Assembly: GCF_026967575.1 (NCBI RefSeq)
Contig: NZ_CP114054.1
Span: forward strand, 1 to 64,000
Direction of reading: 5' to 3'
Source of the DNA: Aurantiacibacter sp. MUD11
Lineage (GTDB): Bacteria; Pseudomonadota; Alphaproteobacteria; Sphingomonadales; Sphingomonadaceae
DNA: 64,000 nt
Shown here: positions 1 to 64,000 of the stretch, one piece after another
Position numbering within the stretch: position 1 is the stretch's first letter
Layout of the letters: every line of letters starts with the position of its first letter
Program-made: the position numbers and the translations under genes
The notes under the pieces: generated by a model
The model's database searches: none
What the model saw: only the letters and a program-made list of their open reading frames with translations
What the model was told of the DNA's origin: nothing

Positions 1-2590
1 AGTTCTGCAGCCGCAGATCCTCGACATTGGCGCCGAGCACGAAATTCGCGGTGGCGATGACGAAGTCGCGGCCTTCGCCGGCCAGTTCCACCACCAGGTC
101 CGCACTGCTGTCGATGTAGTAGGTATCGTCCCCCGCACCGCCGCGCATGGTATCGTCCCCGCCGCGACCGTCGATGATGTCGTTGCCGCCAAGGCCGTTG
201 ATCTCGTCGGCCAGCGGGGTGCCGGTCAGCCGGTCGTTGCCCGGTGTGCCGGTGATCACGGTGTTGCGGGCGACGTCGATGGTGACCGTGGCGGTGTCGG
301 TGCCGCCGTTGCCGTCGCTGACGAGGTAGGTGAAGCTGTCATCGCCAAAGAACCCGGGTGCCGGGGTGTAAGTGATGGTGTCGCCGGTTAGCGCGATGGT
401 GCCGCCCTGCGCGGTCGTCGAACCGGGCAGCGACAGGGCCAGCTGGTCGCCGTCGACATCGCTGTCGTTGCCCAGCAGCGATGCGATCGTGAACACGGCG
501 ACCGTGTCCTGGTTGGCGGATACACTATCGTCCACCGCCACCGGCGCATCGTTGACCGGGAGGATCGTCAGCGTGAAGACGTCGCTGGCCTGCGCCGTGC
601 CGTCCGATGCCGTCACCTCGATCTCGATAGTGCCGTTGAAGTCCTGCACCGGCGTGCCGGAGAAGGTGCGCGTCGCGGCATCGAAGGCCAGCCAGGCCGG
701 CAGCGCGCCACCGCTGGCCAGCCGCGCCGAATAGGCCAGCGTGTCGCCATCGGCATCGCCGAAGGCATCGGCCGGAATTGCGAAGGACAGCGCCGTGTCT
801 TCGTCGCTCGACCGGTCGGCTAGCGGGTTGTCGAGCGTCGGCGCACTGTTGACCGGGCCGGAGCCTTCGATCTGCAGGTTATGCGCGCCCGCGGGAGTGG
901 TAACCTGCACCAGCGTGAAGGCGCCGTTGCCGATGGTGAGCGAGCCGTCGGGCGCACCGTCCCCGTTGCCGTCGTATTCGACGATGGTCTGGTCGCCCAA
1001 CCAGTAGAAGCGGTATTCCCCGGCCGTGCCGCTGAAGTCAGCCGTGCCGATGAAGCTGGCGATGGTCACTGTCGAACCGTTCAGGTCGATCAGGTCTCCG
1101 GCTTCGAAATCGGTGATGACCGGCGCATCGAGACTGGCCAGTGCCGGGCCGAAGACGAAGGTGTCGGTGCCGCTTCCGCCCCGGTACCGGTCGTTGCCGG
1201 CCGAAGCGATGATGGTGTCTGCCCCGGCACCGCCGTCGATCTCGTCGTCACCGGCCCCGCCGTCCAGCGTATCGTTGCCATCCTTGCCGTAGAGGATGTC
1301 CATCCCGCCATTCCCGGTCAGGACATTGTTTGCGCCATTGCCGATGATGATGTCGCTGCCCGAGCCGCCGATCGCGTTCTCGATCACGGTTCCGCGCGCG
1401 ATCACCAGGTTGCCGGTGCGCCCCAGCACGTTGGAGAACAGTTCCGGCTCCAGGTAGATCTGCTGGCTGTTGCCGGTCAGCGAATAGTCCAGCGTATCCA
1501 CCCCGCCATCGTCGATAATGGCAACGGTCGCGCCGCTGACCACGGCGGGATCGTAGATGTCGCGGCCGGAGGTGTTGTTGAAGCCGTAGGTGGTATCGCC
1601 GGTGCGCGTCAGTGCGCCGCGCGGCCCGTAGAGATTGGTGGCGGCGACAATGTCGGCCACCATTGGGCTCAGCACGTACTGGTAGGTGAACCCTTGCGCC
1701 GAGAACCAGCTGTTGTCGTAGCGCTGGTCGAAATACGACATGATGGTCGCCGGCCAGGCGTCGTTGGCATAGAGCGCATCCGAGGGATAGCTGGCCGTGC
1801 CGTTGTAGTTGCCGCCGTGCCCCAGCCCCAGGGCGTGGCCGATCTCGTGCACATAGGTCTGCATCGAGTAGCTGTTGAGCCCGGAGCCGTAGGATTGCAG
1901 CCACTGGGTGCTGACGTTGACCTGCGCGAAGTCCATGATCCCGTTGGACCACGACATGCTGGTGAAGGCGCCGGCTTCGTCGTCGGTGAATTCGATATCG
2001 ACTGTTTCGCCGGCAGGCAGTTCGACGAAGGTGATGCCGATGACATCGCTCCAGAGCTCCAGCGCCGCGCGTGCCAGGAACAGCCCCTGCGTCGTCAGGC
2101 TGTCGAGATTCACCGTCAGCGATCCGCCTGCAACTACGTCGAAGTGATGGTCGTCGCCGTCCCAGTACCCGTCGGTCAGTTGCAGCGCGATCTCGTCGTT
2201 GGTGAACACCGGCAGGTCGGTGGGCAGAGCGGTCGTGGCGCTGATCTGGTAGGCACCGGTGTCAGCGTCGTTGTAGCCGCCGACATCGAGGTAGTAGATG
2301 CCGCTGACGGTGGCGGTGAAGGTGATCTGCGAGAACTGGCCGGGCGGATTGTCGTAATCGTCGTTGAACGCCAACAGCGTGCCCGACGGGTCTCGCACCG
2401 CCAGCGTTGTGTCGGTGCTGGTGTCATTGGTGCCCGAACTGCTGGAAGTGATGAAGGTATAGGTCTGGCCGGCCACCAGCGTCACCGCGAACCAGTCGTG
2501 ATCGCCGTTGAAATCCAGCGTATCGCTCAGCGTTGCGCCATCGACCTCGATGGTCCGGCTGGTGCTGGGATCGGAAGCGGTGTCAGGCAT
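1..2590 (-). CDS. Serralysin-like RTX metalloprotease (partial, C-terminus off left edge)
   Basis: At least 863 residues stay open to position 1, so the C-terminus is missing. Residues 1 to about 105 look like a PPC-type beta domain (ending in a YYLDVGGYND-like segment). The peptidase follows, with the metzincin zinc motif HEIGHALGLGH (H248, E249, H252, H258) and the Met-turn IMSYFD (M284), which together indicate peptidase family M10B. After it come glycine/aspartate RTX repeats (GGAGDDEIDGGAGAD), a cadherin-like Ig domain, a VCBS/cadherin-like repeat, and a second RTX block cut by the edge. There is no N-terminal signal peptide, as expected for type I secretion through a C-terminal signal. 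The start overlaps the stop of the upstream lipoprotein gene by 8 bp, so the two are probably translated together. No type I exporter or Inh-type inhibitor gene is visible. Secreted calcium-dependent protease; substrate unknown. Confidence 0.88.
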   Translation of the reverse strand, partial: MPDTASDPSTSRTIEVDGATLSDTLDFNGDHDWFAVTLVAGQTYTFITSSSSGTNDTSTDTTLAVRDPSGTLLAFNDDYDNPPGQFSQITFTATVSGIYYLDVGGYNDADTGAYQISATTALPTDLPVFTNDEIALQLTDGYWDGDDHHFDVVAGGSLTVNLDSLTTQGLFLARAALELWSDVIGITFVELPAGETVDIEFTDDEAGAFTSMSWSNGIMDFAQVNVSTQWLQSYGSGLNSYSMQTYVHEIGHALGLGHGGNYNGTASYPSDALYANDAWPATIMSYFDQRYDNSWFSAQGFTYQYVLSPMVADIVAATNLYGPRGALTRTGDTTYGFNNTSGRDIYDPAVVSGATVAIIDDGGVDTLDYSLTGNSQQIYLEPELFSNVLGRTGNLVIARGTVIENAIGGSGSDIIIGNGANNVLTGNGGMDILYGKDGNDTLDGGAGDDEIDGGAGADTIIASAGNDRYRGGSGTDTFVFGPALASLDAPVITDFEAGDLIDLNGSTVTIASFIGTADFSGTAGEYRFYWLGDQTIVEYDGNGDGAPDGSLTIGNGAFTLVQVTTPAGAHNLQIEGSGPVNSAPTLDNPLADRSSDEDTALSFAIPADAFGDADGDTLAYSARLASGGALPAWLAFDAATRTFSGTPVQDFNGTIEIEVTASDGTAQASDVFTLTILPVNDAPVAVDDSVSANQDTVAVFTIASLLGNDSDVDGDQLALSLPGSTTAQGGTIALTGDTITYTPAPGFFGDDSFTYLVSDGNGGTDTATVTIDVARNTVITGTPGNDRLTGTPLADEINGLGGNDIIDGRGGDDTMRGGAGDDTYYIDSSADLVVELAGEGRDFVIATANFVLGANVEDLRLQN

Positions 2591-3056
2591 TCCCGTCCCC
2601 GTCGCCATCGCTGTCTTCCCGTATCCGCTGCACCACGTATGCGGCCAGGCGATCGATCGCGGCGCGATCCAGCGGCCGGTCCATCATGGCCACATTGGCA
2701 TCGAACCAGGTGTTTGCTTCGCCCACGTGCCGCACCTCGGCGCGGGCAACGCCGTTGGCGGAAAATCGCAAGTCTACCGTGATGGCGGGAACGTCGACGT
2801 CGCCCTGCTCGGCCAGGGCTTCGTCGAGTGCGAGGACAAAGGCGTCACAGGCGGCGACGTCGCTCATGGGCGGCGTGAGAACCTCCGCCCCGGTTGCGGT
2901 GCAGGCCGGGGGCGAGGGGTGGCCGGCAGCTTCCCCGGATGCACGAGCCTCGGAACAGCCGGTAGCGACCATCGCGAAGGCCATGGCCGAAACCGCCATG
3001 CGCAACCCTGGCCAACCTGCCCGTGTCCGATCCACAGCCTTCCTATCCATTCCCAT
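2583..3056 (-). CDS. Small predicted lipoprotein, function unknown
   Basis: 157 residues. A long N-terminal stretch is followed by a hydrophobic segment ending in VATGC, a plausible though non-ideal lipobox (Cys34). The mature part has two further cysteines (about residues 52 and 70) and an acidic C-terminal tail rich in Asp and Gly. I do not recognise a family. It overlaps the RTX protease start by 8 bp (stop inside the sequence ATGCCTGA), so it may be a partner, a chaperone or simply a co-translated gene. It does not look like the Inh (I38) beta-barrel protease inhibitor. The start is uncertain: a GTG seven codons downstream has a better Shine-Dalgarno (AGGAAGG). Confidence 0.6.
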   Translation of the reverse strand: MGMDRKAVDRTRAGWPGLRMAVSAMAFAMVATGCSEARASGEAAGHPSPPACTATGAEVLTPPMSDVAACDAFVLALDEALAEQGDVDVPAITVDLRFSANGVARAEVRHVGEANTWFDANVAMMDRPLDRAAIDRLAAYVVQRIREDSDGDGDGNA

Positions 3057-3144
3057 TATCTGTGCTGGCTATCCTTAACACAAGTAGTCGGGGAATGGTT
3101 GTCGCCGAAGTAGGCAGTCGTGGAAGACGATGGCGCACAGGCTC

Positions 3145-3173
3145 TTGACCCTCGCGAACATTTAGGGAACATT
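3145..3173 (+). promoter_or_regulatory. uvrA promoter with embedded LexA box
   Basis: TTGACC (3145-3150) and AACATT (3168-3173) are separated by 17 bp. Between and across them lies GAAC-N7-GAAC (3156-3170), which read on the other strand is GTTC-N7-GTTC, the alphaproteobacterial LexA box. A repressor bound here would block RNA polymerase directly. It lies about 80 bp upstream of the uvrA start codon. Confidence 0.7.
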
Positions 3174-3253
3174 GTGCACTCGCATGCCGCGAATTTCACA
3201 CGGCCTTCCGTCCCGCTGGACTCTGATCGCAACACACCCCACTTGGACCGCCT

Positions 3254-6144
<2,891 letters not shown>

Positions 6145-6169
<25 letters not shown>

Positions 6170-7830
6170 AGCTGTTGGACGAATAAACCGTCAGATTCAC
6201 GTACCAGAGTTGCAAGCTGGATCTCGCGTAGCCGGATTTCATCTGTCAATTTTGGAAGGAGAATTTTTCCGAGTGCATAGTCGAAGCTGAGATTGTCTCC
6301 TACTATATTTTCGGTTGATTCTCGGTCATTGAAATTTCTTAATATCTTAAACTTCAGATCAGATCTTTTCTGAGCAAACTTGGCGGATAGACGTCCTTGA
6401 TTCTGCGCGATTACATGGTCGAGAATCTCTTCAGCTTCCTGCAATTCTATTTCCGCTAGGTCAGCGATATGCTCTGGGGCGCAGAAATGGTGCTCAATAT
6501 CTGTGCGTTCTGAAATGTAGATTTCAGCTCTTTCCGGTAATGCCTTTTGATATCTATCCGTCGCCCATTGGCGCTCTGCCGGTGTCATTCCATCACCATC
6601 TCGATAAATAAGCGCCCGATTTGCTTCGTTGAGATCTAGAAATTCCTGGACGACAATCTTGGTCGCTTCCAAGTTGTCGACTCCATTGTAGGTTATGAAG
6701 CGGACCTTCGAAAGATCCCAACCATTTGCGCTGAGTAAAGTATGAAGTTTTTCGCCTTTTTCATCCTCTGAAAAAACAAGAACTTTTGGTTCATCCTGCT
6801 TTATTTCTTCGAATTCATCCAACGCACCAAGATCGAGTAGCAAGCCTAGGTCGACATCCTCATCCTCTACTAATCGCCCTTGTCTGAGCCAATGAATTGT
6901 GCCAAGTGGGTTATTGTTTATTGAGTCGAAAACATGTCGTGAGTGGCTTGCTAATAGTATCTGAGTTCCAGAATTCTCAGCTAATTTGAATAATAATTGA
7001 ACTAGGCGCTTTTGATTGCCCGGATGAAGGTGCGCATCAGGTTCATCCAGCAGTAGAAGCTCAGGTTCGTATAGTATTACATAAGCTGCTAATTGTAGCG
7101 CTTGAAGACATCCAGTCCCGGCTAATTCCAGGGGGGTTGATGTACCGTCAAGTCGAATATCGGCTGAAATATATTGATTTATGTCTTCATCAAATGAGGT
7201 GCTGACAAAGAAATTAGGAAATATATCCCTCATTAGCAAAATCAATGCGCGCTTTTTTGCCGGGTCCTCTTCTAATCTGTGGAGGACGTTGCGTAAGAAG
7301 AGATTTGAATCCCCTTGCGCGATACCCGATTGGACGATCGAATTTGCGCGTCGCTCTTCTGATAGCGGTACTCCCGCTAATCCCGGAACATAAACTGAAA
7401 ATGGCCTCAAAAGATTTGACGCCCTTTCAAAGAATGGTGAGTTTCGAGAAAAGCTAAGGGCAACGTTTGCATTCTTGCCCCGATAAAGATTTAAAGAAAA
7501 TATCTGGTTGGTCTGGTCCTCAGTATCAAAATTGAAAGTGAATCGAGGACCAGCGTTTTGTGTCATCGGAAATCGATGATGCATTCTCATCAATTCTTGG
7601 GTTGGAAGATAATTGAACTGATCTGTACCCAAGGTGGTTGCAGGTCGGTTGCTACTCTTGCCATTCATGCGGGCTGATCGAAGCGTGGCTACAGCAAAGT
7701 GAACAGCTTGGATGACGGACGACTTTCCCGCATTGTTCCCGCCAATCAACAAATTGATATCGTCGAGTGCCATCGTCACTGAGCTGAGGTTCTTGAAGCG
7801 CTCAATTTTGATGGAGTTGATTTTTAGCAA
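6145..7830 (-). CDS. OLD-like ATPase with TOPRIM-like C-terminus, AT-rich, probably acquired
   Basis: 561 residues from a TTG start. An in-frame stop lies five codons upstream, no ATG is close, and TAGGGGG serves as ribosome site. The N-terminal ABC/SMC-like ATPase has Walker [10 protein letters not shown] (30-38), a Walker B region [13 protein letters not shown] and an H-loop LLASHSRHV. The C-terminal part is TOPRIM-like: an acidic strand ([11 protein letters not shown]), YNGVDN, then RDGDG with D411/D413, and an ERTDIEHHF segment like the TxxxIEN of OLD or DUF4435 nucleases. Known relatives (OLD, Gabija GajA, PARIS) act in phage defence by cutting nucleic acid. The gene is far richer in A+T than both flanks, has no visible partner gene, and overlaps uvrA tail to tail by 25 bp. 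Defence function is inferred, not shown. Confidence 0.75.
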
Positions 7831-7960
7831 GTCTGTGACCCCCTACAGCGCCTGAATCGTCTTGATAATCGGAAATCCTTTGCATTACAAAGGTCTTCCC
7901 TACACCCCCCAATCCATGCCTCCCTTCGCGGTCCCCTGAACCGCACACCGAGGCTCCCCC

Positions 7961-8794
7961 ATGTCCACCAGCCAGCTCGCGTCCGAACGCGCCGCTCCCG
8001 ACACCACCAATCTCGTCCCGCTCCGCCCCGTAAACACCCCGCCCACGATCGGCCCTGCGCCCATGCTCACCCCGCCCAGGCAGGCGGCGTTCTGCAAGGC
8101 GCTGGCCAATCACGGCAATGTCCGGCTCGCGTGCCGGGCGGTGCAGGTCTCGCCGCAGACGGCCTATCGCGCGCGGCGGGCCTCGGCGGCGTTCCGGGCG
8201 TGCTGGGATGCGGCGCTGGTGATCGCGCGCGAGCATGTGGAGCAGGTGCTGGCCGACCGCGCGCTCAACGGGGTGGAGGAGAAGGTCTTCTACCATGGCG
8301 AGGAGGTCGCCACGCGGCGGCGCTATGACTCGCGACTGCTGCTCGCCCACCTCGCGCGGCTCGACGCCAGGGCAGAGGCGCAGGAGTGTTGCAACATCTG
8401 CGATGCGCCGCTGCTGGGGGAGGGGCAGTTCGACGCCGCGCTCGATGCGCTGGCGCAGGGCGAGGAGGGCGCGCAGGTGCCTCCACGAGAAATAGCACCA
8501 GGACAGTGTTCCATGTGTTCCACATTAGCGACTGATGAGGGCGCGCAGCCCCCTGCCGATACCGCGCCAGTGGAGGATGAGGTGGAGGATGAACCGGAAG
8601 ACGGGCAGGGCGCGGACCTCCCGCCGTTCGAACGCCGTTTACGTGCGATGGAGGCGGCGCTGCCTCCGGGTGCGCAGGCGCTCAGTGGCCTGTCGGACAG
8701 CGACTGGTCGCAGGCCGAGGAGCACCGGCTCGTCGCCTTCGAGGCGGGCGCGGCGCAGTGGTGGCTCGCCGGCGGGGAGGGCGCGGACGGCTAG
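7961..8794 (+). CDS. HTH protein resembling a phage terminase small subunit, orphan
   Basis: 277 residues. After a Pro-rich N-terminus, residues about 38-85 look like the DNA-binding helix-turn-helix of terminase small subunits (RQAAFCKALANHGNVRLACR, then SPQTAYRARR). The middle holds cysteine clusters (ECCNIC and QCSMC) and the rest is acidic and low-complexity. No large terminase, portal or capsid gene is nearby, so this is either a domesticated relic or an unrelated regulator. Within the gene a 9-mer is repeated in tandem (8506-8514 and 8515-8523, GTGTTCCA plus T or C), and this patch is more AT-rich than its surroundings. The ribosome site is weak. Function unknown. Confidence 0.6.
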   Translation: MSTSQLASERAAPDTTNLVPLRPVNTPPTIGPAPMLTPPRQAAFCKALANHGNVRLACRAVQVSPQTAYRARRASAAFRACWDAALVIAREHVEQVLADRALNGVEEKVFYHGEEVATRRRYDSRLLLAHLARLDARAEAQECCNICDAPLLGEGQFDAALDALAQGEEGAQVPPREIAPGQCSMCSTLATDEGAQPPADTAPVEDEVEDEPEDGQGADLPPFERRLRAMEAALPPGAQALSGLSDSDWSQAEEHRLVAFEAGAAQWWLAGGEGADG

Positions 8795-8915
8795 CGCCAG
8801 CCCGTGTGCGCATCCGACTCCGCTTTTGCCCGCAATTGCGCTACGTTAGCCCGCAGTGCGGTCCGCAAGAGGCCGGAAGAGCTTCATGGCGGCCCGCGTT
8901 AGTGGGAGAGAGGTC

Positions 8916-9344
8916 ATGCTGCGTTTTGCCACGCTTGCGCCTGTCGCCGCTGTGGGGCTGGCCGTGGCCGGCCCGGCCCTGGCGCAGGACTATGCCATTA
9001 TCGGTCTCAGCCTGTTCGACGACCTTGTGCCGACGGGTGGCGCGGAAGGCGCCGATGCCGATTTCAACGCCGAGTTCGACTTCGTCGAGGGGCGGATCTG
9101 CTATTACCTGGAGATCAACGGCCTGCCCGATGCCGACGGTGCGGCCATCCATCGCGGCCGGTCGAGCGGCACGGGGGCGGAGATGATCGTGCTGCCGCTG
9201 CCCGATCCGCCCGATGACGAGGTGTGCATCGATGCCGACGCCAACCTGCTACAACGGATGAACCAGGCGCGCGACGATTACTATGTGATGGTGCGGACGC
9301 CGGACTATCCCGACGGCGCGATCAGGGCGCAATTGTCGCACTGA
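8916..9344 (+). CDS. Exported CHRD-domain protein
   Basis: 142 residues with a clear signal peptide (MLRFATLAPVAAVGLAVAG, cleavage after ALA before QDY). The start at 8916 is chosen because GGGAGAGAGG lies just upstream; a longer in-frame reading adds no homology. The mature part follows the CHRD pattern (named from chordin): a central IHRGRSSGTGAE segment, then DDYYVMVRTPDYPDGAIRAQL at the end. CHRD proteins in bacteria are small secreted domains of unknown biochemical role. It is a single gene and likely periplasmic or outer-surface. Nothing in the neighbourhood gives a function. Confidence 0.75.
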   Translation: MLRFATLAPVAAVGLAVAGPALAQDYAIIGLSLFDDLVPTGGAEGADADFNAEFDFVEGRICYYLEINGLPDADGAAIHRGRSSGTGAEMIVLPLPDPPDDEVCIDADANLLQRMNQARDDYYVMVRTPDYPDGAIRAQLSH

Positions 9345-9504
9345 TGCAGTTGGTCGATGGCAGAAGTCGTTGGTCGGGGCGTGGGAGTCCCCGGTCGAGA
9401 AAGGCTTGCGATTTGCGGATCGGGTGATCCCGCCCCTTGCATCGTTCCCGCCCTTGCGGTTTTATCGCGGGTGAAAACCATAACGGGTCGGGGACACACC
9501 GAGC

Positions 9505-10143
9505 ATGGCAACCGCCGCAAGCGCATCGCAGCGCGATTTCACCGTCAAGCCGCTCTTCGCGGAGCCCTATTTCGTCACCAACATCAAGGACGCGATCAGT
9601 CCGCAGCAGGTGAAGTTCATCAAGGCTCTCAAGATGAACGAGAACCAGGTGAACAAGATCTCGGAAGAGCTCTACCTGTTCCAGCGGCCGGAGATGAAGA
9701 GCATTGCCGAGGCGGTTGACGCCGCGCTGCAGACCTTCGCGCGCGAGGTGATGGGCATTCACCAGCGGCTGGAAGTGACGCAGAGCTGGGCGCTGACCAA
9801 TCCGCCGGGCGTGGGGATGCACGGGCACACGCATTCGAACTCGCTGGTGTCCGGCTCGCTCTACTACGCGCCCATGCCAGATCCGCCGGGCAACATGATC
9901 TTCGAGCGGCACAACACCTATCGCCAGCTGGAGTTCGCCGTCGACCAGGCCAAGACCAACATCTACAACGCGCCGCGCAATGCGGTGGTGCCGAAGGAGG
10001 GCGACCTCGTCCTCTTCTCCAGCGCGTTGCAGCACTATGTGGAGGTGAACAACTCCAGCCAGGATCGCCACTCGATCGCGTTCAACAGCTTCATCCGGGG
10101 CAAGATCGGCTCCTTCCGCGACGTCAGCGAACTGGAACTGTAG
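9505..10143 (+). CDS. Putative 2OG-Fe(II) oxygenase
   Basis: 212 residues, no signal peptide. The double-stranded beta-helix pattern resembles the TIGR02466 type: MHGHTHSNS (H106, H108, H110 as candidate iron ligands), SGSLYYAPMP, then a distal LQHYVEVNNSSQDRHSIAFN (H177 and the R/S that would hold 2-oxoglutarate). Such enzymes hydroxylate small molecules or proteins; no substrate can be inferred. It sits alone between a CHRD gene and a convergent small membrane-protein gene whose stop is only 2 bp away. A second, different 2OG oxygenase lies at 30148-30891. Confidence 0.7.
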   Translation: MATAASASQRDFTVKPLFAEPYFVTNIKDAISPQQVKFIKALKMNENQVNKISEELYLFQRPEMKSIAEAVDAALQTFAREVMGIHQRLEVTQSWALTNPPGVGMHGHTHSNSLVSGSLYYAPMPDPPGNMIFERHNTYRQLEFAVDQAKTNIYNAPRNAVVPKEGDLVLFSSALQHYVEVNNSSQDRHSIAFNSFIRGKIGSFRDVSELEL

Positions 10144-10145
10144 GC

Positions 10146-10427
10146 TCAGCGCGGCGCGTGCCGTTCGAGCAGTTGCTTGGCCGCCTTCAGGCCGAGCCCG
10201 GTGGCGGCGCGGACGTGCCTGATCGCTTCGATCTTGCGTCCGCGTTGGAGGGCATCGACGACTTCCGGCCGGGTCATCACCGCATGCTCGTCCGCTACGG
10301 CTGGAGGCGCATCACGGCGCTGGCGGTCGAGCATGTCGCCGCCGCTGGATGAGCGCGAGAGGCTCCACAGCAGCAGCACGGCGATCAGCACGAAGTTGGC
10401 GACGATGATCCAGACCGGCACGAACAT
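10146..10427 (-). CDS. Small membrane protein with L7/L12 C-terminal-like domain
   Basis: 93 residues: one N-terminal membrane helix (about 4-23), a short charged linker, then about 30 residues (GRKIEAIRHVRAATGLGLKA plus AKQLLE) that match the C-terminal domain of ribosomal protein L7/L12, the part that contacts translation factors. Anchored L7/L12-like proteins are known as short uncharacterised ORFs in proteobacteria. It is transcribed on the same strand as rlpA and lies 50 bp downstream of it, so the two may share a transcript. Function unknown. Confidence 0.65.
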   Translation of the reverse strand: MFVPVWIIVANFVLIAVLLLWSLSRSSSGGDMLDRQRRDAPPAVADEHAVMTRPEVVDALQRGRKIEAIRHVRAATGLGLKAAKQLLERHAPR

Positions 10428-10477
10428 CGGCCTTGCCTACAACAAATCGGCAGGGCTGGGGAGGGCGTGGCCGTCGC

Positions 10478-11056
10478 TCAGCTGTTGAGCAGGGCCAGTT
10501 CCACCGTGCCGTGGCCGCGATTGACGATGCCGATTTCCTCGGCCGCCGCGCGCGACAGGTCGATCGTGCGGCCACGCACGAAGGGGCCGCGATCGTTGAT
10601 GCGAACCACCACGGAGAGGCCGTTGCGCGGATTGGTGACACGCACGAGACTGCCGAACGGCAGGGTGCGGTGCGCCGCGGTCAGCTGATGCATGTCGAAG
10701 CTTTCGCCATTGGCGGTGCGGCGACCGTGAAAGCGTCGACCGTAATAGCTGGCGACCCCGGTGCCGAGTGGAGTGACCTCCGGTTCGGCTGGTTCGATCT
10801 CGGTGATGTCGACGGCGTGGTCGGGCAGTTCGGGCTCGACCGGCTCGTCGAAGGCGGCGAATGCTTCTTCGAACTGCGCTGCCGCGCTGGGCTCGAAAAT
10901 GGCCTGCTCGCCTTCTGCCGGCTGTTCCGTCAAGGTCGCGGCAGCCGCGGCTTGCTCTTCCTGCGCCTGGCCCGAAGCCGATGCTCCAAGCAGGGCAAGG
11001 GCGGCAATCGGAGCCAGCCACTGCGTCGCAGTACGAGGGTTTCCCGTCCGGATCAT
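10478..11056 (-). CDS. rlpA: RlpA-family septal ring lytic transglycosylase-like protein
   Basis: 192 residues. Signal-like N-terminus, an acidic Ala/Glu-rich linker (about 30-95), then a double-psi beta-barrel domain (about 98-190) with the RlpA motifs [40 protein letters not shown] and GRTIDLS. The Asp and His of these motifs are those required for peptidoglycan cleavage in characterised RlpA. There is no C-terminal SPOR domain, so septal targeting through denuded glycans is not expected by that route. A strong terminator lies about 145 bp upstream on the same strand, closing the putative RNA gene between it and argG. Confidence 0.82.
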
Positions 11057-11188
11057 GGGCCGGCCAATAGCGACAAATTCCGAAAAAAGGGACTCTGCGC
11101 GGGCGAATCTGGCGCTGGGACGGGGCGGACTGGCGTGAATCGGGCAATTTTCGCGACGAACGGCGGGCTTATCCGGAAGTCCGCGCCC

Positions 11189-11223
11189 AAAAGAGAAATG
11201 GGGCCGGTATTGCTACCGACCCC
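11189..11223 (-). terminator. Strong intrinsic terminator
   Basis: On the minus strand GGGGTCGGTA and TACCGGCCCC pair over ten positions (one G-U) around a GCAA tetraloop (11200-11223) and are followed by ATTTCTCTTTT. It terminates whatever is transcribed through the region between argG and rlpA. Confidence 0.8.
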
Positions 11224-11665
11224 ACTCTCACCGGCGTGTGGACCATCCCGAAGGACGATGCTTGACGCCTGGCGTGTCTCCGATTGTCCGTTGCCCGCAG
11301 GCCCGGTTTCATCCGGATATGTCGCCCGGCGCTCGCGCCGGTGCCGGAAAGGTACCTTGGTCGTCAGGGGGCCACGAGGACCGTTCCCGACAGGCCCGGT
11401 TGCCTGTCCGCGGCCGGGGCTGGCACCTGGCATCTCAAGCGGTTCCACCCTCAGCAAGCTGCTGGCTTTACCATCGACGCCGGGTTCATCACTCCGACCA
11501 ACCGATGACCTGTGTTGCGACTTCATCAGTCCGGAAATCACCGCCCGAAGGCGCTGGCTTTCCTTTCCTCCACCGCGACGATCATGCCATCGCGTCGAGT
11601 TCGATCCGGTTTCCATTCCCTGTCTCGGCAGGCGATCCAGAGGAGCGATCCGTTTCCGCTCTCGA
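11190..11665 (-). ncRNA. Probable structured non-coding RNA, family unknown
   Basis: On the minus strand this stretch folds into many local hairpins. Two have the extra-stable C(UUCG)G loop (11553-11542 and 11259-11242). One is CCGGCG/CGCCGG (11326-11341) and one is GACAGGC/GCCTGTC (11389-11408). It ends in a ten-pair stem with a GCAA tetraloop followed by a U-rich tail. A candidate promoter lies just upstream. I looked for the signatures of RNase P RNA, tmRNA, SRP RNA and cobalamin riboswitches and found none. It could also act as a long leader of rlpA ending in an attenuator. Ends are approximate. Confidence 0.5.
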
Positions 11666-11672
11666 TGTGTTG

Positions 11673-11701
11673 AAGATGCGCGGGTGGACCGATTCGGGCA
11701 A
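11673..11701 (-). promoter_or_regulatory. Candidate promoter for the putative RNA
   Basis: Minus-strand TTGCCC (11701-11696) and CATCTT (11678-11673) are separated by 17 bp. The -10 match is weak; the spacing and its position just ahead of the structured region are the main support. Confidence 0.3.
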
Positions 11702-11709
11702 GGGCGTGA

Positions 11710-11768
11710 GCGTCGACTTATCCACTTTCGTTCAAAATGCCAGTGGACAAGGGTGGATAAGTCAACGC
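11710..11768. repeat. Dyad with three DnaA-box-like 9-mers
   Basis: Arms 11710-11725 and 11753-11768 are inverted repeats matching at 15 of 16 positions. Inside are TTATCCACT (11718-11726, plus), TTGTCCACT (11750-11742, minus) and TTATCCACC (11760-11752, minus), each one or two changes from the DnaA consensus TTATCCACA. It may be a regulatory site or part of an origin; there is no strong AT-rich unwinding element. Confidence 0.5.
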
Positions 11769-11830
11769 TTCACCGCAATTGGCGAAACAATCTTGCGAAT
11801 TGTCATCGGAGCGGCGGAAACGCCACGCGA

Positions 11831-13060
<1,230 letters not shown>

Positions 13061-13123
13061 CGACGAATCCTGTTCACGAAAATTGCGCCGCGGCGGTTAG
13101 CAGCGCAATGGCGCTTCGGCAAA

Positions 13124-13681
13124 CTAGGGAATCTCGCGGGCGCCCAAATGCGGGTTCTTGCGCGAGATGTAGTTGAGCCAGGCCTTGGGGCGACGCAGGT
13201 ACTCTTCTGGTACATCTGCCTCCAGCCCGACCACCCGCGCCAGTGCGGCGACGAAGTGGATGCAGTTGTTCTCGTCGAGGTCGTAGTACTCGCCCGGATA
13301 GTCGCGCCAGGCCAGTACGGTCGCCAGCAGCCGGCGATAGGTCATATCGTTTACGGTGACGGTGAAGTGCCGGTTGGTCTGGGCGATGGTGTTGGCGGTC
13401 TCGGTCATGATCATGTGCTCGGCCGGGCCGGAGGAGATCGCGTCCGCCGTATAGCGGGCGGAGAAGCCGTAGTTCTGGTTCACCGGGGTACCGTCGGCCA
13501 GCGTGCCTTCGAACACCACGAAGGTGTGCGGATAGCGGCCCCACAGGACCGATCCGTTGAAGCTGTGGAAGGACACCTGCACGTCGGCCTGCGCCGGGGT
13601 GGCCACGCCGAGCGTGGCGAGCGCCAGCAGCAGGCTGGCCATGCAGCGGGCGAACAAACGGGAAAGGCGGGAGAAGATCAT
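13124..13681 (-). CDS. Exported protein of unknown function, DUF4105-like
   Basis: 185 residues. The start at 13681 is chosen because its ATG overlaps the stop of the MATE gene by 4 bp (ATGA) and opens a good signal peptide (hydrophobic core ASLLLALATLGVATPAQA, cleavage after AQA). The mature part has a histidine in WGRYPHTFVVF and a late NNCIHFVAAL motif, an arrangement that recalls permuted papain-like (NlpC/P60-related, DUF4105) domains. If so, Cys and His could be catalytic, but this is inference. It is translationally coupled to the exporter upstream. Confidence 0.65.
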   Translation of the reverse strand: MIFSRLSRLFARCMASLLLALATLGVATPAQADVQVSFHSFNGSVLWGRYPHTFVVFEGTLADGTPVNQNYGFSARYTADAISSGPAEHMIMTETANTIAQTNRHFTVTVNDMTYRRLLATVLAWRDYPGEYYDLDENNCIHFVAALARVVGLEADVPEEYLRRPKAWLNYISRKNPHLGAREIP

Positions 13682-15051
13682 GTCGGTCGGCTCTCGTCTT
13701 CGGGTCTGCGAGTATCGAACTCTCTGAGCAATTGCGGGAAATATACTGCCAGGCCGCCTGCGCGCAACAGGTAGCTGGCGGTCATGGCAAGCCACACGCC
13801 GAGGTTGTCGAACGGACGCAAGCCGAGGTCGAGCGCAATGTACAGCACGGTGGAGGCCACCCCGGCATTGCGCAGTGCCGTGCCGCGCGTGGCGCCGATG
13901 AAGACGCCGTCGAGCATCCAGCTGGGCATGCCCACCAGCGGGATCAGCGCGGCGAAGGGCAGGAAGGTGCGGGCCGTCTGCCGCACGTCCGGGTCGGTGG
14001 TGAGCAGGTCGATCACCGGTCCGCCGAGCAGCATGAAGGCGAGGGCAAGCAGTGCGCCGCTGGCCAGCGAGAACTCGGTAGTGAGGCGGATCGCGCGCAG
14101 GAAGCGGGGGCGGTCGCGCTGGCCGACGGCGCTGCCGATGCGCTCTTCGGCGGTGAAGGCGAAGGCATCGAGGATGAAGGCGGCGAAGCTGACGAACTGG
14201 AGCAGCACGTGATTGGCCGCCAGTGTGGTCGCGCCGAGCCGTGCCCCGGCGTTGGCGAACCAGGTGAACAGGATCAGCAGCGCCACGGTGCGGATCATGA
14301 TGTCGCGATTGACGGCGAACAGGCGGGCCAGCTTCTCCCGGTCGGCCAGCAGGACGAGCGGCGTGCGGGCGATGACGGCAAGCACGTTCGCCCCCGCCAC
14401 GCGACCCACCAGCAGCAGGCCCAGCGCCAGCGCGATGCCCTCGGCACAGGCAGTGCCCAGGCCCACGCCATAGGCGCCGAGACCCATGCCCCAGACGAAC
14501 CAGATGTCGAGGCCCATGTTGGCCAGGTTCATCACGATCTGCAGCGCCAGCGCCTCGCGCGTGCGGCCAAGCCCGAGCAGCCAGCCATTGATGGCATAGA
14601 CGGCGAGGGCTGCCGGGGCGCCGAAGAAGCGACCCTGCATGTAGCCCGCCGCCTCGCCATCGACTTCGGGCGTGCCGGACATGATGGCCAGCGCCGCCTC
14701 GCGGATCGGCCAGCTGAGCGCCAGCAGCAGCAGGCCCAGGCCCAGGCCCAGCGCCAGCGCGCGCAGCAGCAGGGCCTCGACCTCGGAGCGGTCGCCGGAG
14801 CCTTGCGCTTGTGCGGTAAGCCCGGTCATCCCCATGCGCAGGAAACCGAAGGTCCAGAACACCAGCGTGATGATCGTTGCGCCCAGCGCCACGCCGGCCA
14901 GTGCCACGGCATCGCCGGTGCGTCCGATAACCGCGGTATCGACAATGCCGACCAGCGGGATCGACGCCTGGCCAAGCATGATCGGCCAGGCCTGCGCGAA
15001 AATCGAGCGCCGGGTGAGTGGAGCGGGGGTGGTAGCGGAAGCCTCGGGCAC
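13678..15051 (-). CDS. MATE family efflux transporter (DinF type)
   Basis: 457 residues with about 12 hydrophobic helices in two repeated bundles, beginning with FAQAWPIMLGQASIPLVGIV followed by DTAVIGRTGD, the typical DinF-branch opening. It would use a Na+ or H+ gradient to export cationic or organic compounds across the inner membrane. Its stop overlaps the following exported-protein gene by 4 bp. It diverges from the LptB-like ATPase gene. The substrate cannot be told from sequence. Confidence 0.9.
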   Translation of the reverse strand: MPEASATTPAPLTRRSIFAQAWPIMLGQASIPLVGIVDTAVIGRTGDAVALAGVALGATIITLVFWTFGFLRMGMTGLTAQAQGSGDRSEVEALLLRALALGLGLGLLLLALSWPIREAALAIMSGTPEVDGEAAGYMQGRFFGAPAALAVYAINGWLLGLGRTREALALQIVMNLANMGLDIWFVWGMGLGAYGVGLGTACAEGIALALGLLLVGRVAGANVLAVIARTPLVLLADREKLARLFAVNRDIMIRTVALLILFTWFANAGARLGATTLAANHVLLQFVSFAAFILDAFAFTAEERIGSAVGQRDRPRFLRAIRLTTEFSLASGALLALAFMLLGGPVIDLLTTDPDVRQTARTFLPFAALIPLVGMPSWMLDGVFIGATRGTALRNAGVASTVLYIALDLGLRPFDNLGVWLAMTASYLLRAGGLAVYFPQLLREFDTRRPEDESRPT

Positions 15052-15131
15052 GCCGCGCTGTGAAACCGTTAGGCAGCAAAAGCAAGTTCTTGCCTAGAGT
15101 CACGCGGGCCTTGCTCCTAGGAAGAGCCGAG

Positions 15132-15908
15132 ATGTCCGATCGCGAGAATCCTTCCCCAGGCTCGAGTGGCCCGCCCCCATTTCTGGAGGTGATCGAGATA
15201 TCCAAGTCGTACTCCGAGCGGCCCGCACTCGACCGCCTCTCCCTCACCGTGGGCAAGGGAGAAGTGGTCGGTTTGTTCGGCAGCGACGGCGCCGGCAAGT
15301 CGACCTGCTTCTACAGCATTCTCGGGCTGGTGAAGCTCGACAGCGGGCGCATCGAACTCGGTGGTACCGACATCTCCCGGCTGCCGTTCTATCGGCGTGC
15401 CATTCTCGGTCTCGGTTACCTGCCGGAGCAGACATCCATCTTTCGCGGCCTGACGGTGGAGAAGAACATCCTGGCCATGCTCGAGCTCAACGAACCGGAC
15501 GCCGACATCCGCCGCGCCAGGCTGGATGACCTGCTCGAGGCGCTCGACCTCGTGCACTTGCGCACGGCCAAGGCGACCTCGCTCTCTGGAGGCGAGCGGC
15601 GGCGCTGCGAGGTCGCGCGGGCGCTGGCGCTCGAACCGCAGATCATGGTGCTGGACGAGCCCTTTGCGGGGATCGATCCGCTGACCGTTGCCAGCATCAA
15701 GCAGATGATCGGCGAAATGCGTCGGCGCGGTATCGGTATCCTGCTGACTGACCAGAACGTGCCCGAAGCCATCGGCGTCGTCGACCGCACCTATGTCCTC
15801 GATGCGGGGGTGAAGATTTTCGAGGGTTCGCCCGGTGCCATGTTGCGCGACCCGATGGTGATCGAGAGGTACCTCGGCGAGGAGGAGAACTATCCCGTGT
15901 CCGGCTGA
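15132..15908 (+). CDS. LptB-like ABC ATPase with altered Q-loop and H-loop
   Basis: 258 residues from 15132, chosen for AGGAAGAG just upstream; an in-frame extension to 15060 adds no conserved sequence. Closest in pattern to LptB, the ATPase of the lipopolysaccharide transporter: Walker A GSDGAGKST (50-58), LSGGERRRCEVARALA, Walker B IMVLDEPFAGIDP. Two hallmark positions differ: the Q-loop reads LPEQTSIF (LptB has LPQE) and the H-loop reads LLTDQNVPEA with Gln208 where LptB has the switch histidine (TDHN). It is not next to lptA, lptC or rpoN as lptB usually is, so it may be a paralogue. Sphingomonads carry glycosphingolipid instead of LPS, so another lipid cargo is possible (inference). Confidence 0.75.
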   Translation: MSDRENPSPGSSGPPPFLEVIEISKSYSERPALDRLSLTVGKGEVVGLFGSDGAGKSTCFYSILGLVKLDSGRIELGGTDISRLPFYRRAILGLGYLPEQTSIFRGLTVEKNILAMLELNEPDADIRRARLDDLLEALDLVHLRTAKATSLSGGERRRCEVARALALEPQIMVLDEPFAGIDPLTVASIKQMIGEMRRRGIGILLTDQNVPEAIGVVDRTYVLDAGVKIFEGSPGAMLRDPMVIERYLGEEENYPVSG

Positions 15909-15923
15909 CCGGCCCCGCTGGCG

Positions 15924-17147
15924 CTAGGGCAGCTCCGCCGGAGAGATCCGCAGCACGGCATTGGTCGGCCCGTCGCTCAGCACGTAGATATTGCCGTCCG
16001 GTCCTTGCGCCACGTCGCGTACGCGGTGGTGGAGCTGGCTCAGCAACGCCTCGCGCCGCAGTTCGCCGAAGTCCTCGTTGAAGACTACGCGTTGCAGGCT
16101 GCCGGTGTGGTTGATTTCGCCCCAGCGCGCGCTGCCTATGAACAGGTTGCCTTGCCAGGCGGGGAAGGCCTCGCCGGTGTAGAACAGCAGTCCCGATGGC
16201 GCGATGGAGGGCAGCCAGACGACGCGCGGCTCCACCGTGCCAGGGCCGAAGGGCAGCGGCGTGGCGTCGCTGCCGTCGTATTCGCGGCCGAAGCTGTAGT
16301 CCGGCCAGCCGTAATTGCCGCCGGGCTGGATCAGGTTAGCCTCGTCTCCGCCGTTGGGGCCGTGTTCCACGCTCCAGGCCTCGCCGGTTTCCGGATGGAC
16401 GGTCAGCCCGTGCTGGTCGCGGTGGCCGTAGCTGTAGATGGCAGGATGCACGCCCTCGGTACCGACGAAGGGATTGTCGGCGGGGATCGATCCGTCCGTG
16501 TTCAGTCGCAGCACCTTGCCGTAGATGTCGGTCAGGTCCTGTGCCGTGCCGTCGTAGGGACCGGTGGTGGCGACCCAAACCATGCCATCGTCCGCCACGT
16601 GCACGCGATTGCCGCCGGCATAGGCATCACCCTCGGCCTCGAGGATGATCTCGACATTGCTGACTGCGCCATCGGCCCAGGTGCCGCGCATGACCTGGAA
16701 GCGCCCGGGACGCTGCAACGGACTGGTCCCCTCCGGCAAGGGACGGGCCTCGTTGACGGTAAAGTAGATCCAGCCGTTCTCGGCAAAGTCGGGATGCAGC
16801 GCGATGTCGATCACGCCGTAGCTGAACACTTCGGGTGTATCGATCGGCACGCCGGCGATGTGGCCGTCTTCCAGCACGGGATTGTCGCCTGTCGCCCCGC
16901 GCAGAAGGCGTAGGCCGACGCCGCGCTCGACGATCAGCATGTCGCCATTCGGCAGGAAGTCGATGGCGAAAGGCCGTTCGAAATCGCGCGCCAGCACGGT
17001 CACTGCGATGCCGTGCTGTTCGGCCGTGTCGTAAACCTGCGGCGAGTCGGGCAGCACCGGCGTGGCGATACCGGGAGGCGGTGGTTGCTGCGCACTGGCC
17101 GCGCCCGCGACCATCAGGAGTGTCCCCGCCAGCAACCAGTTCCGCAT
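15924..17147 (-). CDS. PQQ-type soluble sugar dehydrogenase, exported
   Basis: 407 residues from 17147, chosen for GGGAGAGGG upstream and a signal peptide (MRNWLLAGTLLMVAGAASA, cleavage before QQP). The mature part is a six-bladed beta-propeller of the YliI/aldose sugar dehydrogenase family: FERPFAIDFLPNGDMLIVER, YSYGHRDQHGLTVHP, HGPNGGDEANLI and GGNYGWP. Family members oxidise aldoses in the periplasm with pyrroloquinoline quinone. It lies 23 bp downstream of cfa on the same strand. A second paralogue lies at 21306-22544; no pqq synthesis genes are in view. Confidence 0.85.
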   Translation of the reverse strand: MRNWLLAGTLLMVAGAASAQQPPPPGIATPVLPDSPQVYDTAEQHGIAVTVLARDFERPFAIDFLPNGDMLIVERGVGLRLLRGATGDNPVLEDGHIAGVPIDTPEVFSYGVIDIALHPDFAENGWIYFTVNEARPLPEGTSPLQRPGRFQVMRGTWADGAVSNVEIILEAEGDAYAGGNRVHVADDGMVWVATTGPYDGTAQDLTDIYGKVLRLNTDGSIPADNPFVGTEGVHPAIYSYGHRDQHGLTVHPETGEAWSVEHGPNGGDEANLIQPGGNYGWPDYSFGREYDGSDATPLPFGPGTVEPRVVWLPSIAPSGLLFYTGEAFPAWQGNLFIGSARWGEINHTGSLQRVVFNEDFGELRREALLSQLHHRVRDVAQGPDGNIYVLSDGPTNAVLRISPAELP

Positions 17148-17170
17148 CGTACCCTCTCCCCTGGTAGTGG

Positions 17171-18463
17171 TTACTCCGCCGCTTCCTTCAGCGCCGGATC
17201 GAGATGCCATTGCGGCGGCTCTTCCAGCCCGCGCAGGCGCTCTGATTCCTCGTACATGTAGTCGCGCGTCATCGGGATGGCGGCGCGGTCCTTCACGTAC
17301 AGGATCTGCCAGTTGACCATCATGCCGTGACGGAAGCTCTGCTCCGCGCCGGCGAGATAGAACAGCCACATGCGGTAGAATTGCTCGTCATACATCTCGA
17401 CGATCTCGTCCTTGTGCAGGACGGTGCGGTTGTACCATTCCTCCAGCGTGTGGCTGTAGTGGAAGCGCATGGCCTCCACGTCCATCACCTGCCAGCCGAA
17501 CTTCTCCGACTGGGTGACCAGTTCGGACAGGGCCGGGATATAGCCGCCCGGGAAGATGTACTTGCGGGTCCAGGCGTCGGTGAAGCCCGGAGGGCCCGCA
17601 CGACCGCAGCAGTGGCTGAACATCACCCCGTCAGGCTTAAGCAGCTTGTTGGTGTGTTCGAAGAACTGCGGGTAGTGCGGCGTGCCGACATGCTCCAGCA
17701 GGCCGACACTGGTGATGCGATCGAACTGGCCGGTGACGTCGCGATAGTCCATCAGCGCGAACTTCACCTTGTCCTCTACGCCGGCCTCCTTCGCGCGCTC
17801 CTTGCAGAAGGCGATCTGGTCGGGCGCCAAGGCTACGCCCAGTACTTCGCAGCCGTAGGTGCGGTGCAGGTAGAGCGCGAGGCCACCCCAGCCGCAGCCG
17901 ATGTCGAGGATGCGCATGTTGGGGCCGGTTTCGGGCGTGATGTTCAGCTTGGCGGCGATATGCGCCTTCTTGTCGAGCTGCGCCTTCTCCAGCGAGTTGT
18001 CGACGTCGCGGTAGTAGCCCATCGTGTATTGCCGGTCCTCGTCGAGGAACAGCTCGTACAGGCGGCGCGTCAGGTTGTAGGTGTGCTCGGCATTCTTGCG
18101 CGCCTTGCCGCGCAGGTTGATGCTGTCGATCTTGGCCGCGCTCTTCTGGATTGCCTTGCGCAGCGGCCCCTTGGGCTTGAGCGAGGCATCGCCCAGCCGC
18201 TTCGCATTCATGGTAACGAACAGCACCATGTCGCGAATGTCGTGCGGCGCTTCGACTTCCAGCCAGCCCCACATGTAGGCCTCGCCCGCGCCGACCTGCG
18301 GATAGCGCGCGATATGGTTGGCTGCCTTCTTGTTGGTCAGGCGCACGCGGATCGTGTCCGCCCCCTGTCCGTCGCCGTATTCATATACCTTGCCGTCGTG
18401 ATCGGTAATCACGAGCTTACCGCGCTTGATTGCCTTGGACAGGAATTTGTCGAGCAGCCACAT
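17171..18463 (-). CDS. cfa: Cyclopropane-fatty-acyl-phospholipid synthase
   Basis: 430 residues. It transfers a methylene group from S-adenosylmethionine to unsaturated acyl chains of membrane phospholipids. The SAM motif is ILDIGCGWGG (185-194). The family segments GYYRD, VGLLEHVG, RKYIFPGGYIPAL and the C-terminal EEWYNRT are present. The N-terminal about 130 residues form the helical lipid-facing domain. It diverges from the DUF1801 gene; a sugar dehydrogenase follows closely on the same strand. Confidence 0.93.
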   Translation of the reverse strand: MWLLDKFLSKAIKRGKLVITDHDGKVYEYGDGQGADTIRVRLTNKKAANHIARYPQVGAGEAYMWGWLEVEAPHDIRDMVLFVTMNAKRLGDASLKPKGPLRKAIQKSAAKIDSINLRGKARKNAEHTYNLTRRLYELFLDEDRQYTMGYYRDVDNSLEKAQLDKKAHIAAKLNITPETGPNMRILDIGCGWGGLALYLHRTYGCEVLGVALAPDQIAFCKERAKEAGVEDKVKFALMDYRDVTGQFDRITSVGLLEHVGTPHYPQFFEHTNKLLKPDGVMFSHCCGRAGPPGFTDAWTRKYIFPGGYIPALSELVTQSEKFGWQVMDVEAMRFHYSHTLEEWYNRTVLHKDEIVEMYDEQFYRMWLFYLAGAEQSFRHGMMVNWQILYVKDRAAIPMTRDYMYEESERLRGLEEPPQWHLDPALKEAAE

Positions 18464-18554
18464 GGATTAAGCGTCCCCCACTTATCTCGTTTTCGTTGCA
18501 GGGGGTTTGCGGGCGGTTTGGCGGCGAGTCAATTGTCCGCTAACCTTAGCCCAT

Positions 18555-18998
18555 ATGAGCGAGAACAAGACCAAGCCGACCGAAGTCACCGTCGCCGACT
18601 TCATCGAGAGCGTCGATCACGCCGGAAAGCGCGAGGATGCGAAGGTGCTCGACGCGCTGTTCCGCCGCGTCACGGGGGAGGAGCCGGTGATGTGGGGGCC
18701 GACGATGATCGGCTACGGTCAGTATCACTACAAGTACGATAGCGGGCGCGAGGGCGATTTCCTTCGCACCGGCTTCTCGCCGCGCAAGGCCAAGCACTCG
18801 ATCTACCTGATGGGCGGCTATTGCGACGACGGGACCTCGAAGAGGAACGAGGAAGTGCTCTCGCGCCTCGGCAAGTACGCGCAGGGCAAGTCCTGCCTCT
18901 ACATCAACAAGCTGGCCGATGTGGACCTGGCGGTGCTGGAAGAGCTGGTGCAGCTCAACTGGGATGCGATGAACCGGATCTACCCGCCCGCGGACTGA
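18555..18998 (+). CDS. DUF1801 domain protein
   Basis: 147 residues from the ATG at 18555 (the upstream in-frame extension has no homology). The pattern VADFIESVDHAGKREDAKVL, EEPVMWGPTMIGYGQYHYKY and SCLYINKLADVDLAVLEELV is that of the DUF1801/YdhG-like fold. Small cytoplasmic proteins of this family have no assigned reaction. It stands alone, convergent with the molybdoenzyme gene whose stop directly abuts its own. Confidence 0.8.
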   Translation: MSENKTKPTEVTVADFIESVDHAGKREDAKVLDALFRRVTGEEPVMWGPTMIGYGQYHYKYDSGREGDFLRTGFSPRKAKHSIYLMGGYCDDGTSKRNEEVLSRLGKYAQGKSCLYINKLADVDLAVLEELVQLNWDAMNRIYPPAD

Positions 18999-19766
18999 TC
19001 AGATGCCGGCATACCACTGGTACCCGGCGACATCTTCCCAATAACCGCCCTTGCCCTGGCCGATGCCGTCAAGGCTGGCAACTGCTTCGATGCCGGTCAG
19101 GTACTTAGGGTGCTTGTAGCCCAGCTGACGCTCCAGGCGCATGCGCAGCGGCGCGCCGTTGCGCACGGGCAGGGGTTCGCCATTCAACTGGTGCGCGACG
19201 ATGGTCTGCGGGTGCAGGGCATCGTCGATGTCGCAGCTTTCGTAATAGTCGACCCGGCGGCGGTTCTCGCCCCTGCCGCGCATGGTGAAATCGGCGCAGC
19301 GGAAGACGATGAACCTGGCTTCCGGGCGCAGCACGGCTGCATCGAGGATCTGCGACAACTGCGGGCCGGTCCATTCGCCGATCGCGCTCCAGCCTTCCAC
19401 GCAATCGTGCCGGGTGATCTGGGTACGCTGGGGCAGGGCGCGGATCTCGTCCATCGAAAGGCTCAGCTCGTTCTCCACCAGCCCGGTGACCGCCAGCCGC
19501 CAGTTGGCGAAGCCTTCCGCCTCGGCGGCGCGATAGGCGTCGGTGTCCACTTCCTGGTTGCCGTTGCCGCGGAAATAGGGGGAGATGTCGGCGCGGGTGA
19601 ATTCGGGCGCCATGGTGATGCGTCCGCCGCCCAGCGCGCGGTGCAGGCCACGGTGCCAGCCCTGCGCGCCCTCGACCACCTTGCCGAACCACTTGGAATC
19701 GCCGATCTCGTTGCAGCCGGCGAGGAAGGCGGCGCCTGCCGCCACAAGGAAATTACGCCGCTCCAT
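18999..19766 (-). CDS. Molybdopterin-dependent oxidoreductase, sulfite oxidase/MsrP-like
   Basis: 255 residues. The N-terminus has a twin-arginine motif (RRNFL) and then FLAGC, so it may be a Tat-exported lipoprotein. The core belongs to the sulfite oxidase fold: RHDCVEGWSAIGEWTG supplies the molybdenum-ligating Cys122, and YESCDIDDALHPQT and LRMRLERQLGYKHPKY follow. MsrP (YedY) repairs oxidised methionine in the periplasm and is the best known relative. Here the partner is a cytochrome b rather than a recognisable MsrQ. The gene overlaps the cytochrome gene by 14 bp, marking a dedicated electron-transfer pair. Confidence 0.82.
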   Translation of the reverse strand: MERRNFLVAAGAAFLAGCNEIGDSKWFGKVVEGAQGWHRGLHRALGGGRITMAPEFTRADISPYFRGNGNQEVDTDAYRAAEAEGFANWRLAVTGLVENELSLSMDEIRALPQRTQITRHDCVEGWSAIGEWTGPQLSQILDAAVLRPEARFIVFRCADFTMRGRGENRRRVDYYESCDIDDALHPQTIVAHQLNGEPLPVRNGAPLRMRLERQLGYKHPKYLTGIEAVASLDGIGQGKGGYWEDVAGYQWYAGI

Positions 19767-20451
19767 CGTCGCCTCCTTCCAGCTTGCCGCCGGTGATCAT
19801 TTCGCGCATCTGCCGGATCGGGCCGGAGGCCAGCACCAGCAGCACGTGCACCACGAAGAAGGCGAACAGCAGCCATGCGGCAATGAAGTGCAGCGAACGC
19901 GCGCTCTGCCTGCCGCCGAACAGGTCGGTCAGCCGCGGCCAGGCGGCTTCCATGCCAGGGCTCATCACTATGCCGGTGAAGATCATCAGCGGCAGCACCA
20001 CCAGGATGACCCCGGCATAGCTGATCTTCTGTAGGATGTTGTACTTGCCCTCGCCGTGTTCGAAATTGAACTTCAGGTGCTGGCGGATGTCATGCCCGAT
20101 GTTCGACAGCTTCCATTCCCGTCGGCTGGCAAAGATATCGCGCTGCATGTGGCGGTTGAGGAACGCCAGCACCATGAAGGCCAGCAGCGAAAAAGCGAAG
20201 ACGAGGCTGAACACCACGTGCCAGTCGCGTGCGCCGGCCAGGCTGTAATAGTCGGGAATGGTCGCCCAGCCGGGGAAACGCGGCACTACCAGCCAGGCTT
20301 CCTCTGGCGCGAAGCCGGCGTCGCCCCAGTACAGGCGGCGGTGCGCGTTGGAGATGTTCAGCCCGCTCATGAACAGCACGACCAGGCTGATGGCATTGAT
20401 CCAGTGCCACAGGCGGGTGGACAGCTTGTGGCGCTTTTCGGGCTTGCTCAT
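19753..20451 (-). CDS. Diheme cytochrome b-type membrane subunit
   Basis: 232 residues with four membrane helices. Histidines at the helix ends (TRLWHWINAI, ARDWHVVFSL, ARSLHFIAAW, FFVVHVLLV) are typical of the cytochrome b561/Ni-Fe hydrogenase b-subunit family that binds two hemes and links quinones to a periplasmic partner. It starts within the upstream SDR gene (ATGA overlap) and overlaps the molybdoenzyme, so it is the likely electron donor or acceptor for that enzyme. Confidence 0.85.
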   Translation of the reverse strand: MSKPEKRHKLSTRLWHWINAISLVVLFMSGLNISNAHRRLYWGDAGFAPEEAWLVVPRFPGWATIPDYYSLAGARDWHVVFSLVFAFSLLAFMVLAFLNRHMQRDIFASRREWKLSNIGHDIRQHLKFNFEHGEGKYNILQKISYAGVILVVLPLMIFTGIVMSPGMEAAWPRLTDLFGGRQSARSLHFIAAWLLFAFFVVHVLLVLASGPIRQMREMITGGKLEGGDDGAA

Positions 20452-21206
20452 GCGTCTCCCTCCCGCTCCAGGTAGATGACGTCGCGCGGCTGGTTCAGCA
20501 GGTGCTGGCCGCTGTCGACATACAGTGCCTCGCCGCTCGCCAGCGGGCCTTCGGCCAGGAACAGCGCGGCATCCGCGATCTCATCGCTGCAGGTGCGGCG
20601 CCGCAGCAGGTTGAGCCGATGCGAGCGCTCGGCTTCTTCCGCGGTCTGGTCATGACTGGCCAGAATCGCGCCGGGGGCGAGCATGTAGACGCGGTCGTCC
20701 CCCTTGTGCGCCATCGCCAGCATGCGCCCCGCGACATCGGCGGCGGCCTTGCTCATCGTGTAGCTGAAGAAATCCGGGTTGAGGTTCGCCAGCTTCTGGT
20801 CGGTCACCTGCACCATGCGTCGGCCGCGCTTGCTGCGGGCATGGGCGAAATAGGTCTGCGCCATGAGCGCAGGCGTGGCGGCGTTGACTTGCATTGCCTG
20901 CCGGTTCGTCTCGGGAACGAGAGCGGTTACGGAATCGGGCGCAAAAATCGACGCCGAATTGATGAGGCAGCGCCAGTCCTCCAGCCGCGCGGCCAGCTCG
21001 CGCACCATTGTTGCCGCCGCTCCAGCGTCGGAAAGGTCGCAGCGGACGACTTCTGCGCTCGGCAGCTCCGCGGCCAGCGCATTCGCCGCATCCACCGAGC
21101 GATTGCAGTGGATTACGACGTGCCAGCCCGCTTCGGCGAAGCGCCGACACATGGCTGCGCCCAATCGTTTCGCACCACCAGTGACAAGGACAGCCTTGCG
21201 CGTCAC
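20448..21206 (-). CDS. SDR oxidoreductase, pteridine/dihydromonapterin reductase-like
   Basis: 252 residues from a GTG start. Rossmann fold with TGGAKRLG near the N-terminus (the TGxxxRxG form and an HCNRS segment suggest NADPH), NSASIF, and the catalytic Tyr149 and Lys153 (SYTMSKAA). This version of the nucleotide motif is seen in pteridine reductases and FolM. It opens a three-gene operon with the cytochrome b and molybdoenzyme, which is curious because the latter needs a molybdopterin cofactor. A role in reducing a pterin is inference; generic carbonyl reductase is the alternative. Confidence 0.75.
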   Translation of the reverse strand: MTRKAVLVTGGAKRLGAAMCRRFAEAGWHVVIHCNRSVDAANALAAELPSAEVVRCDLSDAGAAATMVRELAARLEDWRCLINSASIFAPDSVTALVPETNRQAMQVNAATPALMAQTYFAHARSKRGRRMVQVTDQKLANLNPDFFSYTMSKAAADVAGRMLAMAHKGDDRVYMLAPGAILASHDQTAEEAERSHRLNLLRRRTCSDEIADAALFLAEGPLASGEALYVDSGQHLLNQPRDVIYLEREGDA

Positions 21207-21226
21207 GGAAAAATGGACAAAGTCAA

Positions 21227-21255
21227 TTGTGAGGTCGAATTCATAGACCTACGAT
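21227..21255 (+). promoter_or_regulatory. Candidate promoter of the second sugar dehydrogenase
   Basis: TTGTGA (21227-21232) and TACGAT (21250-21255) with a 17 bp spacer, about 50 bp upstream of the start codon in the divergent interval. Confidence 0.35.
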
Positions 21256-21305
21256 AATGACGGGAGCCGGGGACACAACCGGGCTTTTGGTACGGGGAGA
21301 GACGA

Positions 21306-22544
21306 ATGAAATTGCGCTTGGCATTTGCTGCGGGGGCAGCAGCACTGGCTTTGGCAGCAGGCACGGCAACAGCGCAGGATGAACCTCCCGGTCCGCCGCC
21401 CTTCGGGGGCACCGAACTGGGCGAGGGCCCTTGGGATTTCCATGCCGAACACGGTCCGATCCACGTCGAGGTCGTCGCCCGGCTGGAACGGCCCTGGGGC
21501 ATCGTCTTCCTTCCCGAAGGCGGCATGCTGGTGACCGAACGCGTCGGTCGGCTGCGCCACATCGCGGCCGACGGTACGCTCGATCCCGATCCCATCGCCG
21601 GCGTGCCGACCATGTACACCTTCGGCATCGCCGGGCTGAAGGGCATCGCGCTGCACCCCGACTTTGCCGAGAACCGGCTGGTCTACATGGCCTACTCCAA
21701 GATCGATCCGGAGGACTCGAACGTCTCCACCCTGGCCGTGATGCGCGGCCGCTGGGCGCCGGGCGCGGACAGGCTGACCGACGTAGAAGACATTTTCGTC
21801 GCCGACACCTGGTACGGCGCGCAGCCGTTGCCGGAACGGTGCTGCGGGCAGGGCCCCGCCTTCGGTTCCTATGGCGGGCGCATCCTGTTCGATCCCGACG
21901 GCCACCTGTTCGTCACCAGTGGCGACCGCAACTACGGCGAGATGGTGCAGGACCCGTCGAACCACTACGGCAAGATCTTCCGCATGACCGACGAGGGTGA
22001 ACCGGTGCCCGGCAATCCCTGGATCGGCCTCGAGGGGCACGAACCGCGCGTCTGGTCGACCGGCCACCGCAACCCGCTGGGCCTAGCCTACAATCCCTAC
22101 ACCGGAGAGCTGTGGGAGAGCGAATTCGGCCCGCGCGGCGGGGACGAAGTCAACCGTATCCTGCGCGGCGGCAACTACGGCTGGATGAGTGTTACGCAAG
22201 GCATGCATTACGACGGCACGCAGATGGAGCATGTCCGGAACGCGCCCGGCATGATCGATCCGGTGCTGGTGTTCGGCCCACCCAGCTTCAATCCGGGGAA
22301 CCTCACCTTCTACACCGGCACCCAGTTGCGCGGGTGGGAGCGGGACATGCTGCTGGGCAGCTTCACCCAAGGGCTGCTGCGCTATGACACCGACAATACC
22401 GGCATGCCGATTGGCGAACCCGAACGGCTGCTGCGCGAACTTGGCCAGCGCTGGCGTGACGTGCAGGTGGCACCGGACGGTTCGGTCTACCTGCTGACCG
22501 ACCAGGTGGAAGGCGCGGTGCTGCGGCTGACTGCAGGCGGCTGA
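21306..22544 (+). CDS. Second PQQ-type sugar dehydrogenase, exported
   Basis: 412 residues. Signal peptide (MKLRLAFAAGAAALALAAG, cleavage after ATA) with GGGGAGAG as ribosome site. The same beta-propeller family as the gene at 15924: LERPWGIVFLPEGGMLVTER, STGHRNPLGLAYNP, FGPRGGDEVNRI and GGNYGW are conserved. An extra loop carries a CC pair (PERCCGQGPAFGSYGG). It is predicted to oxidise an aldose in the periplasm with PQQ. Two paralogues within 6 kb in separate transcription units suggest different substrates. It is convergent with the next gene (2 bp gap). Confidence 0.85.
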   Translation: MKLRLAFAAGAAALALAAGTATAQDEPPGPPPFGGTELGEGPWDFHAEHGPIHVEVVARLERPWGIVFLPEGGMLVTERVGRLRHIAADGTLDPDPIAGVPTMYTFGIAGLKGIALHPDFAENRLVYMAYSKIDPEDSNVSTLAVMRGRWAPGADRLTDVEDIFVADTWYGAQPLPERCCGQGPAFGSYGGRILFDPDGHLFVTSGDRNYGEMVQDPSNHYGKIFRMTDEGEPVPGNPWIGLEGHEPRVWSTGHRNPLGLAYNPYTGELWESEFGPRGGDEVNRILRGGNYGWMSVTQGMHYDGTQMEHVRNAPGMIDPVLVFGPPSFNPGNLTFYTGTQLRGWERDMLLGSFTQGLLRYDTDNTGMPIGEPERLLRELGQRWRDVQVAPDGSVYLLTDQVEGAVLRLTAGG

Positions 22545-22546
22545 CG

Positions 22547-23251
22547 TCAGCCTTCGCCGACCACGGTCTTGACGTTGTAACGCAGGACTTCCTCGTCGCT
22601 GAGGCAGTAGCGGGTGCTGGGATTGCGGTCGCTCTCGACCGCCTGCACCTGGTACATCACCTCGGTCAGCAGCAGGCGGCTCACGCCCATGCGGATGAGG
22701 AAGTCATTGTCCTCGCTCGCCAGCAGCGCGCTCGACTGCTCGATCTCGCCGATCAGTTCGGCAGTGGCCTGCGTGCCGTCGAGCACGGTCTCGCTGATCA
22801 CCGAGCGGTCGGAGGTATGCGTGAACATGTGCACCATGAAGATGCCGCCCGGCTCCACATGGCGGGCGAGGCCGCCCATGAACATGAAGTTGCAGGCCGA
22901 AAAGCAGGTCCAGCCGGTCGGGATGCGGGTCTGCAGGGCATAGGAGCGGATGATCCGCCCCGCCTCGTTGCCGGCGCGGGCATCGCCGCCGCGCGAGCGG
23001 ATCCAGACCTCGCCGATCATCTCGTCCGCATCGATGGCGGCGCGCAGCCGTTCGGGTAGTGTCGCATCGATGATGCCCTCGGCCACGAGCACGCGCATGT
23101 CCCCGGCATCGCGTGTGCTGAGCACCATGCGTTCTGCGGGACCCCAGTCGGGTTCCGCCGGACAAGTCGGGTTGGCCGAGTCCACCTCGCTCTGGGCGCT
23201 CAGCGCAAAGCAGGCACCGATTGCCAGCAAGGCACGGGCGGCACGTCTCAT
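22547..23251 (-). CDS. Exported ClpP-fold-like protein of unknown function
   Basis: 234 residues from 23251, where the ATG overlaps the upstream stop by 4 bp. Signal peptide at the N-terminus. The middle resembles the crotonase/ClpP-like fold seen in periplasmic COG3904-type proteins: IGEVWIRSRGGDARAGNEAG, then PTGWTCFSACNFMFMGG with a serine in the position of a nucleophile (CFSAC), and MVHMFTHTSD with histidines. A periplasmic serine hydrolase is possible but unproven. It is co-translated with the surface-antigen-like protein. Confidence 0.6.
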   Translation of the reverse strand: MRRAARALLAIGACFALSAQSEVDSANPTCPAEPDWGPAERMVLSTRDAGDMRVLVAEGIIDATLPERLRAAIDADEMIGEVWIRSRGGDARAGNEAGRIIRSYALQTRIPTGWTCFSACNFMFMGGLARHVEPGGIFMVHMFTHTSDRSVISETVLDGTQATAELIGEIEQSSALLASEDNDFLIRMGVSRLLLTEVMYQVQAVESDRNPSTRYCLSDEEVLRYNVKTVVGEG

Positions 23252-23868
23252 GCTGCGATGGAATAGCGCGGCGAAGGCGGACGGCGGCACATGCGCTTCT
23301 CGTCACGGGTTTCCTCGCCGCCGACAATAATCACGTCGGACACGGTGATGCAGTCGACATTCTGGCCGGGGGCGGTGTCGCGCCCGGTGACGGTGGAACG
23401 GCCGGAAACGCCGTCACGGGTCTCCGATACCCAGGCAGAGGTCGAGCCGACCTCTGCCCCGCCGTCTTCGCCCGCGCCCCGCGTTGCCTCGACCGTGGCC
23501 TCGGCCGCCTGCCGCTGCTCGTCCGGATCGAGCTGGCAGGCGATGGCGGTGCTGATCTGGTCGGAGAATTCGCCGACGGGCACATAGGTGGGCAGGCCGG
23601 CCCGGCGCGCGGCATCGTTGGCTGCATCGCCCAGCAGGCCGCCAAGGATGCGCCGCCCGACGCTCGGCGAGCTGTCCTGCGCGCATTCCTCCGGGGTCTG
23701 CGACTGTTCCGGCTCCGGTTCGGGTTCGCGATCCCGCTCCGCTGCGCGCCGCGCTTCGTTGACGATGCTGCCAAAGCCGCCGAACTGCGCCTGCGCGGGT
23801 ACTGCGAGGCCTGCCGCGGCAAGTAGTGCGCTGGCGAGGCCAAGTAACTGGAACTTCCGATTATTCAT
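23248..23868 (-). CDS. Exported surface-antigen-like protein
   Basis: 206 residues from 23868 (ATG beginning MNNRKFQLL, a good signal peptide ending VPAQAQ). The mature part has an acidic PEPEPEQ stretch, a Gly-rich helix (RRILGGLLGDAANDAARRAG) and a C-terminal domain of paired cysteines around GSTSAWVSETRDGVSGRSTV and CRRPPS. This recalls the C-terminal part of rickettsial 17 kDa surface antigen proteins. Location is probably the outer membrane or periplasm; role unknown. It overlaps the following gene by 4 bp. Confidence 0.6.
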   Translation of the reverse strand: MNNRKFQLLGLASALLAAAGLAVPAQAQFGGFGSIVNEARRAAERDREPEPEPEQSQTPEECAQDSSPSVGRRILGGLLGDAANDAARRAGLPTYVPVGEFSDQISTAIACQLDPDEQRQAAEATVEATRGAGEDGGAEVGSTSAWVSETRDGVSGRSTVTGRDTAPGQNVDCITVSDVIIVGGEETRDEKRMCRRPPSPRYSIAA

Positions 23869-23939
23869 GGCTCGCACCCTCCTGCGTCCGCTGACCAAGC
23901 TACGTCTTGGCCGGGCGAGGGTCAAATGCCCAAGTCTGG

Positions 23940-26267
23940 CTAGTCAATGTTCTCCGGCACCTTTTCGCGCAGGTCTGCCAGCCACACCTCGGCTACGGCA
24001 TCGCTCGGCGCGCGCCAGTCGCCACGCGGGCTGAGCGCGCCGCCGGCGGAAACCTTGGGGCCGTTGGGCAGGGCGCTGCGCTTGAACTGGCTGAAGGCGA
24101 AGAACCGCTTCACGAAATTCTCCAGCCAGTGGCGGATGGTGGCGAGATCGTAGGCGTTCTTCTTCGCCTCCGGGAAATCCTGCGGCCACACCCCTTCGGC
24201 AATGTCGCGCCAGGCGTGCCAGCACAGGAAAGCCGTGTGGCTCGGCTGCTGCCCCCAGCGGATGGTGTGGTGGAGGAAGAAGTCGTTGAGCTCGTAGGGA
24301 CCGATCACGCTCTCGGTGCTCTGGATATTGCCCTTCTCGTCGGCGGGCACGAGTTCGGGGCTGATCTCGGTCGCCAGCACCTCTTCCAGCACCTCGTTGA
24401 CATGGGCATCGAACTGGTTGGTGCGCTCGGTCCAGCGGATCAGGTACTGGATCAGCGTCTTGGGCACGCCCGAATTGACGCCGTAGTGGCTCATCTGGTC
24501 GCCCACCCCATAGGTGCACCAGCCTAGCGCCAGTTCGGAAAGGTCGCCGGTGCCGATCACGAAACCCCGGTGATGCCCGGAAAGGCGGAACAGGTAATCG
24601 GTGCGCAGGCCTGCCTGCACGTTCTCGAAGGTGACGTCATAGACCGGCTCGCCCTCGGCAAAGGGGTGACCCATGTCCTGCAGCATCTGCCGGGCGGCGG
24701 GCTTGATATCGATTTCCTCGGCGGTGATGCCGAAGGCTTCCATCAGCTTCCAGGCGTTGGACTTGGTCTCGTCCGAGGTGGCGAAGCCGGGCATGGTGTA
24801 GCCGCGGATGGTGGTGCGCGGCAGGCCGAGCATGTCGCAGGCCTTGGCGCAGACGATCAGGGCATGGGTGGAATCGAGGCCCCCGGAAATGCCGATCACC
24901 AGCGACTCGGTGTTGGTCGCCTGCATCCGCCGCATCAGCGCGTCGACCTGGATGTTGAACGCCTCGTAGCAGTCCTCGTCCAGCTTGTCGGCGCGGTTCG
25001 GCACGAAGGGGAAGCGGCGGATCGGACGTTCGAGGCCGATATCGCCATGCTGGTAGTGATGCTCGAACCCGACGGTGCGGTAGTGGTCCTCGGGGCGTCC
25101 GGCATCTTCGGCAGCGTCGTTGAACGTGCCCATGCGCATGCGTTCGTTGAGCACGCGGCGGGTGTCGATATCGGTGACGCACAGTTCCGGCTCCAGCTCG
25201 AAGCGCACGCTCTCCACCATCAGGTCACCCAGTTCGTAGACCATGCCCTGGCCATCCCAGCTGAGGTCGGTCGTGCTCTCGCCAAATCCGCTGGCGGAAT
25301 AGACATAGGCGCAGACCGCACGGCTGGAACTGGCGCGGCACAGCATGTGGCGCTCATCCGCCTTGCCGATGGTGATGTTGCTGGCGGAAAGGTTCAGCAC
25401 GATGGTGGCGCCCGCCAGCGCGGCCAGCGTGCCGGGCGGGGTGGGGGCCCAGTAGTCCTCGCAGATCTCGATGCCGAAGGTGAATCCGGGCAGGTTGGTG
25501 GCAGAGAAGATCAGGTCGGTACCGAACGGAACTTCAGCCCCGTTCACGACCAGCCAAAGGTCCTGGCAATTGTTGCCGCGCGCGAACCAGCGCTTCTCGT
25601 AGTATTCGCGGTAATTGGGCAGGAAGCTTTTGGGCACCACGCCCAGCACCTCGCCATGGGCGATTGCCAAGGCGCAGTTGTAGATGCGGCCGTTGCGGCG
25701 CAGCGGCGCGCCGATCACCAGCACGGGGTTCAGCTTCTCGCTCGCCTTGCGGACCGTCTCGATCCCGCGCTCCACCGCGTCGAGCAGCGCTGCCTGGATA
25801 TGCAGGTCGTCGATCGCATAGGAGGACAGACACAGTTCCGGGTAGAGCAGCAGGTCGACATTGCGCGCATGCGCGATCTCCGCCTGTTCGATGATGCCGG
25901 CGGCATTGTAGGGCACGTCGGCAGTGCGGGTCTTGGGCGTGCTCGTCGCCACCCGCACGAAGCCGTGGTCGTGCATGTCGAAGAAGTCGAAGTCGGTTGC
26001 GCTCATCGCGGGTTCGCTTTCGGCCAAAGTGCTGTCGATTGATGTGTTCGTGGCGGGCTCGAGAAAGTCGCCCGGTTCGCAGATACCCAGTTCGGCCAAG
26101 CGTTTCTGGGTGGCGGCGCGAGGCACCTTGCCCTTGGCTTCCCAGCCATAGACGGTGCGGCTGGGCCAGGCGTCCGGCTCGCCATATTGCAGGCCGAATT
26201 CCTCCGCACTCAGCGGCGGATCGTGCGCCTCGCGCCATTCGCGGATTTTCTGGCCGGCCAGATGCAT
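23940..26267 (-). CDS. nadE: Glutamine-dependent NAD+ synthetase with N-terminal HTH domain
   Basis: 775 residues when read from 26267. Residues 1-75 form an XRE/Cro-like helix-turn-helix (GQKIREWREAHDPPLSAEEF, then SRTVYGWEAKGKVPRA and KRLAELGIC), joined in frame by a Thr/Ser/Glu-rich linker to a full NAD synthetase. The synthetase has the glutaminase (nitrilase fold) triad E144, K213, C269 and the ATP pyrophosphatase loop ISGGLDST (460-467). It converts nicotinate adenine dinucleotide, glutamine and ATP to NAD+. I checked every codon of the junction and found no stop. An alternative start at 26006 (688 residues, synthetase only) has no Shine-Dalgarno, whereas 26267 has GCGGGG. A palindrome sits just upstream of 26267. 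Autoregulation is inferred. Confidence 0.85.
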   Translation of the reverse strand: MHLAGQKIREWREAHDPPLSAEEFGLQYGEPDAWPSRTVYGWEAKGKVPRAATQKRLAELGICEPGDFLEPATNTSIDSTLAESEPAMSATDFDFFDMHDHGFVRVATSTPKTRTADVPYNAAGIIEQAEIAHARNVDLLLYPELCLSSYAIDDLHIQAALLDAVERGIETVRKASEKLNPVLVIGAPLRRNGRIYNCALAIAHGEVLGVVPKSFLPNYREYYEKRWFARGNNCQDLWLVVNGAEVPFGTDLIFSATNLPGFTFGIEICEDYWAPTPPGTLAALAGATIVLNLSASNITIGKADERHMLCRASSSRAVCAYVYSASGFGESTTDLSWDGQGMVYELGDLMVESVRFELEPELCVTDIDTRRVLNERMRMGTFNDAAEDAGRPEDHYRTVGFEHHYQHGDIGLERPIRRFPFVPNRADKLDEDCYEAFNIQVDALMRRMQATNTESLVIGISGGLDSTHALIVCAKACDMLGLPRTTIRGYTMPGFATSDETKSNAWKLMEAFGITAEEIDIKPAARQMLQDMGHPFAEGEPVYDVTFENVQAGLRTDYLFRLSGHHRGFVIGTGDLSELALGWCTYGVGDQMSHYGVNSGVPKTLIQYLIRWTERTNQFDAHVNEVLEEVLATEISPELVPADEKGNIQSTESVIGPYELNDFFLHHTIRWGQQPSHTAFLCWHAWRDIAEGVWPQDFPEAKKNAYDLATIRHWLENFVKRFFAFSQFKRSALPNGPKVSAGGALSPRGDWRAPSDAVAEVWLADLREKVPENID

Positions 26268-26276
26268 GACCCCGCA

Positions 26277-26293
26277 GTATCCCAAAAGGATAC
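26277..26293. promoter_or_regulatory. Palindrome in front of HTH-nadE, candidate operator
   Basis: GTATCC-caaaa-GGATAC, perfect six-base arms, 10-26 bp upstream of the ATG at 26267. On the gene's strand TTGCAC-N17-TACTGC could be a promoter that overlaps it. A dimeric XRE-type domain such as the one encoded immediately downstream would fit a site of this size. Confidence 0.5.
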
Positions 26294-26309
26294 AGGGTGC
26301 AAATGCAAA

Positions 26310-26343
26310 GCGCCGCCGCTCCGGGGACGGGGAGCGACGGCGC
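26310..26343 (-). terminator. Hairpin terminator after glycine-zipper gene
   Basis: Arms 26310-26322 and 26331-26343 pair at 12 of 13 positions around an 8-base loop. On the minus strand they are followed by TTTGCATTTG. It separates the glycine-zipper gene from HTH-nadE. Confidence 0.5.
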
Positions 26344-26391
26344 CTCAGGAGGGCAGGCCGGAGGGGAAACGGCCTGCCAAGTCTTTGATCG

Positions 26392-26865
26392 TTAACGGCA
26401 GCGGGCCTCGCCACGGTCGATCTCGCGACCCAGCAGGCCGCCAACCACGGCGCCCAGCAGGGTGCCGAGCGTGCGATCACCGCGAGTGTCGATCGCCCGG
26501 CCCACCAGTGCGCCACCGGCGGCACCGATGATCAGGCCGGTCGTGCCGTTCTCGCGCTCGCAATAGTAACGGCCATCGCGGCCCTGCCAGACGCGGTCGC
26601 CACGGCGCACGCGGCGTGGTTCGTGATAGCGGCCATATTCGTCATAGGTGCGATAGCGATCGCGGCGGTCGTCGTAACGGTCGCGATAGCGGTCACGCCG
26701 GTCGTCCCGCCGATCGTAGCGCGCGTCGTAGCGATCGTGACCACGGTCGTGATCGCGATAGCCGTGCGCGGGCGCCCAGGAGGGCGGGCCGTGCTGCGCC
26801 ATCGCAGGGGCAGCGGGAAGCGCCAGCGAGGTGGCGGCGGCGAACGCAATCAGGGTCTTCTTCAT
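26392..26865 (-). CDS. Exported RcnB-like/glycine-zipper protein
   Basis: 157 residues. Signal peptide (MKKTLIAFAAATSLALPAAP, cleavage after AMA), then an extremely Arg/Asp/Tyr-rich stretch (repeats of DRYDARYDRRDD type, about 35-85), a short RVWQGRDGRYYCER strand, and a C-terminal glycine-zipper (GLIIGAAGGALVGRAID and GTLLGAVVGGLLGREID) that could insert in a membrane. RcnB-type proteins are linked to metal homeostasis, and glycine zippers occur in outer-membrane lipoproteins. No specific role can be given here. Confidence 0.75.
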   Translation of the reverse strand: MKKTLIAFAAATSLALPAAPAMAQHGPPSWAPAHGYRDHDRGHDRYDARYDRRDDRRDRYRDRYDDRRDRYRTYDEYGRYHEPRRVRRGDRVWQGRDGRYYCERENGTTGLIIGAAGGALVGRAIDTRGDRTLGTLLGAVVGGLLGREIDRGEARCR

Positions 26866-26992
26866 CGCTCAATACCTTTCGACTCGACATGATGTGTTGT
26901 CGGTAATGAGCAATATCGTTCATGTTTCCCCAACCGGAGATGAACAAATCGTTGGAGGGCAAATTCAGGGACGAGCCGTTTCTCCGGCGCGT

Positions 26993-27586
26993 TCAGTCGC
27001 CTTTCCGGGCGGTTATGGCGATCCAGTCGCGCATCACCTTGTCGAGTCCGCCATCGCGATAATCGTGGACGTCCTCCAGCTCCCAGCCGGCAACGCGATA
27101 GAGATCGAGCAGGTGCTGGCGCGGGGCGAAATTGTAGAGGCGTCCGAACCGGTCCCGGTCGTCGCCGTCGCCCAGCTTGTAGTTGGCGAAGAACCAGCCG
27201 CCCGGCCGCAGGGCCCGGTGGATGCGGCACAGCACGTCGCCAAGGCCCGCCAGTGGCTGGTGGTGCAGCGAGGCATGCGCCCAGACCGCGTCGTAGGCGG
27301 CGTCTGCATCCAGCTCGGCGAACCTCAGGATGCGCACGTCCTGCCCGGTCCGCTCCCGCGCCTTCTTCGCCATGCCGATGGAACCATCGGTCATGTCGAC
27401 GGAGAAACCGCGCTCCAGCATGCGCTGCGCATCCTTGCCACCGCCGCAGCCCAGTTCGAGGACATGCGCGCCTTCTGGCAGGCGGTCGAGAAAGCCGTCG
27501 AGCCAGCGCCCGTGAGAGATGGCGAAGCTCAGCGTGTAGCGTGGTGCCTCGCGGTCATAGAAGGCGATGGTGGCTTCGTCGGTCAT
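26993..27586 (-). CDS. Class I SAM-dependent methyltransferase
   Basis: 197 residues. The SAM-binding motif HVLELGCGGGKDAQRM comes after about 40 residues, followed by the acidic motif II (VDMTDGS) and a WAHASLHHQP segment in the motif IV position, then LRPGGWFF. It methylates an unknown small molecule or protein. It starts with good homology at MTDEATIAFYDREAPRY, a common opening of small-molecule methyltransferases. It diverges from the DUF418 gene. Confidence 0.8.
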   Translation of the reverse strand: MTDEATIAFYDREAPRYTLSFAISHGRWLDGFLDRLPEGAHVLELGCGGGKDAQRMLERGFSVDMTDGSIGMAKKARERTGQDVRILRFAELDADAAYDAVWAHASLHHQPLAGLGDVLCRIHRALRPGGWFFANYKLGDGDDRDRFGRLYNFAPRQHLLDLYRVAGWELEDVHDYRDGGLDKVMRDWIAITARKGD

Positions 27587-27652
27587 TTCAAAGACATGCT
27601 AACCCGCGCTTTCCAAGGCTTGCAAGAGTGCGTAATTCTGCGTGTGGGGGAA

Positions 27653-28876
27653 ATGGGGATGACACAGCCAGCCGCGGGCATTGCGCCCGTCACATCAAGC
27701 GAACGTATCGGCGAACTGGACGTGCTGCGCGGATTTGCGCTGCTGGGCGTACTGGTGGCCAACCTGTTCTGGTTCTCGGCCACCTACTTTTCCGCTTCGC
27801 TGGAGCAAATGGGGGCCTTCTTCGCCGATCCCGCCAACGCCCCGGCCATTTTCGCAGTCGACTGGCTGGTGTCCGACAAGGCCAACACCACCTTTGCCAC
27901 GCTGTTCGGCATGGGTTTCTGGGTGCAGATGCAGCGGATCGAGCAGCGCGGCGGCGCCTTTGCCGCGGTCTACCTGCGGCGCCTGTTCATCCTGATGGCG
28001 CTGGGGCTGATCAACATCCTGCTGATCTGGCCGTGGGACATCCTGTTCATCTATTCCATTGCCGGCCTGCTGCTGTTCCTGCTGCGCAAGCTTCCGGCGC
28101 GGACCATGCTGGCGATCGGCATAGTGCTGATCTTCGCGCGGCCGGTGCTGGAATTGCTCGCCGCAGCAGGCGGATTCGAGGCCATCGGCGAGCAGGCCTT
28201 CAGCGAAGCCGCGGCCGCCCAGCGCAACGCGGTGTTCGTCAGCGGCACCTATCCGCAATGGGTGGGGGAGGCCTGGCAGCTGTTCTGGACGGCAGGCATG
28301 CGCAGCCTCGAGATCCCCATCTGGGTGGTCTACGCGCTGGGACGCTTCATGATCGGTGCCAGCATCGTGCGTTCCGGCTGGCTCGAGCGTATCCCCGAGG
28401 TGCTGCCACAGCTCCGCCGCGTGTTCTGGGCCTGCCTGCTGCTGGGTCTGGCCGGAGAGGCCGTCTTCTCAGTCGGCCTGATCGCCGACGACTTCCTGTC
28501 GGAAATGCTGCACGCAGCGAGCTCCTATGCGCTGGCTTTCGGCTATGGCACCGGACTGGTGCTGTTCTTCAATTCCGCCCGCCTGCGCGGCATGGTCGAA
28601 TGCCTTGCCCCGGTCGGGCGCATGGCGCTGACCAACTACATGACGCAGGGCGTCTTCATCGGCTTCGTGCTCTACGGTTTCCATGGGGGTATGGCGCTGG
28701 CCGGCACCATCGGCGGCACGACGACACTAATGGCCGCGCTGCTGTTCTTCATCGCGCAGGTCGCCTTCAGCCACTTGTGGCTGGCACGATACCGTTTCGG
28801 ACCACTGGAATGGCTCTGGCGCGGGCTGACCTACGGCAAGTTCGCACCGATCCGGCGCGAGACCGAAGCGCCTTAG
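27653..28876 (+). CDS. DUF418 (YeiB-like) membrane protein
   Basis: 407 residues from 27653 (GGGGGAA upstream; a second ATG two codons later is equally possible). About nine membrane helices. The N-terminus [20 protein letters not shown] is the hallmark shared with acyltransferase-3-like families (DUF1624/DUF418), and the C-terminal DUF418 part includes [14 protein letters not shown] and [15 protein letters not shown]. The function of the family is not established; transport or acyl transfer across the inner membrane is proposed. Its stop overlaps the convergent rlmN stop. Confidence 0.82.
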
Positions 28877-30144
28877 CTGGTTGCGGCTTCCGCCGCTTCG
28901 CGGTCGAGCTGCGCGCGGCTCTTCTTCTCGGCGGCGGTCTTCAGCTGGCCGCAAGCCGCGTCGATGTCGCGACCGCGCGGGGTGCGCACGGGCGCCGAGA
29001 TGCCGCCTTCGAAGACGATATCGGAGAAGCGCTTGATCCGTTCGGGCGTCGAGCATTCGTAGGCAGCGCCCGGCCACGGGTTGAACGGGATCAGGTTGAC
29101 CTTCGCAGGCAGTTTGTAGTGCTTGATCAGCCGGACCAGTTCGCGCGCATGTTCGTCGCTGTCGTTCTTGTCCTTCAGCATCACGTATTCGAAGGTGATG
29201 CGGCGGGCGTTCGACGCGCCGGGATAGTCGGCACAGGCCTGCAACAGTTCCTCGATGCCGTACTTCTTGTTGATCGGCACGATTTCGTCGCGGATTTCCT
29301 TGGTCACCGCGTGCAGCGAGACGGCTAGGTTCACGCCGATTTCCTCGCCGCACCGCTCCATTGCCGGCACGACGCCGCTGGTCGACAGGGTGATGCGGCG
29401 CTTCGACAGGGCAAGCCCGTCGCCGTCCATCACCAGTTGCAGCGCATCGCGCACGTTGTCGAAATTGTAGAGCGGTTCGCCCATGCCCATCATCACGATG
29501 TTGGTCAGCAGGCGGCCATCGGCGGTGTAGCTGCTCTCGCTCTCGTCGCCGAGTTCATCCATCCTGCCCTTGGGCCATTCTCCCAGCGCATCGCGCGCCA
29601 GCATCACCTGGCCGACGATCTCGCCCGGCGTCAGGTTGCGCACCAGCCGCATGGTGCCGGTGTGGCAGAAGCGGCAGTTGAGCGTGCAGCCGACCTGCGA
29701 CGAGACGCACAGCGTGCCGCGATCCGCATCGGGGATGAAGACCATCTCGAAGTCATGCCCGTCGGCGGTGCGCAGCAACCACTTGCGGGTGCCGTCGGTG
29801 CTGTGCTGCGCCTCGACAATGTCAGGGCGGCCGATCACGAAACGCTCGGCCAGCCACGGGCGCATGGTCTTGGCGATGTCGGTCATCGCCTCGAAATCGG
29901 TGACGCCGCGGTGGTAGAGCCAGTGGAACACCTGCTTGGCGCGCAGCTTGGCCTGCTTCTTATCGAGGCCGGCAGCCTCGAACAGTCCGGCGATGTCCTT
30001 CTTGGGCAGGCCGATCAGGTCCACGCGCCCATCCGCGCGCGGCGTGATGTCACGCGCGACGGGAACCGGGTCTACCTGCCCGGGAATGGTCATGAGCTGT
30101 GTATCGGCCATGGGAGGCGCGCATATAGGGCCGGTTTTCGGCAA
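28873..30144 (-). CDS. rlmN: 23S rRNA (A2503-C2)/tRNA (A37-C2) methyltransferase
   Basis: 423 residues. Radical SAM enzyme that methylates C2 of A2503 in 23S rRNA and A37 in some tRNAs. The 4Fe-4S cluster motif is CTLNCRFC (C153, C157, C160). [15 protein letters not shown] and the C-terminal catalytic cysteine region ([12 protein letters not shown]) match RlmN. An alternative start at 30111 (412 residues, MADTQL) is nearer the usual length; neither start has a convincing ribosome site. It is convergent with DUF418 and lies 3 bp from the upstream oxygenase gene. Confidence 0.95.
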
Positions 30145-30147
30145 ATG

Positions 30148-30891
30148 CTAGCCGGCGTGACGCACCCAGCCGGTGAAGGAGAGGCGCGGGGCCCCGGCAA
30201 ACTCCGACACCGGCGCAACGCTGTGCATGCGCGGCACGGTGAACAGGTTGATGACGTTGAACTTCGGCGACAGGCCGCGTTCCACGTCGCCATCGGCATC
30301 GTGGAACAGCAACTGCCCGCCCCATTCGGTACGCCATTGCGGAGTCAGTCCCAGCACATAGGCCGCGACCCGGTTCTTGCCCGCCACGTTGTCATCATGC
30401 CCGGTCAGGAAGTGGCCGGGCATGTAGCGCGTTGCCTGTCCGTCGACGAGCGCGACCTTGCTGTCGGCCGTCACCTGCCGGAACACGTCGAGCCATTCCG
30501 GCGAATTGAGCGCCTCGAGCAGCTGGTCGACCAGCCAGCCGCGTTCGCTGCGCTCGGCCGCTTCGTCCGATACACGCACGGCATCGTGCTGGTACTGGAA
30601 GCCGCGCTGCGCCGCGCCCATGATCCCGCGATGCAGTTGCGGGAAAATGTCGCTCGCTTCCAGCTCGCCAACCTTCTCCGGAGGGATGTCCCAGATCCGC
30701 TGGCCCTCGTTGAAGACCCGCGACCAGGCGAGTTCCTCGTTCATGTTCTTGAACAGGGCTTGCGCCGTGTCCGGATGCAGCACGCCGGTAAGCCGGACAT
30801 AGCCATCGCGCGACAGGCCTTCGGCGGCGCGGGCGATGGCCGCGCTGTCGAGCGCGGGTGAGAAATCGAGCTGGGTCACTGGTTCGCGCAT
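30148..30891 (-). CDS. 2OG-Fe(II) oxygenase, prolyl hydroxylase-like
   Basis: 247 residues. Iron ligands are H165 and D167 (GHFLTGHDDN, the HxD motif) and H223 (RMHSVAP); the arginine in FAGAPRLSFTGWVR would bind 2-oxoglutarate. Overall pattern close to the 2OG-Fe(II) oxygenases with an N-terminal extension (QLDFSPALD) that hydroxylate prolines or small molecules. It overlaps the IalB-like exported gene by 16 bp and is followed 3 bp later by rlmN. Whether it modifies a ribosomal or other protein is unknown; the link to rlmN is only positional. Confidence 0.82.
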   Translation of the reverse strand: MREPVTQLDFSPALDSAAIARAAEGLSRDGYVRLTGVLHPDTAQALFKNMNEELAWSRVFNEGQRIWDIPPEKVGELEASDIFPQLHRGIMGAAQRGFQYQHDAVRVSDEAAERSERGWLVDQLLEALNSPEWLDVFRQVTADSKVALVDGQATRYMPGHFLTGHDDNVAGKNRVAAYVLGLTPQWRTEWGGQLLFHDADGDVERGLSPKFNVINLFTVPRMHSVAPVSEFAGAPRLSFTGWVRHAG

Positions 30892-31358
30892 CCTACACTT
30901 GCCGCGTCAAACGCGGTGGCTGCCCCTTCGAGGCTGTAGCGGTCGGTGAAGCGGTTGCCGCGATTGTCCGTCGCGCTGATGCTCATGCGACTGCCGCCGC
31001 GCATGGCGGCGAGGATGGCGGCGTCGTCCGCCGCGGTTCCGGCCCAGGCATCGGACCCGCCGCCGATCAGCTGGAACCGCTGGCCGCCGATGGCGAGGCG
31101 GATGCGCGGGCTGGACGACAGCTCGCGGCTGAGGCGGAAATGCACCTGTCCGCGCACCTGCCGGCGGGGCCAGGTGCCGACGCTGGCATAGGGTTCGAAG
31201 TCGCGCCGGTTACGGCTCTCTTCCGCCGCCGCGATGGCATAGCAGCGCGGCTCTTGCGGGTCGCGAAAGGCGCCCCATTGGCCGAACACGCCAAGCCTGT
31301 CCTTCGCCGCCAGCGGGGCGGCGAGCGCGAGAGCAATCAGGGGCAGGGCAATCCGCAT
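30876..31358 (-). CDS. Exported protein, IalB-like
   Basis: 160 residues from 31358 (MRIALPLIALALAAPLAAKD, a signal peptide). The mature part follows a pattern frequent in sphingomonads and related to invasion-associated locus B: WGAFRDPQEPRCYAIAAAEE, VHFRLSREL, RLAIGGQRFQLIGGG and MSISATDNRGN, with two cysteines that may pair. Periplasmic, function unknown; the name of the family should not be read as evidence of virulence. It is co-transcribed with the 2OG oxygenase through a 16 bp overlap. Confidence 0.65.
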   Translation of the reverse strand: MRIALPLIALALAAPLAAKDRLGVFGQWGAFRDPQEPRCYAIAAAEESRNRRDFEPYASVGTWPRRQVRGQVHFRLSRELSSSPRIRLAIGGQRFQLIGGGSDAWAGTAADDAAILAAMRGGSRMSISATDNRGNRFTDRYSLEGAATAFDAASVGCANQ

Positions 31359-31427
31359 TGCGGCCACCCTTAATGGAAGCGAGCCAAGGGTCAAAACCGA
31401 ACTCTTTTGGTCACGATTTTCAGACGA

Positions 31428-31455
31428 CAAGGGGCCCGCGAACACGGGCCCCTTG
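31428..31455 (-). terminator. Hairpin terminator after tautomerase gene
   Basis: Perfect 11 bp arms CAAGGGGCCCG/CGGGCCCCTTG around a 6-base loop, 25 bp past the tautomerase stop. There is no long T run, so efficiency is uncertain. Confidence 0.55.
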
Positions 31456-31479
31456 CTTCCTGGATCACAGCGATTGTTG

Positions 31480-31707
31480 TCAGGCTGGTTCGGGCTGCCG
31501 CGCCATGGCATGCACGTCGGCGGCCGTCAGGCACTGGCCGCCGATGCCCCAGTCTCCCTGCTCGATCTCGACCACGCGCACCCAGGTAACGCCGCGCAGC
31601 GCCTCGCCCTCGATGCCGACCATGGTGTCGGTAACCTGGCGAATCATGTCCTGCTTCTGTTCGGGGGTGAAGACGTCCTTGATCACATCGATCGTAACCA
31701 TCGGCAT
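31480..31707 (-). CDS. 4-oxalocrotonate tautomerase family protein
   Basis: 75 residues from 31707, where AGGAGA precedes the ATG. This start gives the mature N-terminal proline ([13 protein letters not shown]), the catalytic base of the tautomerase superfamily; the longer frame to 31779 would bury it. Family enzymes move protons in enol/keto aromatic degradation intermediates and assemble as hexamers. It diverges from a HxlR regulator, which suggests induction by a small electrophile or aromatic compound (inference). Confidence 0.82.
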
Positions 31708-31805
31708 TGTAAATTCTCCTTTGTCTTTAGTGCCGGTCCGTCCGGCGATGAGGAGCTTTTGCGCGATTGCGTCGGCCAAGTTTACTGCGCGATCTGAAGC
31801 AAGCC

Positions 31806-31837
31806 GCTACAGATTCTGAAGTAACGTGCTACAGATT
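31806..31837. promoter_or_regulatory. Direct repeats in the tautomerase/HxlR divergent interval
   Basis: GCTACAGATT occurs at 31806-31815 and 31828-31837, exactly 22 bp apart (about two helical turns), about 40 bp before the HxlR start. Candidate binding sites for the HxlR protein. Confidence 0.4.
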
Positions 31838-31878
31838 GCAGATTGTTACGGAATTCGGTGCATCGCGGGGGGAATGCA

Positions 31879-32571
31879 ATGAATTACGGCCAGTTCTGTC
31901 CGATTGCCAAGGCTAACGAGATCCTTGGTGAGAAGTGGACCTTCCTGATCGTGCGCGAGCTGGTCATGGGCGGTCGGCGCTTCAACGAGCTGCAACGCGG
32001 CCTGGGCGACATCTCGCCCGCCTTGCTGACCAAGCGGCTGAAGACGCTGGAGGAAGATGGCCTGGTCGCGCGCAGGCGTATCCCCGGGCAACGCGGCCAT
32101 GAATACTGGCCGACGCAGGCCTGCACGGAACTGACACCTGTCCTGGTCGAACTGGGCAAGTGGGGCCTGCAATGGGCGCGGCACAACGTGCTCGACAGCG
32201 ATCTCGATCCGGAATTGCTGATGCTCTATCTCGAACGCAGCATCGACCCCGGCAAGTTGGTTGGCGATCGCAGCGTGATCCGCTTCCAGTTCAAGGATCT
32301 CGACAAACAGAAAGAATACTGGCTGCTGGTGCAGGCGCAAAACGTGGATTTGTGCATCACCGATCCGGGCCGCGATGTCGATGTCTACTTCTGCTCTACG
32401 CTACGGGTGATGCACGATTGCTGGATGGGTGATCGCACCTTCCGCGACGCGATCCGCACCGGCGACCTGCTGGCCGAAGGCGAGCCGGCCTTGTTGCGCA
32501 ATGTCACGGAATGGCTGCGCCCAAGCATCTTTGCCGAGGCTCCGCGCGCTCCCATGCCCAGCGCAGCCTAG
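31879..32571 (+). CDS. HxlR-family transcriptional regulator
   Basis: 230 residues from 31879 (GGGGGGA seven bases upstream). The N-terminal winged helix has the family signature FCPIAKANEILGEKWTFLIV followed by REL, GGRRFNELQRGL and SPALLTKRLKTLEEDGLV; the cysteine (Cys7) in the CPIA motif is the redox/electrophile sensor in several HxlR proteins. The C-terminal about 110 residues resemble an SCP2-like sterol-carrier domain, often fused to this subfamily. It probably controls itself and the divergent tautomerase. Confidence 0.85.
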   Translation: MNYGQFCPIAKANEILGEKWTFLIVRELVMGGRRFNELQRGLGDISPALLTKRLKTLEEDGLVARRRIPGQRGHEYWPTQACTELTPVLVELGKWGLQWARHNVLDSDLDPELLMLYLERSIDPGKLVGDRSVIRFQFKDLDKQKEYWLLVQAQNVDLCITDPGRDVDVYFCSTLRVMHDCWMGDRTFRDAIRTGDLLAEGEPALLRNVTEWLRPSIFAEAPRAPMPSAA

Positions 32572-32581
32572 TAGAGGCGCG

Positions 32582-32785
32582 TCACCCCTCCAGCAAATCG
32601 AGGAAGGCGACCACGTCGTTATCGGTCGCGATATAGAGGCCTTGCTGCAGTTCCTCTGGCTGCTGCGCGCCGATCTGCATGGCCTCCGACAGCGGGCCGT
32701 AGAACAGCGTGGTGGCCGCGCCGCCCTCGGTCTCGCTGTCGAGATGGTAGAGCCGCACGCTAGCTTCGGAATAGGTGGTCCGCAT
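32582..32785 (-). CDS. Small conserved-looking protein of unknown function
   Basis: 67 residues from 32785. Its ATG shares one base with the stop of greB (TGATG), a common arrangement for translational coupling, so it is probably real. Sequence features: RLYHLDSETEGGAATTLFYG and IATDNDVVAFLDLLEG, with no signal peptide, no membrane helix and no cysteine. I do not recognise a family. Confidence 0.55.
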   Translation of the reverse strand: MRTTYSEASVRLYHLDSETEGGAATTLFYGPLSEAMQIGAQQPEELQQGLYIATDNDVVAFLDLLEG

Positions 32786-33354
32786 CAACTGGCTTCCGGA
32801 TAGGCGATGGAGAGGACTTCCCACTCCTTGGTGCCGCCGGGCAGGCGCACCGTGCGCAGGTCGCCCACTTCCGCCTCGCGCAAGGCTCGCGCGATGGGGC
32901 TGGACCAGCCGACGCGGCCCTTGCCGGCATCCTGTTCCTTGTCGCCCACGATGGTGAGCACACGCTCCTCGTCATCCTCATCCGCAATGGTGACGGTGGC
33001 GCCGAAGAACACGCGGCTCTTGTCGGGCTGTTGTGCGGGATCGACCACCTTGGCGTGCTTCATCACCTTGGCGAGGTGCGCCAGTTCGCGGTCGATCTCG
33101 CGCATGCGCTTGCGGCCGTAGAGGTAGTCGCCGTTCTCGCTGCGGTCGCCGTTGCCCGCCGCCCAGCTGACGATCTCGACGATCTCGGGCCGTTCGGTGC
33201 CCAGCAGGTGATCGTAGCGCGCCTTCAGGGACGCCAGACCGGCGGGCGTGATGGGATTGGTCTTGTCGGGGGTGCTCAGGGGGATGCTCGTCAATAGTCG
33301 GTGGTCAGGATTCGGATACTGCCCGCCGATAGAGGTGCCAGGTCGCATGGCCAA
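32785..33354 (-). CDS. greB: Transcription elongation factor GreB
   Basis: 189 residues as an open frame; the conserved region begins at NPITPAGLASLKARYDHLL, so about 30 N-terminal residues may not be translated. The first in-frame ATG (33354) would overlap the preceding DUF2189 gene by 50 bp; a TTG about 20 codons later is the alternative. GreB-type motifs: coiled-coil with RSENGDYLYGRKRMREIDRE (the acidic tip residues that stimulate transcript cleavage) and the C-terminal FKBP-like domain (FFGATVTIADEDDEERVLTI). It rescues backtracked RNA polymerase. Confidence 0.88.
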   Translation of the reverse strand: MAMRPGTSIGGQYPNPDHRLLTSIPLSTPDKTNPITPAGLASLKARYDHLLGTERPEIVEIVSWAAGNGDRSENGDYLYGRKRMREIDRELAHLAKVMKHAKVVDPAQQPDKSRVFFGATVTIADEDDEERVLTIVGDKEQDAGKGRVGWSSPIARALREAEVGDLRTVRLPGGTKEWEVLSIAYPEAS

Positions 33355-34075
33355 GTACCGGCAGCGCCACCAGCAGGCCGATCAAGGCCGGCAGCATCGA
33401 CAGGAACAGCACCACGGCGATCAGCACGGCCCATGTCAGCATGACCACGCCATTCTGCTGCACCGTGCGCACGCTGGCCACGATCGCGGTGATGAAGTCG
33501 AGGTCGCGGTCGACCAGCATCGGCAGGCTGATCACGGTGATGCCGTAGAAGAACAGCGCCACCAGTGCACCGACCGCGCTGCCCACTGACAGCATGATCA
33601 GGCCGGTGTCGCTCATCAGCGCCTCCAGCGATTCCCCGCCGACGCCGGATTCGGCCATGAAGATGGCGAAGATGCCGTGCGCCAGGATGATCCAGAAGCT
33701 GAAGGCGACAAACAGGATGCCGCCCATCATCAGCAGCTGGTCATCACCGTTGCCGCGCAATGCGCCGAGGATCTTGGGCCATTCCAGCGGCAGTCCGGCC
33801 TCGCGCCGGCGGCTGACCTCGTACAGGCCCACTGCGGTGAACGGGGCGATCAGCGGGAAGCCGGCCAGCGCGGCAATCCACCACAGCACCTCGCCCCCAA
33901 CGTAGAAACCGCGATAGAGCAGCAGACCGATCACGACATAAATCGCCGCGAAGAACAGGCCGAACAGCGGTGCGGCGAGAAAGTCCCGCCACCCCGCGGC
34001 CAATGCCGCCCACAGGTCCGCCAGCTTGAGGTCGTTCGCCACCTTCACGGCGGCGGCAGTATTGCTGCCCTCCAT
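33305..34075 (-). CDS. DUF2189 membrane protein
   Basis: 256 residues from 34075, chosen for GGGAGGGAG upstream. About six membrane helices with a central polar loop (GLYEVSRRREAGLPLEWPKI) that is the DUF2189 signature. The family is uncharacterised and common in alphaproteobacteria, sometimes near cytochrome oxidase genes, which are absent here. It overlaps the nominal greB start. Confidence 0.8.
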   Translation of the reverse strand: MEGSNTAAAVKVANDLKLADLWAALAAGWRDFLAAPLFGLFFAAIYVVIGLLLYRGFYVGGEVLWWIAALAGFPLIAPFTAVGLYEVSRRREAGLPLEWPKILGALRGNGDDQLLMMGGILFVAFSFWIILAHGIFAIFMAESGVGGESLEALMSDTGLIMLSVGSAVGALVALFFYGITVISLPMLVDRDLDFITAIVASVRTVQQNGVVMLTWAVLIAVVLFLSMLPALIGLLVALPVLGHATWHLYRRAVSES

Positions 34076-34153
34076 CGCACTCCCTCCCACAGAAGTGACA
34101 GGGAAGGTGCCGCAAACGGGCGCTTGCTTCAAGCTGGACGGTGACTGGTCCGC

Positions 34154-36121
34154 TTAGCGCAGGAAATCAGTCACATCGCGGCTGCGACCGGCCTCGTCGG
34201 GATAGAGCGTCTCGTAGACCACGGCATTTTCGATCACGCGCTGGACGTAGTTCTTCGTCTCGAAGAATCCGATTTCCTCGATCCAGCGCAGCCAGTCGCC
34301 GGTCTGGCGCGGGTCACCGTTCTCGCGCAGCCAGCGGTTCACGTTGCCGGGGCCGGCATTGTAGGCCGCGATGGCGAGCGGGTAGCTGCCATCGTAATAG
34401 GAGATCAGTCGCTCGATGTGATTGGAGCCAAGCTGCATGGCGAACTGCGGATCGTCGATCAGGCGGCTGGCCGAATATTGCACGCGGGCCAGGCGCGCTT
34501 CCTCGCGCGCGGTGGCGGGCATGAACTGCATCAGCCCGCGCGCGCCGGCATGGCTGATGGCGTTCTCGGCAAACTGGCTTTCCTGCCGGGCGAGGGCGTG
34601 GATCATCGTCCAGTTGGTGCCCGGAGGCGTCTGCAAGGTCGGATAGCCGATGCGGGTGAAGCCTTCGTGCCCGTCGGCCATCGCGGCATCGGCAAGGTTT
34701 ACCGCTAGGTCGCGGCGACCGATCTGCCGGGCGAGGTCGGCGACGAGCACGTGCTCGCCCACTGTTTCCGCCTGGTCGGCTATCGCGCGATAGAAGCGGA
34801 TGCCCGTGGACCACGGGGCATCGCGCGCCACTTCGGCCACGGCGCGCGTGATCGGCTTGTCGTTGAACGCGGCGCGCTCTTCCGGAGTGGGTTCGCCTTG
34901 CGGACTGCCGTCAAGCGCCGGAATGTCGCGGCCCAGCCGGTCCAGGGCGAGCAGGCCATAGAACTTGTCGGCATATTCGGCGGCCATCTCGTAATGGCGC
35001 TCCGCCTCTACGACGTTACCGGCGCGGCGGTAGGCTTCACCGGCCCAGAAGAAGCCCTTGGAGCGGGTCTGCGGCGTACGCGCGGCGGCGCCGTACTGGT
35101 AGAACAGCGGCGCGGCGGAAGCGGCATCGCCATTGTGCCACAGGGCATTGGTGCCCCCCAGCCACATCAACGAGGTATAGTCGTCCCGCAGGCGATATTC
35201 GCCCGTCGAGACGTCGAATCCGGGCGGGAAGGCCTCGATGGCGCGGGCGGCCACGCGTACGCTGTCGGCCCGGCCGGCGGAGCGAGCAACGGCCAGCAAC
35301 TCGGTAATCCAGGCGGTCTGGTCGAGCGGGAGGGCGGACAGTTCGGGCCCGTCCACGATCATGCGCACGGCCTGGCCGGCGCGGCCTTCCTGTCGCAGCT
35401 CGCGGCTGCGGTTGTAGAGATAGCCGGGATCGGCCAGCGCACCCGGCGCATCGGTCGCGCCGTCGCCGCCCTGCAGGATGGCAAGGCGCGCGGCGAACAC
35501 GCGGCGGCGATTGGGGGATACGCGGTCCAGCTGGCGTGCGGCAGCCTCGGCATCGCGCTGCCACAGCAGGGCATCCATGCGCTGGTCATGGTCGGCCTGG
35601 GTGAAGTGCTGGCCGAACATGGCGGACAGCGTGGCCTCGGCGGTCGGGCTCATCTCGCCGCCACGCCAGGCCTGCAACGCCCAGCGCTCGGCCCGGTCGC
35701 GGTCCGTGCCCACCAGCGCCAGTGCGTAGTGCGCCTTGGCGTAATTGGTCACCGGGTCATGGTCGGCAAAGAAATCGAGCAGCAGCTGCGGATCGGTAAA
35801 TTCCTCGCGCAGGCGCTGTTCGGCGCGGGCGCGCAGGGTGGTCTCGTCCGGGAAGCCGGGGTTGGCCATCAGGAAGCTGGCATATTCGGTGAAGGGGCGC
35901 TGCGCCTGCCGGTCTTCCCACAGCTGTTCCCAGCGAGCGATTTCCGCCGCCATCGGCCCCGGTTGCTGCGCCACGAGCTGGGCGCGATTACGATCCCATT
36001 CGCTGGCATCCTGGGCAAAAGCGGCGGGAGAAGCGGCCATGACCGCGGCGAGGGTGAGGAGGGGCAGTCGAACCATGCTGGACATATTGATAGGCGCATC
36101 CTTATCAGGCGCTGAATACAT
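34154..36121 (-). CDS. slt: Soluble lytic murein transglycosylase
   Basis: 655 residues. An N-terminal signal sequence (SMVRLPLLTLAAVMAASPAA, then FAQ) follows a short leader; the upstream ATG at 36121 has GGAGGG close by, while 36085 or 36076 are alternative starts. The middle (about 50-480) is the alpha-superhelical U/L domain of Slt70. The catalytic domain has ALARQESQF with the catalytic Glu514, SHAGARGLMQFMPATA, and AAYNAGPGNV. It cleaves peptidoglycan to anhydromuropeptides in the periplasm. It diverges from dapA. Confidence 0.93.
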   Translation of the reverse strand: MYSAPDKDAPINMSSMVRLPLLTLAAVMAASPAAFAQDASEWDRNRAQLVAQQPGPMAAEIARWEQLWEDRQAQRPFTEYASFLMANPGFPDETTLRARAEQRLREEFTDPQLLLDFFADHDPVTNYAKAHYALALVGTDRDRAERWALQAWRGGEMSPTAEATLSAMFGQHFTQADHDQRMDALLWQRDAEAAARQLDRVSPNRRRVFAARLAILQGGDGATDAPGALADPGYLYNRSRELRQEGRAGQAVRMIVDGPELSALPLDQTAWITELLAVARSAGRADSVRVAARAIEAFPPGFDVSTGEYRLRDDYTSLMWLGGTNALWHNGDAASAAPLFYQYGAAARTPQTRSKGFFWAGEAYRRAGNVVEAERHYEMAAEYADKFYGLLALDRLGRDIPALDGSPQGEPTPEERAAFNDKPITRAVAEVARDAPWSTGIRFYRAIADQAETVGEHVLVADLARQIGRRDLAVNLADAAMADGHEGFTRIGYPTLQTPPGTNWTMIHALARQESQFAENAISHAGARGLMQFMPATAREEARLARVQYSASRLIDDPQFAMQLGSNHIERLISYYDGSYPLAIAAYNAGPGNVNRWLRENGDPRQTGDWLRWIEEIGFFETKNYVQRVIENAVVYETLYPDEAGRSRDVTDFLR

Positions 36122-36188
36122 AATCCCTCCAAACGGGTAAGGCTATCGCAGCGCCTTGCTTTGCAACAACTACGCGGGAGACGCGCAA

Positions 36189-37070
36189 ATGTTCTCAGGT
36201 TCGATACCGGCGCTGGCAACGCCCTTCGCAGGCGGCGAGTTCGACGAATCGGCCTATCGCAAGTTCATCGACTGGCAAATTGCCAATGGCACCAGTGCCT
36301 TGGTGCCCTGCGGCACGACGGGCGAAAGCGCCACGCTGGACAACGACGAGCACCACAAGGTGATCGCCGTTTGCGCCGAAGTGGCGGCTGGCCGCGTCCC
36401 CGTGATTGCCGGCGCGGGGTCGAACGATACGCAGACTGCGCTGTGGCACATCAAGGAAGCCCAGACCGCCGGCGCCGATGCCCTGTTGCTGGTCGCACCC
36501 TATTACAACCGTCCCTCGCAGGCCGGGCTGCTGGCGCATTTCAGCTACCTTGCCGAGCGTGCCGACCTGCCCATCGTGCTCTACAACGTGCCGGGTCGCA
36601 CGGTGACGGATATCCTGCCCGAAACGGTGATCGAACTGCACCGCCGCTTCCCGGGCAAGATCGTGGCCCTGAAGGATGCCAGCGGCGACCTGTCGCGCGT
36701 CGTCACGCAGCGCATGGGTGCACCGAACCTGTGCCAGCTTTCGGGCGACGACCCGCTGGTGCTGGCGGGCTATGCGCTGGGGCAGACGGGCTGCATCTCG
36801 GTAACCGCCAACGTCGCGCCGAAGCTCTGCGCCGAATTCCACGCGGCGGCGGCCAGCGGCGATTACGCCACGGCGCGCGAACTGAACGAGAAGCTCTACC
36901 CGCTGCACAAGGCGATGTTCGCCGACGCCAGCCCGGCACCCGCCAAGTACGCACTGAGCAAGCTGTTCGACTGGTTCAGCCCCGAAGTGCGCCTGCCGAT
37001 CGTGCCGTGCTCGGAGGCAGCGAAGAAGGCCGTGGACGAGGCGATGGCATTTGCCGGGGTGACTGCGTGA
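36189..37070 (+). CDS. dapA: 4-hydroxy-tetrahydrodipicolinate synthase
   Basis: 293 residues from 36189 (GGGAG upstream), the usual length. It condenses pyruvate and aspartate semialdehyde in lysine/diaminopimelate synthesis. Schiff-base lysine K162 (VALKDASGD), Tyr132 in LYNVPGRT, and the GTTGESATL loop are present. Its stop overlaps the GTG start of the following lipoprotein gene (GTGA), so the two are translationally coupled. It starts 70 bp from the divergent slt gene, a tidy grouping of cell-wall precursor synthesis and wall turnover. Confidence 0.96.
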   Translation: MFSGSIPALATPFAGGEFDESAYRKFIDWQIANGTSALVPCGTTGESATLDNDEHHKVIAVCAEVAAGRVPVIAGAGSNDTQTALWHIKEAQTAGADALLLVAPYYNRPSQAGLLAHFSYLAERADLPIVLYNVPGRTVTDILPETVIELHRRFPGKIVALKDASGDLSRVVTQRMGAPNLCQLSGDDPLVLAGYALGQTGCISVTANVAPKLCAEFHAAAASGDYATARELNEKLYPLHKAMFADASPAPAKYALSKLFDWFSPEVRLPIVPCSEAAKKAVDEAMAFAGVTA

Positions 37071-38365
37071 TCCGTCGTCTGCTGGCGGCCACCACCGCAC
37101 TCGCTCTCACCTCCTGCGCCACTGTCGATCCCGCACCGCCTGCGCTGGATGAGTTGGCGCGGCAGTATCTCGCCGTGCAGCTGGCCATCGGCGAGAAGGA
37201 CCCCGGCTATGTCGATGCCTATTACGGGCCGGAGGAGCTGGCGGCGCAAGCTGCGGCGGCTGACGGCGAGACTACGCTACCGATGTTGGAGGCTCGTGTC
37301 GTCGCGCTCGACAGCGCGCTGTCGCTGGTGCCCACGCAGCCCGGCACGCTGGAGGCCGAACGGGTGCGCTACCTGCGCGCCATGCTGGCCAGTGCCCGGG
37401 TCCGCCTGCGCATGCTGCGCGGCGAGGAAATCCCGTTCCAGGACGAGGCCGAGGGGCTGTTCGGCGTGCGTCCCGAGCTGATCAACCTGGCCACGCTGGA
37501 GCCAGTGCTTGCACGGATCGAGGAACTGGTGCCGGGCGAGCCTGCCGACGGGCCGCTCAACGAAAGGCTCAACGCCTTCCAGGACCGCTTCGTCATCCCC
37601 AACGATCGCCTGCGCGACGTAATCGACGCTGCCGTTGCCGAATGTCGCGCCCGCACGCTGCCGCATATCCTGCTGCCCGAAAGCGAGAGCTTCAACCTCA
37701 GCCTCGTCACCGACAAGCCGTGGGGCGGGTTCAACTATTACCAGGGCGACTATCACTCGGTAATCGAGATCAACACCGACCTGCCGACGCGGCTGGACCG
37801 CGCGGTGGATGTCGGCTGCCACGAGGCTTACCCCGGCCACCACGTCTATTCCACGCTGATCGAGCGGGACCGGGTAAATGCGCTGGGGCAGGTCGAATTC
37901 ACTCTGCTGCCGCTCTATTCCCCGCGCGCAATCATTTCCGAAGGCAGCGCCGAATATGGCGTGAAGCTGGCATTCCCCGGCAACTCGCAACTGGAATACG
38001 AGCGCGACGTGCTCGCCCCGATGGCCGGCATCGATGCCAGCGAGCTCGAGGCCTATTACGAACTGCGCGAGGCGCTGGGCGATCTTTCAGGTGCCTACTA
38101 CACCATCGCCGCCGGCTACCTCGACGGCACGATGACGCGCGAGGAAGCGATCGAGAATTCGATGCGTTATCGCCTGCAAAGCCGCGAGCGTGCCACACAA
38201 TCGCTGCGCTTCATGGACACCTATCGCAGCTACGTGATCAACTACGGGCTGGGGCAGGAGATCGTCGGTGCCGCCGTGGAACGCGCCGGTGACGACCTCG
38301 ACGCCCGCTGGGAGCGTTTCATCGGCATCCTGAATACGCCGACGCTGCCCGAAGATCTGATGTAA
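37067..38365 (+). CDS. DUF885-like lipoprotein, putative metallopeptidase
   Basis: 432 residues from a GTG start that overlaps the dapA stop by 4 bp. The N-terminus ALALTSC is a lipobox (Cys17), so the protein is probably a lipoprotein. The core has CHEAYPGHHVYSTLIE, an HExxxxHH-type metal site (H252, E253, H258, H259) followed by SEGSAEYG with E292 as a likely third ligand; this is the pattern of DUF885 peptidase-like proteins. Metal-dependent peptidase activity in the periplasm is inferred. Coupling to dapA may be fortuitous or may indicate a cell-wall peptide substrate. Confidence 0.75.
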   Translation: MIRRLLAATTALALTSCATVDPAPPALDELARQYLAVQLAIGEKDPGYVDAYYGPEELAAQAAAADGETTLPMLEARVVALDSALSLVPTQPGTLEAERVRYLRAMLASARVRLRMLRGEEIPFQDEAEGLFGVRPELINLATLEPVLARIEELVPGEPADGPLNERLNAFQDRFVIPNDRLRDVIDAAVAECRARTLPHILLPESESFNLSLVTDKPWGGFNYYQGDYHSVIEINTDLPTRLDRAVDVGCHEAYPGHHVYSTLIERDRVNALGQVEFTLLPLYSPRAIISEGSAEYGVKLAFPGNSQLEYERDVLAPMAGIDASELEAYYELREALGDLSGAYYTIAAGYLDGTMTREEAIENSMRYRLQSRERATQSLRFMDTYRSYVINYGLGQEIVGAAVERAGDDLDARWERFIGILNTPTLPEDLM

Positions 38366-38388
38366 TCGAGGGGGCGATCCGGCGGCTG

Positions 38389-40335
38389 TCAGTCCGCCGG
38401 ATTGTGCTCCTCCACGAATGCCACTGCCTCTCGCAGCATCTGCTGGCGGGTTTCGGCGAGCGACAGCCAGTGGTCTTCGCCCTCCAACTCGACAAGCCGG
38501 TACGGTTTGTCGGCATCATCCAGCGCATCGGCCATCACACGGCTCTGGTCGAACGGAACGACCGTGTCATTAAGTCCGTGGATCAACAGGATCGGCGCAT
38601 CTGCACTGGCTGCCTGTTGGCGGGGCGAGATTGCGTCCCAACCACTGCGCGGGCCAAGCTCGCGCTCATAGGAACGCCGGAACAGCGGGCCGCCGCCACC
38701 GCTTTCGTAATTGGCGGTATCCGCCAACCGCTCCAGATCGGTGACGCCGGCGACGGATACGGCGCAGCGGTAGAGTCCTTGCTGCAGGGTCACCCCTGCC
38801 AGGGCGGCATAGCCACCATAGCTGGCCCCGACGATGCAGGCGCGCGAAGGATCGACGATGCCTTGCTCCGCAATATGGGCCAGGCCGTCCGAGATATCGG
38901 TCTGCATCTTGCGGCCCCATTCGCCGTAGCCCGCGCGTTCGAAATCTGCACCATAGCCGCTGGAACCGCGGAAATTGGGCTGGAAGACGGCATATCCGCG
39001 TGAGGCAAAGGCCTGTGCCCACCAGTCGAATCCGGTGCCGTCATGTGAGTGCGGGCCGCCATGAGGCAAGACGATTACCGGCAGATCCTCGGCCTCCCGA
39101 CCCGGCGGCAGGGTCAGAATTCCTACCATCTCCAAGCCGTCTTGCGCGGTGTAGGGGACGGTCGAGATCGCCCCCACTTGGGCCGGGGTGATTTGCGGGT
39201 AATCGGCACCGATCCGCAGTGCCCGCTGGGCGGCCAGGTCGATCAGGTACCAGGTCCCGGAATCACGATTACCCTGCGTGTGCACGATCGCCTGCTGCAA
39301 GGCGTTGCTCCATTCGACAATGCGGGCGTTCTGCCCAGGGAAGGAGCTGACGATGTCCTGCGCGCGCTGCTGCAATTCCGGGTCGACAAACACCTGGCGT
39401 TCTTCACCATCGGCTTCCTGGTAGCCGAGGAACTTGCCCGTGTTGCGATCCCAGTAGATCCGCGACACCTCTACATCGGCAAGAAAGGGCACGGGTTGCC
39501 CACCGGAAAGCGGCACTTCGTACCACTCGGTTTCACCGGCTGCTTCGTCTTCCAGCGCGTAGATCAGCGTGTCGCCGTCCGCGCCAAGTCCCACCAGCCC
39601 GACTGCGCCCACGCGGCTGGAACCGTCGACCAATTCGTCACGCGATGCGTTGCGGATGGTCCAGTTTCCGGTGTGCAGGTTGAGGTCCAGCGTTGCGGCG
39701 ACGTTGCCATCGGTGTCCACCAGCCAGTCCCGCGTACTACCTTCGGAAGCGGAAGTCGCGATGCGACGTTGGTCGGCTTCTGCGAAATCGTACTCGTACA
39801 GGTGCGGGCGACCGTGATCGAAGACCCACCCGCTGGTTTCCCGCTTGTATTCCAGCGCGCCGTAATAGCCGCGCCACTCGCCATCGACGTTGCGTACGCC
39901 ATGGATGCCGTGCACCGAATTGTTGAGCCGGGGCACTCCGTCGAATACCGCACCCGCAGTGCTGTTCTCGTCCAGCGGGATGAACTGCGCCTGCGTCAGT
40001 TCATACTGGTCGGCGGTGAAGCCGGACACGTCGACGGTGGTGCTGGAATAGATCAGCAGGAATTCATCACCCAGCATGCGGAAATCGCGGAATTTGATGC
40101 CGTCGGCGCTGATCTGCTGCTGCGGCTGCAAGTTGCCATCATAAACCAGGATGCGGCTGCCATCGTCCAGATTGGCGAAGATCGCGATGTGCCGTCCACT
40201 GTCGGATAGGGTCACGTCGGCCACGGTCGGCAAGCCGCCATAGACATCGAGGGGTGGCATTTCCTGCGCCATTGCGGCTGGTGCGGACAGAAAAAGCAGT
40301 CCGGGTAGGATGGCGCGCACGGCCGATTTCAACAT
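38389..40335 (-). CDS. S9 family (prolyl oligopeptidase-like) peptidase, exported
   Basis: 648 residues from 40335 (CCGGAG upstream; signal peptide MLKSAVRAILPGLLFLSAPA with cleavage after AMA). An N-terminal beta-propeller covers about residues 25-390. The alpha/beta-hydrolase domain carries the catalytic Ser505 (GASYGG), Asp in LIHGLNDTVVP and His in EGEDHWLS, with LPHGGPHSHD forming the oxyanion region. It is a periplasmic serine peptidase acting on short peptides. It diverges from smpB and stands alone. Confidence 0.9.
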   Translation of the reverse strand: MLKSAVRAILPGLLFLSAPAAMAQEMPPLDVYGGLPTVADVTLSDSGRHIAIFANLDDGSRILVYDGNLQPQQQISADGIKFRDFRMLGDEFLLIYSSTTVDVSGFTADQYELTQAQFIPLDENSTAGAVFDGVPRLNNSVHGIHGVRNVDGEWRGYYGALEYKRETSGWVFDHGRPHLYEYDFAEADQRRIATSASEGSTRDWLVDTDGNVAATLDLNLHTGNWTIRNASRDELVDGSSRVGAVGLVGLGADGDTLIYALEDEAAGETEWYEVPLSGGQPVPFLADVEVSRIYWDRNTGKFLGYQEADGEERQVFVDPELQQRAQDIVSSFPGQNARIVEWSNALQQAIVHTQGNRDSGTWYLIDLAAQRALRIGADYPQITPAQVGAISTVPYTAQDGLEMVGILTLPPGREAEDLPVIVLPHGGPHSHDGTGFDWWAQAFASRGYAVFQPNFRGSSGYGADFERAGYGEWGRKMQTDISDGLAHIAEQGIVDPSRACIVGASYGGYAALAGVTLQQGLYRCAVSVAGVTDLERLADTANYESGGGGPLFRRSYERELGPRSGWDAISPRQQAASADAPILLIHGLNDTVVPFDQSRVMADALDDADKPYRLVELEGEDHWLSLAETRQQMLREAVAFVEEHNPAD

Positions 40336-40451
40336 GAACAACTCCGGTTTCAAGGGCTTATTACCAGCATTGGATTGATGACGCGGGAATGACAAGTCAT
40401 GCAACTGGGCTTTGCCTTTTTGCCGCTCCCACCCTACATGCCGCCGCACTT

Positions 40452-40934
40452 ATGGCCCGTCCCAAACCCGCCACTTTCGACAAGCAGAAGGTCGTCGCCG
40501 AGAATCGCAAGGCGCGGCACGACTATTTCATCGAAGACAAGTTCGAAGCCGGGATCGCCCTCCAGGGCACCGAGGTGAAGGGGCTGCGCAGCGGGCAGGC
40601 GAGCATCGCCGAAAGCTATGCCGAGGTGCGTGATGGGCAGGTGTGGCTGGTGAATGCCAACATCCCCGAATTCAGCCACGGTAACCGCTTCAATCACGAG
40701 CCCAAGCGACCGCGCAAGTTGCTGCTGCACAGCCGCGAAATCGACAAGCTGTTCGGCGCGGTGGAGCGCAAGGGCATGACGCTGGTGCCGCTGTCGATCT
40801 ACTTCAACAGCAAGGGCCGCGCGAAGGTGGAACTGGCGCTGGCCAAGGGCAAGCAGGCGCACGACAAGCGCCAGTCGATCAAGGACCGCGACTGGAAGCG
40901 CGACAAGGCGCGTTTGCTGCGGGAAAATCGCTAA
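40452..40934 (+). CDS. smpB: SsrA-binding protein
   Basis: 160 residues from 40452, the standard length; the longer frame has no homology. It binds tmRNA and delivers it to stalled ribosomes for trans-translation. Motifs: [50 protein letters not shown] and the basic C-terminal tail ([19 protein letters not shown]) that enters the mRNA channel. The tmRNA gene itself is not recognisable in this window. No clear Shine-Dalgarno is seen. Confidence 0.95.
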
Positions 40935-41019
40935 AAATATTTGCGGCGAAATGTTGCCGTTAAGCGTCGGTTGTCATCGCTTCGACTAATCCTATCTGTG
41001 AAGCGGCGACGAAAGGTGT

Positions 41020-41598
41020 ATGGGCCACCCCATGATTGAAACGGCGATGACATGGCTGGCATCCAAGATGCCGAAAATGCCGAAGCGCGACGAGATGGCG
41101 AGCAATCGCTGGCTCTCGCCGGTCGCCGGTACGATCAAGCGGTCCGAACTCTGGCGATTCACGCGCCGCAGCGTCCCGCGCGGCGTGGCCTTGGGCGTGT
41201 TCGCCGCCTTCATCATCCCGCTGGGGCAGACACTGCTGGCCGTGGTGCTGGCGCTGCCATCGCGCGCCAACCTGCCGCTGGCTGCCGTCACCACGCTGAT
41301 AACCAATCCCTTCACCATCGCCTTCTGGGCCGTGGCCGCCAACAAGGTGGGCCACTTCGTACTGAAGATCGACGCTGAAACCGGCGGCATGGCTGGCGAG
41401 AGCGTGCGCAGCGGCTGGGTGCAGCAACTGGCGCAATGGGCCGAACTGGCCGGCGTCACCGCCTTCGGCTTCGTGGTGCTGGCGGTGGTCGGCTCTGCGC
41501 TGGGCTACCTCTTTGCCGGCTTCGCCTGGCGCTTTGTCGTGGCGCGGAAGTGGGGCCGTCGTCCGGCCAAGGCCAAGCTGCTCCATCCCGCCGAATAG
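41020..41598 (+). CDS. DUF2062 membrane protein
   Basis: 192 residues with a basic N-terminus and three to four membrane helices. The pattern RRSVPRGVALGVFAAFIIPL, NLPLAAVTTLITNPFT and PFTIAFWAVAANKVG is the DUF2062 domain. The family is widespread and uncharacterised; in some bacteria the domain is fused to glycosyltransferases. It lies between smpB and cckA on the same strand, with about 90 bp on each side. Confidence 0.82.
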   Translation: MGHPMIETAMTWLASKMPKMPKRDEMASNRWLSPVAGTIKRSELWRFTRRSVPRGVALGVFAAFIIPLGQTLLAVVLALPSRANLPLAAVTTLITNPFTIAFWAVAANKVGHFVLKIDAETGGMAGESVRSGWVQQLAQWAELAGVTAFGFVVLAVVGSALGYLFAGFAWRFVVARKWGRRPAKAKLLHPAE

Positions 41599-41691
41599 GC
41601 TATCCCGACAGCCAACGGACGTGTGGATTTTCGGGTAATTGGGCAACGTGCCGCCTAGGGGACCGGGCCCGGCTTTGCTAATGCCCTTCGC

Positions 41692-44160
41692 ATGAGCTTT
41701 GGACAGGTGCAGGAATCGCGTCGGCTGGTGGACGTCATTGCCGTGGCAGCGGCCGTGCTCGCCAGCATTGCGCTGATCCAGTTTGCCACCGACAACACGA
41801 CTGTGACGCTGGCCTTTGCCGGCGGACTGACAGTGCTGGGCTTCATTGCCTTTGCCGCCGGGCGCGCGCGCGTGGGAACTGTTCGCGAGGCGGAGCCCGA
41901 AGCGCCGGACTGGTCGGTGACGGTCGCTGCCATCGAACGGGCAGACCTTGCCGTGGCGATTACCGATCGTGCCAACCGGCTGGTCTGCGCCAATGCCGCC
42001 TTCGAGCTGTGGTTCGGATCGAGCAACGCCCCGCCGCGCCTGCCTGTGGACGGCGCCAGTGCGGAAGCCCTCAACCGATTGGGCCGGGCCGCCTGGCGCG
42101 ATGGCACCGGTGGCGGCTCCATCACCATTGCCGACGAGGAACGGTCGTGGGACGCCGAAGTCGTGCGTGCGGGGCGCGGGGACGATTACCTCGTCTGGCG
42201 GTTCTCGCCGGTCACGCGCAGCAATCCGCTGGCAGGCGTGGGCACGCACATCACCGGGGTGTTCGGCCGAGTGCTGGGCGCGGCAGGCGTTGCCGTGGCG
42301 CTGGTTTCGCCCGACGGCATGGTCAAGGCCGCCAATCCTGCCTTGGCGCGACGCGCCCTGGGGGACGAGAACGCCAGCCTCGCCGGACAGGAATTCGTGC
42401 AACTGCTGCGTTCCGACGATCGCGAGCGGATCTTCTTCGCCCGCGAAGGCCGCAAGGGCACGCCGCAAACGCTGGTGCAGGTGCCGCTGGCCGATCCCGA
42501 CCTTGCCGAGAGCGAAGTGGTGCCGGGCAAGGCGGCTGCCGAGTCGCCTTCCATCATGTTGCTGATCGACAGCGGCATCGGCCTTGGCGGCTGGCGCGGC
42601 GAGAACAAGGGGCAGGCCGCCCAGCTGGAGGCATTGCTGGAGCAATTGCCGCTGGGTCTCGCCACCACCGACCGGGACGGGCATTTCCTCTTCGCCAACC
42701 CCGCCTTCCGCCGCGCGGCGGGCATCGCCAATGCCGACCTGCCGCCCTATCCGTCGGACCTGGTGGTGCCGCGCGACAAGACGGCCATGTCCGATGCCGT
42801 GCGCCGTTACGGGCAAGGTCCGGCCTCGAGCGGCGACATCGCCGTACGCCTTCGCTCCGAGCCGGATGAGCCGGTCAGCCTCGGCCTCGCCGGGGTGCGC
42901 GGACTAGGGGAAGCCGCGGTACTGCTGAGCCTTGCCGATACGACCGAGGAAGCACGGCTGAAACGGCAGGTGGCGCAGGCCACCAAGATGCAGGCGGTCG
43001 GCCAGCTGGCGGGCGGTGTGGCGCACGACTTCAACAACGTGCTGACGGCCATCATCGGGTATTGCGACCTGATGCTGCTGCGGCACACGCCGGGCGACAG
43101 CGATTACGACGACATCCAGCAGATCAAGGCCAATTCCAACCGCGCCGCCAGCCTGACTCGGCAGTTGCTCGCCTTCAGCCGCCAGCAGACGCTGCAACCC
43201 GAAGTGCTGCAACTGCCCGACGTGCTGAGCGAGGTCGGCCAGCTGCTCAAGCGCCTGCTGGGCGCCAAGATCACGCTGAAGGTGCGGCACGACCGCAACC
43301 TTGGCCCCGTGCGCGCTGACCCGCGCCAGCTGGAACAGGTGATCATCAACCTGGCGGTAAATGCCCGCGACGCCATCCAGGCGAATGGCGGTGGGGAAGG
43401 GGCGGCCGGAACGCTGGCCTTCGCCACCCGGCGGGTGGAGGCGAAGGATATTCGCCGCATGGGCACGGAAATCATCCCCGCTGGCGACTATACCGTGTTG
43501 GTGGCGGAAGATACCGGCGGCGGCATTCCCGCCAACGTGATCGGCAATATCTTCGAACCCTTCTTCACCACCAAGGAGCAGGGCAAGGGCACTGGCCTCG
43601 GCCTGTCCACCGTCTACGGCATCATCAAGCAGTCGGGCGGATTCATCTTTGCCAGCAATGCCCAGGCGCCCGACGGGAGTGTGAAGGGCGCACGGTTCAC
43701 AATCTACCTGCCGGTGCACGAGGCGACCGAGGAAGAACTGGCGCGTGCCGAAGCCGAGGAGGAGGCGCGCGACTGGTCGGGTGGCGGGACCATCCTGCTG
43801 GTCGAGGACGAGGACATGGTTCGCGCCGTGGCCGAGCGTGCTCTGGCGCGGCAAGGTTACACCATCGTCACCGCCAGCGATGGCGACGAGGGGCTGGAAA
43901 TCGTCAAGTCCGGCGAGCACCAGTTCGACCTGGTGGTGACCGATGTCGTCATGCCCAGCATGGATGGCCCGGCTATGGCGCGCGAGATCCGCAAGCTGGC
44001 GCCCAGCCTGCCGGTGCTGTTCATGTCCGGCTATGCCGAAAGCCAGCTGCGCGACGAAATCGACATCGAGGCCATGCATTTCATCGCCAAGCCGTTCAGC
44101 GTGCGACAGATCGCGGACAAGGTCGCGGAAGTGCTGGTGGGCGCAGGCAAACGCAGGTAA
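41692..44160 (+). CDS. cckA: Hybrid sensor histidine kinase CckA
   Basis: 822 residues. Two N-terminal membrane helices (about 16-34 and 42-58), two or more PAS-like domains, a HisKA domain with phospho-acceptor His445 (GGVAHDFNNVLTAI), an HATPase domain (NLAVNARDAIQ, DTGGGIP, GKGTGLGLSTVYG) and a C-terminal receiver with Asp751 (LVVTDVVMPSMDG) and the conserved Lys in IAKPF. This is the CckA architecture: it phosphorylates ChpT and through it CtrA and CpdR, controlling the alphaproteobacterial cell cycle. In sphingomonads the pathway mainly affects motility and stress genes. ChpT and CtrA are outside this window. Confidence 0.93.
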   Translation: MSFGQVQESRRLVDVIAVAAAVLASIALIQFATDNTTVTLAFAGGLTVLGFIAFAAGRARVGTVREAEPEAPDWSVTVAAIERADLAVAITDRANRLVCANAAFELWFGSSNAPPRLPVDGASAEALNRLGRAAWRDGTGGGSITIADEERSWDAEVVRAGRGDDYLVWRFSPVTRSNPLAGVGTHITGVFGRVLGAAGVAVALVSPDGMVKAANPALARRALGDENASLAGQEFVQLLRSDDRERIFFAREGRKGTPQTLVQVPLADPDLAESEVVPGKAAAESPSIMLLIDSGIGLGGWRGENKGQAAQLEALLEQLPLGLATTDRDGHFLFANPAFRRAAGIANADLPPYPSDLVVPRDKTAMSDAVRRYGQGPASSGDIAVRLRSEPDEPVSLGLAGVRGLGEAAVLLSLADTTEEARLKRQVAQATKMQAVGQLAGGVAHDFNNVLTAIIGYCDLMLLRHTPGDSDYDDIQQIKANSNRAASLTRQLLAFSRQQTLQPEVLQLPDVLSEVGQLLKRLLGAKITLKVRHDRNLGPVRADPRQLEQVIINLAVNARDAIQANGGGEGAAGTLAFATRRVEAKDIRRMGTEIIPAGDYTVLVAEDTGGGIPANVIGNIFEPFFTTKEQGKGTGLGLSTVYGIIKQSGGFIFASNAQAPDGSVKGARFTIYLPVHEATEEELARAEAEEEARDWSGGGTILLVEDEDMVRAVAERALARQGYTIVTASDGDEGLEIVKSGEHQFDLVVTDVVMPSMDGPAMAREIRKLAPSLPVLFMSGYAESQLRDEIDIEAMHFIAKPFSVRQIADKVAEVLVGAGKRR

Positions 44161-44255
44161 CCTGCCGACAAATCAGGTGGATGCGGGGCATTCATGACCG
44201 ATACAGGTCGTGATACCTTATAACATCGATTGATCCAGAGGGAGGGACTGCCGCC

Positions 44256-45728
44256 ATGACTTTCCGCAAGACCGCAGCCATGCTGCTCGCCGCCAGTGCC
44301 CTGGCGTTGCCCGCATCGGCCCAGCAGCCGGAGGAGACCGCGCAGGGCGATGTCTCCGTCACCATCTACCAGAACGGCCAGTCGCTGGTGCAAGACGTAC
44401 GCCAGCTGAACATCCCGCGCGGCACCACCCGTATCGAGTTCCCTGACGTCTCGGCGATGATCCGCCCGGCCACGCTCAGTTTCAACGCTGCGGACACCGC
44501 GATCGTCGAGCAGAACTTCGACTTCGACCTGCTCACGCCGACCAAGCTGATGGAAAAGGCCATCGGCCAGACGGTGACCCTGCTGCGAACCAATCCCGCC
44601 ACCGGTATCGAGACTCGCGAGCGGGCCGAAGTGCTTTCCACCGCAGGCGGCGTGGTGGTGCGGATCGGCGACCGGATCGAGGTGTTGCGCGACGACGGCC
44701 TGCCCGTGCGCGTGATCTTCGACGAGGTGCCGCCCAACCTGCGCGCGCGGCCCACGCTCTCCGTCACGCTCAATTCCAGCCGTTCCGGCACTCGCCCGGC
44801 CAGCATCCGCTACCTGACGCCCGGCCTCGGCTGGACTTCCGACTATGTCGCGCTGTTCGACGAGGCCAACGGCACGGTGGATATGCAGGGCTGGGTCACG
44901 CTGACCAACAATACCGGCACCACTTTCCATGCCGCCGATACGCTGCTGGTCGCCGGCAATCCCAACACCGGCTACTCGCAGCCGCGCCGCGACCTTGTGC
45001 GCCCCGGCACCGAGACGGCCGACCGCGAACGGCTGGGCGATTTCTATCTCTACCCGATCGACGGGCGCACCACGATTGCCAACGCGCAGACCAAGCAGGT
45101 GAGCTTCCTCGACGTGCAGGGCGTTCCGGCACGCCGGGTCTATTCCGCCACCGTCGGCTGGCTGACCAACCAGGAAGACCCGTCGCCGGTCGCCACCGCG
45201 ATCAGCTTCAACTCCAGCCGCGAGGGCGGACTTGGCGATGCCCTGCCTGCCGGCACGGTGCGCTTCTACCAGCGCGATGCCGAGGGCAATCCGCAGTTCA
45301 TCGGCGAGAACGGCATCGGCCATACGCCGATGGGCAGCACGCTGTCGCTGCGTACGGGCGATGCCTTCGACATCTACACCCAGGCCGAAATCGAGACGCG
45401 CGAGCGGATCCAGCCGGGCGAATTTGCCCGCAGCGCGCAATACCGTGTCTACGAGGACGGCGAACTGGTGCGGACCATCGAGGTCGACCGGGCGGTGACC
45501 TACTATCGCACCACCATGCGTTACACGCTCACCAACGCGAAGCCGGAGCCGGTGGAGGTGGAGCTCACGCAGCGCGGCCTCAACCGCGGCTGGTGGTCGC
45601 TCGACTACCGCATCACCGCAGAGGACGTGCCGGGCGAGCAGGTCAACTACGACAGCCGCCTGTATCGCATTACCGTGCCCGCCAATGGCGAGCGCGTGGT
45701 GCGTGTGACTTACGAGACGCGGTACTAG
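44256..45728 (+). CDS. Exported DUF4139 protein
   Basis: 490 residues with a signal peptide (MTFRKTAAMLLAASALALPA, cleavage near ASA) and a strong AGGGAGGGA ribosome site. All-beta: an N-terminal VTIYQNGQSLVQDVRQLNIP strand pair and a C-terminal DUF4139 domain (VTYYRTTMRYTLTNAKPEPV onward, ending in PANGERVVRVTYETRY). The family is uncharacterised; it is presumably a periplasmic or surface beta-sandwich. A paralogue starts 11 bp after its stop, so they form an operon. Possible promoter elements lie in the 95 bp after cckA. Confidence 0.8.
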   Translation: MTFRKTAAMLLAASALALPASAQQPEETAQGDVSVTIYQNGQSLVQDVRQLNIPRGTTRIEFPDVSAMIRPATLSFNAADTAIVEQNFDFDLLTPTKLMEKAIGQTVTLLRTNPATGIETRERAEVLSTAGGVVVRIGDRIEVLRDDGLPVRVIFDEVPPNLRARPTLSVTLNSSRSGTRPASIRYLTPGLGWTSDYVALFDEANGTVDMQGWVTLTNNTGTTFHAADTLLVAGNPNTGYSQPRRDLVRPGTETADRERLGDFYLYPIDGRTTIANAQTKQVSFLDVQGVPARRVYSATVGWLTNQEDPSPVATAISFNSSREGGLGDALPAGTVRFYQRDAEGNPQFIGENGIGHTPMGSTLSLRTGDAFDIYTQAEIETRERIQPGEFARSAQYRVYEDGELVRTIEVDRAVTYYRTTMRYTLTNAKPEPVEVELTQRGLNRGWWSLDYRITAEDVPGEQVNYDSRLYRITVPANGERVVRVTYETRY

Positions 45729-45739
45729 GAGCGGGCGCG

Positions 45740-47350
45740 ATGGCCCGTCCGGCCTTCCTTCTCCTGCCGCTGCTGGCGCTGGCCCTGCCGGCCGAGGCGC
45801 AACAGCGCGCCGTGGTCGAGGCGTCCGAGCCGACCAGCCTGGCAGTCACCGTCTATCGCGATCCGGACCGCTATCCGGGCCAGCAGATGGAGGTCGACTG
45901 GCCACAGGGTTTCGCCATGATCAGCGAGACGCGCACGGTCACCCTGCCGCCGGGGGAATCGCGCATCCGCTTCGAAGGCGTGGCGGAAGGCATGGTGGCC
46001 GTCTCCGCCATCGTCACCGGACTGCCCGGCGGGACGATCGAGAAGAACCGCAATGCCGACCTGCTCAGCCCGGCGGCACTGGTCGATGGCACCCTGGGTA
46101 ACCGCGTGCGCATCACCCGCACCAATCCCGGCACGGGGGAGGCCGAAAGCGAGAGCGCTATCGTCCGTACCCGCGCCGATGGCGGCCTCGTCCTGCAGAC
46201 CGATGCCGGATACGAGGCGGTGCGCTGTTCGGGCCTGCCCGAGCGACTCACCTTCGACGAGGTGCCCGACGGCCTATCCTCGCAACCGATCTTCTCCATC
46301 GACACCCGCGATGCCACCGGCGGTACCTATACCGTCACCCTGTCCTACCTCGCCTGGGGCTTCGACTGGGAAGCCAGCTACGTCGCCACGCTGCACGAGG
46401 GGCGCGACAGCGACGACGTGCGGTTCGACCTCACCAGCTGGCTCACCATCCTCAACGACAATGGCCAGAGCTTCGAGCGCGCCGAACTGATGGCGGTGGC
46501 GGGTACGCTGAACGTCACCAGCGATTTCGAGGATCTGGCCGACCCGCCGCGTGCGCGGCCCATGCGACTGACCTGTTATCCCATCGGCAGTACGGCGGCA
46601 GGCTCGCCGATCCGCAACATCCTCCCGCCACCGCCGCCGCCTCCGGCGCCTGACATTGCCTTCGCAGATGAGGCGCGCATCGTGGTGACAGCCTCGCGCA
46701 TGCCCCAGGTGATGATGGAATCGGCTGCACCGGTGGCCGTCATCGCTGGTGAGGAGCAGCTGGGTGACCTCAAGCTCTACCGCGTGCCGGTCCCGGTCGA
46801 CGTCAATGCGCAGGGCCTGAAGCAGATTGCCTTCCTGCGGGAAGAGGATGTCGAGGGCGTGCTGATGTACGAAGGCAATTGTTCGCCTTGGGACAGCACC
46901 GAGGATTTCTACCCTACCAGCATGGTGCTGGAGACGGTGAACGACGAGGAGCACGGGCTGGGTCGGGCGCTGCCATCCGGCACGATTTCGATCTTCGAGC
47001 GCGGTCCGGCAGGCGAACTGCTGGTCGGCGAGGAGACCCTGCGCGACTATGCGGATGGCCAGGACGTCGACATCGACCTTGGCGAAAGCGCGCAGGTCTT
47101 CACCCGCTGTCGCTATCAAGGCAACGATCCGGACGATCCTCCTGGCAATCGCTGGCGCGAGGTGGTGGCGGAGCTGAGCAACGCCAATCCGTCCCCCGTC
47201 ACCGTGCGTCTCAATATCGGTTATCCGTCGCAATGGCGCTTTCGCGGCGTGCGCGAGCGTTTGCGGAACGGCCGGCGAATCATAGAGGTCGAAGTCCCGG
47301 CCAACGGTTCGCGGGAACTGCGTTGGCGGGTACGAGAAGTTATCGATTAA
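45740..47350 (+). CDS. Second exported DUF4139 protein with TonB-plug-like insert
   Basis: 536 residues from 45740 (AGGAGCGGG upstream; signal peptide MARPAFLLLPLLALALPAEA). A paralogue of the preceding gene, with the same overall layout and end (VPANGSRELRWRVRE). Around residues 296-330 there is a stretch of seven prolines followed by ADEARIVVTASRMPQVM and an AAPVAVI segment, which looks like the start of a TonB-dependent receptor plug (the usual EIVVTASR signature). The preceding gene lacks it. Function unknown; surface or periplasmic location likely. Confidence 0.75.
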   Translation: MARPAFLLLPLLALALPAEAQQRAVVEASEPTSLAVTVYRDPDRYPGQQMEVDWPQGFAMISETRTVTLPPGESRIRFEGVAEGMVAVSAIVTGLPGGTIEKNRNADLLSPAALVDGTLGNRVRITRTNPGTGEAESESAIVRTRADGGLVLQTDAGYEAVRCSGLPERLTFDEVPDGLSSQPIFSIDTRDATGGTYTVTLSYLAWGFDWEASYVATLHEGRDSDDVRFDLTSWLTILNDNGQSFERAELMAVAGTLNVTSDFEDLADPPRARPMRLTCYPIGSTAAGSPIRNILPPPPPPPAPDIAFADEARIVVTASRMPQVMMESAAPVAVIAGEEQLGDLKLYRVPVPVDVNAQGLKQIAFLREEDVEGVLMYEGNCSPWDSTEDFYPTSMVLETVNDEEHGLGRALPSGTISIFERGPAGELLVGEETLRDYADGQDVDIDLGESAQVFTRCRYQGNDPDDPPGNRWREVVAELSNANPSPVTVRLNIGYPSQWRFRGVRERLRNGRRIIEVEVPANGSRELRWRVREVID

Positions 47351-47415
47351 GCATCGGTTTCCAGCACTTTACCCGCCCGAACTCCGCGGGATTCCGTCGA
47401 TCCTACAAAATTTTT

Positions 47416-47441
47416 GTTCCGCTCTTGTTCTTATGGAACAA
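47416..47441. promoter_or_regulatory. recA LexA box
   Basis: GTTC-N7-GTTC (47416-47430), the alphaproteobacterial LexA site, 77 bp before the recA start. The second half-site is also part of TTGTTC-N5-GAACAA (47425-47441), giving three half-sites in 26 bp. TTGTTC-N17-TACACC could be the promoter with the box over its -35. Confidence 0.75.
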
Positions 47442-47506
47442 AGTGGGTACACCTGCTGCTGTTGAAGAGTTGAACACGACCCTAGTAAGCTGACGGAGGC
47501 CATGTC

Positions 47507-48574
47507 ATGGCAGGTGCAAATCTCAAGCTCGTAGAAAAGGAATCCAACGTGGACCGTCAGAAGGCGCTTGATGCAGCGCTCGCGCAGATTGACCGCGCAT
47601 TCGGCAAGGGCTCGGCGATGAAGCTGGGCCAGAAGGAAGCGATGAACGTGGAGTCGATCTCCACCGGTTCGCTCGGCCTGGACATTGCGCTGGGCATCGG
47701 CGGCCTGCCCAAGGGGCGCGTGATCGAGGTCTACGGTCCGGAAAGCTCGGGCAAGACCACGCTGGCGCTGCACGTGATCGCAGAGGCGCAAAAGGCCGGC
47801 GGTACCGCTGCCTTCGTCGATGCCGAGCACGCGCTGGACCCGGTCTATGCCAAGAAGCTGGGCGTCGATATCGACGAACTGGTGGTGTCGCAGCCCGACA
47901 CGGGCGAGCAGGCGCTGGAAATCACCGATACGCTGGTGCGCTCCAACGCGATCGACGTGCTGGTGGTCGACTCGGTCGCCGCGCTGGTGCCGCGCGCCGA
48001 GATCGAAGGCGAGATGGGCGACAGCCACGTCGGCCTGCAGGCTCGCCTGATGTCGCAGTCGCTGCGCAAGCTGACCGGTTCGATCAACCGTTCCAAGTGC
48101 ATGGTGATCTTCATCAACCAGCTGCGCATGAAGATCGGCGTCATGTACGGGAATCCGGAAACGACGACCGGTGGTAACGCCCTCAAGTTCTACGCTTCGG
48201 TCCGCCTCGACATTCGCCGCACCGGCCAGATCAAGGACCGGGACGAGGTGATCGGCAACTCCACCCGCGTGAAGGTGGTGAAGAACAAGGTCGCCCCGCC
48301 GTTCAAGCAGGTCGAATTCGACATCATGTATGGCGAGGGCATTTCCAAGATCGGCGAGATCCTGGACCTTGGCGTGAAGGCCGGCGTGGTCGAGAAGTCC
48401 GGCTCGTGGTTCAGCTACGACAGCGTGCGGATCGGCCAGGGCCGTGAAAACGCCAAGACCTTCCTCAAGGAAAACCCCGAAGTTTGCGACAAGTTGGAAG
48501 CCGCCATTCGCGGTAAGACCGACGAGGTCGCCGAGGAGATGATGACGGGTCCGGACGCGGACTCGGAAGACTGA
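47507..48574 (+). CDS. recA: Recombinase RecA
   Basis: 355 residues. ATP-dependent strand-exchange protein and LexA co-protease of the SOS response. Walker [10 protein letters not shown] (77-85), the DNA-binding loops ([18 protein letters not shown] and the [15 protein letters not shown] region), Walker [13 protein letters not shown]. An acidic C-terminal tail ([11 protein letters not shown]) is normal. Start at 47507 preceded by a GGAGG-like site. Upstream LexA box; strong terminator downstream. Confidence 0.98.
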
Positions 48575-48612
48575 TCCTCAAGAAGGCCGGACCCACGGCC
48601 TTGCGAAACCGG

Positions 48613-48660
48613 AGCCGGCGCGGTGGCAACCCCAGCCACCAACGCCGGCTTCTTCGCATT
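48613..48660 (+). terminator. recA terminator
   Basis: Long stem AGCCGGCG...CGCCGGCT with an inner GGTGGC/GCCACC (48613-48650), followed by TCTTCGCATTT. Confidence 0.75.
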
Positions 48661-48723
48661 TGGGGAATTGAATGACCTGGCTGCCCGCGATACCGCTTCT
48701 CTTCCGCAGGAAAGAGGAACGGC

Positions 48724-49551
48724 ATGGTAGACAAGAGCGAATGGCAGGGGCGTAGCGGTGATACCTGGGCTGCCGAGTGGCGCCGCACCGACCAGAGCTT
48801 CTCGCGCCTGACCGAACGCCTGCTCGAACGCACCCGCGAATATTCCTTCGACCGCGTGCTTGATGTCGGGTGCGGTGCCGGAGAATTGTCGATGGCTATC
48901 GCACGCGGCCGGCCCCGCGTGCAGGTTAAGGGTGTCGATGTATCGCCGCAGTTGGTCGAAGTTGCTCGCCAGCGGGCAGAGAACCTTGCCAATGTCGAAT
49001 TCGTCTTGTCCGACGCCGCCGTCTGGGAGGGCGATGAAACGACTGCCCCGCAGCTGCTCGTCTCACGGCATGGGGTGATGTTCTTCGACGATCCTCCCGC
49101 TGCTTTCGCCAACCTTGCCCGACAGGCAGCCCCGGGCGCAAACCTGATCTTTTCCTGCTTCCGGCCGGTGAAGGAGAATCCCTTCTTCACTGAGGTCATG
49201 CGCCTGTTGCCCGAAGCTCCGCCACCGACCGCACCCGATGCGCCGGGCCCCTTCGCCTTTGGTGATCGTGATCGGGTCGAGGCAATCCTGCGGGCCGGCG
49301 GTTGGTCCGACATCGCTTTCGAGGCGTTCGATTTCCCCATGATCGCCGGGGTCGGCGAAAACGCCGTGGACGAGGCCGTGACCTACTTCTCCCGCATCGG
49401 TCCTGCATCGCGCATCGCCGCCGAGATGGACGAGGCTTCGCGGGACCGTTTCCTGGGCCGTGTGCGGGACCTAGCCCAGCGCAATTGCACCGAAGGCGTT
49501 GTCGCATTGCGCGCCGCGGCCTGGATCGTTTCGGCGAGCAAAGGCGAATAG
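48724..49551 (+). CDS. Class I SAM-dependent methyltransferase
   Basis: 275 residues. SAM motif [15 protein letters not shown], acidic [14 protein letters not shown], and SDAAVWEG in motif III position. An adjacent aggaaagaggaac provides the ribosome site. The substrate is not evident; the C-terminal half ([25 protein letters not shown]) resembles small-molecule methyltransferases of the UbiE/trans-aconitate type. It lies between the recA terminator and alaS. Confidence 0.82.
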
Positions 49552-49601
49552 CGACTATTGGCGGCTTGCCGACAAGCGCATCGCGCCCTAATTCGCCTGC
49601 C

Positions 49602-52253
49602 ATGACTTCGACCAACGATATTCGCGCTGCATTTCTCGACTTCTTCGCAGCGAACGACCACCAGGTTGTGCCTTCCGCGCCGCTTGTACCGTACAACGAT
49701 CCCTCGCTGATGTTCGTCAACGCGGGCATGGTGCCGTTCAAGAACGTGTTCACCGGCGTGGAGACGCCGCCCGCACCGCGCGCGGCCAGCAGCCAGAAAT
49801 GCGTACGCGCCGGCGGCAAGCACAACGACCTCGACAATGTCGGCTACACCGCGCGCCATCTCACCTTCTTCGAGATGCTCGGCAACTTCAGTTTCGGCGA
49901 CTATTTCAAGGAGCGCGCGATCGAGCACGCCTGGACGATGGTCACCAAGGAACTCGGCCTCGCCAAGGATCGCCTGACCGTCACCGTCTATCACACCGAC
50001 GATGAGGCCTTCGACCTGTGGCGCAAGATCGCCGGCCTGCCAGAAGAGCGCATCATCCGCATCGCCACGAAGGACAATTTCTGGGCCATGGGCTCGGACG
50101 GCCCGTGCGGTCCGTGTTCGGAGATCTTCTGGGATCACGGCCCCGAAATCGCCGGTGGCCCTCCGGGTTCGCCCGAGGAAGACGGCGACCGCTTCGTCGA
50201 AATCTGGAACCTCGTCTTCATGCAGCACGTGCAGGAAGCGGACGAGATCGTCGGCGACCTGCCGCGGCCCAGCATCGATACCGGCATGGGGCTGGAGCGC
50301 ATCTCCACTGTCATGCAGGGCGTGCACAACGTCTTCGAGACCGATACTTTCCGCACGATTATCGGTGCGAGCGAGGACCTGGCCGGGGCCAAGGCTGAGG
50401 GCGATGCGCTGGCCAGCCACCGCGTGATCGCGGACCACCTGCGCTCGACCAGCTTCCTGATCGCCGATGGCGTGCTGCCGTCGAACGAAGGGCGTGGATA
50501 CGTGCTGCGCCGGATCATGCGCCGCGCCATGCGCCATGCGCACCTGCTGGGAGCCGACAAGCCGCTGATGCACCGCCTTGTGCCGACGCTGGTGAGCGAG
50601 ATGGGGCAGGCCTATCCCGATCTTGGCCGGGCACAGGCGTTGATCACCGAGGTGCTCGAGCGCGAAGAAACCCGTTTCCGCCAGACGCTGGAAAAGGGCC
50701 TGCGCCTGCTCGACGAGCAGGCTGCGTCGCTGGGCGAAGGCGACAGCCTGCCCGGCGAAACCGCCTTCAAGCTCTACGACACCTACGGCTTCCCTTACGA
50801 CCTGACCGAGGACGCGCTGCGTTCGCGCGGGATTAGCGTGGACAAGGACGGCTTCGATGCCGCCATGGCGCAGCAGAAGGCTGCCGCCCGCGCTGCGTGG
50901 AAGGGCTCCGGCGCTTCTGCCGATGGCGAGCTGTGGTTTGACATCGCCGAACGCGAAGGCGCGACCGAGTTCACCGGCTACAGCTCGACGGAAGGCGAGG
51001 GCCGGGTGGTCGCGCTGGTCGTCGATGGCAAGGAAGTCGACCGGGCCGATAGCGGGCAGGAAGTCACCGTGCTGACCAACCAGACGCCGTTCTATGGCGA
51101 AAGTGGTGGTCAGACCGGCGATGCCGGCACGATTTCGGGCGACCATCGCCTGGAAATCGCGGTTCACGATACGTCGAAGCCGCTGGGCCGCCTGCATGCG
51201 CATCATGGCAAGATCGCTTCGGGCACTATCGCTGTGGGCGATACCGTGCACCTGGCGATCGATGCAGAGCGCCGCGACAAGATCCGCGCCAATCACTCGG
51301 CTACGCACCTCGTCCATGCTGCCCTGCGCAACACGCTGGGCGAGCATGTGACACAGAAGGGTTCGCTGGTTGCGGAAGACCGGCTGCGCTTCGACTTCTC
51401 GCATCCCAAGCCGCTGACTGCGGAGGAGATCGCTGCCATCGAGGCGGAGGTGAATGCGGAAATTCGCGCCAACGAGCAGGTGCGTACGCAGCTGATGAGC
51501 CCCGACGACGCCGTCGAGGCCGGCGCGCTGGCGCTGTTCGGCGAGAAATACGGTGAGGAAGTCCGCGTGCTGTCGATGGGCCGCGCCGGCACTGGCGGTC
51601 GCAACTTCTCGGTCGAGCTGTGCGGCGGTACCCATGTAAAGGCGACCGGCGATATCGGCCTGTTCCGCATCATCACCGAGAGCGCGGTGTCTTCCGGTGT
51701 CCGCCGTATCGAGGCCCTGACCGGTGAGGCCGCCCGCCAGTGGGTGGTCGGCCGTGAAGAAGCGCTGAAGTCGGTCGCGGCGACGCTGAAGACCGCGCCG
51801 GACGAAGTCGAGGCCCGCGTCGCCGCTCTGGTCGACGAGCGCAAGGCGCTTGAACGCGAACTGGCCGAAGCAAAGAAGCAGCTGGCCCTCGGTGGCGGCG
51901 GCGGTGCCGCGCCCCAGGCGGACGAGGAAATCGCCGGGGTTAAGTTCGCGGGGCAGGTGCTCGAAGGCATGAACCCCAAGGAACTGCGCGGCCTGCTCGA
52001 CGAGGCCAAGTCGCGCCTCGGTTCCGGTGTGGCGGCGATCTGTGCCGTCAATGATGGGAAGGCCGCCTTTGCGGTTGCCGTGACCGACGACCTGACCGAT
52101 CGCTTTAGCGCGGTCGACCTCGTGCGGGCCGGTGTCGAAGCGCTGGGCGGCAAGGGCGGTGGTGGCCGTCCTGACATGGCGCAGGGCGGCGGCCCGGATG
52201 GCGACAAGGCAGATCAGGCATTGGCTGCAGTGCGCGAGGTCATGGCTGCCTGA
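49602..52253 (+). CDS. alaS: Alanine--tRNA ligase
   Basis: 883 residues from 49602. Charges tRNA-Ala and removes mis-activated serine/glycine. Class II catalytic core at the N-terminus ([39 protein letters not shown]), editing domain with the zinc-binding NHSATHLVH (H565, H569) and CGGTH (C674, H678), a coiled coil ([15 protein letters not shown]) and a C-terminal DHH-associated domain rich in glycine. The downstream membrane-protein gene starts inside its stop (TGATG). Confidence 0.97.
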
Positions 52254-52702
52254 TGCCGCAAAAGCGGCTGCGGGCCCTGGTCCTGATGCGGCGCTTGGCG
52301 CAGACCGCCTGGCGCGGGTTTCGCAAGGCGTTGAATGTCAGCTGGCTGGCGCTGCGCGACCGCAAGGTGGGCCTCTTCCCCAAGCTCCTCGGCATAGTTG
52401 CTGCGCTGGTGGGCGTTGCGCCGATAGAGTGGATCCCAGGGATCAACCCACTCCTCCTCGTTGGCGCGGAGTTGGTTCTGATCCCGCTCCTGCTCGCTTT
52501 CGCTTGGTGGCTTGTGCCGAAGTCGGTGAAGCTGCGGTTGGAGGAAGAAGCGAGGGGCCGCCCTGTCCCTTGGGCCTTTCTAGCGCTTGTTGCCGTCATC
52601 TTCGTTGCAGCAATCGCCGTAGATACTTGGTTTGACGTTACTTACCCCGGCCAAGACGCAGCATCGCGCCTGTTGGCGCCGTATCTCGACCGGTTCGAAT
52701 AG
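52253..52702 (+). CDS. Small membrane protein, DUF1232-like
   Basis: 149 residues, translationally coupled to alaS (the ATG shares a base with its stop). Basic N-terminus, then DRKVGLFPKLLGIVAALVGV and APIEWIPGINPLLLVGAEL. The order 'kinase-like basic stretch, membrane helix, P-I-x-x-I-P' recalls DUF1232 (YkvA) proteins. Two to three membrane helices in total. Function unknown; assignment to DUF1232 is tentative. Confidence 0.65.
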   Translation: MPQKRLRALVLMRRLAQTAWRGFRKALNVSWLALRDRKVGLFPKLLGIVAALVGVAPIEWIPGINPLLLVGAELVLIPLLLAFAWWLVPKSVKLRLEEEARGRPVPWAFLALVAVIFVAAIAVDTWFDVTYPGQDAASRLLAPYLDRFE

Positions 52703-52706
52703 CTGC

Positions 52707-54476
52707 CTAACCTTCGACCGTGCTGGTGCGCAGTTTCGGCTTGTGCTCCAGCGCGCCTTCCTCGCGAATGTGCTCGCGGAATTCGTCGCGCTTTTCGTGG
52801 ATCGAGGCGATCACCGGACCCATCGGCACGCCGATGTCGACCAGCGCGGCCTCGGATAGCTGGAGCGAGCTTTCCAGCGTTTCGGGCACGGCCGTGCTGG
52901 CTCCGGCACGATAGAGCTCGGCCGCGTGGAAGCTGTCGCGGGCGCGGGCGATGATCGGCAGGTCCGGGTGCGAAGCACGGATCTTGCGCACCAGCCGCTG
53001 GGCGAGGATGTGCTCGTCCATGGTCAGGATCACGGCAGGTGCGCGATCCAGGCCCAGGTGATCGAGCACGTCGGCGCGCATGGCGTTGCCGAACACGGCG
53101 TAATAGCCCTCGCGCCGGGCATCGTCGATCATGTCGGCATCGGCATCGATCGCGATGTAGGGCTTGTCGTGCTTTTCCAGCATCTGCGCCACCAGCTTGC
53201 CGACGCGGCCGAAGCCGATGACGATCACGCGCGGTGCGGCATTATCGCCACCTTCAAGCTCGTCCAGCGAGGGCGCCGGCTCGATCCGCCGGGCGACAAT
53301 CCTGCCCAGCAGCGCCAGCAGCGGCGTGATCGTGAGGCCGATGGCGGTGACGATCTGCCAGAACTGCGCCGTGCCGGGCTGGATCAGCAGGGCACTGGTG
53401 GCAGCCCCGATCACGATCAGCGTGGTTTCCGACGGGCTGGCCATCAGGATACCGGTCTCGGTGGCGGTGCTGCGGCGCGCGCCCATCAGGCGCAGCAGCA
53501 CGCCGGTAACGATCGCCTTCAGCGTCAGCACGCCCAGCACCGCGCCCAGGATCATCCAGAGGTTGTCCCAGATCATCAGCAGGTCGATGCCCATGCCAAC
53601 GGTGATCAGGAAGATCCCCAGCGCCAGGCCCTTGAACGGCTCCATGATGCCTTCGACTTCGGTGTGATATTCGGTTTCGGCGATCAGCAGGCCCGCGATC
53701 AGCGCGCCGACGATGGGGGACAGGCCGACGAAGGCGGTGGCAAGGCTGGCGCCGATCACCACCAGCAGGCTGGCGGCGAGGAACAGTTCCGGGCTCTTGG
53801 TGCGGGCCGCCTGGGCGAACAGGCGCGGCAGCAGCAAGCGTCCGGCAATCATCATCACCACAACCACCAGCAGGCCCTGCCACAGCGTGTCGAACAGGCC
53901 GGTCAGCCCGTCTTCCTGCGCGAAGGGTGCCAGCGCGCCGAGCAGGAAGATGACCGGCACGATCATGATGTCCTCGAACAGCAGCATCGACAGCGCTGCG
54001 CGGCCTACCGGCGTATTGGTGCCCGATATCGGCAGCACCAGCGCGGTGGAGGAAAAGGTGAGGGCAAGGCCAAGCGCCAGCGCGCCCGTCCAGTACTGGC
54101 CCATCATGGAGAGGAAGGCCGCCATCAGCGCGCCGATCACCAGCAATTCCAGCGCGCCAAGGCCGAACACCAGTTTGCGCAGCTGCCACAGGCGATTGAA
54201 GCTCAGCTCCAGCCCGATGGCGAACAGCAGCAGCACGATGCCGAACTCGGCGAAAGGCTCCAATGCTTCCGGCTCGCTGATGGTGACGTAGTTCAACCAT
54301 TCATGGTCGACGACCATCCGGCCGAGGCCGAACGGGCCAACAAGCAGGCCAACGAGGATGAAACCGATGATTGGCGTTACGCGGAAACGCGCGAACAGCG
54401 GGATGACGATACCGGCCGCACCCAGGATGACGAGCGCGTCGGACATGATCGGGGAGATGGCTTCAGCACCGTGCAT
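52707..54476 (-). CDS. CPA2-type cation:proton antiporter with TrkA-N domain
   Basis: 589 residues from 54476 (54446 is an alternative; no Shine-Dalgarno at either). About 12 membrane helices with the CPA2 opening IPLFARFRVTPIIGFILVGL and GLELSFNRLWQLRK, then a C-terminal Rossmann RCK-N domain (RVIVIGFGRVGKLVAQMLEK, AIDADADMIDDARREG, DRAPAVILTMDEH). The layout is that of KefB/KefC/YbaL, which exchange K+ or Na+ for protons. No KefF/KefG ancillary gene is adjacent. It is divergent from putP. Confidence 0.9.
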   Translation of the reverse strand: MHGAEAISPIMSDALVILGAAGIVIPLFARFRVTPIIGFILVGLLVGPFGLGRMVVDHEWLNYVTISEPEALEPFAEFGIVLLLFAIGLELSFNRLWQLRKLVFGLGALELLVIGALMAAFLSMMGQYWTGALALGLALTFSSTALVLPISGTNTPVGRAALSMLLFEDIMIVPVIFLLGALAPFAQEDGLTGLFDTLWQGLLVVVVMMIAGRLLLPRLFAQAARTKSPELFLAASLLVVIGASLATAFVGLSPIVGALIAGLLIAETEYHTEVEGIMEPFKGLALGIFLITVGMGIDLLMIWDNLWMILGAVLGVLTLKAIVTGVLLRLMGARRSTATETGILMASPSETTLIVIGAATSALLIQPGTAQFWQIVTAIGLTITPLLALLGRIVARRIEPAPSLDELEGGDNAAPRVIVIGFGRVGKLVAQMLEKHDKPYIAIDADADMIDDARREGYYAVFGNAMRADVLDHLGLDRAPAVILTMDEHILAQRLVRKIRASHPDLPIIARARDSFHAAELYRAGASTAVPETLESSLQLSEAALVDIGVPMGPVIASIHEKRDEFREHIREEGALEHKPKLRTSTVEG

Positions 54477-54685
54477 GGCAATTGGTTTAGGCGAGGGGCG
54501 CTGGCCGTAGCAACGGGCAATTCGCCGGGGCCAACGATTGTTGTGCCACAAATTGGCAGAAACACCTGATCGGCTGACGGCGAATTCAGCAATATTCCTG
54601 CGGAGTCGGCAGATATCGCGCAATTCCCCTGCGAATTCCGCCGGAACTGGTGACTTGTGACCGCAGTTCCTTATGCATAGCGCCC

Positions 54686-56143
54686 ATGCAGACACCGACC
54701 CTGATCGCACTCGCCCTCTATTTCATCTTGATGCTCGGCATCGGCCTGTTCGCCTGGAAGCGTTCGACCGATGACAGCGAAGGCTACCTGCTGGGTGGCC
54801 GCAACCTGCATCCCGCCGTTGCAGCGCTTTCCGCCGGCGCTTCGGACATGTCGGGCTGGCTGCTGCTCGGTCTGCCGGGCGCACTATATCTGTCTGGCCT
54901 GGTAGAGGCATGGATCGGCATCGGCCTGTTCGTCGGCGCCGTGGTGAACTGGTTCGTCGTCGCGCCGCGGCTGCGACACCAGACCGTGCAGTACGGCAAT
55001 GCGCTGACCATCCCGCAATTCCTTGCCAACCGTTTCCCTGACAAGGCGACGACCCTGCGCGTTGTTTCCGCCATCATCGTGGTGATCTTTTTCGCGGTCT
55101 ATTCGGCTGCGGGACTGGTGGGCGGCGGCCTGCTGTTCGAAAGTACCTTCATCGACAGCGAGGTCATGGGCCTCAGCCCCTATATGGCGGGCGTCTTGCT
55201 CACTGCGCTGGTGGTGCTCGCCTATACCATGGTGGGCGGCTTCCTGGCGGTGAGCCTGACTGACTTCGTGCAGGGTTGCATCATGGTCGTCGCGCTGGTT
55301 GTGATGCCGCTGGTGGTGATCTTCGGCGATGGTGCGGCCAATGTCGGCAATGCGCTGGACGCGGTCGATCCCAACTTCCTCAGCTGGTTCGGCGGCCTGT
55401 CCGCCATCGGCTTCCTCTCTGCCGTGGCGTGGGGCCTCGGCTATTTCGGCCAGCCCCACATCATCGTGCGTTTCATGGCGGTAAAGGAAGGCGGTATTCC
55501 AACGGCCCGCAACATCGGCCTGGCATGGATGTTCGTGGCGCTGATCGGCGCCCTGGGCGTGGGCCTTGCCGGCCGCGCCCACGTGGAGCTGAACGGGCTG
55601 ACGCTGGAGAATTCGGAGACGATCTTCATCCTCCTTGCCAACACCCTGTTCCACCCCTTCGTCACCGGCTTCCTGCTGGCGGCGCTGCTGGCGGCGATCA
55701 TGAGCACGATCAGCTCGCAGCTGCTGGTCTCTTCCAGCTCGTTGACCGAGGACTTCTACCGCCTGTTCCTGCGCAAGCAGGCTAGCGAGACGGAGATGGT
55801 CAACGTCGGTCGCGTCTGCGTGGCGCTGGTGGCGATTGCCGCCATCGTTATCGCCAGTGATCCGGAAAGCGGCGTGCTTAGTCTCGTCTCCAACGCCTGG
55901 GCCGGGTTCGGCGCTGCTTTCGGCCCGCTGATCATCCTCTCGCTGACGTGGAAGCGTATGACCGGCGCGGGTGCGGTGGCTGGCCTCGTCGTTGGCGCGG
56001 CGGTGGTGATGACGTGGATCGCGACTGGTTTGAACGATACGACCGGTGTCTACGAGATCATCCCGGGCTTCATTGCGGCCTGGCTGGCGATCTGGCTGGT
56101 GAGCCTCGCGACCGCCAAGGATGCGGACGCAGCGGCGGCCTAA
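54686..56143 (+). CDS. putP: Sodium/proline symporter
   Basis: 485 residues from 54686. Member of the sodium:solute symporter family with about 13 helices. YLLGGRNLHPAVAALSAGAS followed by DMSGWLL, YGNALTIPQFLANRFPD, GYFGQPHIIVRFMAVK and TISSQLLVSSSSLTEDFYR are PutP motifs that form the Na+ and proline sites. It takes up proline for nutrition or osmoprotection. No putA is in view. It is convergent with the GNAT-nitrilase gene (4 bp overlap of stops). Confidence 0.92.
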   Translation: MQTPTLIALALYFILMLGIGLFAWKRSTDDSEGYLLGGRNLHPAVAALSAGASDMSGWLLLGLPGALYLSGLVEAWIGIGLFVGAVVNWFVVAPRLRHQTVQYGNALTIPQFLANRFPDKATTLRVVSAIIVVIFFAVYSAAGLVGGGLLFESTFIDSEVMGLSPYMAGVLLTALVVLAYTMVGGFLAVSLTDFVQGCIMVVALVVMPLVVIFGDGAANVGNALDAVDPNFLSWFGGLSAIGFLSAVAWGLGYFGQPHIIVRFMAVKEGGIPTARNIGLAWMFVALIGALGVGLAGRAHVELNGLTLENSETIFILLANTLFHPFVTGFLLAALLAAIMSTISSQLLVSSSSLTEDFYRLFLRKQASETEMVNVGRVCVALVAIAAIVIASDPESGVLSLVSNAWAGFGAAFGPLIILSLTWKRMTGAGAVAGLVVGAAVVMTWIATGLNDTTGVYEIIPGFIAAWLAIWLVSLATAKDADAAAA

Positions 56144-57744
56144 CCGCCACCCGGACCGTGCTGGTGCATCGGCGGCGGACCGGTCAGGTCACCGGGTTCG
56201 CCGCCTGAGCCCTTCTGCTCCCACTCGATGCGGTAGAGGTCGAAACGGCGGTCCGCCAGATTGCGCACCGTCCCTTCGGCGCGGGCCCATGCGAGGTCGG
56301 ACAGGTTGACGTCGCTGATGGTCAGTGTCTCGACATTCTCCGACGCTTCAGCGGCGATACCATCGCGGGCGAAGGGGAAGTCGCAGGGCGTCAGGATACA
56401 GCTTTGCGCATACTGGATGTCCATGTTGGCGACATTGGGCAGGTTGCCGACATTGCCGCTCATCACGACGTAGCACTGGTTCTCGATCGCGCGGGCCTGT
56501 GCGCAGTAGCGCACGCGCATGTAGCCCTGGCGGCTGTCGGTGCAGAAGGGCACGAAGATGATCCGCGCGCCTTCGTCCACCAGACGGCGGGCCAGTTCGG
56601 GGAATTCGCTGTCGTAGCAGATCAGCACGCCCACCGGGCCGCAGTCGGTCTGGATAACGTCGACGCTGTCACCGCCGCGAATGTTCCACCAGTAGGCCTC
56701 GTTCGGGGTCGGGTGGATCTTCTCCTGCTCGTGTACCGAGCCGTCGCGCAGGCACACCATGGCGACGTTATGGATGTCGCCATCGTCCATGCGCGTGGGG
56801 TGCGAGCCGCCGATGATGTTGATGTTGAACTTCAGCGCCATTTCCGACAGCGCCTTGCGGATACGCGGCGTGTATTCGGACAGGCGCTCGATCGACTCCA
56901 GCGGGGAGAGCTCGGTGTCCTCCGCGCTCAGCAGCATCAGCGTGAAGAGTTCTGGAAACAGGATGAAGTCCGACTCGTAATCCGCTGCAACGTCGACGAA
57001 ATATTGCACGTGGCGAATGAACTCGTCGAAATCCTGCACCGCCCGCGCCTGTAGCTGGCAGGAGGCAACGCGCACGCTTTCGACATCGCGAGGGACACGC
57101 CCCTTCGGCCCGGCTTCCTGGTCGACGAAGGGGTTGCGCCAGACCATGTGCACGGCATTGCCCCGGCTGCGCTTGTCTTCGGGCAGGTAGTTCTCGAGCA
57201 CGCCCAGCGGCTCGAACCCGTTGGCCAGCTGGAAGCGCAGGACGGGGTCGTGAATCTTCCCGGCGATGACCTGGTCGAGATAGTCCTGCGGGCCTTCCAC
57301 CCGCCGCCAGCTCTTCTTGAGGTTCGGCATCCGACCGCCGAAGACGATGCCTTTCAGCTCCTCGCGCTCGGCCAGCTTGCGGCGCTCTTCATAGAGGCGG
57401 CGCCCGATGCGCGTGCCGCGCACCTTGGGGTCGACGCACATTTCATAGCCGTAGAGCCAGTCGCCGTTGGGATCGTGGCGGCTGCCGTAGCCGTTGCCGG
57501 TAATCTCGTCCCAGCTATGCGGGCGCAGCGCCTTGTCGCCACCGATGCGCATGGAAGCGCAATAGCCGATCAGCCGGTCATCGAGAAAAGCGACGAAGCA
57601 GCCTTCCGGGTAGTTGTTCAGCTGCCCGCGGATCTCGCTTTGCGTGTAGGGGGCAAAGTCCTCGTAAACCCGGCGGGCGAGCGCGGCGATCTTGCGAATA
57701 TCGCCGGTCTCTGCCTGCCGGACTTCGAGGCGGGCCTTGGTCAT
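56140..57744 (-). CDS. GNAT acetyltransferase-nitrilase fusion
   Basis: 534 residues. N-terminal GNAT domain (about 1-200: RQAETGDIRKIAALARRVYE, YEMCVDPKVRGTRIGRRLYE as the acetyl-CoA loop), then a carbon-nitrogen hydrolase domain (about 225-510) with the triad Glu in DFILFPELFTL, Lys in QEKIHPTPNEA and Cys in VGVLICYDSEFPE. Such fusions are known; the hydrolase half would cleave an amide and the GNAT half acetylate an amine, but the substrate is not known. It follows icd by 18 bp on the same strand, so they may be co-transcribed. Confidence 0.88.
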   Translation of the reverse strand: MTKARLEVRQAETGDIRKIAALARRVYEDFAPYTQSEIRGQLNNYPEGCFVAFLDDRLIGYCASMRIGGDKALRPHSWDEITGNGYGSRHDPNGDWLYGYEMCVDPKVRGTRIGRRLYEERRKLAEREELKGIVFGGRMPNLKKSWRRVEGPQDYLDQVIAGKIHDPVLRFQLANGFEPLGVLENYLPEDKRSRGNAVHMVWRNPFVDQEAGPKGRVPRDVESVRVASCQLQARAVQDFDEFIRHVQYFVDVAADYESDFILFPELFTLMLLSAEDTELSPLESIERLSEYTPRIRKALSEMALKFNINIIGGSHPTRMDDGDIHNVAMVCLRDGSVHEQEKIHPTPNEAYWWNIRGGDSVDVIQTDCGPVGVLICYDSEFPELARRLVDEGARIIFVPFCTDSRQGYMRVRYCAQARAIENQCYVVMSGNVGNLPNVANMDIQYAQSCILTPCDFPFARDGIAAEASENVETLTISDVNLSDLAWARAEGTVRNLADRRFDLYRIEWEQKGSGGEPGDLTGPPPMHQHGPGGG

Positions 57745-57762
57745 GCCGTAAGCCCCCGGGCC

Positions 57763-58992
57763 TCAGCCCAGGCCCTGCGCCGCCATTTCCTTTTCCAGGC
57801 CTTCGACGATGGCTTCGAAGAACTGCTCGGTCGTCATCCAGCTCTGGTCCGGACCGATCAGGAGGGCGAGGTCCTTGGTCATCTTGCCGCTTTCGACGCA
57901 GCTGATGCAGACACGCTCCAGCGTCTCGGCGAAGGCCACGACGTCCGGCGTGTTGTCGAAACGACCGCGATAGATCAGGCCACGCGTCCAGGCGAAGATG
58001 CTGGCGATGGGGTTGGTCGAGGTCGCCTTGCCCTGCTGGTGCTGGCGATAGTGACGGGTGACGGTGCCGTGGGCAGCTTCGGCTTCCACGGTCTTGCCGT
58101 CCGGCGTCATCAGCACACTGGTCATCAGGCCGAGCGAACCGAAGCCCTGCGCCACGACGTCCGACTGCACGTCGCCGTCGTAGTTCTTGCAGGCCCAGAC
58201 GAACTTGCCGTTCCACTTCAGCGCGGCGGCGACCATGTCGTCGATCAGGCGGTGTTCGTAGGTGAGGTTCGCGGCTTCGAACTTCTCCTTGAAACCCTCG
58301 GTGTCGAACACTTCCTGGAACAGGTCTTTGAAGCGGCCATCATACTTCTTCAGGATGGTGTTCTTGGTCGACAGGTACACCGGCCAGCCACGGTCGAGGC
58401 CGTAGTTGAAGCTGGCCCGCGCGAAGTCGCGGATGGACTCGTCGTGGTTGTACATGGTCATGGCGACGCCGGGCTGGTCGAACTGGTGGACTTCCAGGTC
58501 GATGGTCTCGCCGTCTTCACCCTCGAACACCATCCGCAGCTTGCCGGCGCCGGGGATCAGGGTGTCGGTGGCGCGGTACTGGTCACCGAAGGCGTGACGG
58601 CCAACGACGATGGGGTCGGTCCAGCCGGGCACGAGACGCGGCACGTTGTCGATCACGATCGGTTCGCGGAAGATGGTGCCGCCAAGGATGTTGCGGATCG
58701 TGCCGTTGGGCGAACGCCACATCTGCTTGAGGTTGAATTCCTCGACGCGGGCCTCGTCCGGGGTGATGGTGGCGCACTTCACGCCCACGCCGTACTTCTT
58801 GATGGCATTGGCGGCATCGACGGTGATCTGGTCGTCGGTCTCGTCGCGCTTTTCCACCGACAGGTCGTAATACTTCAGGTCGATGTCGAGGTAAGGCAGG
58901 ATCAGCCGCTCGCGGATCCACTGCCAGATGATCTTCGTCATTTCGTCGCCGTCGATTTCGACGACCGGGTTCTTGACCTGAATTTTCGCCAT
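57763..58992 (-). CDS. icd: NADP-dependent isocitrate dehydrogenase
   Basis: 409 residues from 58992 (AGGGAAG upstream). This is the dimeric, eukaryote-like IDH1/2 subfamily rather than the E. coli type: [19 protein letters not shown] at the start, [20 protein letters not shown] as the isocitrate site, [20 protein letters not shown], and [14 protein letters not shown] in the NADP region. Cytoplasmic TCA-cycle enzyme that makes 2-oxoglutarate, the co-substrate of the two 2OG oxygenases in this window. Confidence 0.96.
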
Positions 58993-59064
58993 GGGGCTTC
59001 CCTGCTTGTCTGGAATTGCTTGAAAGGTTTGCGCGCGTCTTAGCAGGGAGAGACGGGCGCGCAA

Positions 59065-59088
59065 GGGCGGGGCGCATGCGCCCCGCCC
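59065..59088 (-). terminator. Palindromic hairpin after the fatty-acid operon
   Basis: Perfect 24 bp palindrome GGGCGGGGCGCA/TGCGCCCCGCCC between the nitronate monooxygenase-like stop and icd. The T run is poor, so it may be an attenuator or a factor-dependent stop. Confidence 0.5.
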
Positions 59089-59097
59089 AAAGCCCTA

Positions 59098-60003
59098 TCA
59101 GCCGCAGAATCTGGCCTTCGCGGCCTCGTATTCGCTGACCAGCTGATCGCACAGCTCGCGCGTCGGGCGAACGTCGTGGACGGAGCCCGTTCCATGACCG
59201 GCAGACCAGATGGTCTTCCACGCCTTCGCCTCTTCGTTGAGCGACATTTCCCCGGCATGGTCGGGCAGGGTGGCTGCCTCGAGGCTGGGGGTGAGGAAGT
59301 TGGCGCCGACGCCCGTCACCTTGTCGGTGTAGGTAATGTCCTTGGCCGAAGCCTCGATCATCATCTGCTTCTGCTCGCCGGGTGCCATGCTTTCCTCGGC
59401 CGCGATAAAATGCGTGCCGAAATAGCCGATGTCGGCCCCCATCAGCTCCGCCGCGGCGATGTGGCTGCCGTGGCTCATGGAACCGGACAGGATCAGCGCC
59501 CCGTCCCAGAACTCGCGGATTTCGCGGGTGAGGGCGAAGGGGCTGAAGGTTCCGGCGTGGCCACCGGCACCGGCAGCGACGGCAATGATGCCGTCGACAC
59601 CGGCCTCGGCCGCCTTTTCCGCATGGCGGCGCTTGATCACGTCATGGAAGACGAGACCACCATAGCCGTGCACTGCCTTGACCAGGTCCGGCACCGCACC
59701 CAGCGAGGTGATGATCAGCGGCACCTCGTGCTTCACGCACAATTGCAGGTCCGCCATCACGCGCGGGTTCGACGGGTGGACGATCAGGTTGACGCCGAAG
59801 GGCGCGTCGTCCGGCCCGAGCCGATCCTTGATCTCCATCAACCATTCCTCGAACCCTTCCGAGGTGCGCTGGTTGAGTGCGGGGAAGGTGCCGCAGAGGC
59901 CGGCCTTGCAGGCTTCCACCACGAGGTCCGGCCCCGAGACGAGGAACATCGGCGCGACGATGGCGGGGACGCGCAGTCGCGACTTGAACTCCTCGACCGT
60001 CAA
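59098..60003 (-). CDS. Nitronate monooxygenase/NAD(P)H-dependent flavin oxidoreductase-like
   Basis: 301 residues, an FMN TIM barrel of the nitronate monooxygenase family: RVPAIVAPMFLVSGPDLVVE, AVAAGAGGHAGTFSPFAL (the catalytic-region histidine) and GADIGYFGTHF. Family members oxidise nitronates such as propionate 3-nitronate or act as enoyl-type reductases. It is translationally coupled to the acyl-CoA dehydrogenase (ATGA, 60000-60003) and closes the operon, hinting at a role connected with acyl-CoA metabolism rather than nitronates (inference). Confidence 0.85.
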   Translation of the reverse strand: MTVEEFKSRLRVPAIVAPMFLVSGPDLVVEACKAGLCGTFPALNQRTSEGFEEWLMEIKDRLGPDDAPFGVNLIVHPSNPRVMADLQLCVKHEVPLIITSLGAVPDLVKAVHGYGGLVFHDVIKRRHAEKAAEAGVDGIIAVAAGAGGHAGTFSPFALTREIREFWDGALILSGSMSHGSHIAAAELMGADIGYFGTHFIAAEESMAPGEQKQMMIEASAKDITYTDKVTGVGANFLTPSLEAATLPDHAGEMSLNEEAKAWKTIWSAGHGTGSVHDVRPTRELCDQLVSEYEAAKARFCG

Positions 60004-61793
60004 AACGCATCCTCCGGCATGTCCATCATGCTCGCCTTGCCGCTGGTGATCGCCATCATCTGCGCCATGACTGGCGGCAGCAGCCGATCGAAGAAGAAGC
60101 GGGCGGTGACGATCTTGGCTTCGTAGAAGGCCTTCTCTTCCGTCCCGGCTTCCAGCGCGGCGTGGGCGACCTTGGCCGCCTTGGCGAAGCAGTAGCCCAT
60201 GGCGACGAAGCCGAGCAGCTTGAGGTAGTCGGTGGCCGCGGCGGCAGCCTCTTCCGGATCCTTCAGGCCTTTCCGGGCAATATGGCCGGTCGACAGCTGC
60301 AGTGCACCGAAGGCCTGCTGCAGCGAGCCGACCATCTTGCCGATGTTGGCGTCCGCACCATTGTCCTCGATGAACTGCGAGACCGGGTGGAAGAAGCTAC
60401 GCAGGTTGCGGCCCATGCGGTCGGGCAGCTTGCGACCGACGAGGTCCAGCGCCTGGATGCCGTTGGTGCCTTCGTAGATCTGGGCAATGCGGGCATCGCG
60501 GGCGAACTGCTCGACGCCGCTTTCCTGGATGTAGCCGTGACCGCCGTAGACCTGCACCGCCAGGTGGGCGCTTTCGTGGCCGAGATCGGTGAAGAGGGCC
60601 TTCACCACCGGCGTCATCAGGGCGACGAAGTCCTTGGCGCGTTCGCGGGCCTCGGGTTCCTTCGCGGCATGTTCGGCGTCCAGCGCGCGGCTGACCCAGG
60701 CGGAAACCGCGCGGGAGCCTTCATTGTAGGCCCGCATGGTCATCAGCATGCGGCGCACGTCGGGGTGGACAATGATCGGGTCGGCGGGGCCGTCCGGGTT
60801 CTTCACGCCTGACAGCGAGCGGCCCTGCAGGCGATCCTTGGCGTACCAGACAGCCGACTGGTAGGCGATTTCGCCGACGCCAAGGCCCTGGATGCCGACC
60901 GCGACGCGTTCGGTGTTCATCATGGCGAACATGGCTTCCAGGCCGCGGTGTGGCTTGCCGACCAGCCAGCCCTTCGAATTCTCGAAGGACATCTGGCAAG
61001 TGGCCGAAGCCTTCAGGCCCATCTTGTGCTCGATGGCGGTGGGGCCGGCACCATTGTGGTTGCCCAGCGACCCGTCCTCGTTCGGCAGGTACTTCGGCAC
61101 CAGGAACAGCGAGATGCCCTTCACGCCCGGAGGGGCATCGGGCAGGCGCGCCAGCACCAGGTGGACGATGTTGTCGGTCAGGTCGTGGTCGCCGGCGGAG
61201 ATGAAGATCTTGTTGCCGGTGACGAGGTAGCTGCCGTCGTCCTGCGGTTCCGCCTTGGTGCGCAGCATGCCGAGGTCGGTGCCGCAATGCGGCTCGGTCA
61301 GGCACATGGTGCCCGACCATTCGCCGTTGGCCATCTTCGGCATGTAGAAGTTCTTCAGGTCCTCGCTGCCGTAGGCCTCCAGCGCGACCATCGCGCCGTT
61401 GGTGAGGCCTGGGTAGAGACCGAAGCTGAGGTTGGTGGAGCAGGTCATCTCTTCCACCATCTTGCCCAGCGAGTGCGGGGCGCCCTGGCCACCCCACTTG
61501 GGATCGACGCCAAGGCCGGCCCAGCCGCCTTCGCAGAAGGCCTTGTAGGCTTCCTGGAACCCCTTGGGCGTGCGGACCACGCCGTTTTCGATGTGGCAGC
61601 CTTCCTGGTCACCAGGCCAGTTGAGCGGCAGCAGCACGTCGCGGCACAGCTTGTTGGCTTCCTCGAGGATGGCCGAACGCATGTCCGGATCGTCGAAATC
61701 CTCGAACCCTTCGAGGTCGCCGAAACCGTCGTCGGTGTGCAGCTCTTCGAGAACGAAGCGCATGTCGCGGATGGGGGCTTCATAGACTTGCAT
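60000..61793 (-). CDS. Acyl-CoA dehydrogenase, large type
   Basis: 597 residues, longer than typical (about 380) because of an N-terminal extension and the C-terminal acyl-CoA dehydrogenase-associated domain. FAD-linked oxidation of an acyl-CoA to the trans-2-enoyl-CoA. MCLTEPHCGTDLGMLRTKAE is the FAD/substrate loop; the catalytic Glu441 is in AQIYEGTNGIQALDLVGRKL. GGGAGAG precedes the ATG. It sits between the bifunctional hydroxyacyl/enoyl enzyme and the flavin oxidoreductase, all on one transcript. Confidence 0.93.
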   Translation of the reverse strand: MQVYEAPIRDMRFVLEELHTDDGFGDLEGFEDFDDPDMRSAILEEANKLCRDVLLPLNWPGDQEGCHIENGVVRTPKGFQEAYKAFCEGGWAGLGVDPKWGGQGAPHSLGKMVEEMTCSTNLSFGLYPGLTNGAMVALEAYGSEDLKNFYMPKMANGEWSGTMCLTEPHCGTDLGMLRTKAEPQDDGSYLVTGNKIFISAGDHDLTDNIVHLVLARLPDAPPGVKGISLFLVPKYLPNEDGSLGNHNGAGPTAIEHKMGLKASATCQMSFENSKGWLVGKPHRGLEAMFAMMNTERVAVGIQGLGVGEIAYQSAVWYAKDRLQGRSLSGVKNPDGPADPIIVHPDVRRMLMTMRAYNEGSRAVSAWVSRALDAEHAAKEPEARERAKDFVALMTPVVKALFTDLGHESAHLAVQVYGGHGYIQESGVEQFARDARIAQIYEGTNGIQALDLVGRKLPDRMGRNLRSFFHPVSQFIEDNGADANIGKMVGSLQQAFGALQLSTGHIARKGLKDPEEAAAAATDYLKLLGFVAMGYCFAKAAKVAHAALEAGTEEKAFYEAKIVTARFFFDRLLPPVMAQMMAITSGKASMMDMPEDAF

Positions 61794-61811
61794 GTCGGTG
61801 CTCTCCCTAGA

Positions 61812-64000
61812 TCAGTTACGAAGCGGCTTGCCGGTTTCGAGCATGTGCTCGACACGGGCCTGCGACTTCGGGTTGCGGACGAGGCGCATGAAGCCTTCGA
61901 CTTCCAGCTTCAGCAGCTGCGCTTCGGTCACGGTTTCGGTCACGTCGGTATCGCCGCCGGTCAGCACGCGGGCAAGCTCGCTGGCGACGGTTTCGTCGTG
62001 CGGCGTGGCCAGGCCCTGCTTGCGGAAGCTGTCGACCGCCAGCTTGAGCGCCGCGGCGCCGGTCGGGCCGGGCAGGCGGTACTCGGGCTTTTCGGGTGCC
62101 TCGTAGCCATCGACCATGGCCAGCGCGCGCTGCTTGGCGTCAAACAGCAGGCGGTCGCGGTTCATGGTGATGCCGTCGTCGCGGCGCAGGAAGCCATAGT
62201 CCTTGGCCTCGGCAGCCGACTTGGCAACCGTGGCGGTGGAAATGATTTCAAACGCCTTGGAAACGGCCGGCATCGGGCCCTTGGGGTGGCGCGGATTTTC
62301 GATCCAGCGGCTCAGCATTTCGCCGCAGCCGCCCCAGCCCGGGATGATGCCCACGCCCGTCTCGACGAGGCCGATATAGGTCTCGGCATGGGCCTGGATG
62401 GCATCGGAGTTGAGGCAGATTTCGCAGCCGCCGCCCAGCGCCATGCCGAACGGTGCGGAGACGACCGGGAAGGGAGCGTACTTGAGCGCCTTGTAGGCGT
62501 CCTGTCCGCCCTTCACGAGCTTCTCCACCTCGCTCCACGCCGCGATGTTCAGTGCGAACATGGCGAGGCCGAGATTGGCGCCGGCGGAGAAGTTGGAGCC
62601 CTCGTTGTAGACGACGAGTGCCTTGTATTCCTTCTTCACCAGCGGGACGGCCTTCTGGATGATCTTCATTACCTGCTCGTCCAGCGCGTTCATCTTGCCG
62701 GTGAATTCCAGCGCGACGACGCCATCGCCGATGTCCCACAGCGCGGCAGAGCCATTGGCCATCAGCGGCTCGGACGAGAGCTTGATGTCTTCCAGCAGCA
62801 GTACGCCTTCGGGGCGAACGACGTCATGGTATTCGCCGTCGGTGCCGAGGTACTGGCGCTTGCCGTCCTCGACCCGGTAGAAGCTGCGGTCACCCGCGGT
62901 GCGGAGGATTTCCGGCACCGGCAGACCGTCTGCTTCCAGCCGCTCGACCAGCATGGCGACGCCGATCTTGTCGATCATCTCGAAGGGGCCGAACTTCCAG
63001 TTGTAGCCCAGCTTCATCGCGTCATCGACGCCGACGACAGTCGCGGTCGCTTCGGGCACGATGCTGGCCGCGTAGGACAGCGTCGGGCCGAGCACGGCCC
63101 AGGCGTATTCGCCGACCTTGCCCTTCTGTGAGATCAGCTTGCCAAGGTCGCCCTTGGCGGCCGAACCGCGCACCAAGCCCGGACGGGCCGCCTTGCGGTA
63201 TTCGCCGGACTTCAGGTCCTTCGCCATCTTGGTGCGCGAACCGTCAGCGCCCTTTTCGAGCATGTAGAAGCCACCCTTGCCCTTACGGCCGGTGTAGCCT
63301 TCTTCGATCATCTGCTCGATCAGCGGCTCGCTGCGGGCGATCTTCTGGTAGGGATCGTCCTTCGGCAGCGTGCTGGTGAGCGACTTCATCAGGTGCGGCA
63401 TCAGGTCGATGCCGATCAGGTCGATCAGGCCGAAGATGCCGGTCTTGGGTACGCCCATCGGACGCCCACCGATCTCGTCGGCCTCTTCCACCGTGACACC
63501 CTGTTCGAAGGCGGCGTTGACCGCCTGCTGGATCCAGAAGGTGCCCACGCGGTTAGCGATGAAGCCGGGGGAGTCCTCGGCATCGACCACGCTCTTGCCG
63601 AGCTTGCGGTCGACGAAGTCCTTCACCATCGCCACGGTGCCCGCATCGCTCTGCGGACCGGCCACGATCTCGATCAGCCGCATGTAGCGCGGCGGATTGA
63701 AGAAGTGGGTGATCAGGAAGTCCTGCTTGAACTGGTCGCTGCGGCCGTCGGTCAGCTGGGCAAGCGGAATGGTCGAGGTGTTCGACGAGATCGCCGTCCC
63801 GGCCTTCCGCACCTTTTCCAGCTTGGCGTAGAGATCCTGCTTGATGTCGAGCCGTTCGATGATGGCTTCGACGATCCAGTCGCACTCGGCCACCTTGTCG
63901 AGGTGATCCTCGATATTGCCGGTTTCGACCAGTTTGGCCGGGCGTTTGCCCATGAAGGGAGCCGGCTGGGTCTTCAGCATCTTGGCGACGGCGCCCTCGG
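61812..64000 (-). CDS. FadN-type 3-hydroxyacyl-CoA dehydrogenase/enoyl-CoA hydratase (partial)
   Basis: At least 729 residues; the N-terminus lies beyond the right edge, so the NAD-binding glycine loop is not visible. What remains: the end of the hydroxyacyl-CoA dehydrogenase Rossmann domain (ECDWIVEAIIERLDIKQDLY, FLITHFFNPPRYMRLIEIV with the catalytic His), its C-terminal domains (VDAEDSPGFIANRVGTFW), then an enoyl-CoA hydratase/isomerase domain (VVALEFTGKMNALDEQVMKI, FSAGANLGLAMFALN, APFGMALGGGCEICLNSDAI, ETGVGIIPGWGGCGEML). The order dehydrogenase first, hydratase second is that of Bacillus FadN rather than E. coli FadB. Central beta-oxidation enzyme, with the acyl-CoA dehydrogenase 18 bp downstream. 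Confidence 0.92.
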   Translation of the reverse strand, partial: EGAVAKMLKTQPAPFMGKRPAKLVETGNIEDHLDKVAECDWIVEAIIERLDIKQDLYAKLEKVRKAGTAISSNTSTIPLAQLTDGRSDQFKQDFLITHFFNPPRYMRLIEIVAGPQSDAGTVAMVKDFVDRKLGKSVVDAEDSPGFIANRVGTFWIQQAVNAAFEQGVTVEEADEIGGRPMGVPKTGIFGLIDLIGIDLMPHLMKSLTSTLPKDDPYQKIARSEPLIEQMIEEGYTGRKGKGGFYMLEKGADGSRTKMAKDLKSGEYRKAARPGLVRGSAAKGDLGKLISQKGKVGEYAWAVLGPTLSYAASIVPEATATVVGVDDAMKLGYNWKFGPFEMIDKIGVAMLVERLEADGLPVPEILRTAGDRSFYRVEDGKRQYLGTDGEYHDVVRPEGVLLLEDIKLSSEPLMANGSAALWDIGDGVVALEFTGKMNALDEQVMKIIQKAVPLVKKEYKALVVYNEGSNFSAGANLGLAMFALNIAAWSEVEKLVKGGQDAYKALKYAPFPVVSAPFGMALGGGCEICLNSDAIQAHAETYIGLVETGVGIIPGWGGCGEMLSRWIENPRHPKGPMPAVSKAFEIISTATVAKSAAEAKDYGFLRRDDGITMNRDRLLFDAKQRALAMVDGYEAPEKPEYRLPGPTGAAALKLAVDSFRKQGLATPHDETVASELARVLTGGDTDVTETVTEAQLLKLEVEGFMRLVRNPKSQARVEHMLETGKPLRN

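Follow-up and report, generated by a model that had tools for sequence, protein, structure and literature searches.

A Cro-like helix-turn-helix head on NAD synthetase in Sphingomonadaceae, with a nearly invariant proposed operator before its own gene, points to a probable self-repressing enzyme

The window analysed here is a 64,000 nt stretch of contig NZ_CP114054.1 of Aurantiacibacter sp. MUD11. Its minus strand carries a gene (Table 1) specifying a 775 aa protein in which an N-terminal helix-turn-helix (HTH) domain continues in frame, with no internal stop, into a complete NAD synthetase (NadE), the last enzyme of the NAD pathway. The profile NF002730 (NAD(+) synthase) matched residues 95–772 at 1046.6 bits, against a curated cut-off of 473, which identifies the enzyme as a glutamine-dependent NAD synthetase, and Pfam returned NAD_synthase and CN_hydrolase domains. 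The residues E144, K213 and C269 and the SGGLDST loop (461–467), which we take to be the catalytic residues of NadE, are all in place. Both the open fusion and the intact active site agree with an earlier note that had been made from the sequence alone.

Table 1. Features of the HTH-nadE locus (positions are those of the window)
Feature	Position	Strand	Basis
HTH-NadE fusion gene	23940..26267	-	775 aa + stop; NF002730, Pfam matches
NAD synthetase part, residues ~421-775	23943..25007	-	profile matches, alignment
NadE glutaminase (CN_hydrolase) part, residues ~95-420	25008..25985	-	profile matches, alignment
Linker, residues 72-94, variable, probably disordered	25986..26054	-	conservation, pLDDT
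Internal ATG (Met88), possible relic of pre-fusion start codon	26004..26006	-	frame reading
Cro-like HTH domain, residues 1-71	26055..26267	-	AlphaFold model, conservation
Start codon ATG of HTH-NadE	26267-26265	-	open frame read
Probable -10 region TACTGC, overlaps proximal half-site	26274..26279	-	inferred from 17-bp spacing
Proposed operator GTATCC-N5-GGATAC	26277..26293		pattern searches, upstream alignment
-35-like box TTGCAC	26297..26302	-	TTG alignment in relatives

The N-terminal domain, read previously as a Cro/XRE-like HTH, has a Cro-like fold in the AlphaFold model. Folded alone (residues 1–77), the fragment was predicted to form five helices (residues 3–14, 21–28, 36–44, 51–59 and 65–69) with a mean pLDDT of 92.5. 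Its best Foldseek matches in the PDB were MBF1, 3ivp, P22 c2 and HigA, all of them weak (best E 0.081); residues 1–87 of the MUD11 protein gave no Pfam match, and the NCBIfam matches were insignificant. Four of seven family members matched HTH_31, with a best E of 6.9e-6, and in L043 the match scored 24.7 bits, below the cut-off of 27. The domain is placed in the XRE/Cro class by its predicted five-helix fold and the consistent ranking of its matches, not by significance. In the full-length model, pLDDT falls below 50 at residues 75–90, a segment that is, on this prediction, a flexible tether. Across 35 homologues, the mean frequency of the top residue was 0.82 in the HTH, 0.25 in the linker, and 0.77 and 0.84 in the two enzyme parts; by this alignment measure the HTH is conserved to the same degree as the enzyme, and the linker is not.

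NadE homologues with an N-terminal HTH are widespread. A search with residues 1–95 returned 205 proteins at E ≤10, and 115 of the best 120 of these (all at E ≤1.1e-28) are fusions of 762–793 aa, the other five being shorter. In a sample of 298 genomes of the family, the HTH was matched in 52, of which 48 encode HTH-NadE as judged by the open frame and the position of the NadE match; NadE of the same type was above the cut-off in 150 of the 298. When one genome was scanned for each of 84,980 species, at least 75 HTH-NadE loci came out, a lower bound since detection needs certain exact peptides. Their titles include Aurantiacibacter, Qipengyuania, Parerythrobacter, Pontixanthobacter, Altererythrobacter, Croceibacterium and Erythrobacter, and some are given only as 'Alphaproteobacteria bacterium' or 'Sphingomonadales bacterium'. 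The frame runs on into NadE in 74 of these 75 titled loci, and the last (L267) stops with its contig end. The two sets overlap and so are not independent: judged by an identical 60 nt upstream, 28 or more of the titled loci come from genomes already among the 48.

The palindrome described earlier at 10–26 bp upstream of the fused start was confirmed, and in the window it reads GTATCC-TTTTG-GGATAC. It is the single exact copy of GTATCC-N5-GGATAC in the 2.79 Mb genome. A genome-wide enrichment was not seen, with 49 sites at ≤2 mismatches against 98 for a reversed control pattern. Alignment of the upstream regions bore out the conservation expected of an operator: the exact site precedes HTH-nadE in 46 of the 48 genomes of the 298-genome sample, with one mismatch in G146 and three in G239. 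In the site of G239 (L046), TTATCT-TTTCG-GGATAA, both members of the outer pair differ, as does one additional base in one half-site; no HTH among the 48 has diverged further than that of this genome (56% identity). Among the 75 titled loci, 60 sites are exact, 14 differ at one position and one (L266) at two; in the latter, TTATCC-TTTTG-GGATAA, the outer bases have changed together. When the 48 HTH-nadE regions are aligned on the palindrome, the twelve half-site columns carry 1.85–2.0 bits and the centre 0.25–1.02, and the flanking columns are mostly below 0.4 bits except for a TTG box and the ATG. In 45 of the 48 the palindrome begins 25–27 bp ahead of the ATG.

The site follows the HTH across nadE genes. 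It was absent in exact form from all 13 readable HTH-less nadE loci (14 fetched of ~100), which were hand-chosen, most of them in genera where the fusion occurs too. On a tree of these genes a site with ≤1 mismatch was present in 46 of 47 HTH-bearing rows and in none of 13 HTH-less rows, where the best match had 4–5 mismatches; one row of each kind (G208 and G205, respectively) was left out of the tree, the start-placing motif not being found. Ten independent pairs could be drawn, and HTH and site were concordant in all ten (some choices of pairs gave nine, and no pair was discordant; sign test p ~0.002). The HTH-less genome G103, of the same genus as MUD11, has the same gene upstream of nadE as the window, at 72.6% identity, and the two can be compared as one locus because of this shared neighbour. 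The force of such co-loss is weakened by the closeness of HTH and operator, which lie ~10 bp apart, so that one deletion could remove both. Taken at the level of sequence, the operator is nearly invariant wherever the HTH is present, and this co-occurrence strongly supports self-repression of nadE.

The surroundings of the palindrome resemble a promoter. A TTG lies 9 or 10 bp before it in 46 of the 48 HTH-nadE regions, and a 17-bp spacer would place the -10 region on the proximal half-site and the start of transcription at about the ATG. A Shine–Dalgarno-like (SD-like) 5-mer precedes the fused start in only 2 of 75 loci. A methionine occurs in the linker in 55 of the 75, with an SD-like motif before it in 4 of the 55, and there is none in the other 20. 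The earlier argument that a ribosome site is found at the fused but not at the internal start fails on these counts. The layout of palindrome and TTG together with the rarity of SD-like motifs points to a putative leaderless nadE mRNA and an operator that would block the polymerase. Met88 may have been the start codon before the fusion; the 20 loci without a linker methionine appear to rely on the fused start.

A second enzyme with the same kind of head came to light through weak matches in one genus. A homologous HTH (38–43% identity) heads a class II DAHP synthase (DAHPS) in Sphingomonas-type genomes, where PF01474 covers residues 77–514 and HTH_31 falls just below its cut-off. A protein search gave 65 HTH-DAHPS proteins, all with PF01474 and 59 of them 521–534 aa in length, under names including Sphingomonas and Stakelama, and the HTH was found in an open frame of 335–664 aa in 49 of 121 genomes of that genus. 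Starts could be placed for 50 of 52 loci (L164 and L173 were left out). These are preceded by TTACCC-N5-GGGTAA; 40 of the sites are exact, nine differ at one position and one at two, and a TTG stands 8 to 10 bp before the palindrome in all 50. A second copy (≤2 mismatches) occurs 24–36 bp further upstream at 32 of the 50 starts, against 0.075 expected in shuffles. The exact DAHPS-type site is present in 44 of the 121 genomes, 40 of which bear the HTH, and seven of its 58 exact occurrences are elsewhere than at the gene; the surroundings of these seven, inspected by eye, showed no further such fusion and no common target. The site was absent from all 18 HTH-less DAHPS genes examined (hand-chosen from ~72), the best match having at least three mismatches. 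Both operators fit nTAYCC-N5-GGRTAn. That a second enzyme carries a head of the same HTH family in the same layout strongly supports the predicted self-repression.

The proposal of the earlier note that NadE may repress its own gene is strongly supported, by the co-occurrence of HTH and operator and by this second enzyme, and the conserved HTH-NadE is probably a self-repressing enzyme. The Cro-like N-terminal domains, paired on the oligomeric enzyme, would bind GTATCC-N5-GGATAC, the half-sites of which are 11 bp apart, or one helical turn. The operator would occupy the DNA from the -35 box to the start, including the probable -10 region, and so prevent RNA polymerase from starting, with the result that more enzyme would lead to less synthesis of nadE. 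How strongly it represses may depend on the ligand state of the enzyme, and HTH-NadE could in this way sense NAD, NaAD or ATP. We infer DNA binding, repression and the effect of ligand, as well as the leaderless start, from the patterns described above.

The most durable of the other explanations treats the palindrome as a hairpin with a 6-bp stem and a 5-nt loop in the 5' leader of the mRNA, controlling translation, the HTH having some other role. GUAUCC-N5-GGAUAC is able to pair, and the outer pair covaries in L266 and L046. It is nevertheless improbable, as the letters themselves, and not pairing alone, are fixed at nearly 2 bits, the variant GTAGCC-TAAAA-GGATAC of seven of the 75 titled loci breaks one pair, the spacing to the ATG suits a leaderless start, and the second copies at 32 of the 50 DAHPS starts lie upstream, past the TTG box.

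Slightly less probable still is a regulon in trans, in which the HTH mainly controls other genes and binding at its own gene is secondary. Exact sites do occur away from the own gene, 24 of 70 for the NadE type and 7 of 58 for the DAHPS type. The 70 NadE-type sites are spread over 61 of the 298 genomes, 46 at HTH-nadE, eight elsewhere in HTH-bearing genomes and 16 in HTH-less genomes. Seven of the extra sites, in seven HTH-bearing genomes, consist of codons for a conserved ILKGY stretch in one TldD-like ORF; a regulon reading of these was rejected, the palindrome being spelled by the codons. The 14 other exact sites examined comprise these seven and the seven of DAHPS type without a common target. 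The MUD11 genome itself has its single exact site at nadE, and no NAD gene was seen at its three one-mismatch sites, which are within or adjoining coding sequence. An explanation of equally small probability has some other regulator acting at the operator, with the conserved HTH left over as a relic or serving in oligomerisation; against it stand the co-occurrence of operator and HTH, the strong constraint on the HTH, and the related operators at two unrelated enzymes with homologous HTHs. The suggestion that in MUD11 alone a stop codon was lost at the end of a separate HTH gene, to which the free-standing HTH relatives of other genomes (see below) lend some colour, is rejected as next to impossible, since the fusion is present in 115 of the best 120 proteins, 48 of 298 genomes and 74 of 75 titled loci, and nothing like the window HTH was matched at any position of the three genomes of this genus that lack it on NadE.

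Free-standing relatives of the HTH bear on the origin of the self-repressing head. They are scarce: the large database gave five such proteins (query included), the sampled genomes gave three loci, and six relatives lie on viral contigs, one of which (L282) has the HTH of the sampled-genome locus L154. A divergent HTH gene adjoins the free-standing HTH in the three loci scanned for it (L042, L278 and L283), a DUF7146 + Toprim_3 gene lies downstream in the two scanned (L042 and L283), and the remaining loci are alike by eye. Six of the free-standing relatives are thus on viral DNA, and in the two loci scanned for both neighbours the HTH lies between repressor-like and replication-type genes, as a descendant of phage Cro would. 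Phage Cro repressors are encoded by a small HTH gene beside a divergent HTH gene, with a palindrome at their own start; the difference here is that the HTH is fused to host metabolic enzymes. Eight distinct starts (L154, whose HTH equals that of L282, being excluded) have TTGC 8–10 bp before the best 6-5-6 palindrome, which is located at -25 to -29 and has 0–2 mismatches. Each of these palindromes is weak alone (shuffles as good, 0.005–0.447), so the likeness of the promoters lies in the shared layout and not in single palindromes. Deposited phages and plasmids contained no relative of the free-standing HTH, and for the NadE-type HTH none was found among the viral contigs.

In a tree of 37 hand-chosen HTHs, the DAHPS heads form one clade (97/100) nested within the free-standing HTHs. 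Those of NadE form another (82/83), sister to the free-standing L042, though this sister position depends on a long branch. The simplest account is perhaps a phage origin by two captures of promoter-operator-cro cassettes, a reading somewhat favoured here. A module of promoter, operator and HTH frame, originally the early promoter and cro gene of a phage, would have been placed in frame before nadE, and a separate capture would have given rise to HTH-DAHP synthase. Of the two directions, capture from cro-like genes is the likelier. Extended to function, it seems rather more plausible than otherwise that, at least twice in Sphingomonadaceae, such a phage cro cassette became the head of a host biosynthetic enzyme, NadE and class II DAHPS, and that these enzymes read the state of their active sites and repress leaderless promoters.

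Enzyme–repressor fusion is already a known kind, of which HTH-NadE and HTH-DAHPS are new forms. PutA and BirA are enzymes that repress genes through a built-in DNA-binding domain, and HTH-NadE differs from them in domains, pathways and operators. NadR, NiaR, NrtR and NadQ are given as the four types of transcription factor that repress bacterial NAD synthesis or salvage, and NadR orthologues outside the Enterobacterales as mostly without an HTH (PMC12421817). The NadR of Enterobacterales, as described there, joins an HTH to NMN adenylyltransferase and ribosylnicotinamide kinase and is like HTH-NadE in having an N-terminal HTH on an enzyme of the NAD pathway, with repressor and enzyme in one chain. 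HTH-NadE differs in its enzyme and in the bacteria that carry it, and the single exact site of its genome precedes its own gene; identity with a NadR-type regulator was rejected, as the enzyme domain is NadE and not NMN adenylyltransferase plus kinase. An XRE HTH is linked to an enzyme fold also in BzdR, which has a shikimate-kinase-like domain without kinase activity and controls benzoate genes, and in the synthetic chimera Q1, which is still an active kinase and still represses the promoter (PMC3602430). Unlike BzdR, HTH-NadE retains its active-site residues and has its site at its own gene, and so appears as a natural counterpart of Q1. XRE family autoregulators are described as acting on their own genes by way of upstream palindromes (PMC12565409); the main text of that paper mentions neither nadE or NAD synthetase nor enzymes, fused proteins, sphingomonads or Erythrobacter. 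Among the matches listed from open-licence PMC papers, judged by title and abstract, none was on HTH-NadE or HTH-DAHPS.

If the self-repression of nadE is true, HTH-NadE would be a fifth type of NAD repressor, and one in which the last enzyme of the pathway represses its own gene. A second enzyme implies that a self-repressing head is not unique to NAD, and the head would then be a portable, one-piece feedback device. The fusions would offer natural cases, and natural intermediates, for how enzymes turn into regulators, a question approached with engineered chimeras in PMC3602430. The occurrence of HTH-bearing and HTH-less species in one genus, once beside the same upstream gene, makes the proposal directly testable.

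Weaker HTH matches were also read by eye, covering 14 loci of the family and 9 and 21 of the class, a subset of the matches. Apart from the cases named next, they were rejected as ordinary XRE or phage-repressor-like proteins, or as chance frames. L111 is one further HTH-DAHPS, and in L103–L105 an XRE domain stands ahead of methyltransferase-like sequence. A lone fusion of an HTH to an amino-acid kinase (L093) occurs in a distant alphaproteobacterium, which hints that the use of such heads is wider still.

Besides the Cro-like helix-turn-helix (HTH) heads on NAD synthetase (HTH-NadE) and class II DAHP synthase (HTH-DAHPS), a third kind of fusion was seen in G414, a distant and incomplete alphaproteobacterial genome, where an HTH lies ahead of an amino acid kinase domain. 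The HTH scored 22.9 bits against HTH_3, marginally below the cut-off of 23, and the kinase part is ArgB-like by eye. Two ATATAC-N7-GTATAT palindromes are present around the start of the gene, and the surrounding DNA is AT-rich. Among the 58 genomes searched (G414 and its relatives) the fusion was found only in G414, and two others gave weak matches, both in frames of no more than 97 and 109 aa, respectively. In other sphingomonad genomes (loci L103, L104 and L105), a DNA methyltransferase-like sequence is preceded by an XRE HTH, as judged by eye.

Position of the HTH-amino acid kinase fusion
Feature	Locus	Coordinates	Strand	Details
HTH-amino acid kinase fusion	L093	502-1692	-	397 aa; profile matches HTH_3 (sub-cut-off), PF00696

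A variant of the proposed HTH-NadE operator, GTAGCC-TAAAA-GGATAC, in which symmetry is lost at one position, recurs at seven titled HTH-nadE loci (L206, L209, L214, L219, L224, L226 and L237; six are Qipengyuania by title) and is present also at L031 (G146). The exact GTATCC-N5-GGATAC palindrome occurs within a conserved TldD-like ORF of seven HTH-NadE genomes (L035-L041), where it is spelled by the codons for ILKGY. This is probably a coincidence, and the copy would be a suitable decoy-site control.

Two sites of the proposed HTH-DAHPS type, TTACCC-N5-GGGTAA, at about nt 1844 and 2540 of L202, adjoin short HTH genes in a region that appears phage-like by eye, and so this operator could be that of a phage. 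Free-standing Cro-like relatives (P0187-P0191, L279-L281 and L283) often have, at the C-terminus, a stretch containing several cysteines, and this is absent from the fused heads. One source names such a relative (P0190/L278, 106 aa) 3-deoxy-7-phosphoheptulonate synthase, a name apparently stemming from the HTH common to both.

At L057, L059, L065 and L066, the HTH-less nadE directly follows a gene that by eye, from its motif, looks to be of the pncC/cinA type, and it may therefore be driven by another promoter.
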